A stretch of 64,000 nt of DNA from Terriglobus sp. TAA 43 (GTDB lineage: Bacteria > Acidobacteriota > Terriglobia > Terriglobales > Acidobacteriaceae), in NCBI RefSeq assembly GCF_000800015.1, contig NZ_JUGR01000001.1, positions 1,674,001 to 1,738,000 of the forward strand, given 5' to 3'. Below the pieces are notes generated by a model. It saw only the letters and a list, made by a program, of their open reading frames with translations, had not been told where the DNA came from and made no database searches. The stretch's first letter is position 1. Each line of letters starts with the position of its first letter. Position numbers and translations under genes: made by a program. Shown here in pieces: positions 1 through 64,000 of this stretch.

Positions 1-1010
1 CGCTGCAACCGTACCAGTCGCTCGCGAGCATCCACACATTGACCGTGCAAACCTCCGCGGCATATCTGAGCTTGTACGAAGTCATGCGGGCACACGACGC
101 TTCGTGCGGCATGCTGCTGGGTGCAGAAGCACATTCGCTATCTCCGATCGCAATTCGCGGCCTGCTCGATGCCGTCCTCATGGAACATGCAGACGTAGCG
201 CTTCCCCGCTACAGCATCGGGCCTCACGACGGTCTGATCAATGCGGCCATCCTTCATCCACTCACCCGCGCACTCTTTGGCGTGCGAAACGCCTTTCCTA
301 TGGCGCTGGATCTTGCACTTTCCACACGAGCGGCTGAACGTATGGCCGCAGCGGCCCAACAACAAACAGCCACGGGACAACCCGACGCCCTACTATGGCC
401 AACGGTTGAAGCCGCGGCTGCCGGATTCTCAGTTGCTGAAGTTTCTTCCGGTGTTCGCGAAATACCCCATCCAACAACGGCTGACCTCGCCACCATTCTC
501 GGCGCGCTGACTGCATCACTGTTCACCGAAATTGAAACGAAAGCCAGCTATTGGCAGCGCACACGTCCGCCCGTTGTTATGCATTCGATCAACGACGTGC
601 CTGACGTGAACGCTCCAGCACCGTCGGTGTCGCCGGAAGAAACATCAGAGCTGATCGAGAGTTTTCGCATAGGCTACGGCAACCTGCATGAGCTATGGTC
701 GCTCGTACTGCCGCCGCAAACACTTCTTGGCCTGAAGCACCTGTCCCGTCTGCCCGCAGAGAGTTTCACCATGCCAGATACGTTGTGGGTGCGCATCGTC
801 TATGACTTTGTGCTCGCGCACCGCCTGCGTACCATCAACCGCGGACACCTTCTGGGTGCGCTCACCCCGTTGTATCTGGCCTGGGTTGCGTCACACATAC
901 AAGCCAACTCCAACGTAGAAAACCCTCCAGAGATACTTGCGCGCGCCTTTGAGGCAGACAAACCCTATTTGGTTTCGCGTTGGCGCTGGCCCGATCGCTT
1001 CAACCCTTAG
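1..1010 (+). CDS. putative glycosyltransferase, C-terminal part (5' truncated by window edge)
   Basis: The frame is open from base 3 to the stop at 1008-1010, so the true start lies outside the window; a TTG at 39 is only the first start-like codon inside it. At least 335 residues are visible. The stretch around residues 60-90 (R-Y, G-x-x-x-G-L-I-N, H-P-L-T-R-A-L-F-G-V-R-x-x-F-P) resembles the acceptor-side region of GT2/GT81-like glucosylglycerate- and mannosylglycerate-synthase-type glycosyltransferases. The N-terminal nucleotide-sugar binding part would be outside the window. The next gene follows after 30 bp on the same strand and may be co-transcribed. The assignment rests on remembered family similarity and is tentative; the presence of a real gene is secure. 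Confidence 0.5.
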   Translation, partial: LQPYQSLASIHTLTVQTSAAYLSLYEVMRAHDASCGMLLGAEAHSLSPIAIRGLLDAVLMEHADVALPRYSIGPHDGLINAAILHPLTRALFGVRNAFPMALDLALSTRAAERMAAAAQQQTATGQPDALLWPTVEAAAAGFSVAEVSSGVREIPHPTTADLATILGALTASLFTEIETKASYWQRTRPPVVMHSINDVPDVNAPAPSVSPEETSELIESFRIGYGNLHELWSLVLPPQTLLGLKHLSRLPAESFTMPDTLWVRIVYDFVLAHRLRTINRGHLLGALTPLYLAWVASHIQANSNVENPPEILARAFEADKPYLVSRWRWPDRFNP

Positions 1011-1040
1011 CACGTCCGGAACACACAGGAGATTTCCATC

Positions 1041-1766
1041 ATGTTTTCGCAAGTCAAAGATGCTCTCATGGATTCCTTCAGCCGGGTGCTCACCAAGCTG
1101 GCTGTCTTTCTGCCTGGCGTACTGGCGTTGCTGCTGGCAGTAGTGCTACTGACGCTGATCGGTGCTGCATTGGCATGGGCTATTCGAGCGATGCTAACGC
1201 GTCTTCGTTTTGACGAACGCGTGGGAGAACGCAACTCCGCCGGCGTGTCTGATTGGGCACCGTCGCATAGTCCTTCGCTGCTCATCAGCCGTGTTGTCTT
1301 CTGGATGTGCGTGGTGCTGGGCTTTGCCATCGGCGTATCAGCATACGATGCCGCTGGAACAAGTGATCTTGCTCCGTTCATCCTGCCCTATCTCGCGCAC
1401 TCTGTCGGCGCACTGATCATCTTGATCGCGGGCACCATCCTTGCACGTTACCTTTCGCGCTCCGTGCTCATCAGCGCCGTCAATGCGCGTTTGAACTATG
1501 CGCGCGCACTGTCCCTCGGCGTGAAGTGGCTTGTATTGATATTCACAGCCGCAATGGTTCTGGATCATATGGATGTTGGCGGACGAATTGTTGAGATCGG
1601 TTTCGGCATCCTTTTCGGAGGAATGGTGCTGGCACTGGCATTGGCCTTCGGACTCGGTTCACGCGATGTCGTGGCGCGCTCGATGGAGCGCACTGCGGAG
1701 AAGGCCACACCGATCGACCGCGCCGCGGAACGCAGTGATACACCCCGCGGCGTGCGCCACTTTTAA
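1041..1766 (+). CDS. TM-helix family (MscS-associated type) inner-membrane protein
   Basis: The protein has 241 residues with about five hydrophobic segments near residues 21-50, 80-101, 112-136, 160-176 and 185-206. The first helix is preceded by an amphipathic start, as in the conserved TM-helix repeat family (PF05552-like). That family forms the N-terminal membrane part of some mechanosensitive channel proteins, but the MscS beta domain itself is absent. The last 30 residues are polar and probably cytoplasmic. AGGAGA lies 8-9 bases before the ATG and supports this start. It is 30 bp downstream of the glycosyltransferase and convergent with the following gene. A role in osmotic adaptation next to a possible compatible-solute glycosyltransferase is an inference only. 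Confidence 0.65.
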   Translation: MFSQVKDALMDSFSRVLTKLAVFLPGVLALLLAVVLLTLIGAALAWAIRAMLTRLRFDERVGERNSAGVSDWAPSHSPSLLISRVVFWMCVVLGFAIGVSAYDAAGTSDLAPFILPYLAHSVGALIILIAGTILARYLSRSVLISAVNARLNYARALSLGVKWLVLIFTAAMVLDHMDVGGRIVEIGFGILFGGMVLALALAFGLGSRDVVARSMERTAEKATPIDRAAERSDTPRGVRHF

Positions 1767-1784
1767 TGCAGACTGTGTCATCGA

Positions 1785-2840
1785 CTACGGAAGCGCAGGA
1801 TAGTCTGTGTATCCCTCAGGCCCGTGTGAATAGAACGACGCGGGGTTGGGAGCATTGAGCGCCGCACCTTCCTTCAAGCGCCGCGGAAGATCAGGATTCG
1901 CGATAAATTCCTTGCCAAATCCGACCGCATCCGCGTCTCCACGCGCAAGAATCGCATTCGCACTCTGCAGAGTGAATCCTTCATTCACCACATAAACGCC
2001 GCCGAACAACTTCTTCAACATCGGCCCACGGCTATCGGCGGCTTCATGCTCGCGCGCCATCAGGAATGCAATCGTCCGCTTCCCGAGTTCTGTGGCCACG
2101 TAGGAAAACGTCTCCGTTCCATTGGCATCGCTAATCCCGTGGGAGTCGCTTCGTGGAGCAAGATGCATGCCTACCCGCCCCGGGCCAAACACCGAAATCG
2201 CAGCATCCGTGGCCTGCAACATGAGCCGTGCGCGATTCTCGATGGAACCACCATATTCATCCTGGCGTGTATTGCTTCCACTCTGCAGGAACTGATCCAG
2301 TAAATAACCATTCGCTCCATGCAGCTCTACACCATCGAAACCAGCAGCTTTGGCATTTTCCGCGGCCCGTCCAAACTGCTCCACCACACCGTGAATTTCA
2401 CCAACGGTCAGTGCGCGAGGCGTCTCAAATCCAGTGATGGGGCGCACCAGGCTCACATGACCATCCGCTGCAATCTCGCTGGGAGCAACTGGCGGCTCCC
2501 CATCCAGATACGAAGAATGCGAGATGCGCCCTACATGCCATATCTGCGAAAAGATGCGGCCACCCGCCTGGTGGACCGCTTCCACAATGGGCTTCCACGC
2601 CTCTACCTGCTCTGCAGACCAGATACCTGGCACCTGTGGATAGCCCACACCCTTCGGATCGACCGGCGTTCCTTCGCTGATGATCAATCCCGCCGAAGCG
2701 CGTTGGCGATAATACTCCGCCATCAGCTCCGGACGTGGAATATGGTTGACCGTGCCACGCAGACGCGTCAGTGGCGCCATAAAAATGCGGTTCGGCAGAT
2801 CAAGGTCACCCACGCGAATGGGATCAAATAAAGTCGGCAT
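1785..2840 (-). CDS. nemA: alkene reductase, Old Yellow Enzyme family (NemA-like)
   Basis: FMN-dependent ene-reductase of the N-ethylmaleimide reductase/OYE type, expected to reduce activated C=C bonds or nitro compounds with NAD(P)H in the cytoplasm. From the ATG at 2840 the protein has 351 residues and begins with the family signature LFDPIRVGDLDLPNRIFMAPLTR. The H-G-A-N-G-Y-L-L-D-Q-F-L core motif carries the usual substrate/flavin contacts, followed by the N-T-R-x-D-x-Y-G-G-S-I-E-N-R segment. A GTG at 2894 would add 18 residues that do not resemble the family; GGGGAG about 10 bases before the ATG favours the shorter form. It converges on the membrane-protein gene with an 18-bp gap. Confidence 0.9.
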   Translation of the reverse strand: MPTLFDPIRVGDLDLPNRIFMAPLTRLRGTVNHIPRPELMAEYYRQRASAGLIISEGTPVDPKGVGYPQVPGIWSAEQVEAWKPIVEAVHQAGGRIFSQIWHVGRISHSSYLDGEPPVAPSEIAADGHVSLVRPITGFETPRALTVGEIHGVVEQFGRAAENAKAAGFDGVELHGANGYLLDQFLQSGSNTRQDEYGGSIENRARLMLQATDAAISVFGPGRVGMHLAPRSDSHGISDANGTETFSYVATELGKRTIAFLMAREHEAADSRGPMLKKLFGGVYVVNEGFTLQSANAILARGDADAVGFGKEFIANPDLPRRLKEGAALNAPNPASFYSHGPEGYTDYPALP

Positions 2841-2910
2841 CGATGGAACGCTCCCCGTCTTCCCGGTTGGAAGATGCGTTTCTTTCGATGGCACTTATCG
2901 TCTGCGGGAT

Positions 2911-3468
2911 TCACTCTGAAGCGAGCGCCATCTCAATCTGATCCAGTGCATCCTCTACCGTGGCGGCGACCATCAGATTCGCCCTTGCCGCAGGTTTCAG
3001 CACGCCCTCCTCGACACAATGATCAAGGAATTGCAATAGGCGGTCGTAAAACCCTGCTGTGTTCAGCAGAATCGTGGGTTTTGCATGGAGGCGTAGCGTT
3101 TGCCATGTCAGCACTTCAAACAGCTCTTCCATGGTTCCGTAACCGCCGGGCAGGATGAGAAACGCATCCGACTTCTCGCCCATGAGAGCTTTACGCGTGT
3201 GCATCGTGTCCACCACGTGCAATTCTGTCAGGCCAATGTGTGACACTTCCTTATCGACTAGGACGTGCGGAATAACACCGATGCAGCGGCCCCCATTTTT
3301 CAACGTGGCGTTCGCAACGACTCCCATCAGGCCGACACTGGCGCCTCCATAGACAAGACCGATACCGCGGCGCGCCAATTCAATGCCCAAAGCCTCAGCA
3401 TCCCTCTGATACTCCACTCGCACTCCACTTGCTGAAGCGCAAAAGACACATAACGTTTTCAATCGCAT
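2911..3468 (-). CDS. LOG family phosphoribohydrolase (TIGR00730)
   Basis: Lysine-decarboxylase-like Rossmann protein of the LOG family, which hydrolyses nucleoside 5'-monophosphates (cytokinin riboside monophosphates in plants, AMP-like substrates in bacteria) to the free base and ribose 5-phosphate. The diagnostic P-G-G-Y-G-T-x-x-E-L/F motif and the earlier G-G-A-S-V-G-L-M-G element are present. The ATG at 3468 gives 185 residues, normal for the family, and starts at the first beta-strand (LKTLCVFCAS). The reading frame stays open to 3576, but that extension overlaps a clear minus-strand terminator at 3505-3550, so the short start is chosen. It lies 70 bp upstream of the ene-reductase gene on the same strand. 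Confidence 0.9.
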   Translation of the reverse strand: MRLKTLCVFCASASGVRVEYQRDAEALGIELARRGIGLVYGGASVGLMGVVANATLKNGGRCIGVIPHVLVDKEVSHIGLTELHVVDTMHTRKALMGEKSDAFLILPGGYGTMEELFEVLTWQTLRLHAKPTILLNTAGFYDRLLQFLDHCVEEGVLKPAARANLMVAATVEDALDQIEMALASE

Positions 3469-3504
3469 CTTTTCGAGGATAAACGTCTCTGCAGAACACT
3501 TTGT

Positions 3505-3550
3505 GCAAAAGAAAAGGACGTGGCGCGCGATTGCAGCGTGCGCCACGTCC
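3505..3550 (-). terminator. Rho-independent terminator after the first small exported protein gene
   Basis: An 11-bp perfect stem (GGACGTGGCGC at 3516-3526 with its complement at 3540-3550) encloses a 13-base loop. On the minus strand it is followed by a T-rich run (CCTTTTCTTTT). It lies about 115 bp downstream of the stop of the gene ending at 3665 and separates it from the LOG gene. Confidence 0.8.
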
Positions 3551-3664
3551 ATCCTTTGGTTAACATACTCCCGCAAACACAGTCTCTAATGGCTGGTCAC
3601 GGGAACGCGGTGTACTGTACTCCGTGGGCCTTCAGGAGCAGGCCCGTGCTCTTTCGCTTTCTTC

Positions 3665-3979
3665 TTACCGGAACGAAGCCGTTGCATGATCGTATTCCTT
3701 CACGATCGTCAGCTTTACGGTTCCATCCGTCCCCATAATCTGGGTACCTGCAGGCACATTGACTTTCATTTCGCCGTTTGCCGCCAGCGTCATCGGCTTG
3801 CCCTGAACCATAAGGTCCTGGGAAACATCGCTGCGGTTCTTTAGCGTGACATGCACAATGGGGCCTTTGGCCTGTGCAATGTTCGCGTTGTTGTCTTCAG
3901 ACTTCTTATCGGCGGCGTTCGATGCCAAAGGTGCGATGATACAGGCGGCAAGGACGAGAGCGGTGCTCAACTTCTTCAT
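3665..3979 (-). CDS. small exported protein, paralogue 1
   Basis: A protein of 104 residues with a clear Sec signal peptide (KK, hydrophobic LSTALVLAACIIAPLAS, probable cleavage after SNA-A). The mature part of about 80 residues contains H-V-T-L-K-N-R-S and M-T-L-A-A-N-G-E-M-x-V-N-V-P-A-G-T segments. They recur in the neighbouring gene at 4389-4700 as K-L-T-L-K-N-K-S and V-T-L-A-A-N-G-G-E-Y-A-L-N-A-P-E-G-T. The pattern suggests a small all-beta periplasmic domain; no function is recognised. GGAGAAG lies 6 bases before the ATG. Both paralogues end in S-F-R and share leader sequence and the same orientation, which points to tandem duplication. Confidence 0.85.
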   Translation of the reverse strand: MKKLSTALVLAACIIAPLASNAADKKSEDNNANIAQAKGPIVHVTLKNRSDVSQDLMVQGKPMTLAANGEMKVNVPAGTQIMGTDGTVKLTIVKEYDHATASFR

Positions 3980-4010
3980 GTTGACTTCTCCAAGTACTGC
4001 TTGTGTTGCT

Positions 4011-4060
4011 GGCGAAGTCCCACTGCAATTGAAACATCGTCGCGCATGAATTTATACGCT
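4011..4060 (-). promoter_or_regulatory. conserved promoter/5' leader, copy 1
   Basis: Read on the minus strand, a -10-like TATAAA (about 4053-4058) is followed by a block of about 40 bases, GCGCGACGATGTTTCAA then TTGCA then GGGACTTCGCCAGC. It is nearly identical to the block at 4731-4780 before the paralogue. The gap between this block and the Shine-Dalgarno is not conserved, so the similarity looks selected rather than only recent. It may be a promoter plus 5'UTR, or a leader peptide starting M-F-[QN]-L-Q. Confidence 0.55.
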
Positions 4061-4262
4061 CTTCGACTAAGAAAAGTTACCCGGAAAAGCCAGTTTTTAT
4101 GGGGTATTCACGATTTTTCCGGGGTGGTTTCCGAATATCGACTCTAGCCGTATTCTACGGCCGCTAATAACTACTCAAAAGCTTGACAAGTGTTATTTAA
4201 CCGTGGATTTATTTTCCATTTTCATTAGGAAAACTAACCATTTGCGGGGAAGAAATACCTGT

Positions 4263-4302
4263 GAAAGAAAAACGGACGTGAGGCAGGGATTTCCTCACGT
4301 CC
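4263..4302 (-). terminator. Rho-independent terminator after the second small exported protein gene
   Basis: A perfect 10-bp stem (GGACGTGAGG at 4274-4283, complement at 4293-4302) has a 9-base loop. On the minus strand it is followed by GTTTTTCTTTC. It lies 86 bp past the stop of the 4389-4700 gene. Confidence 0.85.
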
Positions 4303-4388
4303 AGCTCACGACCGCGGCCTTTTCTAAGGGAGAGCTATTCAAGGGCGCCGCTGCCCTCGAACCGAGCTTGTTAAAACTGATATCTGTC

Positions 4389-4700
4389 TTAGCGGAACGA
4401 GCAGACGGTGCCTGCAAGATCACGCGTAACGGTGACCTTCACGGTCTTGTCAGCTCCGTAGACCTTGGTTCCTTCGGGGGCATTTAGTGCATATTCGCCA
4501 CCATTCGCGGCCAGCGTCACACTCTTGTCTTCAATGAACACTTCCATCGGTGCGGCGCTCTTATTCTTCAGCGTCAGCTTCACCGTCTTTACCTTGGCCT
4601 GTGCTGTGTCGCTCTTGCCAAAGAGAGGAAATGCGTGGGATGCGATCGGTGCGAAGGTGCAGGCGGCGAGGACGATAGCGGAAACAGTACGACGGATCAT
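4389..4700 (-). CDS. small exported protein, paralogue 2
   Basis: From the ATG at 4700 (AGGAGAAG 6 bases upstream) the protein has 103 residues. The frame is open further upstream to 4802, but that part is the conserved leader, not protein. It has a Sec signal peptide (MIRRTVSAIVLAACTFAPIASHA, cleavage likely after SHA) and a mature beta-rich domain matching the paralogue at 3665-3979 in the L-K-N-K-S, L-A-A-N-G and P-x-G-T-x-x-x-G-x-D segments. Probably periplasmic; function unknown. A single Cys near the C-terminus (V-C-S-F-R) is not present in the paralogue. Confidence 0.85.
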   Translation of the reverse strand: MIRRTVSAIVLAACTFAPIASHAFPLFGKSDTAQAKVKTVKLTLKNKSAAPMEVFIEDKSVTLAANGGEYALNAPEGTKVYGADKTVKVTVTRDLAGTVCSFR

Positions 4701-4730
4701 GGTGACTTCTCCTGGTGTTTCGTTAAGGCT

Positions 4731-4780
4731 GGCGAAGTTCCCTTGCAAGTTGAACATCGTTCGCGCACTGACTGATACGT
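4731..4780 (-). promoter_or_regulatory. conserved promoter/5' leader, copy 2
   Basis: Minus-strand CGTATCAGT followed by GTGCGCGAACGATGTTCAAC, TTGCAAGGGAACTTCGCCAGC; aligned with 4011-4060 it differs at few positions. GGAACTT inside it also resembles an ECF-type -35 element, but a matching -10 is not obvious, so the class of promoter is undecided. Confidence 0.5.
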
Positions 4781-4949
4781 GGCACGATTGCTTCCGTTCC
4801 ATACTTTTTTCAAAAAAGTTTCAACAATGCTTCGATGTCTCATCATCAGCACCTTCAACACTGCGAAACACCGCATCATCACTGATGATTTGAAGATTTA
4901 CAAAATAGTCATACATGCATGCATTTACTCTCAATTCACGGAGAAGCCG

Positions 4950-5639
4950 ATGCGACCTTTCTACATACTGTCCGCTTTTGCAATTGCAGCGTCCGTTCTT
5001 GGACACATGTCACCACGCGCCTCAGCACAAGAGATCAAGTCAGCACCGGGACAATTCGATTACTACGTGCTGAACCTCTCCTGGTCACCTGCCTTTTGCG
5101 ACAACATGAAGACGTTGAATGAGAGCGAACGCAATAGTGCTGGCAAAGACTTGGAGTGTTCCGCACCGCGTGCGTTTGTGCTTCACGGATTGTGGCCGCA
5201 AAACTTCAACGGCTCGTACCCTTCATCATGTGCGCAACGCCCGGGTCCACGAAACCTGGAACGCAATCTGGACATGACACCAAACATCGCGTTGCTGAAG
5301 CATGAGTGGAACAAACACGGCACCTGCACAACACTATCGCCGGAAGGGTTCTTCGCTACAGCGCGCCAGGCGTACACGTCAGTGACCATCCCGGAGTTCT
5401 TTCAGTCTTTGGATCATGAGGCGCAGATGTCCCCCGCGCAGATCGTCACGCTGTTCTACAAAGCAAACCCCACATTCCCACAAGGCAGCTTCAATCTCTC
5501 CTGCGGCAACAACCAACTGACAGCCATCGAAGCATGCTTTGACAAAGACATCCACGCCATTGCCTGCCAAAGCCTTCGTGCCTGCCACGCAAACAGCGTG
5601 AAGATCGTTCCACAGAACAACGGTGGCATCGTCCAATAG
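4950..5639 (+). CDS. ribonuclease T2 family protein (secreted/periplasmic RNase I type)
   Basis: Endoribonuclease that cleaves RNA through 2',3'-cyclic phosphates with little base preference. From the ATG at 4950 (GGAGAAG 3-4 bases upstream) the protein has 229 residues and starts with a signal peptide ending near ASA-Q. Both active-site signatures are intact: F-V-L-H-G-L-W-P (His79) and K-H-E-W-N-K-H-G-T-C (Glu119, His123). Six or more cysteines in the mature part fit the disulphide-bonded fold. The frame runs open upstream to 4779 but has no protein-like character there. It is divergent from the small exported protein gene, so both promoters share 4701-4949. Confidence 0.93.
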   Translation: MRPFYILSAFAIAASVLGHMSPRASAQEIKSAPGQFDYYVLNLSWSPAFCDNMKTLNESERNSAGKDLECSAPRAFVLHGLWPQNFNGSYPSSCAQRPGPRNLERNLDMTPNIALLKHEWNKHGTCTTLSPEGFFATARQAYTSVTIPEFFQSLDHEAQMSPAQIVTLFYKANPTFPQGSFNLSCGNNQLTAIEACFDKDIHAIACQSLRACHANSVKIVPQNNGGIVQ

Positions 5640-5700
5640 GGAACGCCATCCACAGCAGGCGGACACGATAAAATGAAGAGGTCTGGAGTTCCCTCGTATC

Positions 5701-8631
5701 GTGTCGCGCTTCCTGGAAAAAATGAATCCGCAGCAGCAGGAAGGCGTGCTGACGGTGGACGGCCCTGTCCTTCTGCTCGCCGGTGCTGGTTCTGGTAAGA
5801 CGCGCGTCATCACGCATCGCATCGCACATCTCGTCGAAGACAAAGGTGTGCCCGCAGATTCTATCCTCGCCGTCACCTTTACCAATAAGGCCGCGAAGGA
5901 GATGGGTGAACGTGTCGAAGCGCTAATCGGTCACTCGTCACTTGCCAAGCCGCTCATCTCTACCTTCCATTCGCTCTGCGTGCGTATTCTTCGACGCGAC
6001 ATTGAAGCGTTGCGTGTGAATGGTGTGGGCCTGACCAAAAGCTTCGTCATCTATGACGAGAGCGATCAGCAGGCCATCGTCAAGCAGGCATTGAAACGCC
6101 TCGGCGTGGATGACAAGCAGTTGAAGCCGCGCGTAGCGCTGGGTCGCATTTCGTGGGCGAAGAACCACATGATCGATCCACAGGAATACTTCCTGGCATC
6201 GACCAATCCGCTGGAAGAACGCATCGCACACATCTTCAAGATCTACAAAGATGAGTTGAACAAGAACAACGCGATGGACTTCGACGATCTCCTCCTGGAG
6301 ACCGTGCGCTTGCTGAAGACGAGCCAGGAAGTTCGCGAACGTTATCAACGCAAATACCGCTATCTGCTCATCGACGAGTATCAAGACACGAACCGTCCAC
6401 AGTACGAACTGATGCGTCTGCTTAGCGGCAAACATGGCAACGTCTGCGTCGTTGGTGATGAAGATCAGTCCATCTATAGCTGGCGCGGCGCGGACATCAA
6501 AAACATCCTTGATTTCGAGAAAGACTTCGAGAATACGAAGATCATCCGTCTGGAACAGAACTATCGTTCCACGCAGATCATTCTTGAAGGCGCGGGCGCG
6601 GTCGTCCGCAACAACACGCAGCGCAAGGGTAAAGAACTTTACACCACTCGCGAGGGCGGCTCGCTCATCGGCTATTACGAAGCGCCCGATGGCGAGAATG
6701 AAGCGCTGTTCATTGCAGATCGCATCGCCACATACATCCGCGAAACTACCCAAGCAGGCGATACACCCAAGTGCGCTGTGCTGTACCGTACCAATTCGCA
6801 ATCGCGATTGGTAGAAGAGTCGCTGCGCCGTTACAACATCCAGTACCACATGGTCGGTGGTTTCAGCTTCTACGATCGTGCAGAAGTGAAGGACCTGCTC
6901 AGTTATCTGAAACTGGTGCAGAACCCGAACGACTCGATCGCGCTGAATCGCGTCGTCAACTCGCCCCCACGCGGCATCGGCAAAACTACGATGGAGACGC
7001 TGGAACGCATTGCGCTGACCACGGGCATGAGCACATGGGAAGCCATTCAGCGCGCACAAGAGCAGCAGCTCCTCCCTGCGCGCGCGCTCACTGCACTGAA
7101 CAGTTTCCAGCAACTGATCAGAGATGCGCGCGCTATGCTGGGCTCGGGCTTTGGTGATGCTCTCGCCGCAGATGCAGGGATCGCAGCCACTACGGAGTTC
7201 GTAGGCGAAGAGGAGAATGCATCCACCGAAAGCGACGCGGATGAAGGCACCTCATTCGACACCAGCTTCAACTTCGGTTTCGACTTTGGTCCAAGCGAAG
7301 AGCGCAGCACCATCGCACCAGAAAATGCGCACATCGAAGATGCCAGCTTCGACTTCGGTTATGCGGAGGAAGAACCACTCGCGCTAGCCGCAGCTGCGGA
7401 CACTGATAGCGAAAACACCAGCTTCGATTTCAGCTTCAACGGCAACGGATCTGCGACGCCATCGCTCTTTGCGGCACCGCAGCAGACTGTTTCTTTCAAT
7501 CCCTTCGAAGCGAGCAAGCAGCAAGCCGCAAAGAAGCAGAAGCGCTCCGCGCAGGACACCTTCGCAGAACTCCGCGAAAAGGCCACACCTATCGTTGAAT
7601 CTCAAACGACGCCCGTCGAAACCAGCACGCGGATTGACGGCTTTCGTGCGCCCGGTGATCCAGCTACGTTGCCAGAGTTGATTAAGTTTCTGAACGATCG
7701 CAGTGGCTACATCAAGCAGCTTGAGAACGAAGGAACACCGGAATCCTTCAGCCGCATTGAAAACCTGAAGGAACTTGCCAACGCTGCGCAGGATGCGCAG
7801 GAGCGCGGCGAAACGCTGGCTGACTTTCTGGACCACGCTGCCCTCGTCAGCGACGCTGACAGCATCAACATGGATGCGCGTGTCACGCTGATGACGCTCC
7901 ATGCGTCCAAGGGCCTGGAGTTTCCTCTGGTTTTCCTCTGCGGAATGGAAGAGGGGCTATTCCCTTCCTCGCGCACGCTGCAGGACCCCAATGGGCTGGA
8001 AGAAGAGCGTCGCCTCTGCTACGTCGGCATGACGCGTGCCATGGACACACTTGTTCTCACACGTGCACGGTATCGTCGCCGCTACGGCTCAGACATGCCG
8101 GATGCCAGCGTTGGTTCGCGGTTTCTGGAAGAGATTCCGTCACGCCTGGTGGAGGACCTCGGTTCCCCCGAAGATCGGCCCGCCTTCCGTAGTGAATACG
8201 GTGGAAATCGCTATGGCGGCGGTAATCGCTGGGGCAAGAAGCGCGGCGACGATGAGTTTGGCGAACGCCACTACAGCTACGAAGACGAAGATCAGAGCGG
8301 TGCCACGCCACCTCAGAAGCCAAAAAGTAACTACGGCCTTCAGTTTGGCGCGCATAAGAAGCCCGCAAACCCGAACAGCATCGATAACATTGCCAGTTTC
8401 TTCGGCGGATCGACCCAGTTCAGTGGCCACAAACGGCCGAAGATGGACATCCCGGAAGCCACTGGATCTACCGAATTGAGCCGCGGGGCGGGCGTCCGAC
8501 ACCCTAAATATGGTGAAGGCAGGGTGGTATCGCGAGAAGGTTCGGGCTCCGACGCCAAGATTACGGTAGAATTTCGACAGCACGGCGTGAAGAAGCTGGT
8601 TGAGAAGTTCGCCCAGCTTGAAAAGCTCTGA
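5701..8631 (+). CDS. uvrD: ATP-dependent DNA helicase UvrD/PcrA with a Phe/Gly-rich insert
   Basis: Superfamily 1A 3'-5' helicase for nucleotide excision and mismatch repair. GTG start; 976 residues against about 720-750 for typical PcrA. Walker A G-A-G-S-G-K-T at residues 28-34, D-E-Y-Q-D-T-N (motif II), G-D-E-D-Q-S-I-Y-S-W-R-G-A-D (motif III), M-T-L-H-x-S-K-G-L-E-F and V-G-M-T-R-A-M-D (motif VI) are intact. The extra length is mostly an acidic low-complexity insert at about residues 482-640, in the 2B subdomain, carrying repeated S-F-D/N-F-G/S-F units. The last 50 residues (G-x-x-V-x-H-P-K-Y-G-E-G) form the RNA-polymerase-binding Tudor-like tail of PcrA. A TAAAAT-type -10 candidate lies at 5669-5674. 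Confidence 0.95.
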   Translation: MSRFLEKMNPQQQEGVLTVDGPVLLLAGAGSGKTRVITHRIAHLVEDKGVPADSILAVTFTNKAAKEMGERVEALIGHSSLAKPLISTFHSLCVRILRRDIEALRVNGVGLTKSFVIYDESDQQAIVKQALKRLGVDDKQLKPRVALGRISWAKNHMIDPQEYFLASTNPLEERIAHIFKIYKDELNKNNAMDFDDLLLETVRLLKTSQEVRERYQRKYRYLLIDEYQDTNRPQYELMRLLSGKHGNVCVVGDEDQSIYSWRGADIKNILDFEKDFENTKIIRLEQNYRSTQIILEGAGAVVRNNTQRKGKELYTTREGGSLIGYYEAPDGENEALFIADRIATYIRETTQAGDTPKCAVLYRTNSQSRLVEESLRRYNIQYHMVGGFSFYDRAEVKDLLSYLKLVQNPNDSIALNRVVNSPPRGIGKTTMETLERIALTTGMSTWEAIQRAQEQQLLPARALTALNSFQQLIRDARAMLGSGFGDALAADAGIAATTEFVGEEENASTESDADEGTSFDTSFNFGFDFGPSEERSTIAPENAHIEDASFDFGYAEEEPLALAAAADTDSENTSFDFSFNGNGSATPSLFAAPQQTVSFNPFEASKQQAAKKQKRSAQDTFAELREKATPIVESQTTPVETSTRIDGFRAPGDPATLPELIKFLNDRSGYIKQLENEGTPESFSRIENLKELANAAQDAQERGETLADFLDHAALVSDADSINMDARVTLMTLHASKGLEFPLVFLCGMEEGLFPSSRTLQDPNGLEEERRLCYVGMTRAMDTLVLTRARYRRRYGSDMPDASVGSRFLEEIPSRLVEDLGSPEDRPAFRSEYGGNRYGGGNRWGKKRGDDEFGERHYSYEDEDQSGATPPQKPKSNYGLQFGAHKKPANPNSIDNIASFFGGSTQFSGHKRPKMDIPEATGSTELSRGAGVRHPKYGEGRVVSREGSGSDAKITVEFRQHGVKKLVEKFAQLEKL

Positions 8632-8710
8632 AATGGGCTTGGAAACGAAAGCGCCCACGCAGGCGCATCGCCGGCGAAATTTTTAAATAGTCAGGAAGAA
8701 GTCAAAAGCA

Positions 8711-8863
8711 ATGGCAAACACCAAGGCACTGTCCCACGAAGAGCGCAAAACCGCAAAGCGCACCGCCCGCAAGAACGCAGCCCCGAAGGCCGCCCGTACC
8801 GAACCCCGCGGCAGCAACAAGAAGAAGCTCAAGTCGCTCAGCAAGGGCCAGTCCAAGCGCTAG
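8711..8863 (+). CDS. 50-residue highly basic protein
   Basis: Small gene (ATG 8711, TAG 8861-8863) preceded by AGGAAGAAG at a good distance and followed by a strong terminator 22 bp after the stop. The product starts MANTKALSHEERKTAKRTAR and ends K-S-L-S-K-G-Q-S-K-R. About one third of residues are Lys or Arg, with only two acidic residues, both adjacent Glu. It is probably a nucleic-acid- or ribosome-associated peptide; no named family is recognised. It lies 79 bp after uvrD and may be on the same transcript. Coding status rests on the ribosome binding site, composition and terminator placement. Confidence 0.65.
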   Translation: MANTKALSHEERKTAKRTARKNAAPKAARTEPRGSNKKKLKSLSKGQSKR

Positions 8864-8885
8864 TCTCTTACGAAATCAATAACGG

Positions 8886-8918
8886 AAAAGCCCCGCAGCA
8901 ATGCGGGGCTTTTCGTTT
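8886..8918 (+). terminator. strong Rho-independent terminator after uvrD/small basic gene
   Basis: An 11-bp stem AAAAGCCCCGC (8886-8896) pairs with GCGGGGCTTTT (8903-8913) around a 6-base loop. The T-run makes it a plus-strand terminator; the A-run could serve the other strand too. Confidence 0.9.
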
Positions 8919-8949
8919 GGTCCCCATTGGACTAAGGTTTCAGGCAGCC

Positions 8950-10464
8950 ATGTATCGCCCTCTTCGCGCTCTCGCTCTGCTTATCGCCGTAATGCCTCTT
9001 CACAGTCTTGCCCAGCAGCAACCTGCGTCCGAGAGTGATCTGCGTCCGCGCGTCCACTTTTCACCAGAACAGAACTGGACCAATGATCCGAATGGATTGG
9101 TCTACTTTGATGGCGAGTACCACCTCTTTTATCAATACGCACCAGAGAGTATGACCCCGGCGCATATGAGTTGGGGACACGCCGTCAGCACAGACCTGCT
9201 TCATTGGCAGGAGCTTGGCGTCGCCATTCCGGCGCGGGGCGAAGAAGCAATCTTTACCGGCAGCGTTGTCGTAGACGAACACAACACCAGCGGCCTCTGC
9301 AAAGACGGCAAAGCCTGTCTCGTCGCCATCTATACCGGAAACTACGGCTCCGGAAAAACACAGCAAGAGGTGCAGGAGATTGCCGTGAGCCAGGATCGCG
9401 GGCGCACCTTTACCCCGTACAACGGCAACCCCGTCCTTGATCTTCACATGTCTGACTACCGCGATCCTGGCGTCCTCTGGGACGAAGAGTCAAAGCGGTG
9501 GACCATGGTGGTAGCCCTTCCCAACATGCACCAGGTGTACTTCTATACCTCGCCTGATCTGAAGACGTGGACAAAAGTAAGCAGCTTTGGCCCCACCGGC
9601 GCAGTCGGCGGTCAATGGGAGTGCCCCAATCTGGTGAAGGTCTCTGACGCCTCAGGCACATCACTGTGGGCACTAAAGATCGGCATCAATCCAGGCGGCC
9701 TGCAAGGCGGTTCGGGGGAGCAGTATTTCCTGGGTAGTTTCGATGGGAAGCAGTTCACGCAGAGCACTGAGTCCGGCTCACATGGCTGGAGCGACTACGG
9801 CAAAGACAGCTACTGCGCGTTGTCGTACAACAATCGGCCCGCAGGTCATAAACCTGCGTTGATTGGCTGGATGGACAACTGGCAATACGCCGATAGGCAG
9901 CCCTCCTTCCCATGGCGAGGACAAATGACGGTACCGCGCACATTGACGTTGCTGCGCGATAAAGCCGGCATCGCCCTTGCAGAAGAACCCGTTGTTTCAC
10001 CGCTGAGAACCGGCAAAGCTATTTCAATAAGCCTTTCGGCGGATGACAAAGGCACTCTTCTCGGACAGGCTCCGATGGAATTGAATCTGAAGTTCATTCC
10101 GACGGATGCAAAGATCTTTGGCGTTCGCCTTTACTCGGACGATTCTCACTGGACGGAACTTGGATTCGATCTTTCGCGCCAGCGGATGTGGATGGACCGA
10201 ACGCACTCCGGTATGCAGATCACCTCATCGTTCCCGACGAAGACAGAAGCACCCATCTCACTGGAACGTCCGCTTGATCTGCGGTTGGTGCTTGATCGCA
10301 TCTCAGTGGAATCGTTCGCGCAGAACGGCAGCATTGCGATGACGAATCTTGTCTTCCCGCTGACGTCTGCAGCCACCCTCAAACCATTTACTGAGGATGG
10401 AAAAGGCATTCGCATCACCGGTGAAGCGTGGCATCTGCAATCCACGCTGGCAGCGAAACATTGA
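8950..10464 (+). CDS. secreted glycoside hydrolase family 32 protein (levanase/fructan beta-fructosidase type)
   Basis: A retaining beta-fructosidase expected to release fructose from levan, inulin or sucrose outside the cytoplasm. From the ATG at 8950 the protein has 504 residues with a signal peptide (LALLIAVMPLHSLAQ). All three catalytic signatures are present: W-T-N-D-P-N-G with the Asp46 nucleophile, R-D-P (171-173, transition-state stabiliser) and W-E-C-P with the Glu224 acid/base. The five-bladed propeller is followed by a C-terminal beta-sandwich from about residue 360. A TTG at 8917 is rejected because it lies inside the upstream terminator. Its 3' end is 3 bp from the convergent GH130-like gene. 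Confidence 0.93.
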   Translation: MYRPLRALALLIAVMPLHSLAQQQPASESDLRPRVHFSPEQNWTNDPNGLVYFDGEYHLFYQYAPESMTPAHMSWGHAVSTDLLHWQELGVAIPARGEEAIFTGSVVVDEHNTSGLCKDGKACLVAIYTGNYGSGKTQQEVQEIAVSQDRGRTFTPYNGNPVLDLHMSDYRDPGVLWDEESKRWTMVVALPNMHQVYFYTSPDLKTWTKVSSFGPTGAVGGQWECPNLVKVSDASGTSLWALKIGINPGGLQGGSGEQYFLGSFDGKQFTQSTESGSHGWSDYGKDSYCALSYNNRPAGHKPALIGWMDNWQYADRQPSFPWRGQMTVPRTLTLLRDKAGIALAEEPVVSPLRTGKAISISLSADDKGTLLGQAPMELNLKFIPTDAKIFGVRLYSDDSHWTELGFDLSRQRMWMDRTHSGMQITSSFPTKTEAPISLERPLDLRLVLDRISVESFAQNGSIAMTNLVFPLTSAATLKPFTEDGKGIRITGEAWHLQSTLAAKH

Positions 10465-10467
10465 CCT

Positions 10468-11574
10468 CTATGGATTCACAGCTGCTGTGGCTACGCCGAC
10501 AAACGAGTCGGCACAGCCGTAATACATCCACCATTTGCCTTTGAATAGCACCAGCCCTTCAGAAAACGTCGTTCCTGCTGCATACTGGCCACTTTGCTCA
10601 AATGGCAGTTGCGGCTGGAAGACTGGCGCATCCGTTCTGGCCACGATCTTCTCAGGATTGTCTGCTGACAACACCGCTTGCAACACGGCATAGGTTCCGG
10701 CTTTCAACTTTGGGTCGCGGCCTTCGCCATCCTTGTTCTTGCCGTTGTAGAGCATCACAATGCCCTGCTTCGTTAACACCGGAGGCGGTCCGGCCTCGGG
10801 AAAATCGCTGTCCGGCAACCCGGCCCTCGGCTTTAGGACGACCTTCACCTCGCCCGGAACGGCTTCCACGGGCGTCCAGTGAATCAGGTCATCTGACGTC
10901 GCAAGCCGAATGCCCAGGTCGCCCCAGAACATCCAGTACTTCCCATTCACCTTTGCGGCCACCAGCCTGTCGCCCTTGCGTTCCGCCAGGATCGCAGCCG
11001 ACTTGTACTTATACGTGTCGTAGCGCCCATCAAGCGCGCCTTGAAATGCCGGCCCTTGCTTCTGCCAGTGCGTCAGATCGCGCGAAGTGGCGATACCAAC
11101 CGAATATCGGTCGAGCTTACGTGACCACTGCGTGTAGGTCAGTACATACGTTCCGTCGGGTGATTCGACAATACGCGGATCTTCTACACCACCCGGAGAC
11201 TCCCGCTCCTCCTGCGCATCCTTCGCGGGGTACAGCACCGGCTCTGGCATCTGCTGGAAGTGAATGCCGTCGTCACTCACCGCCAAACCAAGCCGTGAGA
11301 CGTGGCCGCCAATTGTCATGGAACCTGAGTCATCCTCCGCACGATAAAGGACATAGACCTTGCCGTTGCGAACAATTGCCGCTGGATTGAAGGTGTGCAG
11401 CGCCTGCCAATGCACGGTCTGGCTGGTAATGGGATCGACAAACGTGGTGTCTTTGACCGGGCGAATGACCGGCTGATCCACCGGCCGTGTCCACGTTCCA
11501 AACGGCGACTGCGCTGCCGCAGCCCCTCCCAGCCCCAAGAACACTGCGACACCTACGGCCAATCCCAAACGCAC
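10468..11574 (-). CDS. secreted five-bladed-propeller glycosidase, GH130-like
   Basis: A protein of 368 residues (GTG start with GGGAGG just upstream) with a signal peptide (LGLAVGVAVFLGLGGAAAA). N-P-A-A-I, Y-R-A-E-D-D, G-G-V-E-D-P-R-I and Y-Y-G-C-A-D-S-F-V-G-V-A fit the GH130 family of beta-mannoside phosphorylases and hydrolases; the E-D-P-R segment carries the family's catalytic Asp. Phosphorylases are usually cytoplasmic, so the signal peptide suggests a hydrolase. GH43/GH32-related propellers are the alternative. Convergent with, and 3 bp from, the GH32 gene. Substrate cannot be decided from sequence. Confidence 0.7.
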   Translation of the reverse strand: MRLGLAVGVAVFLGLGGAAAAQSPFGTWTRPVDQPVIRPVKDTTFVDPITSQTVHWQALHTFNPAAIVRNGKVYVLYRAEDDSGSMTIGGHVSRLGLAVSDDGIHFQQMPEPVLYPAKDAQEERESPGGVEDPRIVESPDGTYVLTYTQWSRKLDRYSVGIATSRDLTHWQKQGPAFQGALDGRYDTYKYKSAAILAERKGDRLVAAKVNGKYWMFWGDLGIRLATSDDLIHWTPVEAVPGEVKVVLKPRAGLPDSDFPEAGPPPVLTKQGIVMLYNGKNKDGEGRDPKLKAGTYAVLQAVLSADNPEKIVARTDAPVFQPQLPFEQSGQYAAGTTFSEGLVLFKGKWWMYYGCADSFVGVATAAVNP

Positions 11575-11666
11575 ACTGCCTCCCGCAGCGGATTCCCATT
11601 GCGAATCTCCGCCAGCAACACGCTAAACTACACCTGCGACCACCGTAAATTCAGCCGAGAGACACC

Positions 11667-13217
11667 ATCCTGCCCCGACAGATTTTTGCCACCAAGTCCA
11701 TCGATAAGCTCATCGACGAATCGGAGCGGCCGGAAACAGCGCTGAAAAAAACGCTGGGGCCTGTCTCGCTGACTGCGCTGGGTATCGGCGCCGTTATTGG
11801 CAGCGGCATCTTCACCGTCATCGGCACGGCCATCGCGGGCAACCCTGCAACAACGGCCACTTTCTGGGACTCTCCGGTCATTGACTTCCTGCTACACCAC
11901 GGGGCAGTTGCCGGACGCCCAGGCGCTGGCCCGGCGCTGGCCATCTCTATGATCCTGGTGGCCATCGTCTGCGCCTTTACCGGTCTTTGTTATGCCGAAC
12001 TTTCGAGCATGATTCCTATCGCCGGATCGGCCTACACCTATACCTATGCCACGCTGGGCGAATTGATCGCCTGGATCATCGGCTGGGACCTCATCCTGGA
12101 ATACGCCTTCTCCAACATGAGCGTCAGTGTGGGCTTCGCCGCACACGTAGTTGATCTGCTGGATTGGCTGGGTTTCCATTTCCATCCGAAGTGGCTCTCG
12201 CCCGCATACCTTCCGCTTGGCCTGCAGGATCTGCAAGGGCACGACATCTACAAGTCCGGCTGGCATTTTGGCTTCAACATCCCGGCCTTCCTCATTGTCA
12301 TCATCCTCACAATGATCCTGGTCCGCGGTATTCGCGAATCAGCCAAGACGAACAACATCATGGTGCTGGTGAAGATTGCTGCAATTCTGATCTTCATCTT
12401 CGCGGGCATCAGCTTCATCCATCCCGGCAACTACCACCCGTTCTCACCCAACGGCTGGCCCGGTGTGCTTGCCGGTGGATCAATCATCTTCTTCACCTAC
12501 ATCGGTTTTGATTCCGTCTCGACTGCGAGTGAGGAATGCCGGCAGCCACAGCGCGACGTGCCCATTGGCATCATCGCTACGCTCATCGTCTGCACCATTC
12601 TCTACATCGGCGTAGCGCTCGTTCTCACCGGCATGGTGCCGTGGTCCTCTGTTGCGGGCGATGCGGCACCAGTCGTGAATGCGTTGAAGCGCCTCAGTAC
12701 CGACACGCACTCCACCAAGCTGCACATCGTACGACTGATCGTGCTTCTAGGCGCGCTGGTGGGCATGATCTCGTCCATCCTGGTCTTCCAGCTAGGTCAA
12801 GCACGCGTATGGTTCGCCATGAGCCGCGACCGCCTGCTGCCGGACATCTTCTCCAAGGTGCATCCGCGTTACCGCACACCCGCCTTTGCAACATGGGTTG
12901 CAGGCATCCTTGTGGCGATTCCTGCGGGCCTGTTCGACGTAGGTACACTCGCTGAACTTTCGAACATCGGCACGCTCTTCGCCTTCGTCTTGGTCAGCAT
13001 TGGAGTGGTGGTCCTGCGGCGTCGCCAGCCAGACCGCTATCGCGGATTCCGAGTCCCCGGCGGTGCCATAATCCCAACGCTAAGCGTGCTCTTCTGCGTT
13101 CTGCTGATGACCGGCCTACCCATCCGTACATGGGAGCGCTTCTTCGTCTGGCTCATCATCGGCCTGTTCGTCTACTTCTTCTATAGCCGCAAGCGCAGCG
13201 AATTCGCCCAGTCTTAG
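11667..13217 (+). CDS. APC-superfamily amino acid permease (cationic amino acid transporter type), non-canonical start
   Basis: About 516 residues with 12 predicted membrane helices. The first helix carries the APC consensus G-I-G-A-V-I-G-S-G-I-F, preceded by A-L-K-K-T-L-G-P, and the segment S-I-I-F-F-T-Y-I-G-F-D follows mid-protein. The family-typical N-terminus is encoded upstream of the first in-frame ATG (11949), which would delete the first two helices. Between the in-frame TAA at 11646 and 11949 there is no ATG, GTG or TTG. The best starts are ATC 11667 or CTG 11670, 4 or 7 bases after GAGAGA. It is followed after 22 bp by adenosine deaminase. A sequencing or real mutation at the start codon is the alternative. 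Confidence 0.85.
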   Translation: MLPRQIFATKSIDKLIDESERPETALKKTLGPVSLTALGIGAVIGSGIFTVIGTAIAGNPATTATFWDSPVIDFLLHHGAVAGRPGAGPALAISMILVAIVCAFTGLCYAELSSMIPIAGSAYTYTYATLGELIAWIIGWDLILEYAFSNMSVSVGFAAHVVDLLDWLGFHFHPKWLSPAYLPLGLQDLQGHDIYKSGWHFGFNIPAFLIVIILTMILVRGIRESAKTNNIMVLVKIAAILIFIFAGISFIHPGNYHPFSPNGWPGVLAGGSIIFFTYIGFDSVSTASEECRQPQRDVPIGIIATLIVCTILYIGVALVLTGMVPWSSVAGDAAPVVNALKRLSTDTHSTKLHIVRLIVLLGALVGMISSILVFQLGQARVWFAMSRDRLLPDIFSKVHPRYRTPAFATWVAGILVAIPAGLFDVGTLAELSNIGTLFAFVLVSIGVVVLRRRQPDRYRGFRVPGGAIIPTLSVLFCVLLMTGLPIRTWERFFVWLIIGLFVYFFYSRKRSEFAQS

Positions 13218-13239
13218 CCTGCGGAATACACTGTCCTAA

Positions 13240-14259
13240 GTGACGAAGATTGAAGTTGATCGCGAATGGCTAAGCGGCCTGCCCAAGTGCGAGCTGCATC
13301 TGCACCTGGAAGGCACAATCGTGCCCGAAACCCTGGTTCGTTTATCCCAGCGCAATGATGCCGAGCCCCTAACCCTTCGGGGAGCAGAAAAGCTCTACGT
13401 CTACGAAGATTTCATCGGCTTTCTGATGGCCTTCAAGGCCGTAAGCGAACGCATTCAGACACCTGCCGATTACGAGCTGATCACCTACGAGATGATCCAT
13501 CGCCTCTCACAGCAGGGCGTGAAGCATGCCGAGGTCTATATCTCCGTTGGCATCCTTCTGCGGTTCAAGCAACAGATCACTGTGGAAGACATGATCGCTG
13601 CCGTGGAACGCGGGCGCAAACTTGCCGAACAGGATTTCGGCACCACCATTTTCTGGATCTTCGACGCCGTCCGTCACTTCGGCGTAGAAGAAGCTGCGGT
13701 GGTGTTTGCAAAAGCGGCAGAGTTGAAACAGCAATATCCCAGCATCGTTGGCATTGGTATTGGTGGCGACGAAGCGCGCGGTCCTGCCGCTGAGTTCAAA
13801 GATCTCTACGCAGAAGCAAAAGCAGCCGGTTTGCACTTGACCGTGCATGCGGGTGAGAGTGTTCCGGCATCAAGCATCTGGAGCGCGATCAACATCGGCG
13901 CAGAGCGCATTGGTCACGCGTTGTCAGCGGTCGATGATCCTGAATTGCTCGACGTGCTTGCAGAGAAACAAATTCCCCTCGAGCTCAACGTCACCAGCAA
14001 TCTGCGCACAGGTTGTTGCAAGTCCATCGAGACACATCCCGTCCGCCACTACTTTGAGCGCGGTCTGATGATCACGCTCAATTCCGACGATCCCCCCATG
14101 TTCGGAGCGAATCTGCTCGACGAGTACAAAACCGTGCAGCGTGAATTTGAATTCACCAACGAACAGATGCGCGAGCTGGCAGCAAACTCCGTAGAAGCGA
14201 GCTTCCTTCCACCTGCGCGCAAGATCGCTTTGTTGGCTGAAGTGGAACGCTACCGCTAA
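13240..14259 (+). CDS. add: adenosine deaminase
   Basis: Zn-dependent hydrolytic deamination of adenosine/deoxyadenosine to inosine in purine salvage. 339 residues from GTG. Metal ligands in E-L-H-L-H-L-E-G (His20, His22), the catalytic V-H-A-G-E, R-I-G-H-A and N-S-D-D-P motifs are all present in order. The shorter members of this superfamily also include adenine deaminases and 6-aminodeoxyfutalosine deaminases, so the exact substrate is less certain than the fold. The stop codon overlaps the convergent kdsD stop by 3 bases. Likely co-transcribed with the permease upstream. Confidence 0.85.
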   Translation: MTKIEVDREWLSGLPKCELHLHLEGTIVPETLVRLSQRNDAEPLTLRGAEKLYVYEDFIGFLMAFKAVSERIQTPADYELITYEMIHRLSQQGVKHAEVYISVGILLRFKQQITVEDMIAAVERGRKLAEQDFGTTIFWIFDAVRHFGVEEAAVVFAKAAELKQQYPSIVGIGIGGDEARGPAAEFKDLYAEAKAAGLHLTVHAGESVPASSIWSAINIGAERIGHALSAVDDPELLDVLAEKQIPLELNVTSNLRTGCCKSIETHPVRHYFERGLMITLNSDDPPMFGANLLDEYKTVQREFEFTNEQMRELAANSVEASFLPPARKIALLAEVERYR

Positions 14260-15221
14260 ACGAGTCCTGCGCGCAGCAGATCGTGGATGTGAAGAATGCC
14301 AATCACACGGGAATCCTCCACCACAAACAGGCTGGTAATCGAATCCGCGTTCATGCGAGCCAACGCGCGATGTGCGAACTCATCCGGCACGGTAATGCGT
14401 GGCGCTCTGCCCATCACGCCCTTTGCAGGACGATCATGGAACCCTTGCGAGAAAGCGCGCCGCAGATCACCGTCCGTGATCGAACCAACAAGCTTCTCTT
14501 CGGCATCCACCACCCCCGTAATACCAAAACGCCCACTTGTCATGCGGACGATCGCGTCGGACAACGTGGCGTTTTCATGCAAGAGTGGGATTTCGTGTCC
14601 TGTATGCATCAACGCGCGAACACGCAGCAGACGAGCCCCCAACCGCCCACCAGGATGCAATGCGTGAAAGTCTTCACCGGAAAAGTTCGTTTTGTTCACT
14701 AATGCTGTCACTAGCGCGTCACCCAGTGCCAGCTGCATCGTGGTGCTCGTCGTCGGAGCCATCAGGTCAGAACATGCTTCTTCGCACTGCGGCAATGCCA
14801 GGAGCACATCCGCCGCCTTCGCCAGCGTGCTGTTTGCGTTGCCTGTACTGACGATCAACGAAACGTTGAATCGCCGCGAATGCGCCACGATATCGGATAG
14901 TTCTGACGACTCACCAGACCACGATAGCGCGAACACAACATCGTTCTCGCGGATCATGCCCAAGTCGCCATGACTCGCGTCCGAAGGATGCACAAAGTGT
15001 GCAGGCTTCCCTGTAGAAGCAAGCGTGGCTGCAATCTTCCGCGCGATGTGGCCGCTTTTGCCCACGCCGGTAACAATCACGCGTCCCGGCGCGTCGGAAA
15101 TCACATCCACCGCACGCGCAAATGCATCACCCAACGGACCTGCAAACGCTTCGCGCAATGACTCAAGACCGCGAAGTTCGCAGGCAATCGTCTCTATCGC
15201 AATTTGCCGAGAAGTCTTCAT
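14256..15221 (-). CDS. kdsD: D-arabinose 5-phosphate isomerase (KpsF/GutQ/KdsD family)
   Basis: Interconverts ribulose 5-phosphate and arabinose 5-phosphate, the first step to Kdo for LPS. 321 residues: an N-terminal SIS domain (residues about 30-175, with the G-V-G-K-S-G-H-I-A-R-K and S-W-S-G-E-S-S-E motifs) followed by two CBS domains (about 205-321, with G-I-T-G-V-V-D and S-I-T-D-G-D-L-R). Its ATG overlaps the kdsA stop by 4 bases (ATGA), so translation is probably coupled. Tail-to-tail stop-codon overlap with add. Confidence 0.93.
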   Translation of the reverse strand: MKTSRQIAIETIACELRGLESLREAFAGPLGDAFARAVDVISDAPGRVIVTGVGKSGHIARKIAATLASTGKPAHFVHPSDASHGDLGMIRENDVVFALSWSGESSELSDIVAHSRRFNVSLIVSTGNANSTLAKAADVLLALPQCEEACSDLMAPTTSTTMQLALGDALVTALVNKTNFSGEDFHALHPGGRLGARLLRVRALMHTGHEIPLLHENATLSDAIVRMTSGRFGITGVVDAEEKLVGSITDGDLRRAFSQGFHDRPAKGVMGRAPRITVPDEFAHRALARMNADSITSLFVVEDSRVIGILHIHDLLRAGLV

Positions 15222-16051
15222 CCTCGAAGCGCACGCTGCTTTGCAAGCTGATCAAACGCCATCAGGTCCTCAACCAACTGCGGCAGATTCTTCAGCGCGA
15301 TCATGTTCGGACCATCACTGGGCGCATGGTCAGGATCAGGATGCGTCTCAACGAACACACCGGCGACCCCAACCGCCACAGCAGCGCGCGCCAGCACAGG
15401 AACAAACTCACGTTGACCACCGCTTGCTCCATTCAATCCGCCTGGCTGCTGCACAGAATGCGTCGCATCAAAGATGACGGGGGCATTCGTCTGGGCCAGC
15501 ACAGGCAACGAACGCATATCTGTCACCAGCGTGTTGTAACCAAAGGTAGTGCCGCGCTCTGTAACAAGAACACCACCCTTTGCATCGCCCAGTTTCTTCA
15601 CAACGTGCACCATCTCCTGCGGCGAGAGAAACTGCCCCTTCTTTACATTGACTGTTCTTCCGGTGGCGGCAGCGGCCAACAACAAATCTGTCTGTCTGCA
15701 AAGAAACGCGGGGATCTGCAACACATCCACAGCCTGTGCCACTTCCGCGCACTGCCATGATTCGTGAACATCTGTCAGTGTCGGCAATCCAAGACTTTCG
15801 CGAATCTCCGCAAAGATCGGCAGCGATGCTTCCAGCCCTATGCCACGCGCAGCATTCGCGCTCGTACGGTTCGCCTTATCAAAACTGGACTTGTACACCA
15901 GTCCAATACCCAGCCGCGTCGCCATCTCTTTCAGCGCAAAAGCCACTTCCAACGCATGGGCGCGGCTTTCCATCTGGCATGGCCCGGCGATCAACGCGAG
16001 CGGCAGTGCGTTGGAAAACCTAACGTCTCTGATTGCAACTGTGTTCAACAT
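15218..16051 (-). CDS. kdsA: 3-deoxy-8-phosphooctulonate (Kdo-8-P) synthase
   Basis: Condenses arabinose 5-phosphate with phosphoenolpyruvate to Kdo-8-phosphate. 277 residues, the normal family length. I-A-G-P-C-Q-M-E-S places Cys25 where metal-dependent (class II, Aquifex-like) enzymes have their metal-binding Cys and E. coli-type enzymes have Asn. F-D-A-T-H-S, V-F-V-E-T-H-P and D-G-P-N-M supply the remaining metal ligands, so a metal-dependent enzyme is inferred. AGGTGA 4-5 bases before the ATG. Middle gene of a three-gene operon. Confidence 0.95.
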   Translation of the reverse strand: MLNTVAIRDVRFSNALPLALIAGPCQMESRAHALEVAFALKEMATRLGIGLVYKSSFDKANRTSANAARGIGLEASLPIFAEIRESLGLPTLTDVHESWQCAEVAQAVDVLQIPAFLCRQTDLLLAAAATGRTVNVKKGQFLSPQEMVHVVKKLGDAKGGVLVTERGTTFGYNTLVTDMRSLPVLAQTNAPVIFDATHSVQQPGGLNGASGGQREFVPVLARAAVAVGVAGVFVETHPDPDHAPSDGPNMIALKNLPQLVEDLMAFDQLAKQRALRG

Positions 16052-16058
16052 TCGTCAC

Positions 16059-17213
16059 CTACTCGGCAAAGAAGCTCTGCATTGCCGCGACAACACGCTC
16101 CTGCTCATCGACACGAAGCTCGGGATACATAGGCAACGCAAGCACTTCGCGTGCCGCCTTCTCGCTCTCCGGGAACTGGCCCTCGCGATATCCCAGGTGC
16201 TTCAACGCATCCTGCATGTGCAATGGGACGGGATAATAGACTTCACTACCAATCCCCTGCCCTGAAAGATACGTGCGCAGTTCATCACGACGCGGCGTAC
16301 GAATCACATACTGATGCCACACATGTGTGCCTCGAGCATCGGCTATAGGCAACACAATGCCGCCATCTTCCACCGCCCCTAACAAGCTCGTTGCATGGAA
16401 CAGATTGTGATAGCGCGCCGCAACCTGCCTACGATCCTCATTCCATTGGGCGATATACTTCATCTTCACCAGAAGTACCGCCGCCTGAACCGTATCCAGA
16501 CGAGAGTTCCAACCCACCTCATCGTGGTAATAGCGACGACGCATTCCGTGTGCGCGCAACGCCCTCGCGCGTTCTGCAATCGTTGACGAGCGAAACGTAG
16601 TCAGTCCAGCATCGCCCCACGCGCTGAGGTTCTTTGTGGGATAAAAAGAAAAAGCAGCGGCATGCCCAAGCGCACCCGCAGGCGTGCCGTTCCAATCCGC
16701 GCCAAAGGCCTGCGCCGCATCTTCGATCAGCAGCAGATCATTCTCGGCTGCCATGCGGTCGAAGCTTTCCCAGTCGGCGCATTGACCATAGAGGTGGACC
16801 GGCATAACGGCGCGCACGTCTTCGTGCTGTGCAATCGCGTCTGCCACAGCCACCGAACTCAGGTTAAAGGTCACCGGATCAATATCTGCCAGAATGGGTC
16901 GCGCTTCCACCCGCAGAATGCTGCTGACCGTTGCGAAGAACGAGAACGGGGTAGTCACCACAGCATCCCCTCGTCCGATCCCCAGCGCCGCCATGGCGAG
17001 CCAGAGCGCATCGGTACCGCTCGCGCATCCCACACCTTCAGTCGCTGTTGTCATGTCGGATATCTGACGTTCTAACTCAATGACTTCTTTTCCGAGGACG
17101 AAGCGGCCAGCGGAGCAAACGTCCGCGATAGCTGCACCAATTTCGGCACCCACAGCGGCATATTGACGACTAAGGTCAAGAATCGGAACGGGAGGTGAAG
17201 TAGGCTGCGACAT
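16059..17213 (-). CDS. DegT/DnrJ/EryC1/StrS family sugar aminotransferase
   Basis: PLP-dependent transaminase acting on keto-sugars (nucleotide sugars or Kdo derivatives). 384 residues from ATG 17213, where GGA precedes the start; ATG 17222 adds three residues. G-C-A-S-G-T-D-A-L and E-D-A-A-Q-A-F-G-A (PLP ring Asp) are present, as is the Schiff-base Lys in S-F-Y-P-T-K-N-L-S-A-W-G-D-A-G. Only 7 bp separate it from kdsA, so it is probably the first gene of a Kdo operon. This position invites comparison with KdnA (8-amino-Kdo) or GnnB (diamino lipid A) transaminases. No partner oxidoreductase is in the operon, so the substrate stays open. Confidence 0.88.
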   Translation of the reverse strand: MSQPTSPPVPILDLSRQYAAVGAEIGAAIADVCSAGRFVLGKEVIELERQISDMTTATEGVGCASGTDALWLAMAALGIGRGDAVVTTPFSFFATVSSILRVEARPILADIDPVTFNLSSVAVADAIAQHEDVRAVMPVHLYGQCADWESFDRMAAENDLLLIEDAAQAFGADWNGTPAGALGHAAAFSFYPTKNLSAWGDAGLTTFRSSTIAERARALRAHGMRRRYYHDEVGWNSRLDTVQAAVLLVKMKYIAQWNEDRRQVAARYHNLFHATSLLGAVEDGGIVLPIADARGTHVWHQYVIRTPRRDELRTYLSGQGIGSEVYYPVPLHMQDALKHLGYREGQFPESEKAAREVLALPMYPELRVDEQERVVAAMQSFFAE

Positions 17214-17548
17214 CAGTTCCATGTTAGGCGAATCAGTGGCATCATGTTTTCGTGGCGAAAATCGAACAGGCTTAGGAACAATTCCGCTTGTTCGTGCGTC
17301 CTAATGCGAGGGAGTTGCTCGGCGGAATCGCCAGGACGCTTCGCGGTCTAAAATGACCGTCAAAACGGTTGGGGGTTTTCCGTGCGCTTTTCGCTTGCCA
17401 CGGCAGTGGGTGTCCCCGTATTGTTCTTTGTCTTAGGGGCTAAGGCCCCTCGTACTCACCCGAAAGCGCTGAACTTGCGTTGGCGGGTTTTGTTTGAGGC
17501 AGTTTCATAACAGCGCTGCTCGGAAGCGCAAAAGGAGATCGGCAAAGC
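17214..17548. other. 335-bp region between the Kdo operon and hfq
   Basis: It holds the divergent promoters of the aminotransferase and hfq genes. A TAAAAT -10 candidate at 17349-17354 faces hfq, but no good -35 is seen. A possible 42-residue leader gene occupies 17382-17510. GGGGCTAAGGCCCC (near 17437-17450) is a short palindrome inside it. Confidence 0.5.
17382..17510 (+). CDS. possible 42-residue signal-peptide-like leader upstream of hfq
   Basis: GTG start preceded by GGGGG 5 bases upstream; TAA at 17508-17510. The product begins [20 protein letters not shown] and continues as a basic tail rich in Arg and Lys. It looks like a short membrane or exported peptide ending 38 bp before hfq. 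It could also be chance coding in the hfq 5'UTR. No homologue is recognised. Confidence 0.3.
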
Positions 17549-17860
17549 ATGGATTCCAAGCCGGCACAGAATATTCAGGACACCTTCCTGAACACGGTTC
17601 GTAAAGACAAGAGCGCAGTGACCATTTATCTGGTTAGCGGCGTCAAGCTGACGGGCAAGATTCGCTCTTTCGACAAGTACTCGGTTCTGCTCGAAAACAA
17701 CGCGCAGGAACAATTGATTTTTAAGCATGCGATTTCCACTGTGGTGTCGACACGGGGTGGTGGGGTCCACACGGATCGTCCCCATGGAACGCATGCTCCC
17801 GTGTCAAGGGAGCATGGCACGGAAGGCGCATCCGCAGTGGGCGGAACGGTAGGCTCCTAA
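17549..17860 (+). CDS. hfq: RNA chaperone Hfq
   Basis: Sm-like hexameric protein that pairs small RNAs with mRNAs. 103 residues: Sm1 and Sm2 core at residues 8-70 with [15 protein letters not shown][10 protein letters not shown] and the K-H-A-I-S-T-V box (usual form Y-K-H-A-I-S-T). A 30-residue Gly/His-containing disordered tail follows. AGGAG lies 11 bases before the ATG. hflX follows, a widespread arrangement. Confidence 0.97.
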
Positions 17861-17951
17861 GGAGCCAGGGCGGCACGGACTGACCGAAACACCTACCAAG
17901 AGGACCAACACCCGAGGTCGCACGCGGCTGGAAGAGGCTGCTGCGGCTCAG

Positions 17952-19412
17952 GTGCGTCCAGAGGATGGTCACCTGACGGAGACTCCTCGGGAGCGTGCCG
18001 TGTTGGTGGCCGTGGAGATTACCGGCGACCGGCGGAAGCTGAGTAGCACCGCTATGCTGGCTCGGCAGGCCGCAAGCCTCCACGACGGCGAAGAGGACTC
18101 TCCTCTGGAGTCGGTTGCGGAGATGGACTTCGACGCCGCACTGGCGGAGTTCCAGGAGCTGGCGGCTTCGGCTGGGGCGGAGATTGCCGCCACCGTGATC
18201 CAGCGACGCGGCAAGCCCGATCCCGCCACACTGATTGGGCCGGGTAAGGTGGAGGAGCTGGAGGCCGTTGTGGCCAGCTCTGGCGCCAACCTGGTGCTGT
18301 TCGACCATGACCTGACACCATCGCAGCTCCGCAACCTGGATCGCGCGCTTCCCTGCCGCGTGATCGACCGGACGCAGCTCATCCTGGACATCTTCGCCCG
18401 TCATGCACGCACCCGCGAGGGGCATCTGCAGGTGGAGCTGGCGCAGTTGGAGTACCAGTTGCCGCGACTGGCGGGACGAGGCAAGGCGATGAGCCAACTT
18501 GGCGGCGGTATTGGCACTCGTGGACCGGGTGAAACCAAGCTGGAGACGGACCGTCGGCGCATTCGTGCGCGTGTGGATCGGCTGAAGGAACAGTTGGAGA
18601 ACGTCCGCCGCAATCGGCGGCAGCAACGGCAGCGGCGTGAGGCTGTTCCTGTTCCTACGGTCGCGCTGGTCGGTTACACCAACGCGGGTAAGAGCACGCT
18701 GTTCAACCGGCTGACCGAAGCGGGCGTTCTGGAGTCGTCGCGGATGTTTGCCACTCTGGACCCGAAGCTGCGGCAGTTGAACCTGCCTTCTCGGCGGAAG
18801 GTACTGCTGAGCGATACCGTGGGATTTATACGCAATCTGCCACATGCTCTGGTGACCAGCTTCCGCGCCACGCTGGAAGAGGTGGAACGCGCCGAGTTGC
18901 TGCTGCATGTTCGCGATGCTGCTTCGCCCAATCTAGATGAGCAGAAGATGCAGGTGGAGAAGGTGCTGGCGGAGCTTGAGGTATCGCGTACGCCGACGAT
19001 CCAGGTACTGAACAAGATCGACCTGTTGCCCGCGGATGATCGGTTTGACCTGCAGCGGTTTCCTGCGCCGGATACGATTGCCGTCTCTGCACACTCGGGC
19101 GAAGGCATTGAGACGCTGATTGCGGCTATCGAGGAACGGATTGGCGGCGCAGAAGCGGCTGATCCGACTGCTACGGCGACCTTCCGGATTCCGCAGCGTG
19201 AAGGCCGAATCCTGGCGGCGCTGGAAGCTGGCTGCTTCATTGAGCGGAAGAAGTACGAGGGCAATCTGGTGACGTTTACCGCGAGCGGACCTTCGTCGCT
19301 GCTGCAGCGTTATCGGCGCTACATTGTGCAGGAGCACGGTGAATTGCCGGAGAGTGAACCTACTGAGGCGCGGCCAAGGATTCGGACACGCACGAAAACT
19401 TCGCCTCGATAA
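17952..19412 (+). CDS. hflX: GTPase HflX (ribosome-splitting)
   Basis: GTPase that binds the 50S subunit and splits stalled or hibernating ribosomes. 486 residues from GTG 17952. HflX domain: [18 protein letters not shown] and [18 protein letters not shown]; then a Q-L-x-Q-L-E-Y linker and the G domain with G-Y-T-N-A-G-K-S-T (G1), D-T-V-G-F-I (G3) and N-K-I-D (G4). Protein-like sequence continues in frame back to a CTG at 17880 ([18 protein letters not shown]), with no ATG/GTG/TTG between an in-frame TAG at 17850 and 17952. The gene may therefore start with CTG. It is 91 bp after hfq. Confidence 0.95.
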
Positions 19413-19413
19413 G

Positions 19414-19463
19414 GCACTTCGGCACTTAGTGCGGTTCTCAACGCCTTCGGTGTGTGGGCCGAC
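19414..19463. repeat. palindromic intergenic element, copy 1 (degenerate)
   Basis: The segment GGTTCTCAACGCCTTCGG then TGTGTGGGCC matches the right half of the 21025-21081 element at nearly every position. Its left hairpin is replaced by GCACTTAGTGC. It begins 2 bp after the hflX stop codon. Confidence 0.6.
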
Positions 19464-19500
19464 GTCAGGGGTACCCCCTCCCCCTTGTTTTTCTAAAATC

Positions 19501-19590
19501 GTCTTTCTATTCGGTTTAACTTCGCTGGTGGCGCTAAAATAGTCAGCCCATTGGGGTTAGAGGCAAATTCGTCTTTCTAAATGATTTAAC
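19501..19590. repeat. 20-bp direct repeat, 70-bp period
   Basis: GTCTTTCTA-5 nt-TTTAAC occurs at 19501-19520 and again at 19571-19590. The five middle bases differ. Both copies are preceded by AAA and a TC dinucleotide. Confidence 0.5.
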
Positions 19591-19830
19591 TGAAGACGTT
19601 TCTCATTGTTTCCCGCTGTTCGTTGCCCTTGTTTCCATTCTAGTGAGTTGGAAGAAATAACATGCCAACTCTATTCCTTTTCGAATGTTTGGCTTGAGTG
19701 ACTTAGGGGCTTGACAGGTTTTGCCCCTAGGTTCGGTCGACAGTTTTGCAATAGAGTTCTGATCTGGTGACAGGTTGTGTACCTGCGCGTCTTCACTGAC
19801 ACCGACACTCCATCGCACCGGTGAACTGAC

Positions 19831-20616
19831 ATGCGCGAATTCGCACTCTTCCTCTGGCTTGGACTTTCGTTCTCTGTTGCTGCGGCCCAGTCTCCTGGTG
19901 GGCCAGCGTTCGAGGTGGTGAGCATTCATATCCATGCGCAGGGGCAACCGGGAAAGATCGGTTTTTACAGTTCGCCTGGCGGTGGCGTAGAGCTGGACAC
20001 CTTAAAGCTTTCAAGGTTGATCGGGTATGCCTTGGATATCGACGACCAAGAGGTATTCGGCGTTCCGGCCTGGGCGAACAATGTGTATTACGACGTGAAG
20101 GCCTATCCGCCGGATGATTCTCCAAGCCGAAAACTCAATCTGCCGGGACATACCGCTACACCAACCCCGGAACAGCGCGCGATGATTCTGAACATGCTGA
20201 AAGAACGCTTCAGATTGCAGTACCACGAAGAGAAAGTAGAGATGCCCGTTTACATACTGAAACGAGGCAAGGGGCCGCTTAAGCTGGACGCTCCAAAGTT
20301 CCCGGAGCGGGCTGCCGATCCGCGTGGTGGGTTGGTGATGCGTGGCGACGTTGTTACGGGCGAGGGATTTGGCCAAAGCCTGACGATGGGCTTTCTGGTG
20401 AAGCAATTGGAATGGCCGCTGGAACGTCCGGTGATTGATCAGACCGGAGTCGAGGGAGTCTACGACTTTCGCGTGGCACCCATCGAGCCCGAGAACAAGG
20501 ACAAGCTTCGTGGAGCGCAGTTGATGGTGGATGCGTTAGGGCTGAAGCTGGCTGCGGGACGCGCGCCGGTGCGAACGATTCACGTCGATGCGGCCGCCCC
20601 TCCGACGGAGAATTGA
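19831..20616 (+). CDS. TIGR03435 family protein
   Basis: A family of unknown function strongly expanded in soil Acidobacteria. 261 residues with a signal peptide (FALFLWLGLSFSVAAA). The mature part starts with the family's F-E-V-V-S-I-x pattern. Also typical are L-I-G-Y-A-L-D-I, the V-P-A-W-A-N...Y-D-V-K-A segment, the R-A-M-I-L-N-M-L-K-E-R-F-R-L-Q-Y-H block, and the closing R-P-V-I-D-Q-T-G-V-E-G-V-Y-D-F. Probably periplasmic. A second member lies at 54621-55409. Confidence 0.88.
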   Translation: MREFALFLWLGLSFSVAAAQSPGGPAFEVVSIHIHAQGQPGKIGFYSSPGGGVELDTLKLSRLIGYALDIDDQEVFGVPAWANNVYYDVKAYPPDDSPSRKLNLPGHTATPTPEQRAMILNMLKERFRLQYHEEKVEMPVYILKRGKGPLKLDAPKFPERAADPRGGLVMRGDVVTGEGFGQSLTMGFLVKQLEWPLERPVIDQTGVEGVYDFRVAPIEPENKDKLRGAQLMVDALGLKLAAGRAPVRTIHVDAAAPPTEN

Positions 20617-20673
20617 TTCCACGATTGTGCCTGGAAAACTTATCGGTTCCATTCTTCTGGGGAAATGAAACGT

Positions 20674-21072
20674 ATGTCTGAAATGCCGAGCGTTGGTGCG
20701 TTTGCGATTGTTCCGAGTAATGATCTGAAAGCCGCGATTCCGTTCTGGGAGCGAATGGGCTTTGCCCGCACGGGTGGCGACGCCAATTACGTGATCATGA
20801 CGGGCTGGGGATGTGAGGTACATCTGACACAGGCGGGTACTGGGCCATGGCGCGTGCCAGAGGAACACAATCCATTTGGTGTGTTTATTCGTACGCCCGA
20901 TGTGGAGGCGGTGGCCGCTCGAGTGGATGATTTGATCATTCGTCCCGGTGGTGTCCTGCGACATCGTGAGTGGGGACTGTATGAGGTTGGGATTGCTGGG
21001 CCGGATGGATTGTTGGTTCGGGTGGGCTGGCCCTCCCGGTACTTCGTACCGTTCTCGACGCCTTCGGCGTGA
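20674..21072 (+). CDS. VOC (glyoxalase/bleomycin-resistance-like) family protein with repeat-derived C-terminus
   Basis: Small vicinal-oxygen-chelate fold protein of 132 residues. ATG 20674 is preferred over 20665 because GGGGAA sits 9 bases upstream of it and touches the other. A-F-A-I-V-P-S-N-D-L-K-A-A-I-P-F-W-E-R-M-G-F is the classic first beta-alpha-beta unit, and G-I-A-G-P-D-G-L-L-V-R-V closes the second. Compared with bleomycin-resistance proteins, the last 15-16 residues (from G-W-P-S-R-Y-F) are encoded by a palindromic repeat element at 21025-21081, so the original C-terminus was probably replaced or extended by it. Function unknown; it may bind a small molecule. Confidence 0.85.
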   Translation: MSEMPSVGAFAIVPSNDLKAAIPFWERMGFARTGGDANYVIMTGWGCEVHLTQAGTGPWRVPEEHNPFGVFIRTPDVEAVAARVDDLIIRPGGVLRHREWGLYEVGIAGPDGLLVRVGWPSRYFVPFSTPSA

Positions 21073-21081
21073 GGGCCAGCC
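21025..21081. repeat. palindromic three-way-junction repeat element, copy 2 (complete)
   Basis: Outer arms GGCTGGCCCTC (21025-21035) and GAGGGCCAGCC (21071-21081) are perfect inverted repeats. Inside are two hairpins, CGGTAC-TTC-GTACCG (21037-21051) and ACGCC-TTC-GGCGT (21058-21070), both with TTC loops. It overlaps the last codons and stop of the VOC gene. Confidence 0.85.
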
Positions 21082-21295
21082 ATATGCGGTTGTGAACGCG
21101 CGGGTGAGGAAGTTACACTCCTGCGAAAGGCGTGGTCCGCGCGATTTATTCATCGAAGCTTTTACGGCAGGGCTGAAGCCCTGCCCTTCCGAAAGAAGTC
21201 GACCCGCTTGCTGGTTCGGGTTGGCTGACCCTCGCGGTACTTCCCAGCTCCTTTAGCTTCGGCTTGAGGCCGGAAGGTGAATCTATACATGCGCT
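21073..21295. repeat. intergenic region with a hairpin and a degenerate third copy of the palindromic element
   Basis: GGCAGGGC-TGAA-GCCCTGCC forms a perfect hairpin at 21166-21185. From 21213, GGTTCGGG then TTGGCTGACCCTCGCGGTAC follows the same order as the flank and left half of the 21015-21045 copy, and ends with AGCTTCGGCT near 21255-21264. The region separates two convergent genes, and the hairpin may help termination, though no U-run follows it. Confidence 0.6.
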
Positions 21296-22510
21296 CTAGG
21301 GGTTAAATACATCGTTTTGCGCGAAGCCCTTTTGGAGTTCTTGTCGTATCTCAGGAGTGTCTTCGCGAAGTCCGCATTGTTCGAATGTGAGTGGAGAACT
21401 TCTGGTTACCACTTGATCCCGCCGATCATTTCCGATGGGGAAGATGATATATCGCTTTCCTGGAATCATGCCTTCGACTCCTTTACCGTTCAGAGCAGTC
21501 TGAGATACATAACGGTTCCCAACATTTACGGTGTCACCTGGTTGCCATGGGGCGGCTTCCTTCAATGAGCCAAGCACGCGTGCCGTCTTTTGGGCTTGCT
21601 GATCCTCGCTGTTGCTCTTTTCGCCGTTCACGTCGTTAGCAGATAGAGCTTCGATGACCAACACGTAACGGGCGTCTCGTGCCTGCGCCCACACGGGAAT
21701 GGTATTGCAGGGAGGTGGTGGAGGGTCTGCTATGGGCACGGGCCCGTATGCGTTGTCGTACAGGTGCCATTCTTTGGCTGCCGGCAACAGATCTTCAAGC
21801 CTAGTGCATGGGCTGAACCGCGTGAAACAGGAAAAATCGTATGAGGTGATGTTCTCTATTTCGTTTTGCGGTGTATGGGTGGAATAGTAAGCGACACCTA
21901 TCTCGCAGTTAACCATGCAGCCACTCGGGCGGCCTACTTTGTAGTAAGGGTGTTGCGCTAGCTGGAAGTCCGAATCATCGATAAAGGGCGTCCAATTTTT
22001 GAGCGTCCGATGAAGTCTCTGATAACTTTCGGCACCTATCGAAAGAGACCAGTCGAAATCATTCTCTCTTCGTATTTTTCTCGTGGGGACGCTGACGGCA
22101 ATGTAGGTGCTTTGCCTCCAAATGGCTCCGTTGTGAACGGTAAAAGATTCTTGAAACGCGGAGTAGCGGCCGCCAAACCACTGATAGAGGTTGAAACGAT
22201 CATGCGCAAGAAGCCAGGTCTGCCACGCATGAGTCGGGGAATTGCTGATTGTGATTTCGTACTCGCAGCTTGCCGCTGAGCAAGTCCCGTTGGAATGTCC
22301 CCACGGACCCCAATGGGACATAAGCCGTTGCGCATCCGTCCAGTTGGTTTGATAAAGCCGGATTTGGTGCATATCCGTTAATAGTTGCTGTGCTCGCCAA
22401 CGGAGCATGCGCTGCTGCGTTTGGACCGCCAGGAAAGCAAATAGCAAAAGAAACACTGCTGCTATGACGATGAAGGCGACAACGCGTACTGCCCACTTAT
22501 AAGACGTCAT
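21296..22510 (-). CDS. hypothetical protein with one N-terminal membrane helix
   Basis: 404 residues from ATG 22510 (a GTG at 22525 adds five). A single hydrophobic segment at about residues 8-31 (VRVVAFIVIAAVFLLLFAFLAV) is followed by a large, probably periplasmic domain with many Trp, Tyr and Cys residues. Cys clusters such as C-S-A-A-S-C and C-M-V-N-C-E, and C-F-T-R-F-S-P-C, suggest disulphides. A G-D-T-V-N-V-G-N-R-Y...G-K-R-Y-I-I-F beta-rich part follows near the C-terminus. No family is recognised and there is no clear ribosome binding site. Base composition is lower in G+C than its neighbours, hinting at an accessory gene. Confidence 0.75.
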   Translation of the reverse strand: MTSYKWAVRVVAFIVIAAVFLLLFAFLAVQTQQRMLRWRAQQLLTDMHQIRLYQTNWTDAQRLMSHWGPWGHSNGTCSAASCEYEITISNSPTHAWQTWLLAHDRFNLYQWFGGRYSAFQESFTVHNGAIWRQSTYIAVSVPTRKIRRENDFDWSLSIGAESYQRLHRTLKNWTPFIDDSDFQLAQHPYYKVGRPSGCMVNCEIGVAYYSTHTPQNEIENITSYDFSCFTRFSPCTRLEDLLPAAKEWHLYDNAYGPVPIADPPPPPCNTIPVWAQARDARYVLVIEALSANDVNGEKSNSEDQQAQKTARVLGSLKEAAPWQPGDTVNVGNRYVSQTALNGKGVEGMIPGKRYIIFPIGNDRRDQVVTRSSPLTFEQCGLREDTPEIRQELQKGFAQNDVFNP

Positions 22511-22614
22511 GTTTGAGGTAGACACCCAAGATCGTCAGATAGTTCCCGAGTCAGAAATGAACAGTCAAGAAATAATGAGTGCGGTTCCTGGGATTTATGA
22601 ATGGGCTGGTACAT

Positions 22615-23562
22615 CTAAGCCATCGTGCTCTTGAAGCGGTCTGCGTATTCGCCTGCTGTGACTCCTAGTACTCGCAGGAAGGTTCGACGCATTGCGTCTG
22701 CTGAGCTGAAGCCGCATGCGTCTGCGATTTCTTTCAGGCCCATGGCGGAGCTGTCGATCATTTGCTGCGCTGCTTCGACGCGCATGCGGTCTACGAATTG
22801 GCCGGGGTTCATCTTTGTTTCGCGTAGGCAGACGCGTGTGAAATGCCGTGGGCTCATGCCGATTCGCTCTGCGAGTTTTTCTACGGTGAGATCTTCGCGC
22901 AGGTTCTCTAACGCCCACACCTGCAGTTCTCGTAGAGGCTTAAATGTGATGGCTTGATGCGAGAGCATGTGGCTGAACTGCGCTTGTCCGCCCGGGCGAA
23001 CGAGGAACATGACGAGGAATCGTGCGACCTTCAATGCCTCTTCATGACCAAGATCTTCTTCCACTAAGGCCAGAGAAAGATCGATACCTGCGGTGATGCC
23101 GGCGGAGGTATAGATGGCTCCGTCTTTCAGGTAAATGGGGTCAGGTTGAACGCACGCGAGAGGAAACTTTCGGGCAAGTTCGTCACAGAACTTCCAGTGC
23201 GTTACGACGTTCTTGTGATCGATGAGGCCGGCTGCGCCAAGAAGGAAGGCTCCGGTGCAGATGGATGCTACGCGGCGGGAGCGTGTGCTGGCATCGGCGA
23301 TCCATGCGACGAAATCTTCATCGTAAGAACCTGTTTCAGAGCCCGGGCCACCTGCGATCACCAGAGTGTCGATTGGGCCGGTGATTTCGTGAATGGGAAG
23401 GGCTCCGGCTAACGCGATTCCTCTGTTGGTTTGCAGGCTGGTGTCAGTGCCGGGGTTGCCGAGTTGCACGGTGTATCCGGGCGCGCTTGAAAACACTTCA
23501 AGCGGACCACTGACATCGAGAATTTGTACCGGTGGAAGCCCTACGATGACGACCCTTCGCAT
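22615..23562 (-). CDS. GlxA-type transcriptional regulator (DJ-1/PfpI domain plus AraC HTH)
   Basis: 315 residues. The N-terminal DJ-1/PfpI-like domain (about 1-170) contains I-V-G-L-P-P-V-Q-I-L-D-V-S-G-P and the elbow S-I-C-T-G-A-F-L-L-G-A-A-G-L. The C-terminal AraC/XylS double helix-turn-helix (about 210-315) contains M-S-P-R-H-F-T-R-V-C and I-A-D-A-C-G-F-S-S-A-D-A-M-R-R-T-F. The DJ-1 domain of such regulators is a sensor rather than an enzyme. It is divergent from the HD-domain gene 95 bp away, which is the obvious candidate target. Confidence 0.93.
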   Translation of the reverse strand: MRRVVIVGLPPVQILDVSGPLEVFSSAPGYTVQLGNPGTDTSLQTNRGIALAGALPIHEITGPIDTLVIAGGPGSETGSYDEDFVAWIADASTRSRRVASICTGAFLLGAAGLIDHKNVVTHWKFCDELARKFPLACVQPDPIYLKDGAIYTSAGITAGIDLSLALVEEDLGHEEALKVARFLVMFLVRPGGQAQFSHMLSHQAITFKPLRELQVWALENLREDLTVEKLAERIGMSPRHFTRVCLRETKMNPGQFVDRMRVEAAQQMIDSSAMGLKEIADACGFSSADAMRRTFLRVLGVTAGEYADRFKSTMA

Positions 23563-23657
23563 ACGGGGATTCTACGGCTGCGATGTCCTAATTTGCTGTA
23601 TTCGCGTCGTGGCGACGGAGATTGCCCGGGGCTACGTTTATGCACAAGGAGAACGAT

Positions 23658-24446
23658 ATGACATCGAACACCCACAACATTCTGAAGAACGCGGCCACAC
23701 TGACGGATCCTGCGCTGGAAGGTCTTGCTCAAGGCGGGTCAGAAGCGGTGACTATGTTTCGTCGTCCGAAGGTGATCATTCCCGTGCCGACACCTGCCGC
23801 TGAATTTCAACATGTGCAGCCGGGCGTACCTGATAGCAAGTTGACGCGCGAAGCGACGGGATTGTTGCGGGAGTTCAGTACTCCGCTGTTGTTCAATCAT
23901 TCGCACCGCGTTTTCTTTTGGGCGAATGAACAGGGCAAGCAGGCGGGAGAGAAGTTTGATGCGGAGTTGCTTTTCATCTGCGCTGCTTTTCATGATCTTG
24001 GGCTGTTGAAGAAGTTCAGCAGTGAGGCCGATCGGTTTGAGGTGGATGGTGCGAATGCTGTGCGGCAATTTTTGGAGCACCATGGAGTGCCGAATGCTCG
24101 CATTCAAACAGCGTGGGATGCGATTGCGCTGCATACGACGCCGGGCATTGTGGCCTACAAACCAATTGAGGTTGAGCTGCTTTACAACGGCGTTGGGCTG
24201 GATGTGTTGGGTATTGGATATGAGGATTTCCCACAAGACATCCGCGAAAAGGTTGTGGCGGAGTATCCGCGTGTCGACTTCAAACAAGGTATTGCCAAAG
24301 CTTTTCTTGGTGGCTTTGAACATAAGACCGTGACGGCGGAAGGCACGTGCAACGAAGACATCTGCTCGCACTTTCTTCGTAACTACAAACGCAGCAATTT
24401 TTATGAACAGATTCAGAATTCGCCCTTTCAGAACTCAGAGGTTTAG
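23658..24446 (+). CDS. HD-domain protein (cyanamide-hydratase-like), paralogue 1
   Basis: 262 residues from ATG 23658 (AAGGAGAA 4 bases upstream). After a 60-residue N-terminal extension the HD domain shows F-N-H-S-H-R-V, A-A-F-H-D-L-G (His112-Asp113), R-F-E-V-D-G-A-N-A and A-I-A-L-H-T-T-P-G in the order typical of the cyanamide hydratase/urea-amide subgroup of HD metallohydrolases. The product is probably a soluble metal-dependent hydrolase; substrate unknown. It shares long stretches with the HD protein at 24824-25468. Divergent from the GlxA-type regulator. Confidence 0.85.
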   Translation: MTSNTHNILKNAATLTDPALEGLAQGGSEAVTMFRRPKVIIPVPTPAAEFQHVQPGVPDSKLTREATGLLREFSTPLLFNHSHRVFFWANEQGKQAGEKFDAELLFICAAFHDLGLLKKFSSEADRFEVDGANAVRQFLEHHGVPNARIQTAWDAIALHTTPGIVAYKPIEVELLYNGVGLDVLGIGYEDFPQDIREKVVAEYPRVDFKQGIAKAFLGGFEHKTVTAEGTCNEDICSHFLRNYKRSNFYEQIQNSPFQNSEV

Positions 24447-24546
24447 CGCGCTTGTTTGAACATTCGTCACTTCATTGGATCCGCGCTTTGGAAACATCGC
24501 GGATCCACTACTTTCACAGTTACTCAACGCAAAAGGAGATGTCGTC

Positions 24547-24816
24547 ATGAGCACACTAACTTCAACCTTTCCTTATTCCGGCACGGTGCCTTCATCGCAA
24601 TCGAAGAAGGCAGGCTTGCGCACTTCACTCAAGTCAGTGCGCATAACCGCGGCTAAACACTTGGCCAGTGGATTGGCGAAGGTCCATCCTTATAGCTCTG
24701 AGGAGTTTGATCAGGATCATATGGTTGCGATCCTTATGGGCCTTTACTTTGAGACTGCGATGGGACCGCTTCTGGGCACGATTGCGATTTATGCATACAC
24801 CCACTGGATGATGTAG
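24547..24816 (+). CDS. small protein with C-terminal membrane segment, between the two HD genes
   Basis: 89 residues from ATG 24547 (AAAGGAGAT 6 bases before it). The frame is open back to 24475, but the ribosome binding site decides the start. The N-terminal half is polar and basic (K-K-A-G-L-R-T-S-L-K-S-V-R); the C-terminal 25 residues are hydrophobic (MVAILMGLYFETAMGPLLG). 100 bp downstream of HD paralogue 1 and 7 bp before the convergent HD paralogue 2. No family recognised. Confidence 0.7.
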   Translation: MSTLTSTFPYSGTVPSSQSKKAGLRTSLKSVRITAAKHLASGLAKVHPYSSEEFDQDHMVAILMGLYFETAMGPLLGTIAIYAYTHWMM

Positions 24817-24823
24817 TGCTGCT

Positions 24824-25468
24824 TTATTCGCTGTCAGGAAATGGCGAGGCTGCTACCAGGTCGCATACGTTTGGAGCTTTGTAGCCTGGTAGAAGTCGAT
24901 CGCACACGCTGCTGTTGACTGTGCCGTACGTACTGCCAGGTTTGTGTGCGAAGCCTGCAAAATACTCCCGGATGAAGCGTTCCTTGAATTGTTTGCGCGG
25001 GTACTGAGCGACGATTTCGTTTCGCAATGCCTCAGGGAATGTATCGATGCCTCTTCCGAGTACGTCGAGTCCTACACCTGAATAAAGCAACGCGACCTCT
25101 GGCCGCATATATTGCGTGATGCCGGGCGTGGTGTGGAGCGCGATGGCTTCCCATACCAGTTGCACGTCGTCTTCAGGGATGTGATGCGTGGTGAGGAACT
25201 GGCGGGCTGCGTTTGCGCCGTCGACTTCGAATCGCTCATCGGGACTTGAAAACTTTTTGAGGAGGCCGAAGTCGTGGAAGGCGGCTGCGACGTAGAGGAG
25301 TTCGGTGTCAAAACGCAACGAGCTTTGACGACCGTATTCCGCCGCGAACAGGAAGACGCGGATGGAGTGATTGATGAGTAGATCGGTCGAGTGCTCACGC
25401 AGGATTTGAGTGGCTTCGTTTGCGAGGACTGAATCAGGGATGCCGAGGTGGCGGCGGGAAACTGACAT
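24824..25468 (-). CDS. HD-domain protein (cyanamide-hydratase-like), paralogue 2
   Basis: 214 residues without the N-terminal extension of paralogue 1. Shared blocks: N-H-S-I-R-V-F-L, A-A-F-H-D-F-G-L-L-K-K-F-S-S (His65-Asp66), R-F-E-V-D-G-A-N-A-A-R-Q-F-L, A-I-A-L-H-T-T-P-G-I and G-V-G-L-D-V-L-G. Metal ligands are kept, so an active metallohydrolase is likely. It sits opposite to paralogue 1, with the small membrane protein in between, so an inverted duplication is a plausible origin. Confidence 0.85.
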   Translation of the reverse strand: MSVSRRHLGIPDSVLANEATQILREHSTDLLINHSIRVFLFAAEYGRQSSLRFDTELLYVAAAFHDFGLLKKFSSPDERFEVDGANAARQFLTTHHIPEDDVQLVWEAIALHTTPGITQYMRPEVALLYSGVGLDVLGRGIDTFPEALRNEIVAQYPRKQFKERFIREYFAGFAHKPGSTYGTVNSSVCDRLLPGYKAPNVCDLVAASPFPDSE

Positions 25469-25573
25469 TGCGATGCCCCTTCGCTTTTCACTTTAGGCGG
25501 CTGGTTACACGGTTTTCCATGACAAAAATCCAGCAAATTATGACATCGCGATAAAGCGTGTGCGAGACGCTGG

Positions 25574-26827
25574 ATGGGTTTGTCTTCTACACTCTTCTCA
25601 CTTATGCCGACACGTCGTTCTGTTCTTCGTTCTGGGGCTCTTTCTGTTTTTGCGGGGCCGATGCTTGCGGGAGCCACTGCCAATGCGGAGCCTACGTTTA
25701 GTGCGCCGAAGAAGCCTGTGCTGATTACTCGCGAGACGGGTGACCACTCAGTGGAAGAGGCTTACCAGATGTTGCTGCAGGGTGAGGACACGCTGACTGC
25801 TGCGCTGCATGTTTGCTCTGCGCGCGAGGATGATCCTGCGGATCACTCGGTGGGGTATGGCGGGTTGCCGAATGAGGCGGGTGTGGTGGAGCTGGATGCT
25901 TCGGTGATGCATGGGCCGACGCGTCGTTGTGGTGCGGTGGGTGGTGTGCCGGAGATTCGCCATGTGGGGCAGCTTGCGCGAACGGTGATGGAGCGGACGG
26001 CGCATGTGATGTTGGCGGGACAGGGTGCGCATGACTTCGCGGTGGCTGAGGGTTTTGTTGCGGAGAATCTGCTGACGGAACCTGCGCGCAAGATCTGGCT
26101 GCTGTGGAAGGAGCATGGTCGCGGCTTCTGGGGGCCGGGGTTGGATTCGCCGGAGTTCAAGCTGCCGCCCGATGCGCAACGTGCGACTCCTCCGGGAGCG
26201 ATTACGCAACTGCCGCGTCATCCTGGGCCGGAACACATGCCTCTGGTGAAGCAGCAGATTGAACGAGGTCTTGCGCTTGCTAAGGAGGCTGGGATTCCGG
26301 AGTCGTTGCAGCGGGCCGCGGTTCGCGAATTGTTGTGGCCTACTACGGGGACGATCAATGTTTCTGCGCTGAATCCGAAGGGTGAGATCAGCAGCGCTAC
26401 TACGACTTCAGGTATGGCGTTCAAGATTCCGGGACGGCTGGGTGATTCTCCGATTGTGGGTGCGGGATGTTTTGTTGATCCTGAGGTTGGTTCCGCGGGT
26501 GCCACAGGCAATGGTGAAGAGAACATCAAGGTGGTGGGTGCTCACACGATTGTGGAACTGATGCGCCAGGGGCGGAGTCCGAAGGAAGCGGGGATGGAAG
26601 CGCTTCGTCGCATTGCGAAGAACTACAACAACGACATGAGCCGGCTGCGGTATCTGGACATGATTTACTACATCCTTCGCAAGGATGGCGCGTATGCAGG
26701 TGTGAGCCTGTGGAGTACGCGTGGGATTGAGTCGCGGAAGAAGTTTGTGGTGCATGATGGAACGCAGCGGACAGAGCCTTGCGAGTATCTGTTTGAAGGA
26801 ACCACGCTGAGCATCCATCCGTTTTAG
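25574..26827 (+). CDS. N4-(beta-N-acetylglucosaminyl)-L-asparaginase-like Ntn hydrolase, Tat-exported
   Basis: Type 2 asparaginase/aspartylglucosaminidase family: an autoprocessed Ntn hydrolase cleaving GlcNAc-Asn or beta-aspartyl amide bonds. 417 residues from ATG 25574; ATG 25604 (M-P-T-R-R-S) would give a standard Tat signal. Twin-Arg motif R-R-S-V-L-R-S, then the alpha-subunit core D-A-S-V-M-H-G and R-C-G-A-V-G-G-V. T-G-T-I-N-V-S-A-L marks the predicted autocleavage site with the nucleophilic Thr, followed by G-R-L-G-D-S-P-I-V-G-A-G and G-A-T-G-N-G-E. Probably periplasmic. Standalone transcription unit. Confidence 0.9.
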   Translation: MGLSSTLFSLMPTRRSVLRSGALSVFAGPMLAGATANAEPTFSAPKKPVLITRETGDHSVEEAYQMLLQGEDTLTAALHVCSAREDDPADHSVGYGGLPNEAGVVELDASVMHGPTRRCGAVGGVPEIRHVGQLARTVMERTAHVMLAGQGAHDFAVAEGFVAENLLTEPARKIWLLWKEHGRGFWGPGLDSPEFKLPPDAQRATPPGAITQLPRHPGPEHMPLVKQQIERGLALAKEAGIPESLQRAAVRELLWPTTGTINVSALNPKGEISSATTTSGMAFKIPGRLGDSPIVGAGCFVDPEVGSAGATGNGEENIKVVGAHTIVELMRQGRSPKEAGMEALRRIAKNYNNDMSRLRYLDMIYYILRKDGAYAGVSLWSTRGIESRKKFVVHDGTQRTEPCEYLFEGTTLSIHPF

Positions 26828-26878
26828 GCGCAGCGATGCATCGCTCTTCAAGAGCGGTGACGTCCATACTTCGTGTCA

Positions 26879-27661
26879 TCAACCGCGCAGGAAAGGCGCT
26901 CCAAACGGAGCGCCCGTTAGTCCTCCGTCCACCATTAGCTCAACGGCGTTGGTGTAAGACGAGTCGTCGGAAGCGAGGAAGAGTACGGCTTTCGCGACGT
27001 CGTCCGCTTCAGCCCAGCGGCCTAACGGGACCGTTGAGGAAAATAATTCATCTACCTTGGCGGACTGTTCCGCGGAGATTGAGGCGCGAGATCCGCGCTT
27101 CCAGATGGGAGTCCTGGTGGCTCCGGGCGAGACTGTGTTGACGCGAATGTTGCGAGGCGCAAGATCGGCAGCGATGGCACGAGCCATGGCGACGACTCCT
27201 CCCTTCGTGGCTGCATAGGCAGCTACTCCGGCCTGGCCCAGATAGTTATGTACTGAACCGTTGAAGATGACACTGGCGCCGTCGTTCAACAGCGGGGCGG
27301 CGGAGTTGACGGTGAAGAATGCGCCATTGAGATTAACGCGGATGACATTCTCAAACACCGCTTCGTCTGCTGTGCCGACGGGTGTTCTTCCTGTAATTCC
27401 GGCGTTGGCGAATACGATGTCGAGTCTTCCAAAATCTTTGGCTAGATCCGCGAATAACTTCTTGCGTTCCTCTGCTACGGTCACGTCGGCCTTGTAGCCA
27501 TGCGCTTGCGAGCCAAGTTCGAGAATTGCTTCATCGAGTGTTGTTTGGTCGCGACCGGTGATGGCGACTTCAGCGCCTTCCAACACGAAGAGGCGTGCGG
27601 TGGCGAGACCGATGCCGCTGTTTCCGCCTGTGATGAGAGCCTTTTTGCCTGAGAGCTTCAT
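26879..27661 (-). CDS. short-chain dehydrogenase/reductase (SDR)
   Basis: 260 residues from ATG 27661 with AAGGAGAAG directly upstream; the open frame to 27733 is not used. NAD(P) motif T-G-G-N-S-G-I-G (11-18), N-A-G, and the catalytic Ser136-Tyr149-Lys153 (Y-A-A-T-K) are intact, and P-G-A-T-R-T-P follows. Arg rather than Asp at the end of beta-2 (T-G-R-D) suggests NADPH preference. It lies 90 bp downstream of the VOC gene at 27752-28411 and is probably co-transcribed with it. Confidence 0.92.
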   Translation of the reverse strand: MKLSGKKALITGGNSGIGLATARLFVLEGAEVAITGRDQTTLDEAILELGSQAHGYKADVTVAEERKKLFADLAKDFGRLDIVFANAGITGRTPVGTADEAVFENVIRVNLNGAFFTVNSAAPLLNDGASVIFNGSVHNYLGQAGVAAYAATKGGVVAMARAIAADLAPRNIRVNTVSPGATRTPIWKRGSRASISAEQSAKVDELFSSTVPLGRWAEADDVAKAVLFLASDDSSYTNAVELMVDGGLTGAPFGAPFLRG

Positions 27662-27751
27662 GACTTCTCCTTGTATTGCTCGACTATCGACGAGCCGGTT
27701 TCCGAACGGAGCTGGTTGCTCGTTCGATGTCATCCGTGATGAAGCAACCGA

Positions 27752-28411
27752 CTATTGCGGGAGAGGAGCGCCGGACTGTTCCGCCGCCATATACACCGCG
27801 TACCAATCCGCCCAGTTTTCGTCGCGCTTTCCACCGTTGCGGGCTTCATGTTCGCCGTGTGCCGCTTCAGCGCGCCGAAGCGCCGCTGTTAGATCGTTCA
27901 CCGATGCAAATGTGGTTGCGGTGGAATCGATGCGGCCTGGTAGTCGGGCGACGATCTCTTGAAAAATCCAGCCGTTGCCATCGGGATCACTGAACGAGGC
28001 GAAAGAACGATAGCTACGATGCTCCGGATCAGGCCCTTTGACGCGAATGCTGCCAAACAGATACGGCTTATCCGGGCCGGAGTACACATTATCTCCACCG
28101 TGAAACACTTCGCTGACGGCGACGCCGAGGCTGAGCAAGTTCGCACGCGCAGCCTCAACGTCAGAAACGATGAGGTATAGACCTTCGACGGAGCCGGGCG
28201 TTGCCGCTGTGACATTTCTGCCGAAGATGACGGAGCATCCGGAACCCGGTGGCGTTACCTGAACCACACGGAAGTCCGTGCCGTTGTCGTAATCGGCGTC
28301 CAATCTCCATCCCAGCTTCATGTAGAACTCTTTGGCGCGATCAATATCTGAGACAGGGATCACAACGATCTCAAACTTCATGTCAACTTTCGCGATGCTC
28401 ACGTCTGCCAT
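27752..28411 (-). CDS. VOC family protein (glyoxalase superfamily)
   Basis: 219 residues. The VOC domain (about 10-150) opens with M-K-F-E-I-V-V-I-P-V-S-D-I-D-R-A-K-E-F-Y and ends with S-F-S-D-P-D-G-N-G-W-I-F-Q-E. A helical C-terminal extension of about 65 residues includes R-D-E-N-W-A-D-W-Y-A-V-Y-M, a motif seen in other proteins of this type. Upstream partner of the SDR gene. Substrate unknown. Confidence 0.85.
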   Translation of the reverse strand: MADVSIAKVDMKFEIVVIPVSDIDRAKEFYMKLGWRLDADYDNGTDFRVVQVTPPGSGCSVIFGRNVTAATPGSVEGLYLIVSDVEAARANLLSLGVAVSEVFHGGDNVYSGPDKPYLFGSIRVKGPDPEHRSYRSFASFSDPDGNGWIFQEIVARLPGRIDSTATTFASVNDLTAALRRAEAAHGEHEARNGGKRDENWADWYAVYMAAEQSGAPLPQ

Positions 28412-28763
28412 GTCTTTCCTCCTCCGAGGCTCGACTTCATGGGAAGTTTGGTGGCTGAATGCGAACGTCTGATGGGTAGAGGCAACAGCTCCAAAAGCGC
28501 CACACTCAATACCGCTTACGTTTTATTGGGAGACTTTCTCGACGCTGCGTGCTGACATGTCGCCGTCTGAGGGCAGAGGCAAGCTGTCAGGGATTTGAGT
28601 TTGTCGATCTGTTTGCTTGAAGAAACTTGCAGTTATTTCTGCGCTAAACATTTCCATGTATCAGCGCGCAATGGTGGCCAGACGTGCCGAAGTGTACACC
28701 TTCAATCAAGTGAAGATCTGCGAATAAGCTATGTATTTCTCGGTATCGCCTTATGATGTGGTG
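28412..28763. other. 352-bp intergenic region between divergent VOC and asparaginase genes
   Basis: It should contain both promoters. A 38-codon frame from ATG 28439 has no ribosome binding site. No structure, repeat or RNA gene is seen. Confidence 0.5.
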
Positions 28764-29279
28764 ATGCATCGCGTTCACCTGATTACTACTGGCGGCACGA
28801 TTGAGAAGCGGTATGTGGAGCAGGCAGGTTCCATGGAGAATACTGAGCCGCAGATTCGCCGCTGCCTTTCTTTGCTTCGGCTGCCGGATATTGAAATCAC
28901 CGTTGAAGAGTTGATGAACAAGGATTCTTTGTTCATGACAGATGAGGACCGCAGGCTGATTGCCGAACGAGCTTTGGCGAAGGCGATTGAAGGTGTTCCG
29001 GTTCTGGTGACGCATGGTACGGACACCGTTGTGGAAACCGGCAAGGTGGTGGCCGATGCACTGGCGCGCAATTCCGGGTCGGGGAATGTGCCGGTGGTGT
29101 TTACCGGGGCGATGACGCCGTTTGGAATTGAGGGTTCAGACGCGATTCAGAACCTGACAGAGAGCCTGCTTGCCACCCGACTGTTGAACGGTGGGGTGTT
29201 TCTGGTCTTTCATGGCGATGTGTTCCCTATCGGGCGTGTGGCTAAAGATCGTGAAAACAGCCGCTTCCGGCACGTATAA
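28764..29279 (+). CDS. single-domain asparaginase-like protein
   Basis: 171 residues from ATG 28764 (ATG 28731 would add 11). It carries both N-terminal signatures of the L-asparaginase I/II family: I-T-T-G-G-T-I-E (nucleophile Thr12) and L-V-T-H-G-T-D-T (84-88). The gene ends where the C-terminal dimerisation domain of 320-350-residue asparaginases would begin. Such short forms exist as an independent family, so this need not be a truncation. Part of the active site in full enzymes comes from a partner subunit, so activity is uncertain. Confidence 0.82.
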   Translation: MHRVHLITTGGTIEKRYVEQAGSMENTEPQIRRCLSLLRLPDIEITVEELMNKDSLFMTDEDRRLIAERALAKAIEGVPVLVTHGTDTVVETGKVVADALARNSGSGNVPVVFTGAMTPFGIEGSDAIQNLTESLLATRLLNGGVFLVFHGDVFPIGRVAKDRENSRFRHV

Positions 29280-29289
29280 GCCAAAGACG

Positions 29290-29400
29290 ATAGAGCGGGC
29301 CTTTCGCCCTTACGTCGTTTTATACGGGATTACCTAGGGCTTCGCCCTAGGCTAATATTTGGTCGCGCCGTTGGCGCTTAGGATTCCGGAGCTACTTTTT
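29290..29400. repeat. three-hairpin palindromic intergenic element
   Basis: Three hairpins in a row: GGGC-CTTTC-GCCC (29297-29309), CCTAGGGC-TTC-GCCCTAGG (29353-29371) and GCGCC-GTT-GGCGC (29385-29397). The TTC/GTT loops resemble those of the 21025-21081 element, but the sequence family is different. It lies between the asparaginase gene and tRNA-Leu. Confidence 0.7.
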
Positions 29401-29492
29401 GGCGTGGCGGAATGTTTCTGCACTATTCACGATTTCCGCGTGGTTCCGGGTCGGTATCGGCAGCAAAAGGCATTTAGACTGGATGCACGGCC

Positions 29493-29577
29493 GCGGGAGT
29501 GGCGAAATTGGCAGACGCACTAGACTTAGGATCTAGCGGAGCGATCCGTAGGGGTTCAAGTCCCCTCTCCCGCACCA
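29493..29577 (+). tRNA. tRNA-Leu (anticodon UAG)
   Basis: 85 nt including an encoded CCA (29575-29577). Acceptor GCGGGAG (29493-29499) pairs with CTCCCGC (29567-29573). The anticodon stem CTAGA/TCTAG flanks the loop CTTAGGA with TAG at 29527-29529. A long variable arm and GGTTCAAG in the T-loop fit a class II tRNA-Leu. Confidence 0.97.
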
Positions 29578-29602
29578 CGAATCCTGTTTCACCAGAGAGA
29601 TC

Positions 29603-29902
29603 ATGAGCGACAACACACAGATCGAACCCACCCTTCGCGTGACCCAGAGCGACGACTACAACGACGTGTACGCCAACAGCGTACAGATCCGCATGAGCGT
29701 GTGGGACTTCCAGCTTGTCTTCGGCACCATGCAGTCCAACTCGCCTGACGAGGTTACCTTCCTCACGAAGCAGGGCATCTTCCTGTCGCCCCAGCAGGCG
29801 AAGGCTCTGTTCAACATCCTGGGCCAGAACCTGGCACAGTACGAAGGCACCTTCGGCGAAATCAAGCTGGAGCCGCAGGCACAGGGCGGACCGGTTCAGT
29901 AA
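29603..29902 (+). CDS. DUF3467 domain protein
   Basis: 99 residues, cytoplasmic, with no signal or membrane segment. Y-A-N-S-V-Q-I-R-M-S-V-W-D-F-Q-L-V-F-G and L-S-P-Q-Q-A-K-A-L-F-N-I-L-G-Q-N-L-A-Q-Y-E match the small DUF3467 family of unknown function. It starts 26 bp after tRNA-Leu, so it may be read from the tRNA promoter. GAGAG lies 4-8 bases before the ATG. Confidence 0.85.
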   Translation: MSDNTQIEPTLRVTQSDDYNDVYANSVQIRMSVWDFQLVFGTMQSNSPDEVTFLTKQGIFLSPQQAKALFNILGQNLAQYEGTFGEIKLEPQAQGGPVQ

Positions 29903-29946
29903 ACCGTTCCTTCTAATTTCCGCAAGACCCACGGAGCGAAGAGCAA

Positions 29947-31629
29947 GTGACACGCAGGACGGACGCACAGGAACGCGCGCCGATCTCTGTCACGAGTCTC
30001 TTCGCTCCTGTGTTTGCAGTGGTTACTCTGCTGCACCTTACGCTGCTTCGCCTGCCCTACTTCTGGGATGAAGGTGGCTATTACATTCCTGCAGCGTGGG
30101 ACTTTTTCCGTTTAGGCACAGTCATTCCCGTGACTACGGTGCGCAATGCGCATCCTCCTCTGCCGAGCGTTGTGATGGCGGCGTGGTGGAAGATTTTCGG
30201 CTTTCACATTCTTTCGACACGTTTGTTGATGTGCGTGGTCACGACGTTTGCGCTGCTGGCTGTGTTCAAGCTGGCACGCATGTTCGTGGGGCAGGCCGCG
30301 GCGTTTGCTGTGCTGGTGCTTACGGCGATTTATCCAGTCTGGTTTGCGCAGAGCACACTGGCGCATGCGGATATGTTTGCTGCCGCGTTTACGCTGTGGG
30401 CGCTTTGTTTTTATGCGGATCGGCCGGGATGGACCTTATCTCGTTCGCATAATTCTGTTGGTCATAATGCGGTGTGGGTTGCCGTGCTGTTTTCGCTGGA
30501 TTGCATGGCGAAGGAAACGGCGATTGTTATACCGGCGGCGCTGTTTTGTTTTGAGTTGATGCTGCTGGCGGATCGTCGGCCCGCGGTGATGGCTCGCATC
30601 CACGGAGATGCTTTACCGGAAGATGCAGAGCGGCCTCATCGATTGGACTGGCGATGGTTGCTGGCGCTTGTTGCTCCGGCGTTGGTGCTGGTGCTTTGGT
30701 ACGTGTATCACCACTGGAAGACGGGCTTCACGTTCGGGAATCCCGAATATCTGCGCTACAACGCTACGGCGAATATGTCGGTGGCACGAGTGCTTTCGTC
30801 GTTGCGGCATCGGATGGTGCATCTGACAACGCACATGAATCTTTTCCTGCCGGTGATAGCAGCCGTTGTGATTTTTCTGCTGCCTTCGCGAACAGGCAAA
30901 CCGATTCTTCCAAAACCTGCGTTGCGCATGATTGCGGTGTTGCTGGTGGTGCAGTGGGTTGCGTTCTCCGTTCTTGGCGGAGCGCTGCTGACGCGGTATG
31001 TGCTGCCTGCGTATCCGCTGTTGTTGATGGCATGTGTGGCGGCATGGCAGAGCCGGACGCGGCATTGGCCGCTGATTGCCGGGTTATCGTTGATTGCGTT
31101 TGGCATTGGGTGCGAAGTGAATCCGCCGTATCCGTTTGCGCCGGAAGATAACCTGGCGTATCGCGACATGATTGTGGTTCACCAGCATGCGATTGATTTT
31201 GTGACGAAGCGTTATCCGCAGGCGACCGTGCTGACGGCTTGGCCGGTGCTGGCGGACTTGCAGCGGCCTGAGTTGGGTTATCTCAAAGCGCCGATGAAGA
31301 CGGCGGCTGTCGACAATTTTTCGCGTGAAGAGTTGCGTAAGGCCACGGTGGACCCCGGTGCGTATGACGTGGTGATTGTGTTTTCCACAAAGTATGACCC
31401 GCCGGTGGGTGGTTTGAACCTGGCCGGGCATAGTCGGGATGATGACAAACGTTTCTATGACTGGCACGCTGACCTGTTGCCAGCGGAGGCCGCTGCGATG
31501 CTGCATGGGCAGGTTGTTTGGGAGGAAGATCGCAAGGGCGAGTGGGCTGCGGTGATCACGTTCCCGCGCGGCTATGATGTGCGCTTACGACTTCCGTTTC
31601 GCGGCATGGGTGGGGGCCGACAACTATAA
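29947..31629 (+). CDS. GT39/ArnT-like polyprenyl-phosphate-sugar glycosyltransferase, membrane
   Basis: 560 residues, GTG start, about 10-11 membrane helices. The first periplasmic loop carries Y-F-W-D-E-G-G-Y-Y, the acidic D-E signature of GT-C transferases (PMT/ArnT), then N-A-H-P-P-L-P-S. The C-terminal 170 residues are a soluble periplasmic domain. It probably transfers a sugar from a lipid carrier to protein, lipid A or glycan; the acceptor cannot be told. First of three closely packed genes. Confidence 0.85.
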   Translation: MTRRTDAQERAPISVTSLFAPVFAVVTLLHLTLLRLPYFWDEGGYYIPAAWDFFRLGTVIPVTTVRNAHPPLPSVVMAAWWKIFGFHILSTRLLMCVVTTFALLAVFKLARMFVGQAAAFAVLVLTAIYPVWFAQSTLAHADMFAAAFTLWALCFYADRPGWTLSRSHNSVGHNAVWVAVLFSLDCMAKETAIVIPAALFCFELMLLADRRPAVMARIHGDALPEDAERPHRLDWRWLLALVAPALVLVLWYVYHHWKTGFTFGNPEYLRYNATANMSVARVLSSLRHRMVHLTTHMNLFLPVIAAVVIFLLPSRTGKPILPKPALRMIAVLLVVQWVAFSVLGGALLTRYVLPAYPLLLMACVAAWQSRTRHWPLIAGLSLIAFGIGCEVNPPYPFAPEDNLAYRDMIVVHQHAIDFVTKRYPQATVLTAWPVLADLQRPELGYLKAPMKTAAVDNFSREELRKATVDPGAYDVVIVFSTKYDPPVGGLNLAGHSRDDDKRFYDWHADLLPAEAAAMLHGQVVWEEDRKGEWAAVITFPRGYDVRLRLPFRGMGGGRQL

Positions 31630-31637
31630 TCCTGCCT

Positions 31638-33212
31638 ATGCGTCTGACCTCATTCAGCCGGATTGCTCTTGTGGCTGTTGCCACCGTTGTTCCGGCCTTT
31701 GCGGCGCAAGCCCAGGAGGAAGCGGGCGGGCGTGTGGTGCTGGTGCTGCCGTTTGATAACCGTTCCGGACAGGCGAATCTGGATTGGATTGGCGAGTCGT
31801 TTGCCAACACGTTGAACGCACGACTACGGTCGGCTGGCTTCCTTACCATTTCTCGTGATGACCGCGTGTATGCGTTGGATCACCTTGGATTGCCGGAAGG
31901 CTTTCGGCCTTCACGCGCTACGACGATCCGTATTGCACAGACGCTGGACGCGCAGTTTGTGGTGGTGGGCAGCTTCAACGTTGCCGATGGAACTGTGACT
32001 GCGGGTGCGCAAGTGCTGGCCGTCAACAAGCTGAACATGACTACGCCGCTGGAACAGAGTGCGGGGCTGCCGCGGCTGCTGGATGTGGAGAACAACCTGG
32101 CGTGGTTGGTGGCGCGCACGATGGACCCGAAGTTCAACGTGTCGCAGACGACGTTTGAGGCGGCATCGGCGGGGCTGAAGTTGGATGCGTATGAGAGCTA
32201 TATCCGCGGGCTTACGGCTCCTACTGCGGATGAACGTTTGAATCGCCTGAAGACGGCTGTGCAGCTTGCGCCAGACAACACCGATGCCCTGCTGGCGCTG
32301 GGCAAGATGCAGTACACACGCGGCGATTATGAAGCTGCCGCGGCGACGCTGGGCAAGGTGCCGTCGAATGATCCGCTGGCACTGGAGGCAGGTTTCTATC
32401 GTGGACTGGCTCAGTTCAACAGCGCGAAGTATGCCGATGCTGAGGCCGCGTTTGCCACGGTGAGCACCAAGCTTCCGCTGCCGGAAGTGGTGAATAACCA
32501 GGGCGTGGCGATGGCTCGTCAACACAAAGACGGCATTGGACAACTGTCTCGAGCTTCGCAGGCTGACCCACAGGATGCGGATTACCACTTCAATCTCGCG
32601 GTCAGCTATCGGCGCAAGGGCGATAACGTTCACGCCAAGGAACAGATTGATCAGGCGGTGAAGCTGCGTCCGAACGATGCGGATGCAAAACAGCTTCAGG
32701 CAGTGATTGGCGGGACGCAGCAGGCACCTGCAGGATTTGATCCGCAGGAACGTATTCGTCGCACGTATTCTGAAGCGGCGTTCCGGCAGGCGGCATTTCA
32801 GTTGGACCAGATTCGTGCGGCGCACCTTGCTTCGTTGCCCGTAGATCAGCAGGCCGCCGCTTATACGCAGGCGGGACAGGATTATCTGAACCAGGGCCTG
32901 GTGCTGGAGGCGGAACGCGAGTTCCAGTCGGCACTGCAGGCTGATCCGAAGTCGTCAGAGGCGCATGTGGGGCTGGCGATGGTGCGGGAACGTTCTGGCA
33001 ATGCCGACGATGCACGCAAGGAAGCGCAGGCAAGTTTGAATGCCAAGCCGAATGCCGCCGCATACCTGGTATTGGCGCGATTGGATATCAGCGTGAATAA
33101 CAACGTGGCTGCTGCTTCAGATGTGGGCAATGCTTTGCGATTGGAACCACAGAACGGATCGGCATTGGCGATGAAAAATCTGCTGGCAGGACGTGGGGTG
33201 TCGCTGCCATGA
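31638..33212 (+). CDS. exported TPR-repeat protein
   Basis: 524 residues with a signal peptide (ALVAVATVVPAFAAQA). Residues 30-150 form an alpha/beta domain (V-V-L-V-L-P-F-D-N-R-S...W-I-G-E-S-F-A, V-V-V-G-S-F), as found in TolB-N/CsgG-like and adenylate-cyclase-associated TPR proteins. Several TPR units follow (about 200-360 and 410-520). The start is only 8 bp after the previous stop and has no Shine-Dalgarno; TATAAT at 31625-31630 is formed by the upstream stop region. The stop overlaps the next ATG by 4 bases, so it is translationally coupled to the NfeD-like protease homologue. Confidence 0.85.
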   Translation: MRLTSFSRIALVAVATVVPAFAAQAQEEAGGRVVLVLPFDNRSGQANLDWIGESFANTLNARLRSAGFLTISRDDRVYALDHLGLPEGFRPSRATTIRIAQTLDAQFVVVGSFNVADGTVTAGAQVLAVNKLNMTTPLEQSAGLPRLLDVENNLAWLVARTMDPKFNVSQTTFEAASAGLKLDAYESYIRGLTAPTADERLNRLKTAVQLAPDNTDALLALGKMQYTRGDYEAAAATLGKVPSNDPLALEAGFYRGLAQFNSAKYADAEAAFATVSTKLPLPEVVNNQGVAMARQHKDGIGQLSRASQADPQDADYHFNLAVSYRRKGDNVHAKEQIDQAVKLRPNDADAKQLQAVIGGTQQAPAGFDPQERIRRTYSEAAFRQAAFQLDQIRAAHLASLPVDQQAAAYTQAGQDYLNQGLVLEAEREFQSALQADPKSSEAHVGLAMVRERSGNADDARKEAQASLNAKPNAAAYLVLARLDISVNNNVAAASDVGNALRLEPQNGSALAMKNLLAGRGVSLP

Positions 33213-34546
33213 AGCGATTTGTTCTGCTGCTCCTGATGCTGTCGTCTGTTTTGCACCTTCACGGTGCTCAACCGCCGAAGTTGCCACCTCCACCGCGTGT
33301 GATCGTGATTGAGTTTCATGACACTCTGCAGCCGGCTCGGGCTGAGGTGTTCGTGAAATCCGTGAGACGCGCGAACCGGTTGCGTGCAGCCGCGATTCTG
33401 GTGAATCTGAGTTCGCCGGGAGGAATGAGTGAGTCCGCAGATCGCATGGTGGCGGCGATGCGGAGTTCGCAGACACCGATCATTGTGTGGCTTGGCGCCG
33501 GGGATAGCCGGGTGAGCGGAGAGGCGCTGCGCCTGGTGGCGGAGGCCGATGTGGCCTTGATGGATAAGACTAGTTATCTGACTCCGTTGTGGACAGAGAC
33601 GCCCCGCAAACTGCGTCCACAGGAGAGGTCCGCAGGAAGCAAGCGGCTTACCCTGGCGCTGGTGGATGCTCAGCGTCGGCATGGGCGACGACTGGATGGT
33701 GTGGATGAACTGAGCAGCGGCATTCACTGGTTCAACGCGACCGATGCGCTGCAAATGGGCTTGATTGATGGCGTGGCAGAAAAACAGGCGGATGTATTTC
33801 GCTTTCTCCGCGACAAGGGATATCGAAAGAACGGCACGAGCACGACGCTGGACCTGACTCACGCTCGCGTGGAATCCGATTGGCCATCGCCCCAGACGGA
33901 TCTGCTGCTTGCCCTGATGAACCCCAACCTGTGTGTTTTGCTGCTGACGCTGGGGCTGTTGCTGATTTACCTGGAGATTAATACGCCCGGCGTGGTTGTT
34001 CCGGGAGCAGCAGGTGTCCTACTGGTTCTGCTGGCGGTGTATTCCCTGTCGCGGCTGCCGCTGACAGGCTACGGTATGTCGCTGTGCCTTGTTGCGATTA
34101 CGCTGATGATGCTGGAAGCGAAGAGCATCCGACATGGATGGTTCGCGACAGCAGCTGTTATCTGCATGGTGGTGGGACTGGCCGGGCTGGTCAACGGCCC
34201 ACTTCCGGAACTGCAGGTAAGCTGGGCGACTGCAATTGGAGCAGGTGTCGGATTCGGGGGCGTTACCGCCGCTTTGTTGGTGCTGGGCCTGGAGGCCCGG
34301 CGCTCCAAGGTGCGAACTGGATCAGACGCCATGCTGGGATGGCTGGCTATCGCACAAACGCCATTGGCTCCGGAAGGCCACGTTCTGGTGCGCGGGGAGC
34401 TCTGGCAGGCGCGCCTGACCTCAAAAGATAGTGCCGTAGCAGCAGGCGACCACGTGAAGGTGCTGCGCGCCGACGGCATGTTGCTGGAGGTAACGGCCGT
34501 CCCCCTTGCTTCCAGCCTGGACCGACAAGCGACGGAAAATGTCTGA
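33209..34546 (+). CDS. NfeD/ClpP-class membrane protease homologue
   Basis: 445 residues: signal peptide, periplasmic ClpP-like domain (about 28-215) with N-L-S-S-P-G-G, then 4-5 membrane helices (about 235-355) and a C-terminal OB-fold NfeD domain (about 370-440, G-x-V-L-V-R-G-E-L-W-Q-A). This is the NfeD1b architecture that in other bacteria acts with stomatin-like proteins. The region that normally reads A-S-A-G around the catalytic Ser reads R-V-S-G-E-A-L here, so activity is not assured. ATGA overlap with the TPR gene. Confidence 0.85.
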   Translation: MKRFVLLLLMLSSVLHLHGAQPPKLPPPPRVIVIEFHDTLQPARAEVFVKSVRRANRLRAAAILVNLSSPGGMSESADRMVAAMRSSQTPIIVWLGAGDSRVSGEALRLVAEADVALMDKTSYLTPLWTETPRKLRPQERSAGSKRLTLALVDAQRRHGRRLDGVDELSSGIHWFNATDALQMGLIDGVAEKQADVFRFLRDKGYRKNGTSTTLDLTHARVESDWPSPQTDLLLALMNPNLCVLLLTLGLLLIYLEINTPGVVVPGAAGVLLVLLAVYSLSRLPLTGYGMSLCLVAITLMMLEAKSIRHGWFATAAVICMVVGLAGLVNGPLPELQVSWATAIGAGVGFGGVTAALLVLGLEARRSKVRTGSDAMLGWLAIAQTPLAPEGHVLVRGELWQARLTSKDSAVAAGDHVKVLRADGMLLEVTAVPLASSLDRQATENV

Positions 34547-34659
34547 CGTAATTCCGGCGGTTCCGGCTTCCATCCTGCGGAACCAGACCAGATCCGGCTG
34601 GCTTCGCGTAAACTGAAAACATCCGGTGAACATACGCCCGGCCGAGGTTTTGCTGTCTG

Positions 34660-35352
34660 ATGCCAAAGCGGTTTGCAACTCTACTGATTGCTCTTCTGTC
34701 CCTTTCTCCGGCGCTGTCTCACGCGCAGGACACCCAGCCCACCGCCACCCGCACGAGCAAGTTTCTCGCGCACTTTGATCTTGGCGTTTCCGGCATGGCC
34801 TTCTTCACGAAGGATGTCAGCGGCTCGATCACCAGCAATGCTCCCAATGTTCCCTACAACCTGACGCAGAGCGCAAGCACCGCAGCCGGTGTGCTGGCAA
34901 CGATCCGCGCGCAGAAGTCGGCTTATAAGGGATTGGAATTCAACTACAGCTATGGCCGTGTGACGCAGAGCTATACCTGCTGCAACCTGAACGCCAGCAC
35001 AGGTGCCAACAGCGGTCCGTTTGCCACGCAGACAACGGCCCACGAATACACACTCGGCTACCTGGTCCGGCCTCCGCATGAATTCTTCGGAGTGCAGCCG
35101 TTCATCAGTGGCGGTGCGGGTGTGTACTCGTTCACGCCGACGAAGTTTGGCGGCCAGAGCCTGCAAACACAGGCACGCATGACGTACTACTATCACGTGG
35201 GTGGCGAGAAGATGTTCTCGGACCACTTTGGCTTCCGCTTTGGCATTCGCCAGCTGTTCTACAAGGCTCCCGACTTCGACCAGAACTACCTGCGTATCAA
35301 GAAGACCACCTTCACCACGGAACCTGAAGCGGGAATTTTCGTACACTTCTAA
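34660..35352 (+). CDS. outer-membrane beta-barrel protein (OmpA/OmpX-like)
   Basis: 230 residues with a signal peptide ending at SHA-Q. Alternating hydrophobic strands follow (F-L-A-H-F-D-L-G-V-S-G, Y-K-G-L-E-F-N-Y-S-Y-G, H-E-Y-T-L-G-Y-L-V-R-P, G-G-A-G-V-Y-S-F, F-G-F-R-F-G-I-R). The chain ends in a C-terminal Phe (G-I-F-V-H-F), the usual BAM recognition signal. Probably 8 strands; no periplasmic OmpA domain. Function unknown. Confidence 0.8.
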   Translation: MPKRFATLLIALLSLSPALSHAQDTQPTATRTSKFLAHFDLGVSGMAFFTKDVSGSITSNAPNVPYNLTQSASTAAGVLATIRAQKSAYKGLEFNYSYGRVTQSYTCCNLNASTGANSGPFATQTTAHEYTLGYLVRPPHEFFGVQPFISGGAGVYSFTPTKFGGQSLQTQARMTYYYHVGGEKMFSDHFGFRFGIRQLFYKAPDFDQNYLRIKKTTFTTEPEAGIFVHF

Positions 35353-35385
35353 CGCGGTAGAAATTCCTGCGAAAGGCAATCGGCG

Positions 35386-36165
35386 ATGAGTTCCCTGTTC
35401 GATACGGATGACGATATTTCTCTCCGCACCCGCCGTGGTGCGGAGGATCGCAGCCGCGAACGTTCCGTGGAAATGGCCGATCACTCGCCCGCGGATCGTG
35501 AAGTGACGTTGAACACCGGAACGGTGCTGGCGCTGTTCTTTGCACTGGCACTTATCTGCGCCGTCTTCTTCGGCTTTGGCTACTCGATGGGCCGCAAGTC
35601 CACGCAGGCGCCGGTGACCGCAGCGAATTCCACTGCGACCGACAGCTCCGCGGACGACGCGGCATCGCATAGTTCCGCGTCAGACAAGCCTGCTCCTGGG
35701 TCGCCAGCAATTCAGCCTGTGCCGGGATACATGTCGCAGCAAGAAGCGAACGATGCGAACGGCAAGTCGACCCAGAATGTTGCTACGGCTCCCGCTCGTA
35801 CGGCTGTTGTGACGCCTGCTGCTCCGGCTCCTACGCGTCCGGCTGTTGCAACAACGACTCCTGCGCCTGCACCTGTTGTGCGAACCACCCCGCCTCCAGC
35901 AGTTCCTACTCCGGCAGCGGCTCCTGTAACAACCGCTGCTGCTGCGCCTGGCTCAGTGTTTGTGCAGATTGCTGCCGTCTCACACCAGGAAGATGCTGAC
36001 GTGCTGAAGAGCGCGCTGGGGCGTCGCGGATACAAGGTGGTGGAACGCAGCGACGCGAACGATCACCTGATCCATGTGCAGATTGGTCCGTTCACGGATC
36101 GTAAGTCTGCAGAAGTTACGCGGCAGAAGCTGCTGTCCGACGGCTACAACGCATTCCTGAAATAG
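35386..36165 (+). CDS. SPOR-domain protein with one transmembrane helix
   Basis: 259 residues: cytoplasmic N-terminus of about 45 residues, one membrane helix (about 46-69, V-L-A-L-F-F-A-L-A-L-I-C-A-V-F-F-G-F), a long Ala/Pro/Thr-rich periplasmic linker, and a C-terminal SPOR domain (about 187-259: V-F-V-Q-I-A-A-V-S, V-Q-I-G-P-F-T-D). SPOR domains bind denuded glycan strands at the division septum, so a cell-division role is likely. 33 bp after the beta-barrel gene. Confidence 0.9.
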   Translation: MSSLFDTDDDISLRTRRGAEDRSRERSVEMADHSPADREVTLNTGTVLALFFALALICAVFFGFGYSMGRKSTQAPVTAANSTATDSSADDAASHSSASDKPAPGSPAIQPVPGYMSQQEANDANGKSTQNVATAPARTAVVTPAAPAPTRPAVATTTPAPAPVVRTTPPPAVPTPAAAPVTTAAAAPGSVFVQIAAVSHQEDADVLKSALGRRGYKVVERSDANDHLIHVQIGPFTDRKSAEVTRQKLLSDGYNAFLK

Positions 36166-36240
36166 CACTTCGTGCGTGTTCCTGGCTGGAAGGAATGCCC
36201 TGGTTTCCTGCTGAGTTCGTGGGTTATTCCGTTTGTCAGC

Positions 36241-36960
36241 TTATTCGGTTTCTAGTGGCTTCATGGAGTCTGGCAACGCGCTGATAATGCGTCGCCGTAC
36301 CTCTGCAACCATTTCAGCGCGATTGGGGTAGTCAGCGGGATCGACCGGCGGCAGGAAGGTGACCTTCGCGACGCCTGGATAGACCCTTGAGCTGCCCTTC
36401 TGCATCATGGATTCCGTGCCGACGATGGCCACAGGAACAATCGGTGCACCGGTGGATTGAGCGAAGTGGAATGGGCCTGCTTTGAACGCTTGCAGACGGC
36501 CAGTCTTTGAACGTGTGCCTTCCGCAAAGATGAGCATCGATAGGCCGCCACGAATCACCTGTTCGGCGTAACGAGCCGTGCGCACTGCGGCTTCACGGCC
36601 ACCTTCGCGGTAGACCGGTACGAACTTCGCCATCTCCCATGCTTTGCCTAGCACGGGGATTTTGAGGAGTTCCGCCTTCAACATGATGCTGGGTGTACCG
36701 GGAATGAGCGGCACCATGATTGGCGGATCAAGATTGGAGATGTGATTGGGCACGAAGATGGCCGCGCCTTCGGGAATGTTTTCGCGTCCGTGCTGTTCTA
36801 CTTTGATTCCCGCTGCGCGAATGCCCGCTGCGGAGATCCATTTGCCCACGCGATACATGGGCTGAATCTTCTTCGTGAGGAACGTCCATGGGATGAGGAC
36901 GAGGCCCGCCGGGATACCGAGCCCGGCGAAGGTGATGACCATTTTGAATGCGGCCCACAT
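36241..36960 (-). CDS. plsC: 1-acyl-sn-glycerol-3-phosphate acyltransferase
   Basis: Makes phosphatidic acid from lysophosphatidic acid at the inner membrane. 239 residues. The N-terminal hydrophobic segment (9-27) is followed by the catalytic N-H-x-x-x-x-D (His73, Asp78). F-A-E-G-T-R-S, the acyltransferase motif binding the glycerol phosphate, and P-I-V-P-V-A-I follow. One base separates its start from the mpl stop; it is the last gene of the long minus-strand array. Confidence 0.93.
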   Translation of the reverse strand: MWAAFKMVITFAGLGIPAGLVLIPWTFLTKKIQPMYRVGKWISAAGIRAAGIKVEQHGRENIPEGAAIFVPNHISNLDPPIMVPLIPGTPSIMLKAELLKIPVLGKAWEMAKFVPVYREGGREAAVRTARYAEQVIRGGLSMLIFAEGTRSKTGRLQAFKAGPFHFAQSTGAPIVPVAIVGTESMMQKGSSRVYPGVAKVTFLPPVDPADYPNRAEMVAEVRRRIISALPDSMKPLETE

Positions 36961-36961
36961 A

Positions 36962-38380
36962 TTAACGAGACCTCAGGGCTGCGGGCAGCTTGTTGTAAAT
37001 GTCGCCGAAACCGCCGTTGGAAAGGATAGCTACGACATCGCCGCTTTGCAGCGAGGATGCGAGTTCCGTGGTGATGGCAGCTGCATCGGGCAACAGTGTG
37101 GCCGGGACGCCTGCGATGTTCAATGCACCAACTACAGCAGCGGGATGTAGGCGCTCTTCCGCGGGGATGTTGCCGGATTGATAGACCTCTGCGAGCACGA
37201 CGCGATCAGCAATTGCAAGGCTTTCAACAAGCTCGCGCTCGAAGACGTTGCGGCGTAGTGTGTTGGAGCGTGGCTCGAGTACAGCCACCAGGCGACGGCC
37301 TGGGTACGATCCGCGCAGAGCTCGCAGCGTTTCACGAATGGCCGTGGGGTGATGTGCGAAGTCGTCGATGATAGTTATGCCATCGATCTCGGCGCGCACT
37401 TCCAGGCGACGCTTGACGCTGCGGAAGGTTTTGAGCCCTTCGATGATGGCGGCAGCGGGAACGCCCTGTCCTGCTGCGAGTGCGGCGGCGGCGGACGCGT
37501 TCAACGCGTTGTGTTCGCCTGCCATGGGGAGTTCGAGGTCTACGAAGTGTTCGCCCTGCCGCAGTAGTGTCCAGCGCGAGGTAGCTCCGGCCTGGAAGTT
37601 GGTTAGTTTCCAGAACGAACCTTCTTTAAATCCGTAGCGCTCTACCGGGCAGAAGGCTTTGGCGATGCACTCAGTTACGTTTTCGCTGCCGTCAAAAGCG
37701 ATCAATCGTCCACTGCGGGGAATGAGATTGACCAGACGCTTGAATGCCGTTTTAACAGCGGCGAGATCGGCGTAGATGTCTGCGTGGTCAAACTCGACGT
37801 GTGTGAGGATGGCCGCAGATGGGAAGTAATGTAGGAACTTGGGGCCTTTATCGAAGAACGCCGTATCGTATTCGTCGCCTTCGAGGATGAAGGGAGATGA
37901 CTCGCGTACGGCGAAGCTGGCGCCGAAGTTCTCTGCGACTCCACCGATCAAGAACGATGGGGTGAACTGCGGATCGAGCTTCGATGCAGTCTCGTAAATC
38001 CACGCGAGCATGCTGGTGGTTGTTGTTTTGCCGTGCGTGCCACTGACGACGAGTGGCTCGCGATTGCGCAGGAATTCATCGTGAATGAGTGCGGCCATGC
38101 TGGTGAATGGCAAGCGGCGATCAAGCACCGCTTCAAGTTCCACGTTGCCGCGCGAGATGGCGTTGCCAATGACGACGAGGTCTGGTGTGGGGTCGAGATG
38201 CGCTTCGTTGTAGGGCTGCAGGGGCGTGATGCCCATGGCGAGCAGTTGGTCGCTCATGGGCGGATACGCTGCTGCATCTGAGCCTGTGATGCGGTGACCC
38301 TGCGCCTGCAACATGCCTGCGAGTGATGCCATGGCCGTGCCGCAGATGCCGATGAGATGGATGTGTTTCGTTCCTTGCAT
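36962..38380 (-). CDS. mpl: UDP-N-acetylmuramate:L-alanyl-gamma-D-glutamyl-meso-diaminopimelate ligase
   Basis: Murein-recycling ligase that reattaches the tripeptide to UDP-MurNAc. 472 residues. I-H-L-I-G-I-C-G-T-A-M-A-S-L-A at the start separates Mpl from MurC. ATP-binding G-T-H-G-K-T-T-T-T-S; the Mur-ligase centre E-G-D-E-Y-D-T-A-F-F-D-K and D-D-F-A-H-H-P-T-A-I follow. The upstream LD-carboxypeptidase gene would supply the tripeptide, so the two enzymes form a recycling pair. Confidence 0.95.
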   Translation of the reverse strand: MQGTKHIHLIGICGTAMASLAGMLQAQGHRITGSDAAAYPPMSDQLLAMGITPLQPYNEAHLDPTPDLVVIGNAISRGNVELEAVLDRRLPFTSMAALIHDEFLRNREPLVVSGTHGKTTTTSMLAWIYETASKLDPQFTPSFLIGGVAENFGASFAVRESSPFILEGDEYDTAFFDKGPKFLHYFPSAAILTHVEFDHADIYADLAAVKTAFKRLVNLIPRSGRLIAFDGSENVTECIAKAFCPVERYGFKEGSFWKLTNFQAGATSRWTLLRQGEHFVDLELPMAGEHNALNASAAAALAAGQGVPAAAIIEGLKTFRSVKRRLEVRAEIDGITIIDDFAHHPTAIRETLRALRGSYPGRRLVAVLEPRSNTLRRNVFERELVESLAIADRVVLAEVYQSGNIPAEERLHPAAVVGALNIAGVPATLLPDAAAITTELASSLQSGDVVAILSNGGFGDIYNKLPAALRSR

Positions 38381-38384
38381 TTCC

Positions 38385-39329
38385 TTACTCCACCGCTGAT
38401 TCCAATATCTGCAACTCTGCGGCTTCGGCGCAGGTGAGGCGTACCTTCACGCCCAGCGGTAACGTCACGTTGGGCGCATTCACATGGCCGCACTGCAGAC
38501 CGATAGCGATTGGGCCTTTCCAGTTGCGAAGATTGTGCAGCAATGCCTTTTCAATCAGCGCAGCTTCTTCTGCATCTGCTGCGCATTGTGCCATGTCGCC
38601 AAAGACGATGCCTTTCACGCGATCAAGCAAGCCAGCGTATTGCAGATGCAGCATCATGCGATCCCACTGATAGGGGTGCGTGCCGACTTCTTCGACGAAG
38701 AGGATGATATCGCCTTCCGGCATCTGCATGGCCCACGGTGTTCCGAGGGATTCTGTCAGAAGCGCGAGGCATCCACAGTACAGCGTGCCTTCTACTGTTT
38801 CGCCGCTGCGAAGAACACGCATGCCTTCGCGTTCATTCAGCGACCACGGCTGTGTCTGCTCTAAGGCATGACGCCATGAGTGCAGATCGACGCCGTCTGC
38901 AAGCACGTCGCCGCGTGCGAAGTCTGGCGAGATCATGGGACCGTAAAACGTCTGCAGGCCGCAGGTTTGCGCGAACCATAGATGGAGAGTGGTGTGATCG
39001 CTGAATCCGATGAAGGGTTTTGGATTGGCTTTGACTAATTCTGCATCGAGATGCGGCAGAAGTTCTGCTGTACCCCACCCACCGCGTGTGCAGATGATGG
39101 CTTCGATCGCGGGATCGCTGAAGGCATCGTGAAGGTCTTTTACGCGTGCAGCAACGTCACCTGCGTAATAGAGCGGCCCGGATGCGAGTGCGGATGGAAA
39201 CAGCACTGGCTCGTAACGAAGCGATGCGAAGCGCTCCATGCCGAGTCGCACCAATGGTTCTTTTGGCGTGCTGGCGGGCGACACGATGGCAACGCGCGCG
39301 CCTGCTTTCAATCGTGCAGGACGAATCAC
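38385..39329 (-). CDS. ldcA: LD-carboxypeptidase (peptidase S66, LdcA family)
   Basis: Removes the terminal D-Ala from murein tetrapeptides in the cytoplasm. 314 residues from a GTG that overlaps the dapF stop (GTGA). I-I-C-T-R-G-G-W-G-T and I-G-F-S-D-H-T (nucleophile Ser110) mark the N-domain; the Glu and His of the triad lie in the C-domain (L-F-V-E-E-V, C-G-H-V-N). 4 bp before mpl, matching the order of reactions. Confidence 0.92.
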   Translation of the reverse strand: MIRPARLKAGARVAIVSPASTPKEPLVRLGMERFASLRYEPVLFPSALASGPLYYAGDVAARVKDLHDAFSDPAIEAIICTRGGWGTAELLPHLDAELVKANPKPFIGFSDHTTLHLWFAQTCGLQTFYGPMISPDFARGDVLADGVDLHSWRHALEQTQPWSLNEREGMRVLRSGETVEGTLYCGCLALLTESLGTPWAMQMPEGDIILFVEEVGTHPYQWDRMMLHLQYAGLLDRVKGIVFGDMAQCAADAEEAALIEKALLHNLRNWKGPIAIGLQCGHVNAPNVTLPLGVKVRLTCAEAAELQILESAVE

Positions 39330-40138
39330 GCTTCCATCCCCTGCAGGCTGACTTCGCCTTTGCAGACGATCTGCGCAGGGCCAGTGAGCATTAACTGCTC
39401 GCCTTCATTCCATACGACTCGCTGCGCACCACCGAGAGATGATGCTTCGAGTGTGCGATTGCATCCACGCAGAACGATGCTGGCCGCAGACGATGCTGAT
39501 GTTCCTGTGCCGGAGGATTGCGTGGGGCCGACGCCGCGCTCGAAGATGCGGAATGCGATTTCGTTGGGAGCGATGACGCGCACAAACTCGACGTTGGTTC
39601 CTTTAGGGAAGTCCTTGTGCGTGCAGATGCGTGCTCCGAGGTCTTCCCATGTGAGACCGTGTGAGGCGAAGGTTTCGTCGTTGGTGAAGATGACGAAGTG
39701 AGGATTGCCTACATCGACAACTGCGCCAGCGATATCGCCGACACCTTCGACGTGGACGATGCGTTCTTCGACTTTGGGAATGCCCATGGACGTTTCAATG
39801 AGGAAGTGTTCTTCGTTGCACTCGATGACGCGGCAGATTTTTTCACCGCCGGGTGTGCCCATCTTTGTTTCGCGAAGACCTTCGTTGAAGCCGAGCCATG
39901 CAGCCACGCAACGTGTGCCGTTGCCAGAGAGTTCTGCTTCCGAGCCGTCTGCGTTGAAGAGGCGTAAGAAGAAAGAGCCGTCAGACTTGCGTGCAAGGAA
40001 CTCCACGCCGTCTGCGCCCACGCTGTAATTGCGCGAGCACAGCAGGCGCGCCATCTGCGCGTGTTTGCCGTTGGCAAGCGTCTCTTCGACGACTAAGAAA
40101 TCGTTGCCGCACGCATGCGCTTTTACAAACGGAATCAC
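39326..40138 (-). CDS. dapF: diaminopimelate epimerase with Ser in place of the second catalytic Cys
   Basis: Cofactor-independent racemase-fold enzyme that makes meso-diaminopimelate for lysine and murein. 270 residues from GTG (GTGA overlap with the upstream glycosyltransferase gene). The first catalytic Cys is present (S-G-N-G-T-R-C77). The second normally lies in A-C-G-T-G, but here reads T-Q-S-S209-G-T-G. The other substrate-binding segments (G-N-P-H-F-V, E-R-G-V-G-P-T) are kept, so the identity as a DapF-type protein is firm, while normal two-Cys catalysis is not. The neighbouring murein genes support a DAP role. Confidence 0.88.
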   Translation of the reverse strand: MIPFVKAHACGNDFLVVEETLANGKHAQMARLLCSRNYSVGADGVEFLARKSDGSFFLRLFNADGSEAELSGNGTRCVAAWLGFNEGLRETKMGTPGGEKICRVIECNEEHFLIETSMGIPKVEERIVHVEGVGDIAGAVVDVGNPHFVIFTNDETFASHGLTWEDLGARICTHKDFPKGTNVEFVRVIAPNEIAFRIFERGVGPTQSSGTGTSASSAASIVLRGCNRTLEASSLGGAQRVVWNEGEQLMLTGPAQIVCKGEVSLQGMEA

Positions 40139-41892
40139 TGAACGCCTCCCTGATACACATCGCTGCGATAGAAACGCGCGCAGCCCTGGCCACTGTTGCA
40201 GACCACTTCAATTTCGCTGAGACCTTCGGGGTGTGCGGCGACTGCTTTCGCTACGGGATCACCATCGATGGCGACGATGACCTTGGCATACTTTGCAGGT
40301 GCCTCGGCTGCCTTGTTGAAGGTCTCGGAATCCAGCGGGCTGATGAGACGCTTGAGAGGAATGCCTGCGTCCTGAATCGCGCCGATGTGGTCGTTGGTGT
40401 TGAACATGATGGTGTCGCCTGGGCCGATGCGCAACATCTCCTGCGCAAGCGTTCTCTCAAACGGGATGCGCGTGGATGCGTTGACCATGCCTTCCTGGAA
40501 GACCAGCGGCGGCGCGCTGAGCCACTTGGGAATCTTCGCGTCTTCACCGCGAACCTTCTGCAACAAGTTGCCGAAGCTGCCCATCATGGCGATCATGTTT
40601 AAGAGGATGGCGACGAGCACGAGGAAGAAGAAGATGTCGGCCTTCTTCTTGCTTTGTGTGCGGAGTTTGCGCTCCACGGCAGCGCATGCGATTGCGGTGA
40701 AGATCGCGAAGACTGGCAGGAGTTCCATGCCGTAACGCGAGTTGTAATACGAACCCGGATACAACTGCGGCACGAAGAGGGGCACGCTGCCCCATGCGAT
40801 GGAGTAGATGTAAAACGGCAACGGCACCCACAGCAGAAGCACCACACGAGAGAGTCGCTGCTTCCACGCGAGATACGAACCAATGATGGCTGTGGCGAGA
40901 ACGCCAAAGCCGAGTTCGTATGCGACTGCATCCACTTGTGCGGCACGTGTGAAGTAGATGAAGGCCCAGCCGGGGTTGTACATGCCGCGACGCGGCTTCG
41001 ATCCCGGTGGCGTGGTCTTTGCTTCGATGGCCTTTGCGGAATATGGTCCGCGCATGAAGTCGAGCCAGTCGCCCTGATACTTGGCGTTGTACCAGAACCA
41101 GAGGACGGGGCCAGCGACGGTGATGAGCGTCAGCACGATGAACGAAGTCTGCGTGGCTTTGCGTGTGGCTTCGCCGGAACGCCACCATGCGATGGCGAGT
41201 ACGAGCCAGATGGCTGCGCCGAGGATCCATCCGTCGTAGCGCGTCATGACCATGGTGAAGGTGAGGATGCCACTGATGATGAAGCGCCACTTCACACTGC
41301 GAATCTTTGCGGCTTGCAGGGCTTCCACTGCTTCATACGCGACGACGATGGACCAGACCATGAGCGCGAGGAACAGCGGCTCTGTCATGGCGGTGGGGGC
41401 CAGGGACATCAGGGTCGGATTGAGTGCGAAGAAAGCCGTTGCAGCGAATGCCCAGGGTGGAGGAACCAGCTTGCGTGCGAGCGCATAACAGCCGGTGTTC
41501 GCAAGGGCGTATGCGGCAAGCGAAGGCCATGCACCAGCGACACCGTTCTGCCACCAATCCATGCGTTGCACAAACGGCAGCATGAGCAGATGCGGTAGTG
41601 GCAACCACACACCGCCGAGTTGCGCGATGCCGGGATAATGCGCGTCGAGGATGCGGCGTGCGATGCCGAGATGCGCTACGGCATCGCCATACAGCAACAT
41701 CCATCCGCGCGATGCAACGACCATCAACGCGAGGAAGCCAAGCACAACCGAGGCCAGCGCGATGGGTCGTAACTCATCGCGCGTGGCTGGGTAGACAGCA
41801 TTTGGATCGTATGGGCGACGCGGCACAACGCTCTTGCGCACGATGGTGCGAGGCGAACGCAACGGCTGGCCCGGAATGGATTTACGCGGCAT
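40135..41892 (-). CDS. GT39/ArnT-like membrane glycosyltransferase
   Basis: 585 residues with about 11 membrane helices after a basic N-terminus of 40 residues (R-K-S-V-V-P-R-R). The first loop has G-D-A-V-A-H-L-G-I-A-R-R-I-L-D rather than the D-E pair of the paralogue at 29947, a variant seen in uncharacterised GT-C proteins. A periplasmic soluble domain of about 150 residues closes the protein. It overlaps the PfkB gene by 11 bp and dapF by 4 bp. Donor and acceptor unknown. Confidence 0.8.
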   Translation of the reverse strand: MPRKSIPGQPLRSPRTIVRKSVVPRRPYDPNAVYPATRDELRPIALASVVLGFLALMVVASRGWMLLYGDAVAHLGIARRILDAHYPGIAQLGGVWLPLPHLLMLPFVQRMDWWQNGVAGAWPSLAAYALANTGCYALARKLVPPPWAFAATAFFALNPTLMSLAPTAMTEPLFLALMVWSIVVAYEAVEALQAAKIRSVKWRFIISGILTFTMVMTRYDGWILGAAIWLVLAIAWWRSGEATRKATQTSFIVLTLITVAGPVLWFWYNAKYQGDWLDFMRGPYSAKAIEAKTTPPGSKPRRGMYNPGWAFIYFTRAAQVDAVAYELGFGVLATAIIGSYLAWKQRLSRVVLLLWVPLPFYIYSIAWGSVPLFVPQLYPGSYYNSRYGMELLPVFAIFTAIACAAVERKLRTQSKKKADIFFFLVLVAILLNMIAMMGSFGNLLQKVRGEDAKIPKWLSAPPLVFQEGMVNASTRIPFERTLAQEMLRIGPGDTIMFNTNDHIGAIQDAGIPLKRLISPLDSETFNKAAEAPAKYAKVIVAIDGDPVAKAVAAHPEGLSEIEVVCNSGQGCARFYRSDVYQGGVQ

Positions 41893-42823
41893 CGAGATCC
41901 AGGTGCGAGATTTCGCGGAACAGTTTAAAACGTGCTTCGATCTCTTCGCGCGTAAGTTCCTGCACGCGTTCAGAGCCGAACTTTTCTACAGCGAATGAAC
42001 CCATTACGCCGCCGTAAAACAGCGCCGTGCGGAAGACGCGAGGCGTGAGCTCCGGCTGCGATGCGATGTAACCGAAGAAGCCGCCGGCGAACATGTCGCC
42101 TGCGCCTGTGGGGTCTACCACTTCTTCAATGGGTAGTGCCGGAGCACGGAAGGGTACGGTGTTCATGGCGCCGGGGAACGAACGATCGCAGAAGAAAGCC
42201 GTTGCGCCGTATTCACCATGCTTGATGACGAGCGACTTGGGGCCCATCTCCATCACCTTCTTCGCAGCGGTTACGAGGTTGTGTTCGCCGGTAAGGAGGC
42301 GGGCTTCGCCGTCGTTGATGACGAGAACGTCGAGCTCTGCGATGGTCTTGAGCAGGTTCGCTTTGTGGTCTGCGATCCAGTAGTTCATGGTGTCGCCTGC
42401 GACGAGCTTTGCATCGGGGAACTGCTGGCGCACGCGGAGTTGCAGCGTAGGTTCGATGTTGGCGAGGAAGAGATAGTCGGAGGACTTGTAGCTTTCGGGG
42501 ACCTTGGGATCGAAGCTGCCGAAGACGTTCAGCTCTGTGTTGAGCGTGATGGCTTCGCTCATGGCGCCTTTGTATTCACCGGTCCAGTGGAAAGAGAGGC
42601 CGTCCGCATGTTCTATGCCGGTGGTGTCGATGCCGTGCTTGGTGAGGGTGGCTTCATGCTCTGCGGTGAAGTCGTTACCGACTACGCCGATGACCTTCAC
42701 GTCGGTGAAGAAACGAGCGCTTTGCGCGAAGTGGTACGCAGCACCGCCCTGGATACGAGCACGATGCTCCTTCGGTGTGGTCAACGTATCGAACGCTACT
42801 GAACCAACTACAACAATCGACAT
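41882..42823 (-). CDS. PfkB-family sugar/nucleoside kinase
   Basis: 313 residues, ribokinase fold. G-G-A-A-Y-H-F-A-Q-S-A-R-F-F at 26-39 (PfkB signature 1 region), G-V-V-G-N-D-F, and signature 2 V-V-D-P-T-G-A-G-D-M-F-A-G-G with the catalytic Asp243. The substrate is not evident; it lies two genes downstream of a methylthioadenosine phosphorylase, which makes a nucleoside or ribose-type substrate attractive but unproven. Confidence 0.9.
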   Translation of the reverse strand: MSIVVVGSVAFDTLTTPKEHRARIQGGAAYHFAQSARFFTDVKVIGVVGNDFTAEHEATLTKHGIDTTGIEHADGLSFHWTGEYKGAMSEAITLNTELNVFGSFDPKVPESYKSSDYLFLANIEPTLQLRVRQQFPDAKLVAGDTMNYWIADHKANLLKTIAELDVLVINDGEARLLTGEHNLVTAAKKVMEMGPKSLVIKHGEYGATAFFCDRSFPGAMNTVPFRAPALPIEEVVDPTGAGDMFAGGFFGYIASQPELTPRVFRTALFYGGVMGSFAVEKFGSERVQELTREEIEARFKLFREISHLDLDAA

Positions 42824-42827
42824 ATTT

Positions 42828-43154
42828 CTATTTCAAATCCTTCCATCGAAATACTGGTCTGACTTCGCTGTGAACCCTAGTCACGAGATAACAGAAGCCG
42901 TACATAATCGCCGTGTTTAAGAGGAAACCCAAGGCCAACGCTAGATTTTCCCGCCCGACTGGAACAATGCCATCCATCAGCGAATTACCACCGCCGACAA
43001 GAAACATAAGTACCCAACCCGGTGCAAAGAACGGAACCAGCGGGATATACCATCCCCTGTCCACATCAGGAAATGACACCACGAGCGCTGTTACAGCGAC
43101 CTCTAAAACAAAGGCTATAAGCAGCAACTTAAAGCGCTTCGCGGTGGTCATCAT
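42828..43154 (-). CDS. small integral membrane protein of unknown function
   Basis: 108 residues with three hydrophobic segments (about 8-28, 38-56 and 70-92). The start overlaps the mtnP stop by one base (TAATG), so translation is probably coupled. No known domain is recognised. G+C and third-position use are slightly lower than in the neighbouring genes. Confidence 0.75.
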   Translation of the reverse strand: MMTTAKRFKLLLIAFVLEVAVTALVVSFPDVDRGWYIPLVPFFAPGWVLMFLVGGGNSLMDGIVPVGRENLALALGFLLNTAIMYGFCYLVTRVHSEVRPVFRWKDLK

Positions 43155-44020
43155 TAGCCTTCGTACTTATCCAGGAAGATGGCCAGCTTCTCGCGTGTGG
43201 CTGCGGGGATGACCTTCTTGTCAGTCATGATGGCGAACTTCAGTGCAGAGGCTACGGGAGTGTTGCTGTTGTCCTTGGGCAGCGCTTTGACTGCGCCCTT
43301 CAGCACTTCCTGCGCGTTCTTAGTGTTGGCGTGGATGACTTGCACGATCTGATCGACGGTGACGTCGTCATGGCTTTCGTGCCAGCAGTCGTAGTCCGTG
43401 ACCATGGCGAGTGTGGCGTAGCTGATCTCAGCTTCGCGGGCCAGCTTGGCTTCCTGCAAGTTGGTCATACCGATGACGTCTGCGCCCCATGAGCGGTACA
43501 GGTTCGATTCGGCGCGCGTGCTGAACTGCGGGCCTTCCATGTTGATGTACGTGCCGCCGAGCTTGCCTACGACGCCTGCTTCCTTACAGCCCTGTTCGAA
43601 TGCCTTGGCTGCAACGGAGCAGATCGGATCGCCGAACGCTACGTGACCGACGATGCCGTCGCCGAAGAAGGTGGCGTTGCGTGCGAAGGTGCGGTCAATG
43701 AACTGGTCGGGGATGACGAAGTCAGTAGGCTTGTGCTCTTCCTTCAGCGATCCCACTGCGGAGATGGACAGGATGAAGCTGACGCCAAGCTTCTTCATGG
43801 CGTAGATGTTGGCGCGGAAGTTCAGCTCCGTGGGGAGGATGCGGTGACCGCGGCCGTGGCGTGCGAGGAACGCAACCTTACGACCTTCCAACGTGCCCAG
43901 CACGATGGTTTCTGATGGGTCGCCGAAGGGCGTCTCCACCTTGATTTCCGTGGTGTCCGTCAATCCCGGCATGTTGTATAAACCGCTGCCGCCGATGATG
44001 CCGATCTCTGCCTGTGCCAA
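43154..44020 (-). CDS. mtnP: S-methyl-5'-thioadenosine phosphorylase
   Basis: Phosphorolysis of methylthioadenosine to adenine and methylthioribose 1-phosphate. 288 residues from a TTG at 44020, with GGAG 6 bases upstream; an alternative TTG at 44047 adds nine residues with no ribosome binding site. I-G-I-I-G-G-S-G-L-Y opens the PNP fold, then R-H-G-R-G-H, the N-M-E-G-P-Q-F-S-T-R-A-E block with phosphate and ribose contacts, and G-M-T-N. Second gene of the minus-strand array. Confidence 0.94.
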   Translation of the reverse strand: MAQAEIGIIGGSGLYNMPGLTDTTEIKVETPFGDPSETIVLGTLEGRKVAFLARHGRGHRILPTELNFRANIYAMKKLGVSFILSISAVGSLKEEHKPTDFVIPDQFIDRTFARNATFFGDGIVGHVAFGDPICSVAAKAFEQGCKEAGVVGKLGGTYINMEGPQFSTRAESNLYRSWGADVIGMTNLQEAKLAREAEISYATLAMVTDYDCWHESHDDVTVDQIVQVIHANTKNAQEVLKGAVKALPKDNSNTPVASALKFAIMTDKKVIPAATREKLAIFLDKYEG

Positions 44021-44049
44021 TGTGTTCTCCAAATGGTTATGTAACAAAA

Positions 44050-45621
44050 CTATTTATGCGATGCCGTGCGCATCCCGTAATCGAGTGCTGCTTTCGGGAT
44101 GCCGGGCATCAAGTTGCGCAAACCTGAGGTGAGTTCGTGCATGGGTTGCTCCGATGCCTGTTGCAACGGGCCGTGTCCCTGCACTTCGCGATAGAGCGTT
44201 TCCAGCTTCTTCGCGGTGTCGCGGTCAAAGCCTTCGCTGAGGAAGACGCCGCCGCCTGCATCCAGTGAGAGCCAAACGTCGCCCTCTTCCGTGGAGAAGA
44301 GGAGATGATCGTCGTCGCCGTTGGGGATATCTACCTGCTTCAACGAGCGATACTTGCGCGGAAGCTGGCTGGCGTAAATCTTCAGGAACGAACGAGCGGA
44401 ATCCTGATTCTTCCACTGCGAGTAATACACGATGCCGATGGAGGATGGCGAGGCTTTATCTGCCCCCGTCTTCTTCTGCGCTGCGTAGTAGATGCCGCCA
44501 TTCCATGCGACTGCGAGCGGGTCAGCCATGGCGCGGCCACCGAAGAGTTCCGTGATGATGCGAACGTCGAGTTCGCCCATGACGCCTACGTCATACGGGT
44601 CCCAATCCTTGTCGAGCAACGTATGCACGTTGGGCATGGTGAGCACTGGGACTGGTGTTTTTGCCATGTAGACCTCAGGGTGCATGACCTCATGCGACGA
44701 CGTGGGCGGGCGATCGAGCGTGCCGGCGAAGGCTGCGTCCACTCCCTTTGCCTGCAGGATGGCCTGCTCAAACGCGAGGCCCTGGCCGTAGGGGAACAGC
44801 AGGGATTCCTGCAAGAGCAATGGGGCGCGCGACAGGACGGGTGAGCCGCTGGTGTCTGACGACATTTCGCGCACGCGTTCGCCAAATTCTGGCGCGTCTT
44901 TCAGCGTTTTGCCCATGGGCTGCAGTTCGTAATCGACGAAGACGGCCATGGCCTGGCCTTCGGTGACGGATTCGCGCGCGGTGGAGGCTTCGTCTAGCTG
45001 GATGTGTTCGTTGTCTTCGCGCACGTTTTTTGCGATGGCGGTGGGAGCGGGGCTGCCCCACTTTTCGAGCTTCACGCGGTCGTCCTGCACGGCGTGCGTG
45101 AGTTCGTGTGCGAGGACGGGCTTCTGCTCGTCGGGCTTGACCCAGTCGAGCATGTTTACCGTGCGCGTCTTGGGATCGTAGAAGGCGGCGACCTGTTCCG
45201 TGAGCAGGCTCAACAGGAAGGGCTGCAGGTGGAAGTCGCGCTCAATGAAGCCGAACTTCTTTAGCACCAGTTCGCTGCGCTGAAGGCGTTTGGCGCCTTC
45301 GTCTTCCTTCATGCGGTCCATCAACTCTTTATTGACTTCTGGGCGCGTGAGCAGGCGGCGTTTGACCGGGCGTGTGGCCTTCAGGTGCGAATCGGAGGCG
45401 ACGAAGCCAATAACCTCGTCGACGCTCTTGAAGAGGTCGGCGGCCTGCGACTTGGTCATGTGGGTGTCGGCGTCGGACTGCGGTTTGGCGGTTTGGACGG
45501 GGGGTGGTGCTGGCGGCGGAGGCTGCACCTGTTGCGCATAGAACAGGGCCGGGGAAAGAACCACGGCAATCACGGCGAGCTTCGTCCAGGGGGCACTGCA
45601 GGCAGGCTTCAAGTCAGTCAC
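44050..45621 (-). CDS. exported putative zinc metallopeptidase (HExxH)
   Basis: About 523 residues from GTG 45621; the frame stays open far upstream, but that part is antisense to ygfZ. A hydrophobic signal (KLAVIAVVLSPALFYA) and a Pro-rich stretch lead into the mature protein. V-L-A-H-E-L-T-H-A-V-Q-D is a clear zincin motif, preceded by A-A-F-Y-D-P-K-T-R-T-V-N. No named peptidase family is recognised beyond minimal zincin. It is probably periplasmic and heads the array, divergent from ygfZ with 114 bp between starts. Confidence 0.78.
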   Translation of the reverse strand: MTDLKPACSAPWTKLAVIAVVLSPALFYAQQVQPPPPAPPPVQTAKPQSDADTHMTKSQAADLFKSVDEVIGFVASDSHLKATRPVKRRLLTRPEVNKELMDRMKEDEGAKRLQRSELVLKKFGFIERDFHLQPFLLSLLTEQVAAFYDPKTRTVNMLDWVKPDEQKPVLAHELTHAVQDDRVKLEKWGSPAPTAIAKNVREDNEHIQLDEASTARESVTEGQAMAVFVDYELQPMGKTLKDAPEFGERVREMSSDTSGSPVLSRAPLLLQESLLFPYGQGLAFEQAILQAKGVDAAFAGTLDRPPTSSHEVMHPEVYMAKTPVPVLTMPNVHTLLDKDWDPYDVGVMGELDVRIITELFGGRAMADPLAVAWNGGIYYAAQKKTGADKASPSSIGIVYYSQWKNQDSARSFLKIYASQLPRKYRSLKQVDIPNGDDDHLLFSTEEGDVWLSLDAGGGVFLSEGFDRDTAKKLETLYREVQGHGPLQQASEQPMHELTSGLRNLMPGIPKAALDYGMRTASHK

Positions 45622-45735
45622 AACTCCGCATGTCCGCGGGCGTACAGGCAGCTTCACCGTCGCGGAACCTATAATCCAGTGTACGGGCAAGTGGGCCAGT
45701 TTGGCCGCACCGAACCGCTTGCCGAAGTGTGCCTT

Positions 45736-46725
45736 ATGCAGGAAATGACGACTCTTAGCGCAGTTGACCAACTCCAGGCCTTTCGCACCGGCGCAGGCTT
45801 GGCTTCGCTTGCCGCCGGATGGATTGCCGTGACCGGCAGCGACCGCGTGCGGTGGCTGAATGGCATGGTGACGAACTCCGTGCAGGCGCTGACGCCCGGC
45901 GAGGGTGCGTACAGCTTTTTGCTGAGCGCGCAGGGGCGTATTCAGGGCGACCTGATGATCTGGGCCAAGCCCGATCTGCTGTTGCTGGAGACCAGCCCGG
46001 AGCAGGTGGAAAACATTGTGGCGCTGCTGGACCGGTTCATCATCATGGACGATGTGGAACTGAGCGATGAAAGCGCCCTGTGGCACGGCATGCTGGTGGC
46101 GGGACCGCAGGCAGCGGAAAAACTGACCGCAGCGGGTGTTGCCGTGCGTGCGACGAAGCTGTTGAAGAAGCTGGCGGTTCCCTACGCGGGCGGCGATGTT
46201 CAGGTGGTGTGCACTTACAGCCCACTGGTGCCGCGTTTTGAGATTTGGTCGCGTAATGCCGCTGTGCTGGAGCAGTTGCGTGCGGCACTGGTGCAGGATG
46301 GCGCTGCCGTGTGCGATGCAGAAGGACTTGAGTTGCTGCGCATTGCCGAAGGCACTCCGCGCTACGGCACCGATATCCGCGATCGCGATTTGCCGCAGGA
46401 GACGAACCAGACGCGCGCCCTGCACTTTAACAAGGGCTGCTACCTGGGACAGGAAATTGTGGAACGCATCCGTTCGCGCGGCAATGTTCACCGCACGTTT
46501 ACCAGTTTTGCTTTGACTGGTGACGTACCCGCGCCGGGAACGCCTTTGGAGGCGGAAGGAAAACCGGTGGGTGAACTGACTTCAGTGGCCACTTCAGAGA
46601 TTGACGGCCGACGATTAGCCCTTGGATTTATTCGCCGCGAAGCATTGGATCGTGGCCTTGCGATAACCTACGCCGGCGGAGTTGCGGTGCAGGCAAACGC
46701 GTTGGAAACTGCCACAACACCTTAA
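45736..46725 (+). CDS. ygfZ: folate-binding protein YgfZ (Fe-S cluster assembly/repair)
   Basis: Tetrahydrofolate-binding GcvT-like protein that helps maintain certain [4Fe-4S] enzymes. 329 residues from ATG 45736 (ATG 45745 also possible). The signature K-G-C-Y-L-G-Q-E with the redox-active Cys is present, followed by E-R-I-R-S-R-G. The N-terminal folate-binding half begins G-W-I-A-V-T-G-S-D-R-V-R-W-L-N-G-M-V-T-N. The upstream open frame back to 45385 is not coding. A 33-bp gap leads to the DUF1844 gene. Confidence 0.9.
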   Translation: MQEMTTLSAVDQLQAFRTGAGLASLAAGWIAVTGSDRVRWLNGMVTNSVQALTPGEGAYSFLLSAQGRIQGDLMIWAKPDLLLLETSPEQVENIVALLDRFIIMDDVELSDESALWHGMLVAGPQAAEKLTAAGVAVRATKLLKKLAVPYAGGDVQVVCTYSPLVPRFEIWSRNAAVLEQLRAALVQDGAAVCDAEGLELLRIAEGTPRYGTDIRDRDLPQETNQTRALHFNKGCYLGQEIVERIRSRGNVHRTFTSFALTGDVPAPGTPLEAEGKPVGELTSVATSEIDGRRLALGFIRREALDRGLAITYAGGVAVQANALETATTP

Positions 46726-46758
46726 AGATTTTTACGATCCCCGAAAGAGACACGACCC

Positions 46759-47556
46759 ATGTCTGAGAACGAACAAAATAAGCCCTTTGTGATTAACGAC
46801 CGTCGCAAATTTCGCATGGACGGCGAACCCGTAGAGCCTCGCCCGGAAGAGCCTGTTGCAGAGACCGCAGCGCCAGAAGCTGAGGCCGCGACGCCGGAAC
46901 CGACTCCTGCAGTGAACAAGGAGCCCATTCCCTTCCCGGTGCGCGACGCTGCTGCTGCATCGAACTCCGCACACACGGTAACGCCGGTGCCGGAGCCTGC
47001 AGAAGAAGAAGTTGCTGCGGAAGCCGCGGCTGCCGGCGAAGAAGAGGGCAAGCTGCCGCCGCCGACCGCTGAAGAGATGGAGCAGGTGCGCTCCGCGTAT
47101 GAAGCCACGGCGGAACGCATTGAGACGATGATGCGGTCGCAGAACCTGGGCGCGGAGCACTTGCCGCCCATGGACTTCTCGCAACTGGTGCAGTCCATCT
47201 ACATGTCAGCCATGATTCAGCTTGGTGCGGGGACGCAGCAGGGGCAGCAGGCACGTGTGGATCTGCTGGGTGCGAAGCAGAGCGTGGATATGCTCTCGGT
47301 GATCGAAGAGAAGACTGCTGGCAACCTGACGGAGCAAGAGAAGAATCTGCTGAACTCCGCGCTGTTTGAGCTGCGCATGGGCTTCCTGGAGATTACGCAG
47401 TTGCTGGCGCGCCAGGCGCAGTCGCGGCAGACCACGCCTCCTCCTCCGGGAACGCCTTCGGGTGGCGGGTTCAGCGGTGGCGGTGGTGGCTTCAGTGGTG
47501 GTGGCGGATTTGGTGGCGGTGGTTTCAGCGGTGGCGGACCGAAGATCGTTCGCTAG
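46759..47556 (+). CDS. DUF1844 protein with acidic linker and Gly-rich tail
   Basis: 265 residues: a short N-terminus (P-F-V-I-N-D-R-R-K-F), an acidic Ala/Glu/Pro-rich linker (about 25-110), and DUF1844 (about 135-220: M-D-F-S-Q-L-V-Q-S-I-Y-M-S-A-M-I-Q-L-G, V-D-L-L-G-A-K-Q-S-V-D-M-L, N-L-L-N-S-A-L-F-E-L-R). The C-terminal 40 residues repeat F-S-G-G-G-G. No signal peptide. Function unknown. Confidence 0.88.
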   Translation: MSENEQNKPFVINDRRKFRMDGEPVEPRPEEPVAETAAPEAEAATPEPTPAVNKEPIPFPVRDAAAASNSAHTVTPVPEPAEEEVAAEAAAAGEEEGKLPPPTAEEMEQVRSAYEATAERIETMMRSQNLGAEHLPPMDFSQLVQSIYMSAMIQLGAGTQQGQQARVDLLGAKQSVDMLSVIEEKTAGNLTEQEKNLLNSALFELRMGFLEITQLLARQAQSRQTTPPPPGTPSGGGFSGGGGGFSGGGGFGGGGFSGGGPKIVR

Positions 47557-47608
47557 GCTGGAACATCCTATCTGCATTGATCTTTGTTAGCCGAGAAGGA
47601 ACGGAACG

Positions 47609-48460
47609 ATCGTCGAGCAAGAGCCAAACGTAGTAGCACCCGACGCCGAGTTGCTTTTTCTTGGCACAGGCACGTCTATGGGCGTGCCCACTTTGGGTTG
47701 TCCGTGTGACGTATGCGCGTCGACCGATCCGCGCAACAATCGGACACGGTCATCGATTGCGCTGCGGTATGACGATGCAGAAGGCACGGAGCGGACTGTG
47801 CTGGTGGATACCGGGCAGGAGTTCCGCATGCAGGCGTTGCGCTTTGGCGTGAATCACGTGGATGCCGTGCTGTACACACATGGCCATGCGGATCACGTGC
47901 TGGGCTTTGACGATCTGCGTCCGCTGACGTTTGGGAAAGATGCGAACATGCCGCTGTATGCGGACGATTCCACTGCGGATGTCATCGAACGCATCTTCGA
48001 CTACACCTTTCGCAAGAGGGATCGCTATCCCACGAGCGCGCGTGTGGACCTGCACCGGTTGAGTGATGAGCCGGGCACGACGATTGAGTTGTTTGGCGCA
48101 ACGATCGAGCGGGTTCCAGTGCTGCATGGGCGGCATGAAATTGCGGGATATCGCTTTGGTTCGCTTGCCTACCTGACAGACATGAGCGATCTGCCAGAGC
48201 AGTCGTATGAGAGGCTGCAGGGGCTGGACGTAGTGATCCTGGACGCGCTGCGACGCGAGCCGCATCCCAGCCACTCGCACCTGGAGAAGTCCATTGCGAT
48301 TGCACAGCGCATTGGCGCGAAGCAGACATACTTCACGCACATCTCGCACGACCTGGATCATTGGCCAACGGAAGCGGAATTGCCTGAGAGCATTCACCTG
48401 GCTTATGACGGCTTGCGGCTTCCCTTTCGCATTCACACGAACAACGAGGCCGCGCAGTGA
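47609..48460 (+). CDS. MBL-fold metallohydrolase, PhnP-like phosphodiesterase, probable ATC start
   Basis: Metallo-beta-lactamase fold of the phosphoribosyl cyclic phosphodiesterase (PhnP)/RNase Z-like group. L-L-F-L-G-T-G-T-S-M-G-V-P-T-L-G-C-P-C-D-V-C starts the fold and includes the structural Zn Cys pair; T-H-G-H-A-D-H binds the metals and D-T-G-Q-E precedes it. The first canonical start, TTG 47651, encodes the first beta-strand itself and lacks a ribosome binding site. ATC 47609 lies in frame, 8 bases after AAGGA, giving 283 residues. The stop overlaps the ribF GTG (GTGA). Confidence 0.85.
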   Translation: MVEQEPNVVAPDAELLFLGTGTSMGVPTLGCPCDVCASTDPRNNRTRSSIALRYDDAEGTERTVLVDTGQEFRMQALRFGVNHVDAVLYTHGHADHVLGFDDLRPLTFGKDANMPLYADDSTADVIERIFDYTFRKRDRYPTSARVDLHRLSDEPGTTIELFGATIERVPVLHGRHEIAGYRFGSLAYLTDMSDLPEQSYERLQGLDVVILDALRREPHPSHSHLEKSIAIAQRIGAKQTYFTHISHDLDHWPTEAELPESIHLAYDGLRLPFRIHTNNEAAQ

Positions 48461-49413
48461 ACATCTATCGCAGCCTTGCGGAAGTGCCCGCTGACATTGG
48501 TCCAACGGTTGTAACCATTGGCAATTTTGATGGTGTTCATTGCGGTCATCAGACAGTGATTCGCGAAGTGATTGCGCGAGCGCATGCGCTGCATGCGAAG
48601 GCCGTGCTGGTAACGCTTGATCCGCATCCCGCTCGCGTGCTGCGCCCCGAACGCAAACTGCAACTGATTACGCCTACGGATGTGAAGCTGGAGTTGCTGG
48701 AGAAGACCGGGCTGGATGCGGTGTTGCTGCTGCCCTTTACGCGTGAGTTTGCAGCGACCAGTGCGAAGGACTTCTGCACTGCGGTACTACGCGATACGTT
48801 GCATGCTGTGGAAGTGTACGAGGGCGAGAACTTCCGCTTTGGCTCAGGTGCGGAGGCGGATACGCATTCGCTGGAAGCGCTGGGACAGAAGCTTGGATTC
48901 ACTGCAAAGACCTTTGCTGCGATTGAATCAGGCCGCACGAGTATCTCTTCCAGCCGCATTCGTCATGCCGTTGCAGAAGGCGATATGGCTGCGACGCGGC
49001 ACATGTTGGGTCGCGAGTTCTTTGTGGATTCAACGCCTGCGCGTGGACGTGGATATGGCACAAAGTATGCCGTACCGACGATTAACCTTGCCGCGTATGA
49101 CAATCTTTTGCCCGCGCATGGTGTGTACATCACCGATCTGCGGATTGGTGATGAGAGCTTCGAGGGTGTGACAAACATTGGCAATCGGCCTACGTTTGGT
49201 GCGGATTCGTTTGCCGTGGAGACGTACCTGCTGCGCTTTCATCCTGTCGATCTGACGGAAGAGACGCCGCTGCGGATGACGTTTCATAAGCGTCTTCGCA
49301 GTGAGCAGAAGTTTGCTGATCCTGAGGCGTTGAAGGCGCAGATCTTCAAGGACGTGGCGCGCGCAGAGCGATGGTTTGCACTGCGGCGCGCGCTGTCCAC
49401 CAACGTCCGCTAG
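48457..49413 (+). CDS. ribF: bifunctional riboflavin kinase/FAD synthetase
   Basis: 318 residues from a GTG coupled to the upstream gene. N-terminal FMN adenylyltransferase domain with V-T-I-G-N-F-D-G-V-H-C-G-H (nucleotide binding) and S-S-S-R-I-R. C-terminal flavokinase domain with G-R-G-Y-G-T-K-Y-A-V-P-T-I-N-L, V-T-N-I-G-N-R-P-T-F and V-E-T-Y-L-L. Converts riboflavin to FMN and then FAD. Its stop overlaps the stop of the convergent epimerase gene (CTAG). Confidence 0.96.
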   Translation: MNIYRSLAEVPADIGPTVVTIGNFDGVHCGHQTVIREVIARAHALHAKAVLVTLDPHPARVLRPERKLQLITPTDVKLELLEKTGLDAVLLLPFTREFAATSAKDFCTAVLRDTLHAVEVYEGENFRFGSGAEADTHSLEALGQKLGFTAKTFAAIESGRTSISSSRIRHAVAEGDMAATRHMLGREFFVDSTPARGRGYGTKYAVPTINLAAYDNLLPAHGVYITDLRIGDESFEGVTNIGNRPTFGADSFAVETYLLRFHPVDLTEETPLRMTFHKRLRSEQKFADPEALKAQIFKDVARAERWFALRRALSTNVR

Positions 49414-50324
49414 AAGATGCTTTGTAAATACTTGTAGTCAATTGCGGCTGCTTCGAGTGGCGTGTGACCGGTCATGGGCGGATCCTGCTCGACGAAGAAA
49501 TGCTGTACTCCTGCAGTGCGCGCTGCAGCGATTACCGGTTTGTAGTCGATGTGGCCTTCACCGAGTTGCGTGGGATGAGGCATCCCCGGGCCGCCCATTA
49601 CCGTGGTGACCTTGGTCGATGCCGGGAAGTCCTTTACGTGAATCACGCGATACCGCTTGGGAAAACGACGGAAGTAGTCCACGGGATTCGCACCCGCTGT
49701 AATCATCCATCCGCAATCGAGTTCGAACTGCACCAGCGCGGGGTTTGTCTCAGCCAACAGGATTTCGTAGCCCGTCTTGCCGTCGCCCAGATCACGAAAC
49801 TCGTGTGCGTGGTTGTGATACGCGAACTGGACGCCAGCTTTTTGCGACTGCTCGCCGATGCGGTTGGCAAGTTCTGCGATCTTCTTGAAGTCGTCTGCGG
49901 TGAGCTTGTTCAGTTTGTCCAGAACACCCGCCATGCCTGCGGTGGGCGCTTCAGGCAACAGGATGGAGCTTGCAGCGTAAGGTACGCGGAGATCGTTTGC
50001 CTGTTGCAGGATTTTGGCCGTGTCTTCAAAGCCGAACTGAAGATGAGCCGCAGGACACTTCAGGCCATTCTCATCAATGAGCGCGCGCAGTGCTTTGGGT
50101 GTGAGCTTGGCGAAGCCTGAGACCTCAACCTCGTCGTAGCCGATGGCCTTTACCTGCTTCAGTGTGCCTGCGGGATCCTGAGTCAGTACCGCGCCGACGG
50201 TGTAGAGTTCCAGCCCGATTGGACTGCTCTCCGCGGCCCACGCGGTGTTCGATCGCGATAGAGAAAGCGCAGCCACCGATGCTGCTTGTACCAGGAATGT
50301 TCTGCGGGAATGCTGAAGCGTCAC
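49410..50324 (-). CDS. exported sugar phosphate isomerase/epimerase-like TIM-barrel protein
   Basis: 304 residues from GTG 50324, with AGGGG 6 bases upstream; a TTG at 50351 is less likely. Tat-type signal S-R-R-T-F-L-V-Q-A-A-S-V-A-A-L-S-L. The mature part is a xylose-isomerase-like AP-endonuclease-2 barrel: Y-D-E-V-E-V-S-G-F, F-A-Y-H-N-H-A-H-E-F, F-E-L-D-C-G-W and H-V-K-D-F carry the usual metal ligands. Substrate unknown; such periplasmic epimerases are common in Acidobacteria and Bacteroidetes. Confidence 0.88.
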   Translation of the reverse strand: MTLQHSRRTFLVQAASVAALSLSRSNTAWAAESSPIGLELYTVGAVLTQDPAGTLKQVKAIGYDEVEVSGFAKLTPKALRALIDENGLKCPAAHLQFGFEDTAKILQQANDLRVPYAASSILLPEAPTAGMAGVLDKLNKLTADDFKKIAELANRIGEQSQKAGVQFAYHNHAHEFRDLGDGKTGYEILLAETNPALVQFELDCGWMITAGANPVDYFRRFPKRYRVIHVKDFPASTKVTTVMGGPGMPHPTQLGEGHIDYKPVIAAARTAGVQHFFVEQDPPMTGHTPLEAAAIDYKYLQSIF

Positions 50325-50385
50325 GTTTGTCCCCTTCGATAGCGCACCCAATCGTACACGTGGATCGAAAGGGTGGACGAACGAG

Positions 50386-53013
50386 CTAACGGGGTGGAGG
50401 CGAGCTTCCGCCTGCGGGGGACGGCCCTTTTTGCAGCAGTGGTCCGCTGTAGGGCTTGTATGGGCCTACGGGCGAGGCGACGTAGCCCTTTGCCGGCGCG
50501 GTGGGCTTGGCGGGTGTCTTTGTTGCGGGTGCATCATCCGGCATGGTCTCGTTCGAGTTATCTGCAGGCGGTGTATCGCGCACAACCGGAGCGGGTTTCG
50601 CTGCGGGTTTTGCGTTGTCGCCAGAGTCGTCGGAGTCGTCATCCGAATCGTCGTTCGGGGCTACGGGCTTCTTCACGACGGGTGCTGCGTTGTCTGTGGA
50701 TTCGGTCGTTGCGTCGACTGCGAGCGCCTTCTTCGCGGCGGTTGGGAACTGCTCATTCGGCGACCGTGCGATGGCGACCTTCATGAAGTCGATCCACATG
50801 GGCAGCGCGGCTCGTGCGCCGGTTTCTTTCTCGCCGAGTGTGCGGCGGGGATCATCAAAACCGATCCATGTGCCACATGTGACGGAGGGAGAAAAGCCGA
50901 GGAACCACGCGTCGGTATAGCTATTGGTTGTTCCCGTTTTGCCACCGATCGGATGTTTCAGCACAGCGCCTGCCTGGGCTGCCGTGCCGAATTGCGGCAC
51001 AGCTTTCAGCAGCGTCATCATGGTGCGCGCGGTCTCAACGCTGATAACTTCCTTCACCTGCGGCGAGACCTGTTTCAGCGGCAATCCATCTGCCTGCACG
51101 ATGCGGCGGATGACGTGCGGCTTGACGAGGATGCCGTCGTTGGGGAAGACAGAGTATGCGCCGACCTGCTCTGACAACTTGATGCCCGCAGAGCCGATGG
51201 CCACCGGCAGGAACGCGGGGATGTTCGACGTGACGCCGAAGCGATGCGCCACTTCAATGACCTTGCGGATGCCAACCTGATTCGCGAGCTTGAGTGCGGG
51301 GATGTTTCGCGACTCCGCGAAGGCGTTGAGAATGGTCATTGGTCCAGCGTAGTTCGGCTCGTAGTTATGCGGCGTGTACGGGCCGTTGGGCGTGTAGAAG
51401 CTGGTGGGCGCGTCCACGATGATGTCTGTGGGCTTGGTGTGAAGCTGCTCAACCGCCGTGGTGTACACGTATGGCTTGAAGCTGGAGCCGGTCTGGCGTT
51501 CCGACTGCGTAGCGCGATTGAATTGCGACAGGTTGAAGTCGCGTCCACCAACCATGGCGAGCACGTCGCCATTGGAGTTATCCATGGCCATGAGCGACGC
51601 CTGAGCGCCAGAGTCCTGCTGCAGCGACGCGTGCATGGTGGCGGTACCGCTGGTGGCGTCTTCAATGCGGACGTAGGCGATGTCGCCTTTTTGCAGAAGC
51701 TTGTCACCATTGCCCATGGTGGTCCATGCCCAGTCGTTCGCAGTCATCTCTGCGTAACGTTTGCCGATGCGAACGATGACGCGGCGGGGTGTGGCTTCAA
51801 TGACCAACGCGTGGAAGTATGCGCCGTTTTCAATCGAGTCCGTCCAGTCGGGATGCTGGTAGGTTTGCAGGTCGCCGTTGGTTTCGAAGATGTTGGTGAG
51901 TTTGCCCTTCCATCCGTGACGGCGTTCGTAGGCGGCTACGTTGTCGAGCACTGCCTTGTTCGCCACGGTTTGCAGGTCGAGGTCCATGGTGGTGTAGACC
52001 TTGAGGCCGGAGCCGTGAACGGCGTCGGCACCATACTCCTGTTCAAGCTGGCGGCGCACTTCTTCTACGAAGTAAGGAGCGATGGTGTTCGCAGGCGGCT
52101 CGATGTTGAGGCCCAGCGGTGCGGACTTTGCTTCCTGAAATTGCTGTTCGGTGATGAAGCCGTCGCCGAGCATTTCGCTGAGCACCAGGTTGCGGCGCTT
52201 GAGAGCGCGATCCGGATGGCGCACCGGCGAGTAGCTGCTGGGCCCCTTAGGGAGTGCCGCGAGCAATGCAGCCTCGGGCAGCGTGAGTTCCCTTGCCTTC
52301 TTGGAGAAGTAGTATTCGCTGCCCGCCTCAAACCCGTAGACGCCGCTGCCCAGATAGATCTGGTTGGCGTAGAGGGTGAAGATCTGTTCCTTGGTGAAGT
52401 GGCGTTCGATCTGGACAGAGAGCAGGATTTCCTGAATTTTGCGGCTCCACGTCTGATCGAGCGTCAGGAACAGGTTGCGCGCAAGCTGCATGGTGAGTGT
52501 GGATGCACCCTGACGGCGGCCCTTGGAACGCAGATCAACGTACGCCGCGCCGATGACGCGGAAGGGGTTTACGCCTGCGTTCTTGTCGAAGCTCTTGTCT
52601 TCGATGGAGAGAATGGCGTCGTGCAGCACCTTCGGGAAATCGTTGTAGGGGACGACAACGCGGCGCTCAAGAGCGAACGAGCCGATGGTGCGGCCGTGGA
52701 TGTCGAGCAGCTCGGTCGTGGTGGCCGGGCGGTAATGCTCCAGGTCTTCCATCTGCGGCAGGTCGGCCGTGTTGACCAGCGTGAGGCCGACGAGCGAGCC
52801 GAAAACGGCCGAGCAGCCGAGCAGGCTGTAGAAGATGGCGCGGCGCGCCTTTGCCCTTGTGGGGAAGTACTTGTACCACCAGGTCCGCGCGTAGGGGACG
52901 CGTTTGGGGGGCCTGCCTCCGGATTGGGGCGGGCGCCACGGTCCCTTGCCGTTGCCGGGTGCGGACTTGCGATCGCTGGAGGACGGAGTTTCGCGAGTGA
53001 ACAGGCTGGGCAC
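50386..53013 (-). CDS. mrcA: class A penicillin-binding protein (PBP1A)
   Basis: 875 residues from GTG (AGGA 6 bases upstream). A basic cytoplasmic tail and one membrane helix (about 57-78) lead to the GT51 transglycosylase domain (S-I-E-D-K-S-F, R-Q-G-A-S-T-L-T-M-Q-L-A-R-N). The transpeptidase domain has the nucleophile in G-S-S-F-K-P and the K-T-G-T-T-N box. The C-terminal 120 residues are low-complexity (Asp/Ser, then Pro/Lys-rich). Builds and crosslinks murein. The ctp-like gene lies upstream on the same strand, 194 bp away with a terminator between. Confidence 0.95.
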   Translation of the reverse strand: MPSLFTRETPSSSDRKSAPGNGKGPWRPPQSGGRPPKRVPYARTWWYKYFPTRAKARRAIFYSLLGCSAVFGSLVGLTLVNTADLPQMEDLEHYRPATTTELLDIHGRTIGSFALERRVVVPYNDFPKVLHDAILSIEDKSFDKNAGVNPFRVIGAAYVDLRSKGRRQGASTLTMQLARNLFLTLDQTWSRKIQEILLSVQIERHFTKEQIFTLYANQIYLGSGVYGFEAGSEYYFSKKARELTLPEAALLAALPKGPSSYSPVRHPDRALKRRNLVLSEMLGDGFITEQQFQEAKSAPLGLNIEPPANTIAPYFVEEVRRQLEQEYGADAVHGSGLKVYTTMDLDLQTVANKAVLDNVAAYERRHGWKGKLTNIFETNGDLQTYQHPDWTDSIENGAYFHALVIEATPRRVIVRIGKRYAEMTANDWAWTTMGNGDKLLQKGDIAYVRIEDATSGTATMHASLQQDSGAQASLMAMDNSNGDVLAMVGGRDFNLSQFNRATQSERQTGSSFKPYVYTTAVEQLHTKPTDIIVDAPTSFYTPNGPYTPHNYEPNYAGPMTILNAFAESRNIPALKLANQVGIRKVIEVAHRFGVTSNIPAFLPVAIGSAGIKLSEQVGAYSVFPNDGILVKPHVIRRIVQADGLPLKQVSPQVKEVISVETARTMMTLLKAVPQFGTAAQAGAVLKHPIGGKTGTTNSYTDAWFLGFSPSVTCGTWIGFDDPRRTLGEKETGARAALPMWIDFMKVAIARSPNEQFPTAAKKALAVDATTESTDNAAPVVKKPVAPNDDSDDDSDDSGDNAKPAAKPAPVVRDTPPADNSNETMPDDAPATKTPAKPTAPAKGYVASPVGPYKPYSGPLLQKGPSPAGGSSPPPR

Positions 53014-53154
53014 GGCAATCCTAACGGTAGCACGGGGTGGCAGGCGTTTCCGAGTTGAACGAACGCGGAGGAAACACGTTCGTCAACGGCGTTTCGTGCC
53101 GATTTCGTATACCCAAGTGTGATGCGTTTTGCTCTCGTTCCGTCCCCGCAGCAA

Positions 53155-53186
53155 ACAGAAAGAGGCAGGGATTCCCTGCCTCTTTC
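53155..53186 (-). terminator. Rho-independent terminator after the S41 peptidase-like gene
   Basis: A 13-bp perfect stem (GAAAGAGGCAGGG at 53158-53170, complement 53174-53186) has a 3-base loop. It lies 22 bp after the stop on the minus strand and is followed by TTTCTGTTTG. It separates this gene from the PBP gene. Confidence 0.8.
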
Positions 53187-53207
53187 AGCCAAATTCTGTG
53201 GATATTT

Positions 53208-54482
53208 TTAAGCCGCTTTTGCCTTCAGGATGTCGAGCGCCTTGTTGAGCTGCTCGTCGATGTTGGCAGCGGGCTTGGCAACGGTGGTTGCGGCTGCGGC
53301 GGGCTTGGAGGAGTTCACCGTGGCGGTGCTGGCGGCTTCACTGTCGCCGTCTTCGTCGCCATCGGCCATTGCCAGTTCCTGAGCTGTGGCAACCGTGGTG
53401 GTGGGTGTCAGGCCTTCGTCCTGGTACTTCTTGCCGGAGGGCGTTTCAAACTTGGCCACAGAGAGGATGATGGCGCCGCCGTCGGCGAGTTCAAAGACGC
53501 GCTGCTGCGCGCCGTCGCCGTAGGTCTTTTCACCAACGAGTTCGCTGCGCTTGGAATCGAGTAGCGCCCCGGCGACGATCTCAGCCGCGCCCGCGGTGCC
53601 GCGATTCACCAGCGTAACCATGGGAGCCTTCTCGTTCACGGTCTTGCCGGGCTCTGCGGTGAAAGTCTGCTTGGCTACCTTCTGGCCTTCAAGCATGGCG
53701 ATGGTGCCGGACTTGAGGAAGAGGTTGGCCAGACGGATGCCTTCGGCGTCGTCGCCCGAGGAAACGTCACGCAGATCGAGCAGGATCTTCTTGGAGTTGG
53801 TGCGACCCATGGCCTTCAGCTTCTGCTCCACCTGCTGCACGTGATCTTTGTCGATGATGCCGGGCTTGATGTAGAGGATGGAGCCGCCTTCATAGAAGAC
53901 TTCGCCGGTTGAGGGGAGCGACGTGTCCGTACGTGTGAGCGTGAGCTTCTCCGGGGCGTTCTTCATGGGGCGGATCATGGAAAGCACAACCGGCGTCCCC
54001 TTTTCGCCACCCAGTGCCATCTGTACTTCTGCCAGCGACATTTCCATTGTGCTGCGATCGCCAATGGATTCAATACGATCGCCACTGTGGAGGCCAGCCT
54101 TGTCTGCCGGTCCGCCTGCGACCACCGAAATAACAGTAGCGATGCCGTAACGCTTGCCTACGTCGGCACCGATGCCCGCCTGCGGCTTGCCGACGTGCTC
54201 CTTGTATAGCTTGTACTCAGTCGGGGACAGGTAGCTGGATTCGGCGTCGAGCGACTCAAGAAGGCCGCGCATGGAGGCGTCGGTCACCTTGGGCATGTTG
54301 GGGTCGACCACGTAGTCAGACTGAATGTGGCGAAGGACTTCGCTGTAGACCTGCATCTGGCGATAGGCACCGTCCTGCGCCTGTCCGGACGCATGTACCC
54401 GACGCAGGTTTGCGCCCAGAAACATGGTGAGCAGCAGAACAGCGGAAACAGCCAGCGTGGAAATCTTGAGCGACTTCGGCAT
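53208..54482 (-). CDS. S41 (C-terminal processing) peptidase homologue lacking catalytic Ser and Lys
   Basis: 424 residues: N-terminal membrane anchor/signal (8-24), CTP N-domain, PDZ domain (about 97-175: A-G-I-G-A-D-V...G-P-A-D-K-A-G-L-H-S-G-D-R-I), S41 core (about 200-370) and an Ala/Thr-rich tail. Active members read G-T-A-S-A-S-E-I and, 25 residues later, Y-G-K-G. Here the core reads G-T-A-G298-A-A-E-I and Y-G-D323-G, so both the nucleophile and the general base are gone at exactly the expected spacing, while the fold is well kept. Periplasmic scaffold or regulator role is inferred. Confidence 0.88.
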   Translation of the reverse strand: MPKSLKISTLAVSAVLLLTMFLGANLRRVHASGQAQDGAYRQMQVYSEVLRHIQSDYVVDPNMPKVTDASMRGLLESLDAESSYLSPTEYKLYKEHVGKPQAGIGADVGKRYGIATVISVVAGGPADKAGLHSGDRIESIGDRSTMEMSLAEVQMALGGEKGTPVVLSMIRPMKNAPEKLTLTRTDTSLPSTGEVFYEGGSILYIKPGIIDKDHVQQVEQKLKAMGRTNSKKILLDLRDVSSGDDAEGIRLANLFLKSGTIAMLEGQKVAKQTFTAEPGKTVNEKAPMVTLVNRGTAGAAEIVAGALLDSKRSELVGEKTYGDGAQQRVFELADGGAIILSVAKFETPSGKKYQDEGLTPTTTVATAQELAMADGDEDGDSEAASTATVNSSKPAAAATTVAKPAANIDEQLNKALDILKAKAA

Positions 54483-54620
54483 CAGGTAACGAACCCCTTA
54501 CGAACAATGACCTACACCGGTTGGACGCAGCCCCGGTTCGGATAGCATACGCCTTCTGTACAGGAAGCACAGGGACAGGCTGGAAGCGGCTCGGGGCGGG
54601 ATGTCTCGAGTCGGCGGCTG

Positions 54621-55409
54621 TCAGTTCTCGTCGGGAAGCTCGAGTGTATCCACGACGAGCACCTGCACCGGCCCAGTGATTGGCTTAAGTTCAAGTCCCA
54701 GAGTCTCTTTGACAGCAGTGAAGATGGAAGGCGCATCGTCGGCTGCTGAACCGGGGGACAATTCCGATTTGTCGGCAGACCATTTGAGATGAAAGTCGTA
54801 CTGCCCTGTCAATCCGGTACGGTTTTCGACGGGACGCCTAAGGGTTCCCGCCAGCCCCTTCGCGAGATCGTCCGTGGTGACACTTTCGGCAGACCAGTTG
54901 TATAGATTTCGACCGCTGGACGTCCGTGTGAAAGTGGTCGGTGTGAGCTTGCTCCCGCCCTTTGCCACAACCAACGCATACTCTGGAGCGTCGCGTGTGA
55001 TCCAGTGGGTCTTGAGGCCGAAACGCTCCTGTAGCACCCGGATCACCATGGCTCTTCTCTGGTCGAGAGTGAGGGCGTCGATGGCCTGCGGTGTGGCGTC
55101 GAGGATCTTGCCTTGAATGTCGAAGTGAAGTCTTTTGCCCCAGTCGGGAACGCCATCAATCAAATACTCTTGCTGGTCGAATACGTCCCATAGGGCAACC
55201 TGAAGCGTGATGTTCTCCAACTGCAGCATGTCACCACTGTGGTACATGGAGGCCATCGTCGATGAGCCGGTTTTGTTTGGCTTTACGGTCACCGCGTCGA
55301 ACTTGAGGGGTGAGGTGACGTCCTGGTGAACCTGCTGAGCCCTAAGCCCGTGAACGGTTGCAGGCAGGCTTAAGAGAACGAGAATCCACTGAAGACTGTG
55401 CCTGGTCAT
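54621..55409 (-). CDS. TIGR03435 family protein
   Basis: 262 residues from ATG 55409 (GAGG 8 bases upstream). Signal peptide (LVLLSLPATVHGLRA). Mature part with F-D-A-V-T-V-K-P-N at the start, V-P-D-W-G-K-R-L-H-F-D-I-Q-G-K, R-R-A-M-V-I-R-V-L-Q-E-R-F-G-L-K-T-H, Y-A-L-V-V-A-K-G-G-S-K-L and R-P-V-E-N-R-T-G-L-T-G-Q-Y-D-F. Distant paralogue of the 19831-20616 product. Both family members end near D/P-rich T-L-E-L-P-D-E-N or A-P-P-T-E-N sequences. Confidence 0.88.
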   Translation of the reverse strand: MTRHSLQWILVLLSLPATVHGLRAQQVHQDVTSPLKFDAVTVKPNKTGSSTMASMYHSGDMLQLENITLQVALWDVFDQQEYLIDGVPDWGKRLHFDIQGKILDATPQAIDALTLDQRRAMVIRVLQERFGLKTHWITRDAPEYALVVAKGGSKLTPTTFTRTSSGRNLYNWSAESVTTDDLAKGLAGTLRRPVENRTGLTGQYDFHLKWSADKSELSPGSAADDAPSIFTAVKETLGLELKPITGPVQVLVVDTLELPDEN

Positions 55410-55510
55410 CTGCAAAACCTCGATGCTCCACTTTGCTGAGAATGACTTGATCGCTGCGCGGCCAGTATAGATTCCCAACCCCGACAGGTCTTCCCGTGGG
55501 ACTTGCTTAC

Positions 55511-55553
55511 CTACAAAAAGAAAGCCCCGCCCGTGACGATGTCACGGACGGGG
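55511..55553 (-). terminator. Rho-independent terminator after the RG-repeat protein gene
   Basis: CCCCG.CCCGTGAC-GAT-GTCACGG.CGGGG forms a long, slightly bulged stem at 55525-55553. On the minus strand it is followed by CTTTCTTTTTG. It begins 24 bp after the stop codon. Confidence 0.9.
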
Positions 55554-55577
55554 GTAGTTATGTTCAGAGTTGGTTGG

Positions 55578-58292
55578 TTATTCGGGGCGGCGCTTGGGTG
55601 CTCCGCCGCGGCCTGGGCCATCGCCCGGTCCCTTGCGGGAGGGTTTGAAGCCTGGCTTGCCGAAGCTGCCGGGGCCACCCTTGCGGTCGCGTCCGAAGCC
55701 TGAGCCGCCGAACTTGGCTCCGCCGGGACCTGCCGAGTGTCCGCCGCTACGGAAGGACGGACGGCCTTCGCCGGGTTCGCCGGAGAAGCGAGCGCGCTCG
55801 CCACGACCCTCGAAGCTGCCGCCACGGTCTGCACCGAAGGGCTTGCGCGGGCCACCAAAGGACTTACGTTCGCCGAACGGCTTGCGGTCGCCGAAGCTGG
55901 GACGGTCACCACGTGGGGTGAAGGGACGATCGCCACGCGGGGTGAACGGACGACGTTCGCCGCCTTCGCGTGGGGTGAACGGCTTGCGGTCGCCATACGA
56001 GGGACGGTCGCCACGTGGGGTGAACGGACGGCCTTCACCGCCTTCACGAGGTGTGAAGGGTTTGCGGTCGCCAAAGCTCTTGCGATCACCGTACGGCTTA
56101 CGGTCGCCGTACGAAGGACGGTCGCCGCGCGGCGTGAACGGACGGTCACCACCCTCACGAGGTGTGAAGGGACGACGATCGCCCCCTTCGCGTGGAGTGA
56201 AGGGCTTGCGGTCACCAAAAGGCTTACGGTCGCCGAAGCTGGGGCGATCACCACGAGGGGTGAACGGACGATCACCGCGGGGAGTGAACGGACGGCCTTC
56301 GCCACCTTCACGCGGGGTGAAGGGCTTGCGATCACCGAAGCTCTTGCGCTCGCCGAACGGCTTACGGTCGCCGTAGGAAGGACGGTCGCCACGAGGTGTA
56401 AACGGACGATCACCGCCCTCACGAGGTGTGAAGGGACGACGCTCGCCACCTTCGCGGTCGCCGAAGCTCTTGCGTTCGCCGAACGGCTTGCGATCACCGA
56501 AGGGCTTACGGTCGCCGTAGGAAGGACGATCACCACGCGGGGTAAACGGACGGTCGCCACGAGGCGTGAACGGACGATCACCGCGGGGAGTGAACGGACG
56601 GCCTTCGCCGCCTTCACGTGGGGTGAAGGGCTTGCGGTCACCGAAGCTCTTGCGCTCGCCGAAAGGCTTGCGGTCGCCAAAGGAGGGGCGGTCACCGCGA
56701 GGCGTGAACGGACGACGCTCGCCGCCTTCGCGCGGGGTGAAGGGCTTGCGCTCTCCACGATCCTCGTCCCAGGGACGTGCAAATTCGTTGCGAGGACGGT
56801 CGGTCGTTCCACCTTCGTCGCGGCGGGTGAAGGGACGACGCTCGCGGTCAGTACGCGGGGTAAAGCCTTCGCGGTTGCCGCCAAAGCCACCGGAGCGGCG
56901 TTGCGGGGTGAATCCGCCTTCGCGACGCGGCGCAAAGCCACCTTCGCGGCGGGGACGGAAGCCACCCTGTTCGCCTTCGCGGCGGAAGGGCTTGCGCTCT
57001 TCCGGTGTGCCACCTTCTGCGGCAAAGCGGGCGTTGCGGGCTTCGATCATGGCGCGGCGGTCGTCGTCTTCATAGCGCGAACGCTGCTGCACGAAGGGTT
57101 CCGTGGAGGCTACGGTGTTGTCTTCCGGCAGGCTGTCGAGCGCGCCGGGGAGGAAGTGGGCGGTCTTGCCGTCCAGCACGATGGAATCAAGCTGGCGCGA
57201 GGCCGACAGGCCATTCACGACTTCGCGGACGCGCGAACGTGCAGCAAGCGGCGAGAGGAAGATTTCCATCTCGTCACTGGTGGCAGCAACGGTCTGCGAC
57301 AGGTACAGCGACAGCAGCGCTGACAGCGCCGTGGGCTGGCCCGCGTTGGCGCCTGCCTTGATGTGGCGCAGGTAGCGGCCGCTGGCAACTTCCCAGGTGG
57401 CGGGCTCGCCGTCTGCATTCGGGATGGGAACGACGCGCAGGATGGACCACAGCTCGCTGAGAGCGCGCAGAACAGCCGAATCCACGATGCCCTGGCCGAG
57501 TTCCGTGCTGAGTTCGTGCGGCGCCATGGCGCCCTTTTCCTTCAGCAGATCGTATGCCTTGGCAGCGAGAGGAGAGACGCGCATCGCGCCGGTCTGGGAG
57601 GGTTCGTTCTTGAAGTTCTTGTCACCGCGGAGGGTGTAAATAAACGAAAACGCCTGTGCCGAGCAGACAAAGTCTGGCTCGCCGAGCGAGTTACCAAGGA
57701 GGTTCAGCGGCACTGCAGTGCCGTCCTCAACGAGACGGGCAAGCATGCGGCGGACTTCTTCGCGCTCTTCGAGAGAGAAGCCATTGATGGCCTTCGGCGC
57801 TTCGACAGCCTCTTCAGCAGCTGCTTCGGCGTCTGCTTCAATCTTGTCTTCTTCGGCGATCTCGTCGCCTTCGTCTTCTGCGAACTCGTCGTCGTTGGAG
57901 ATCATCACTTCGTCATCGGAAGCTTCATCGTCAGCGAACTCTACAGCGTCGGCAGGCTCATCGTCGTCTTCGTCGATGTCTTCCACTTCGTCGGCGGGTT
58001 CTTCATCTTCAACTTCGACGGCGTAGGATTCATCCTCGCTGGGACCGTCGGTCTCTTCGGTTTCTGCCTGGGGAATCCAGTTCTTTTCGGGGCGTCCGAG
58101 GACAGCTTCTGAGAAGCTGGGCTGCGGCGCAGCGGCGAACTGGGCGTGGGGCGTGTACGCGACGATGCCGGCTTCGTCGAGCCATGTGCGGAGATCGTCA
58201 AGCGTTTGGAGGGCGTTGCCGTCCTGATGCCAAAGGGCCACGCGCGCAAGTTTTAATTGGTTTTGGGTAGGGGTTACTGGCGAAGTTGCCAT
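55578..58292 (-). CDS. 904-residue protein: winged-helix-like core with an RG/FTPR-rich repeat tail
   Basis: Residues 1-75 form a small helical domain. About 76-160 is strongly acidic. About 165-390 is a globular core (F-S-F-I-Y-T-L-R-G-D-K-N-F, L-A-A-K-A-Y-D-L-L-K-E-K-G-A-M-A-P-H-E-L, L-R-A-L-S-E-L-W-S-I-L-R-V-V-P), reminiscent of the tandem winged-helix AlkZ/YcaQ-like proteins, though the link is tentative. From about 415 to the end the chain is Arg/Gly-rich; residues 513-813 are repeats built from R-K-P-F-T-P-R-E-G-G, R-P-F-T-P-R-G-D and R-P-S-F/Y-G-D-R-K. No signal peptide. Probably a nucleic-acid-binding, phase-separating protein. Confidence 0.8.
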   Translation of the reverse strand: MATSPVTPTQNQLKLARVALWHQDGNALQTLDDLRTWLDEAGIVAYTPHAQFAAAPQPSFSEAVLGRPEKNWIPQAETEETDGPSEDESYAVEVEDEEPADEVEDIDEDDDEPADAVEFADDEASDDEVMISNDDEFAEDEGDEIAEEDKIEADAEAAAEEAVEAPKAINGFSLEEREEVRRMLARLVEDGTAVPLNLLGNSLGEPDFVCSAQAFSFIYTLRGDKNFKNEPSQTGAMRVSPLAAKAYDLLKEKGAMAPHELSTELGQGIVDSAVLRALSELWSILRVVPIPNADGEPATWEVASGRYLRHIKAGANAGQPTALSALLSLYLSQTVAATSDEMEIFLSPLAARSRVREVVNGLSASRQLDSIVLDGKTAHFLPGALDSLPEDNTVASTEPFVQQRSRYEDDDRRAMIEARNARFAAEGGTPEERKPFRREGEQGGFRPRREGGFAPRREGGFTPQRRSGGFGGNREGFTPRTDRERRPFTRRDEGGTTDRPRNEFARPWDEDRGERKPFTPREGGERRPFTPRGDRPSFGDRKPFGERKSFGDRKPFTPREGGEGRPFTPRGDRPFTPRGDRPFTPRGDRPSYGDRKPFGDRKPFGERKSFGDREGGERRPFTPREGGDRPFTPRGDRPSYGDRKPFGERKSFGDRKPFTPREGGEGRPFTPRGDRPFTPRGDRPSFGDRKPFGDRKPFTPREGGDRRPFTPREGGDRPFTPRGDRPSYGDRKPYGDRKSFGDRKPFTPREGGEGRPFTPRGDRPSYGDRKPFTPREGGERRPFTPRGDRPFTPRGDRPSFGDRKPFGERKSFGGPRKPFGADRGGSFEGRGERARFSGEPGEGRPSFRSGGHSAGPGGAKFGGSGFGRDRKGGPGSFGKPGFKPSRKGPGDGPGRGGAPKRRPE
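55860..56760. repeat. coding tandem repeat array with a 306-bp higher-order period
   Basis: Units of 24-60 bp encode F-T-P-R-G-D-R and F-G-D/E-R-K blocks. A 108-bp stretch starting at 56262 recurs at 56568 with about five substitutions, an offset of 306 bp (102 codons), so the reading frame is preserved. The array is free of stops in several frames, which produces long false reading frames on both strands. Confidence 0.85.
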
Positions 58293-58536
58293 GAGCGGAG
58301 TTCTCTTTCCGGCGCCTGTTCTTATGAGTGGCGCTTACGCATATGCACAGCACAACATGTCGCGGAGACGACCCGCGTTGCTGCCTGTGCTTCTGTATTC
58401 GATGTAAGGGGAGCATGGAATGGCTGTGTGCCATTTTCTGATGCTGCCCGGCGGGGTGTCGTCTTCCCGCTGTCCAGAGGAACCTGCATGGTTCGTGGAA
58501 GATCCCAAAGCCTGCGGCGATGCTGAGAAGCGCAAA

Positions 58537-60651
58537 CTAAATGCGCTGGAACGCCCGCTGGATCTCTTTATGAGAATAACGCAAAGCGATGGGTCTGCCA
58601 TGTGGACATGCCATTGGATTCTCAGTTTTTCCCAATTCGTCGAGTAGCCACTGCATTTTGCTCTGTTCCAAGGGCATATTGATCTTCACGGCGGCATGGC
58701 AGGCGATGGAAGCGGCGATACGGCGGCGGCGCTCCTCCATGTTATCGGCCTGCGGAGCGTCATCGTCGGTTTGCAGCAGTTCCGCCAGAGCTAGTTCGAG
58801 TTCCTTGCCTTCGAGCCCGACGGGAGCGGCCTTGACGGCGAGGGTGCGTGGGCCGAAAGGCTCTGCTTCGAAGCCGTTACGGGAGAGTTCATCGGCCATC
58901 TGGGCAAAGTTGGCCATTTGCGCCGGGATGAGGTCGATGAGCAACGGCATAAGCAGGCGTTGGCGTTGGACCTTCTCCACCTGACGTTCGCGCAGGACCT
59001 TTTCAAACAGGATGCGTTCGTGGGCGACGTGCTGGTCGATGATCCAAAGGCCCTGCTCGTTGACGGCGAGGATGAAGGAGTTCTGAAGCTGGCCGAGCGG
59101 ACGCAGGCCGCCAAGGCCATCGAGGCGGGCGGTGTCTTCGATGCGTTCGGCAGCGGGGGCTTGGTTTGGGGTGCCGATGGGCAAATGGGTTGCGGCGTGA
59201 GGGTCGCTTCCCGGATATGTCCATGGCGGTGTAGAGGAATGCGGGTCCTTCGACTCCGCTGCGCTCCGCTCAGGATGATTTTCGAATTGGTCTTCCCGAT
59301 CTTCCAATGGGAAGCTGAAGCGACCGGCTACTGGCGTGGTGGGCTTTGCCGTTAGCGAGAAACCTTCCGCGTCCTGCGCGTCGATGCGGTCGCTGACGCG
59401 TTCCAGTTCGCGTTGACGATCCTGCGCCTCCGCTTCAGATATCTGATGTTCACTCCAAGGTGCATCACTGCCGGGGCCCGGTCCGCGCACTACGGGATCG
59501 AGATCGAATCCTTCCGTTGCATTCAGGAAGTTGTCACCTGCGCGTGGCGTAATGGGCGGGGCGACAGCCGTGAGGAAGCTGGCTGCGGGCCGCGCTTTCA
59601 GCACCGAGTTGCGCACCGCATCCCGCACGAAGTCATGCACAAAGCTGGATTGGCGGAAGCGCACCTCCGTCTTCGCGGGATGGACATTCACATCCACTTC
59701 CGCAGCAGGCATTTCGAGGAACAGCAGCACCACCGGAAACGATGTGGGCGGAAGGATGTTCTTGTAAGCCTCAGTCAGCGCGTGAAGGATGAGACGGTCA
59801 CGCACCTGTCGGCCGTTGACGAAGACGTAAATCGAGCCACGATTGAGCTTTTGCAGCTCGGGCTTGGAGACAAAGCCACTCACACGCAGGAAGCCGGGGG
59901 TGGGAGGGACATAGTCTTCTTCGCGTCGCCAGGGTGGGGGTTCGGGCAGACCTGCGCGGGTGAAATCGATCTCCGCTGCGACTGGGATCATGTCACGCGA
60001 AACGTCGCCGCCGAGAATTTGGAAGACGCGCTCGCTGGCGTCGCGGACGGCGGGCGCCACGAGCAGCGCGTTCGTCGCGGTGTGAAGTTCGAAATGCTTG
60101 TTCGGGTGCGCCAGCGCATAATGCGTGACCAGCGCGGCCACGTGCGACAGCTCTGTCGGCTCCGATTTCAGGAATTTCTTGCGTGCCGGGACGTTGAAGA
60201 AAAGGTCGCGGATGGCAATGGTGGTGCCGGTGGGCGCGCCCACATCTTCCACCTTGGTCATGCTGCCGCCGACGATTTCAATGCGCGTTCCGACAGCATC
60301 GTCTTCGCTGCGTGTGTCCATTTCGACGCGCGCTACGGAGGCGATGGACGGCAGAGCCTCGCCGCGGAAGCCGAGCGTGGCAATGTGGTTCAGGTCTTCC
60401 GCGTTGCGCAGCTTGCTGGTGGCGTGGCGCTCGAAGGCGAGCATGGCGTCGTCGCGGACCATGCCGTGGCCGTTGTCGACGATGCGGATCAGTTTGCGGC
60501 CGCCGCCCTCAATTTCAATGCGGATGCGCGTGGCGCCCGCGTCCATGGCGTTTTCCAGCAGCTCTTTAACGACGGAGGCGGGGCGTTCGACGACCTCGCC
60601 TGCGGCAATCTGGTTCGCCACCTGGTCGGAAAGTACGCGGATACGGCCCAT
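58537..60651 (-). CDS. mutL: DNA mismatch repair protein MutL
   Basis: 704 residues. GHKL ATPase N-domain: I-A-A-G-E-V-V-E-R-P-A-S-V-V-K-E-L-L-E-N, D-N-G-H-G-M, A-T-S-K-L and T-L-G-F-R-G-E-A-L. A C-terminal endonuclease-type domain has D-Q-H-V-A-H-E-R-I-L-F-E (standard form D-Q-H-A-x-x-E-x-x-x-x-E, with Val for Ala), A-C-H-A-A-V-K and C-P-H-G-R-P. This points to a nicking MutL as in bacteria without MutH. The linker (about 370-500) contains a peptide encoded by a dispersed repeat (59241-59277). No mutS is in the window. Confidence 0.95.
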   Translation of the reverse strand: MGRIRVLSDQVANQIAAGEVVERPASVVKELLENAMDAGATRIRIEIEGGGRKLIRIVDNGHGMVRDDAMLAFERHATSKLRNAEDLNHIATLGFRGEALPSIASVARVEMDTRSEDDAVGTRIEIVGGSMTKVEDVGAPTGTTIAIRDLFFNVPARKKFLKSEPTELSHVAALVTHYALAHPNKHFELHTATNALLVAPAVRDASERVFQILGGDVSRDMIPVAAEIDFTRAGLPEPPPWRREEDYVPPTPGFLRVSGFVSKPELQKLNRGSIYVFVNGRQVRDRLILHALTEAYKNILPPTSFPVVLLFLEMPAAEVDVNVHPAKTEVRFRQSSFVHDFVRDAVRNSVLKARPAASFLTAVAPPITPRAGDNFLNATEGFDLDPVVRGPGPGSDAPWSEHQISEAEAQDRQRELERVSDRIDAQDAEGFSLTAKPTTPVAGRFSFPLEDREDQFENHPERSAAESKDPHSSTPPWTYPGSDPHAATHLPIGTPNQAPAAERIEDTARLDGLGGLRPLGQLQNSFILAVNEQGLWIIDQHVAHERILFEKVLRERQVEKVQRQRLLMPLLIDLIPAQMANFAQMADELSRNGFEAEPFGPRTLAVKAAPVGLEGKELELALAELLQTDDDAPQADNMEERRRRIAASIACHAAVKINMPLEQSKMQWLLDELGKTENPMACPHGRPIALRYSHKEIQRAFQRI
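59241..59277. repeat. dispersed GC-rich repeat inside the mutL linker
   Basis: GCGGGTCCTTCGACTCCGCT then GCGCTCCGCTCAGGATG. It matches, from memory, a sequence that is scattered through intergenic regions of Terriglobus-type genomes. Here it is read in frame as part of E-R-S-A-A-E-S-K-D-P-H-S-S. Confidence 0.55.
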
Positions 60652-60760
60652 GCATTGATTTTACGGAGTTCCGGTAGTGGAAAAGAAGGTACGCAATGTT
60701 CTGTAGCAGGCAAAGTCTGGGGCAACGGAGGCGTCTAATTTCGTAGCGGAGTGGAACGTT

Positions 60761-60901
60761 ATGGCCGACGAGCAAGGAAACGCGCGCCACAGAAACTTCG
60801 ACGGGATTTATTTCTGGGGCATGATCACCACCATGCTTGGGATCCTGGCAGTCTTCTGCATTCTCGCCCTGACAAGCCAGGTTCACGTGGGACACGGATA
60901 A
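60761..60901 (+). CDS. 46-residue single-span membrane peptide
   Basis: ATG 60761, TAA 60899-60901, with GGAG 9 bases upstream. The first 15 residues are polar (MADEQGNARHRNFDG), followed by a hydrophobic span of about 27 residues (I-Y-F-W-G-M-I-T-T-M-L-G-I-L-A-V-F-C) and a His/Gly end. It is divergent from mutL, 109 bp apart. Resembles small subunits of membrane complexes, but no family is recognised. Confidence 0.55.
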   Translation: MADEQGNARHRNFDGIYFWGMITTMLGILAVFCILALTSQVHVGHG

Positions 60902-60961
60902 GGCTAAAAGCCGTATCGCGCCACGCGAATCGTGGGAGGCTCAGACCTCATCCAAGTGCGC

Positions 60962-61960
<999 letters not shown>

Positions 61961-61984
61961 CACCGCACGCTTCAAGAGCTAACG

Positions 61985-62030
61985 AACGCAGCGCTCACTT
62001 GAAGTTAGTGGGCGCTGCGTTTTTGTTTCT
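61985..62030 (+). terminator. Rho-independent terminator after the aldo/keto reductase gene
   Basis: AACGCAGCGC (61985-61994) pairs with GCGCTGCGTT (62012-62021), extended by CACT/AGTG inside, and is followed by TTTTGTTTCT. It overlaps the stop codon of the convergent esterase gene. Confidence 0.85.
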
Positions 62031-63831
62031 ATAGCGGTGGTTGTGGTGGCTTCTCGGGTTTGTCGACGGGGACTGCGTGGGTTTTCATCTTGCGGCGATA
62101 GAGTTTGCCATCGACCGTGACGTAGAGCCAATCCTGGTCGGGGCCACCGAATGCAATGTTATCCACCGGCTTGTCTGGAATGGGGCTGTTGAGGATCATG
62201 GCAATGCGGCCGTTCGCCTCTGCGATTTGAACACCGATCTTTGTCGCGAAGTAAACCTGACCAATACTGTCGAAGGCTGCGCCTTTTGCGCCGGTTTCGT
62301 CGTCGAGGACTTCGAGTCGGTAGAAGGGTTCAGGGTTGATGGGCTTGCCGTCTTTGTCTAACTGCATGGACCATTGGTGGCGATGTTCGCGGTCTGTGAT
62401 TACGAGCATCGCTTGATCAGGTGATGCAGTTAGTGTGCCAAGAAGAGACCCTGGAGCTTTAACGGAATTGAACTTGGCCGTTCTTGTAGTGAGGTCTGCC
62501 CAATAGATTCGAGTATCTTCACGACTCGTTGGACTCCTGCTTGTGAGCAGGTACACCATTCGATCAGAGAGAGAAAGAAGAGACCATATCCATTCCGCGT
62601 GTGGCATCTTCCATTCCTTAAGCTTCTGTAAGCTCGGGGAGTATTCGTCCAACGAGTCATAAAATCCTGGAGCGAGAAGATTGGGTCCTCCATGGAATAG
62701 CGTATATGCGCGTGGCCAACCGCCATAGTGTAGTTGCGTGCTTACTTGACCATCGAAGCGATGTAAGTGATCTTCACCATCGACGAAGTACAGGTCGCCT
62801 GTTGATGTTGGCTGAAGGTCAGATGCTGCCCAATCGGGGCCAATTTCCTGCCAACCACCAACCGCATCCACAGTGGCCCAGATACTGCCTCGTTTGTCGA
62901 AGCCTGCGGTGCTTTGCGCCGCGGGTGGATGGACTTCGATTGTGCCGATGCCGTGTTCGGGGGAGTAGTCGCGCCAGAGCCATCTCAAGGCATCGGGCAA
63001 TTCGGCGGAGCCTTGCTTAGTGTCGTGGCCTCCGGTGCCGATGGTTAGTTTTGCGTCATAACCACTAAACTGTAGAGCGTCGAAGAGTAACTGGTTCGCG
63101 CGTGGCCAGGTGCCTGCGAAGAAGGTGCCGTAAGGTTCGTCGGGAGTGATGTGGTCGTTGGCACCGTCCTGCATCCAGATGCGGATGGGTTTGGGTTCGG
63201 TCTTGCGGACGAGTTCGGGCAGGGTGTCCGCGCCTTTCATCGCGACGTACGTGCCGATAAGTGAGAGCACGCGGCGGAACTGGTCTGGGCGATGCCATGC
63301 TGCGACGAACGCGCCGACTGCACCGGTGCTGGTGCCTCCGATGGCGTGTGCGTTGGGGTCTTTCGATAATGCGTGACGCTTCTCAACAAAGGGCACAACT
63401 TCCTGCATGAGGAAGTTCACGTAGCGATTCGAAAGCGAGTCGTATTCGAAGACGCGTTCGTAGCGGTTCTGCGCATCGGGACGGATGGCGGGTAGCACGC
63501 CGGGGTCGATGAAGATGCCGACCATCGGTGGTAGTTGATGCTTCGCGATGAGGTTGTCAAAGACGGTGGCTGCGCGCATGCGTCCGCCGAGATAGCCGCT
63601 GCCGTCGAGGAAGACCATGTAAGGCAATGGCTCTGCGCCTGCGTTGGGTGGCAGGTAGATGCTGACCGTGTGTGGTGTGCCGGGATAGAACTGGCCCGGT
63701 GGCAGCGTGGTCTTTTCGACCGTGCCGTGCGGGACGTTCTGCACTTCCGAATCGGGCGTGAGCGGATAGGGTTCCTGCGCTTTCGCGGTCAGGGACAGTA
63801 ATAGGCAGCAGATGAGAAGGGCGGCGCGCAT
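62029..63831 (-). CDS. exported esterase (enterochelin-esterase-like) fused to a C-terminal propeller domain
   Basis: 600 residues from ATG 63831. Signal peptide (LLICCLLLSLTAKA). Alpha/beta-hydrolase domain (about 30-310) of the esterase D/Fes type with F-L-D-G-S-G-Y, the nucleophile elbow G-G-T-S-T-G-A (Ser168), W-M-Q-D-G-A-N-D and G-T-G-G-H (Asp/His of the triad). From about 325 a beta-propeller of SMP-30/gluconolactonase type follows (D-L-Y-F-V-D-G-E-D-H-L-H, D-S-I-G-Q-V-Y-F-A-T, D-N-I-A-F-G-G-P-D). The C-terminus is Pro/Lys-rich. Probably cleaves acetyl or feruloyl-type esters outside the cytoplasm. Confidence 0.85.
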   Translation of the reverse strand: MRAALLICCLLLSLTAKAQEPYPLTPDSEVQNVPHGTVEKTTLPPGQFYPGTPHTVSIYLPPNAGAEPLPYMVFLDGSGYLGGRMRAATVFDNLIAKHQLPPMVGIFIDPGVLPAIRPDAQNRYERVFEYDSLSNRYVNFLMQEVVPFVEKRHALSKDPNAHAIGGTSTGAVGAFVAAWHRPDQFRRVLSLIGTYVAMKGADTLPELVRKTEPKPIRIWMQDGANDHITPDEPYGTFFAGTWPRANQLLFDALQFSGYDAKLTIGTGGHDTKQGSAELPDALRWLWRDYSPEHGIGTIEVHPPAAQSTAGFDKRGSIWATVDAVGGWQEIGPDWAASDLQPTSTGDLYFVDGEDHLHRFDGQVSTQLHYGGWPRAYTLFHGGPNLLAPGFYDSLDEYSPSLQKLKEWKMPHAEWIWSLLSLSDRMVYLLTSRSPTSREDTRIYWADLTTRTAKFNSVKAPGSLLGTLTASPDQAMLVITDREHRHQWSMQLDKDGKPINPEPFYRLEVLDDETGAKGAAFDSIGQVYFATKIGVQIAEANGRIAMILNSPIPDKPVDNIAFGGPDQDWLYVTVDGKLYRRKMKTHAVPVDKPEKPPQPPL

Positions 63832-63948
63832 GTGGGCCGAAGTATAGGAGACGAGAAAGACAAAGTGCACGAAGTTTGCTCAGAGTTCACAAACAGTCTG
63901 TGAACATCGTGAGGACTTCGTGCACTTCGGTTCTGAGTTGTGCCTACG

Positions 63949-64000
63949 TTAGCTGCGCTTGAACTTGTAGACCAGTTCCAGCGTGATCTTGTCATCGACG
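63949..64000 (-). CDS. 3' end of a gene truncated by the window edge
   Basis: Minus strand, TAA at 63949-63951. The visible end reads V-D-D-K-I-T-L-E-L-V-Y-K-F-K-R-S. The alternating T-L-E-L-V-Y-K-F could be the last strand of an outer-membrane barrel, but the fragment is too short to assign. Confidence 0.5.
   Translation of the reverse strand, partial: VDDKITLELVYKFKRS

Follow-up and report, generated by a model that had tools for sequence, protein, structure and literature searches.

A probable non-proteolytic CtpA orthologue of Acidobacteriota and its possible role at peptidoglycan enzymes

C-terminal processing peptidases (CTPs) of the S41 family are proteases that trim cell-wall hydrolases. 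Dead S41 folds are already known: the modules of IRBP have this fold in a non-proteolytic role and lack a PDZ domain. According to excerpts of PMC8764530, the catalytic triad of CtpA consists of Ser302, Lys327 and Gln331, and excerpts of PMC3808539 describe Arg168 of CtpB as the residue that couples the PDZ domain to the active site. In Pseudomonas aeruginosa, ctpA is part of the operon envC-ctpA-PA5135, in which PA5135 is the orthologue of yibQ/sddA (PMC12569750, in part); SddA is treated also in PMC12440217 (in part). That dead proteases can act as regulators is, judging from partial sources, already known; in the top-ranked open-licence PMC literature we found no description of a widely conserved dead CtpA.

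Here we compare with these systems a CTP-like gene of Terriglobus sp. TAA 43 that lies in a window of 64,000 nucleotides (the whole stretch of DNA that was analysed; contig NZ_JUGR01000001.1, positions 1,674,001 to 1,738,000). The comparison suggests that a CtpA unable to cut is apparently retained in many lineages of the Acidobacteriota, a phylum abundant in soil.

A CTP fold with replaced catalytic residues

The pseudo-CTP gene occupies positions 53208..54482 of the window on the minus strand, on which all other window features named below also lie, and codes for 424 residues that the open reading frame, Pfam matches and an AF2 model (pLDDT 83.8, pTM 0.76) mark as a probable degenerate CtpA orthologue. 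The sequence-only reading had given the boundaries of the open reading frame exactly and had named no strand. The reading frame is intact. At its N-terminus, the protein has a hydrophobic helix (residues 3-23; 54414..54476; H3-23 in the AF2 model) that is predicted to be a membrane anchor or signal. This is followed by the AF2 helices H39-56 and H63-78 (residues 39-78; 54249..54368), which in an alignment to CtpA lie at the place of its N-terminal dimerisation region (PMC8764530, in part), by a PDZ domain with a GIGA loop at its start (residues 103-175; 53958..54176; PF13180, 37.9 bits against a cut-off of 27, and PF17820, 41.6 bits against 27) and by the S41 core (residues 212-363; 53394..53849; PF03572, E 2.6e-30, 105.6 bits against a cut-off of 24). 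The C-terminal helix DEQLNKALDILKAK (residues 410-423; 53214..53255; AF2 H410-423) occupies the position that the C-terminal dimerisation helix has in CtpA. With the Pfam cut-offs passed and the fold that of a CTP, the protein is a homologue of the S41/CTP family; its score against the NCBIfam model TIGR00225 (prc), 204.8 bits, is below the curated cut-off of 218.6.

For comparison, a close set was made up of the window protein and 80 named loci (L033-L112) out of 513 confirmed loci, mostly from Terriglobus, Granulicella, Edaphobacter and the like; that these and f1 belong to the Acidobacteriaceae we infer (f1, f2, f3 and f26 are number labels of GTDB families). Other Acidobacteriota families contributed 60 loci (L113-L152 and L183-L202), which are not a random sample and were picked by hand from match lists, with one to a few from each GTDB family; 56 of them are without the Ser/Lys pair and are referred to as the other dead sequences. 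The ordinary S41 proteins of the phylum are represented by 31 sequences, L001 and the 30 best Pfam matches (L153-L182), a set biased to intact proteins. The DEQLNKALDILKAK motif is present in 56/81 sequences of the close set, in 16/56 other dead sequences, in one of the four with Ser and Lys and in one of the 31 ordinary S41 proteins.

The sequence-only reading had described a CTP layout in which Gly and Asp replace the catalytic Ser and Lys at a distance of 25 residues, and Pfam, the AF2 fold and the spacing of CtpA all confirm it. Sequence and alignment place Gly298 (53589..53591) at the Ser position and Asp323 (53514..53516) at the Lys position, and the third triad residue, Gln327 (53502..53504), is kept; the protein is therefore without the Ser-Lys-Gln triad of active enzymes, and the spacing of 25 and 4 residues between these positions is the same as in Ser302-Lys327-Gln331 of CtpA (PMC8764530, in part).

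Among the 137 relatives without the Ser/Lys pair (the window protein, the 80 close ones and the 56 from other families), the Ser position is Gly in 131, i.e. in the entire close set (81/81) and in 50/56 other dead sequences, the remainder of which have Asn (2), Gln (2), Tyr (1) or Ser (1); it is Ser in 31/31 ordinary S41 proteins, as read in a set biased to intact ones. Lys is retained in just two of the 137, L186 and L190. In the close set its position is taken by Glu (69), Asp (6), Ile (3), Gln (2) or Ala (1); an acid is found here in 83/89 sequences if the eight f2 and f3 loci are added, and beyond these groups the position holds Arg, Ala, Gln, Met and others. Conservation of the two substitutions, which the sequence-only reading had proposed to check, is seen for the Gly; the residue that replaces Lys varies by lineage. 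The third triad Gln is kept in 128/137 dead sequences (close set: Gln 79, Leu 2). Both Ser and Lys are kept in four of the 60 other-family loci, L152, L183, L185 and L187, the last of which has Thr in place of Gln.

Residues 239-243 (53754..53768) read DVSSG, where the 31 ordinary S41 proteins have x-N-x-G-G, which we take to be the oxyanion-side motif. Asn240 is found in 31/31 ordinary S41 proteins, in 0/81 sequences of the close set (one of them has an X) and in 6/56 other dead sequences; for Gly242 the counts are 31/31, 14/81 and 12/56, and Gly243 is mostly kept (31/31, 75/81 and 54/56). A nucleophile shifted to residue 296 or 297 is ruled out: Thr296 is likewise Thr or Ser in ordinary S41 proteins, and residue 297 varies (Ala 45, Ser 19 and Tyr 17 of the 81 sequences of the close set).

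In the PDZ domain, Gly158 (54009..54011) aligns with an Arg of active CTPs that is presumed to be the PDZ sensor, and alignment to the CtpA proteins of Helicobacter pylori and P. aeruginosa suggests that column 158 is the counterpart of Arg168 of CtpB. This column is Arg or Lys in 31/31 ordinary S41 proteins; in the close set it is Arg in 2/81 and Glu in 57/81. Given that 26/56 other dead sequences keep Arg or Lys here, loss of the sensor is a trait of the group to which the window protein belongs and not of the whole dead clade. The first position of the PDZ loop is Gly in 31/31 ordinary S41 proteins and in the window protein, and Gln in 78/81 sequences of the close set; the other dead sequences have various residues there.

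Ancestry, order of losses and maintenance

In an IQ-TREE phylogeny of 81 sequences, from which the seven diagnostic columns had been removed, 69 family members are separated from 12 ordinary S41 proteins with an ultrafast bootstrap of 100, and in a FastTree phylogeny of 86 sequences the family stands apart from the ordinary S41 proteins of the phylum with a support of 1.0. These trees cover Acidobacteriota sequences; proteobacterial CtpA was compared by pairwise and fold matches. Several deep nodes are weak, with values of 59, 71 and 73 in IQ-TREE and of 0.185 for the base node in a FastTree phylogeny of 172 sequences, in which the branches of L189 and L193 are long and unreliable.

The CTPs of the phylum that are linked to M23 and yibQ genes fall inside the pseudo-CTP clade. 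Four members of f26 were sampled, of which L152, L183 and L185 have Ser-Lys-Gln and L186 has Gly-Lys-Gln; L190, on a branch neighbouring f26, has Gly-Lys-Arg. Because Lys is accompanied by Gly in L186 and L190, Ser seems to have been lost first and Lys later, and the stepwise origin of a pseudoprotease can be read from these sequences. L186 and L190 may represent intermediate stages in the death of the protease. The Ser-Lys-Gln members of f26 nest amid dead ones, at nodes of low support (59 and 73; Fitch count 2), and parallel losses of Ser are therefore possible.

Upstream of the Ser-Lys-Gln CTPs L152, L183 and L185 lies an M23 gene that is EnvC-like, and yibQ lies downstream in L152 and L183; in L152, where by Pfam the upstream gene codes for an M23 peptidase and the downstream one for a divergent polysaccharide deacetylase (PF04748), the gene order is that of envC-ctpA-PA5135 in P. 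aeruginosa (PMC12569750, in part). M23 and yibQ are both kept beside the dead genes L146 (by Pfam), L184, L186 and L188. The window gene has neither envC nor yibQ beside it, its neighbours being the genes of PBP1A and of a DUF3738 protein. Given that both Ser-Lys-Gln members of f26 and dead members occur in the envC-type order, the most likely identity of the window gene is that of a degenerate CtpA orthologue; an origin from CtpA in the strict sense is what we infer. Judged by its sequence, we hold it very probable that the window protein is a non-proteolytic CtpA orthologue.

A search with the window protein gave a match in 149/150 genomes of its own GTDB family, its own genome included. Matches of E 1e-90 or better were found in 132/150 (own genome included; counted by eye), partial matches in four further genomes (G009, G118, G125 and G139) and weaker matches or none in 14/150, of which G001, G046, G086 and G112 are at least 90% complete; the gene seems to be absent from a few near-complete genomes of the family (G046, G086 and G112). 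The match in G058 (L017) has an in-frame stop. Gly occupies the Ser position in 30/30 of the family loci listed, which may share species with the 80 named ones, and the nearest named relative among the matches listed is Terriglobus roseus L033 (75% identical). More than two dozen GTDB families are represented among the dead sequences. Searches with model A1 gave matches in 150/150 genomes of the order at E 1e-60 and in 269/297 genomes of the phylum at E 1e-40; both include ordinary S41 proteins and so do not measure how common the dead form is.

Between the window gene and its congeners L004 and L005, dN/dS is 0.028 and 0.043 (dS 0.52 and 0.59), and against L033 it is 0.082 with dS saturated. 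As judged from the two congeners, the gene is maintained in the genus by purifying selection. Loss of both catalytic residues and a TIGR00225 score under the cut-off are what a decaying gene or a sequence error might also produce; Gly in 81/81 sequences and a dN/dS of 0.03-0.04 rule out a sequence error or pseudogene, and with an intact frame and close matches throughout most of the family the chance of this explanation is next to nil. The kept fold, the purifying selection and the prevalence of Gly support instead a pseudopeptidase with a conserved fold, as had been proposed from the sequence.

Gene neighbourhood and its changes between lineages

The next gene downstream encodes a class A PBP, PBP1A (50386..53013; TIGR02074, 581.4 bits, cut-off 508.75). 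Neighbouring genes were called as longest non-overlapping open reading frames or by phmmer on stop-to-stop open reading frames, and distances are approximate. PBP1A lies directly next on the same strand in 74/80 close-relative loci and 4.3 kb from the pseudo-CTP gene in L102. No PBP1A is present within 6 kb in 5/80 (L048, L050, L061, L105 and L108); the sequence ends just past the gene in L050 and L105 and 1.4 kb past it in L061, and in L108 PBP1A is 6.1 kb off. In the flanks of the 60 other-family loci, scanned over distances that for most reached about 7 or 4 kb and for some were shorter, phmmer with the window PBP1A found none at E 1e-10. The f3 locus L119, of the same class and another family, has a gene for a monofunctional GT51 transglycosylase (52-bit match to the PBP1A query), and no GT51 neighbour was found at the other f3 locus, L120. 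With none in these 60 flanks, the GT51 protein of L119 excepted, PBP1A is ruled out as a universal or ancestral partner. The neighbour named by the sequence-only reading is thus indeed a class A PBP and is shared by close relatives, and it was not found in the scanned flanks of other families: the PBP1A link is lineage-specific. The order of pseudo-CTP and PBP1A is also seen in L064, L071 and L074, which are labelled Rhodanobacteraceae or Verrucomicrobia and are probably mislabelled bins.

Between the two genes, just 3' of the pseudo-CTP stop codon, there is a terminator-like hairpin of 13 perfect pairs with a weak T tail (53158..53186), which counts against a tight pseudo-CTP/PBP1A operon in the window. 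Hairpins 3' of the gene occur in 24/79 close-relative loci versus 32/240 control stretches, only about twice as frequently. Hairpins of different sequence lie at a similar place in T. roseus L033 and in L034. A scan of the window for -35/-10 patterns gave four matches, below the 17 expected by chance, and no sigma-70-like site was found near the pseudo-CTP gene.

Outside the close set, the neighbours are different ones. Upstream, 21 of the 60 other loci have an adjacent M23 gene of the same orientation, 25 have mltG and 27 have ruvX; downstream, 20 have thrS and 7 have yibQ. Any of M23, mltG, thrS and yibQ is present in 41/60 loci. The mltG context may be mere position, given that mltG adjoins the housekeeping genes ruvX and thrS. 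The f2 loci L114 and L117 have two large genes downstream in common; in L114, the first of these shows a weak SpoIVB/S55 match.

Upstream of the pseudo-CTP gene, the window encodes a TIGR03435/DUF3738 protein (54621-55478). When the flanks of 80 named and 40 distant loci (120 in all) were searched with it, a single match emerged, in L050 at ~1.8 kb, and the gene is therefore not a conserved neighbour. An open reading frame of 904 aa at 55578-58292 has a C-terminal half made up of a long Arg/Gly/Pro-rich repeat (RPFTPRGDRPSYGDRKPFG...); Pfam gave no match to it at E 0.001. A comparison with PHROGs gave no match.

A possible role without proteolysis

Since the dead form is widely kept and often lies beside cell-wall genes, its function there is probably one that involves no protein cleavage. 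The best explanation overall, to which we assign a probability of roughly 0.6, is that the gene encodes a pseudo-CtpA of Acidobacteriota that acts as a scaffold or restraint of peptidoglycan enzymes. Of the parts of this reading, a function as peptidoglycan scaffold or regulator, taken by itself, is an even bet, and it is doubtful that PBP1A is the direct partner. In this model, the protein would have arisen from a CtpA encoded in an envC-ctpA-yibQ (sddA) operon by substitution of both Ser, for which Gly stands in nearly all cases, and Lys, with the fold, the PDZ domain and the dimerisation helices kept and Gln mostly kept. The protein would be exported and anchored in the membrane and would oligomerise like CtpA through its N- and C-terminal helices; its PDZ domain and dead tunnel would capture protein C-termini without cutting them, and it may scaffold or restrain EnvC-controlled amidases, MltG and PBP1A. 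An LpoA-like regulator of PBP1A is a candidate role suggested by the adjacency of the two genes in close relatives. A tentative extension, which we regard as distinctly less likely than the general reading, is that the CtpA of Acidobacteriota became a non-proteolytic adaptor, of EnvC/SddA first and of MltG later, and a PBP1A cofactor in Acidobacteriaceae. If this were true, an adaptor would directly control both peptidoglycan synthases and hydrolases, and a new type of class A PBP regulator would have arisen from a dead protease. Against a peptidoglycan role count the 19/60 other loci without an M23, mltG, thrS or yibQ neighbour, and the altered PDZ loop of most close relatives counts against the model as well. 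Pseudo-CtpA is a concrete candidate for control of cell-wall synthesis in Acidobacteriota.

The genome of the window has two S41 genes, one with Ser-Lys-Gln (L001) and the other being the pseudo-CTP gene, and the dead CTP could pair with the active protease as a prozyme-type partner and modulate or inhibit it. The retained dimerisation helices suit such pairing, as does the description of H. pylori CtpA, in excerpts of PMC12749690, with one active subunit possible per N-dimer, which would leave room for a dead subunit. However, L001 belongs to a longer subfamily (570 aa) outside the clade, which makes mixed assembly less natural, and its gene is on another contig than the pseudo-CTP gene; we consider this explanation unlikely. 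Equally unlikely in our view is a role in the envelope that has nothing to do with peptidoglycan, such as holding exported proteins in the manner of a chaperone or taking part in a lipopolysaccharide or outer-membrane step, with the neighbours being in part a relic of the envC operon. A cytidylyltransferase gene, presumably KdsB-like, lies upstream in 50/80 close-relative loci, and a gene for a BamA-like Omp85 protein lies downstream in the f2 locus L118, both in favour of such a role; the neighbours, although they shift by lineage, still include peptidoglycan enzymes in several lineages, i.e. EnvC-like proteins, YibQ, MltG, PBP1A and one GT51 protein, which would not be expected from a relic alone.

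The protein could alternatively still be a hydrolase that uses another nucleophile or a changed mechanism in a Gly-acid-Gln pocket. The prevailing acid at the Lys position in the close set, f2 and f3 and the frequency of Gln suggest that the pocket is not drifting freely; yet no Ser, Thr or Cys emerges as a steady substitute nucleophile, the close set has lost the N-x-G-G motif, and outside the close set, f2 and f3 the Lys position is filled by diverse residues, all of which makes continued hydrolysis very improbable.

The pseudo-CtpA reading can be set against several described systems. Pseudoproteases such as the iRhoms and CspC of Clostridioides difficile are, according to partial sources, likewise dead enzymes kept for regulation, in folds and pathways other than those of pseudo-CTP. 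The modules of IRBP (retinol-binding protein 3) share the S41 fold (4lur, Z 19.0, rmsd 4.3, 248 residues aligned) and are distant, with 18% identity, IRBP being an animal lipid carrier. The PDZ loop Gly113-Ala116 of Bacillus subtilis CtpB is GIGA, as in the window protein (PMC3808539, in part), which differs from CtpB in its dead triad and in having Gly at the column of the Arg168-type sensor. The AF2 model is nearer to resting CtpB (4c2e_A, Z 34.1) than to active CtpB (4c2c_A, Z 23.9); the better match to the resting form would fit a non-cycling protein, and bias of the predictor may explain it. The best matches of all are to H. pylori CtpA, in structure (9jr1_A, Z 38.0, rmsd 3.1, 344 residues aligned, 33% identity) and in sequence (9ku0_A, phmmer E 8.5e-49); this CtpA is an active protease, whereas the window protein is without Ser and Lys. 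P. aeruginosa CtpA of the CtpA-LbcA system (8sxe_B, Z 36.4, rmsd 3.4, 349 residues aligned) has its domain order, triad spacing and dimerisation helices in common with the window protein, in which its Ser302 and Lys327 are replaced by Gly and Asp and the oxyanion-side motif and PDZ sensor are changed, and the envC-CTP-yibQ gene order of P. aeruginosa is common to some Ser-Lys-Gln and some dead relatives of the window gene.
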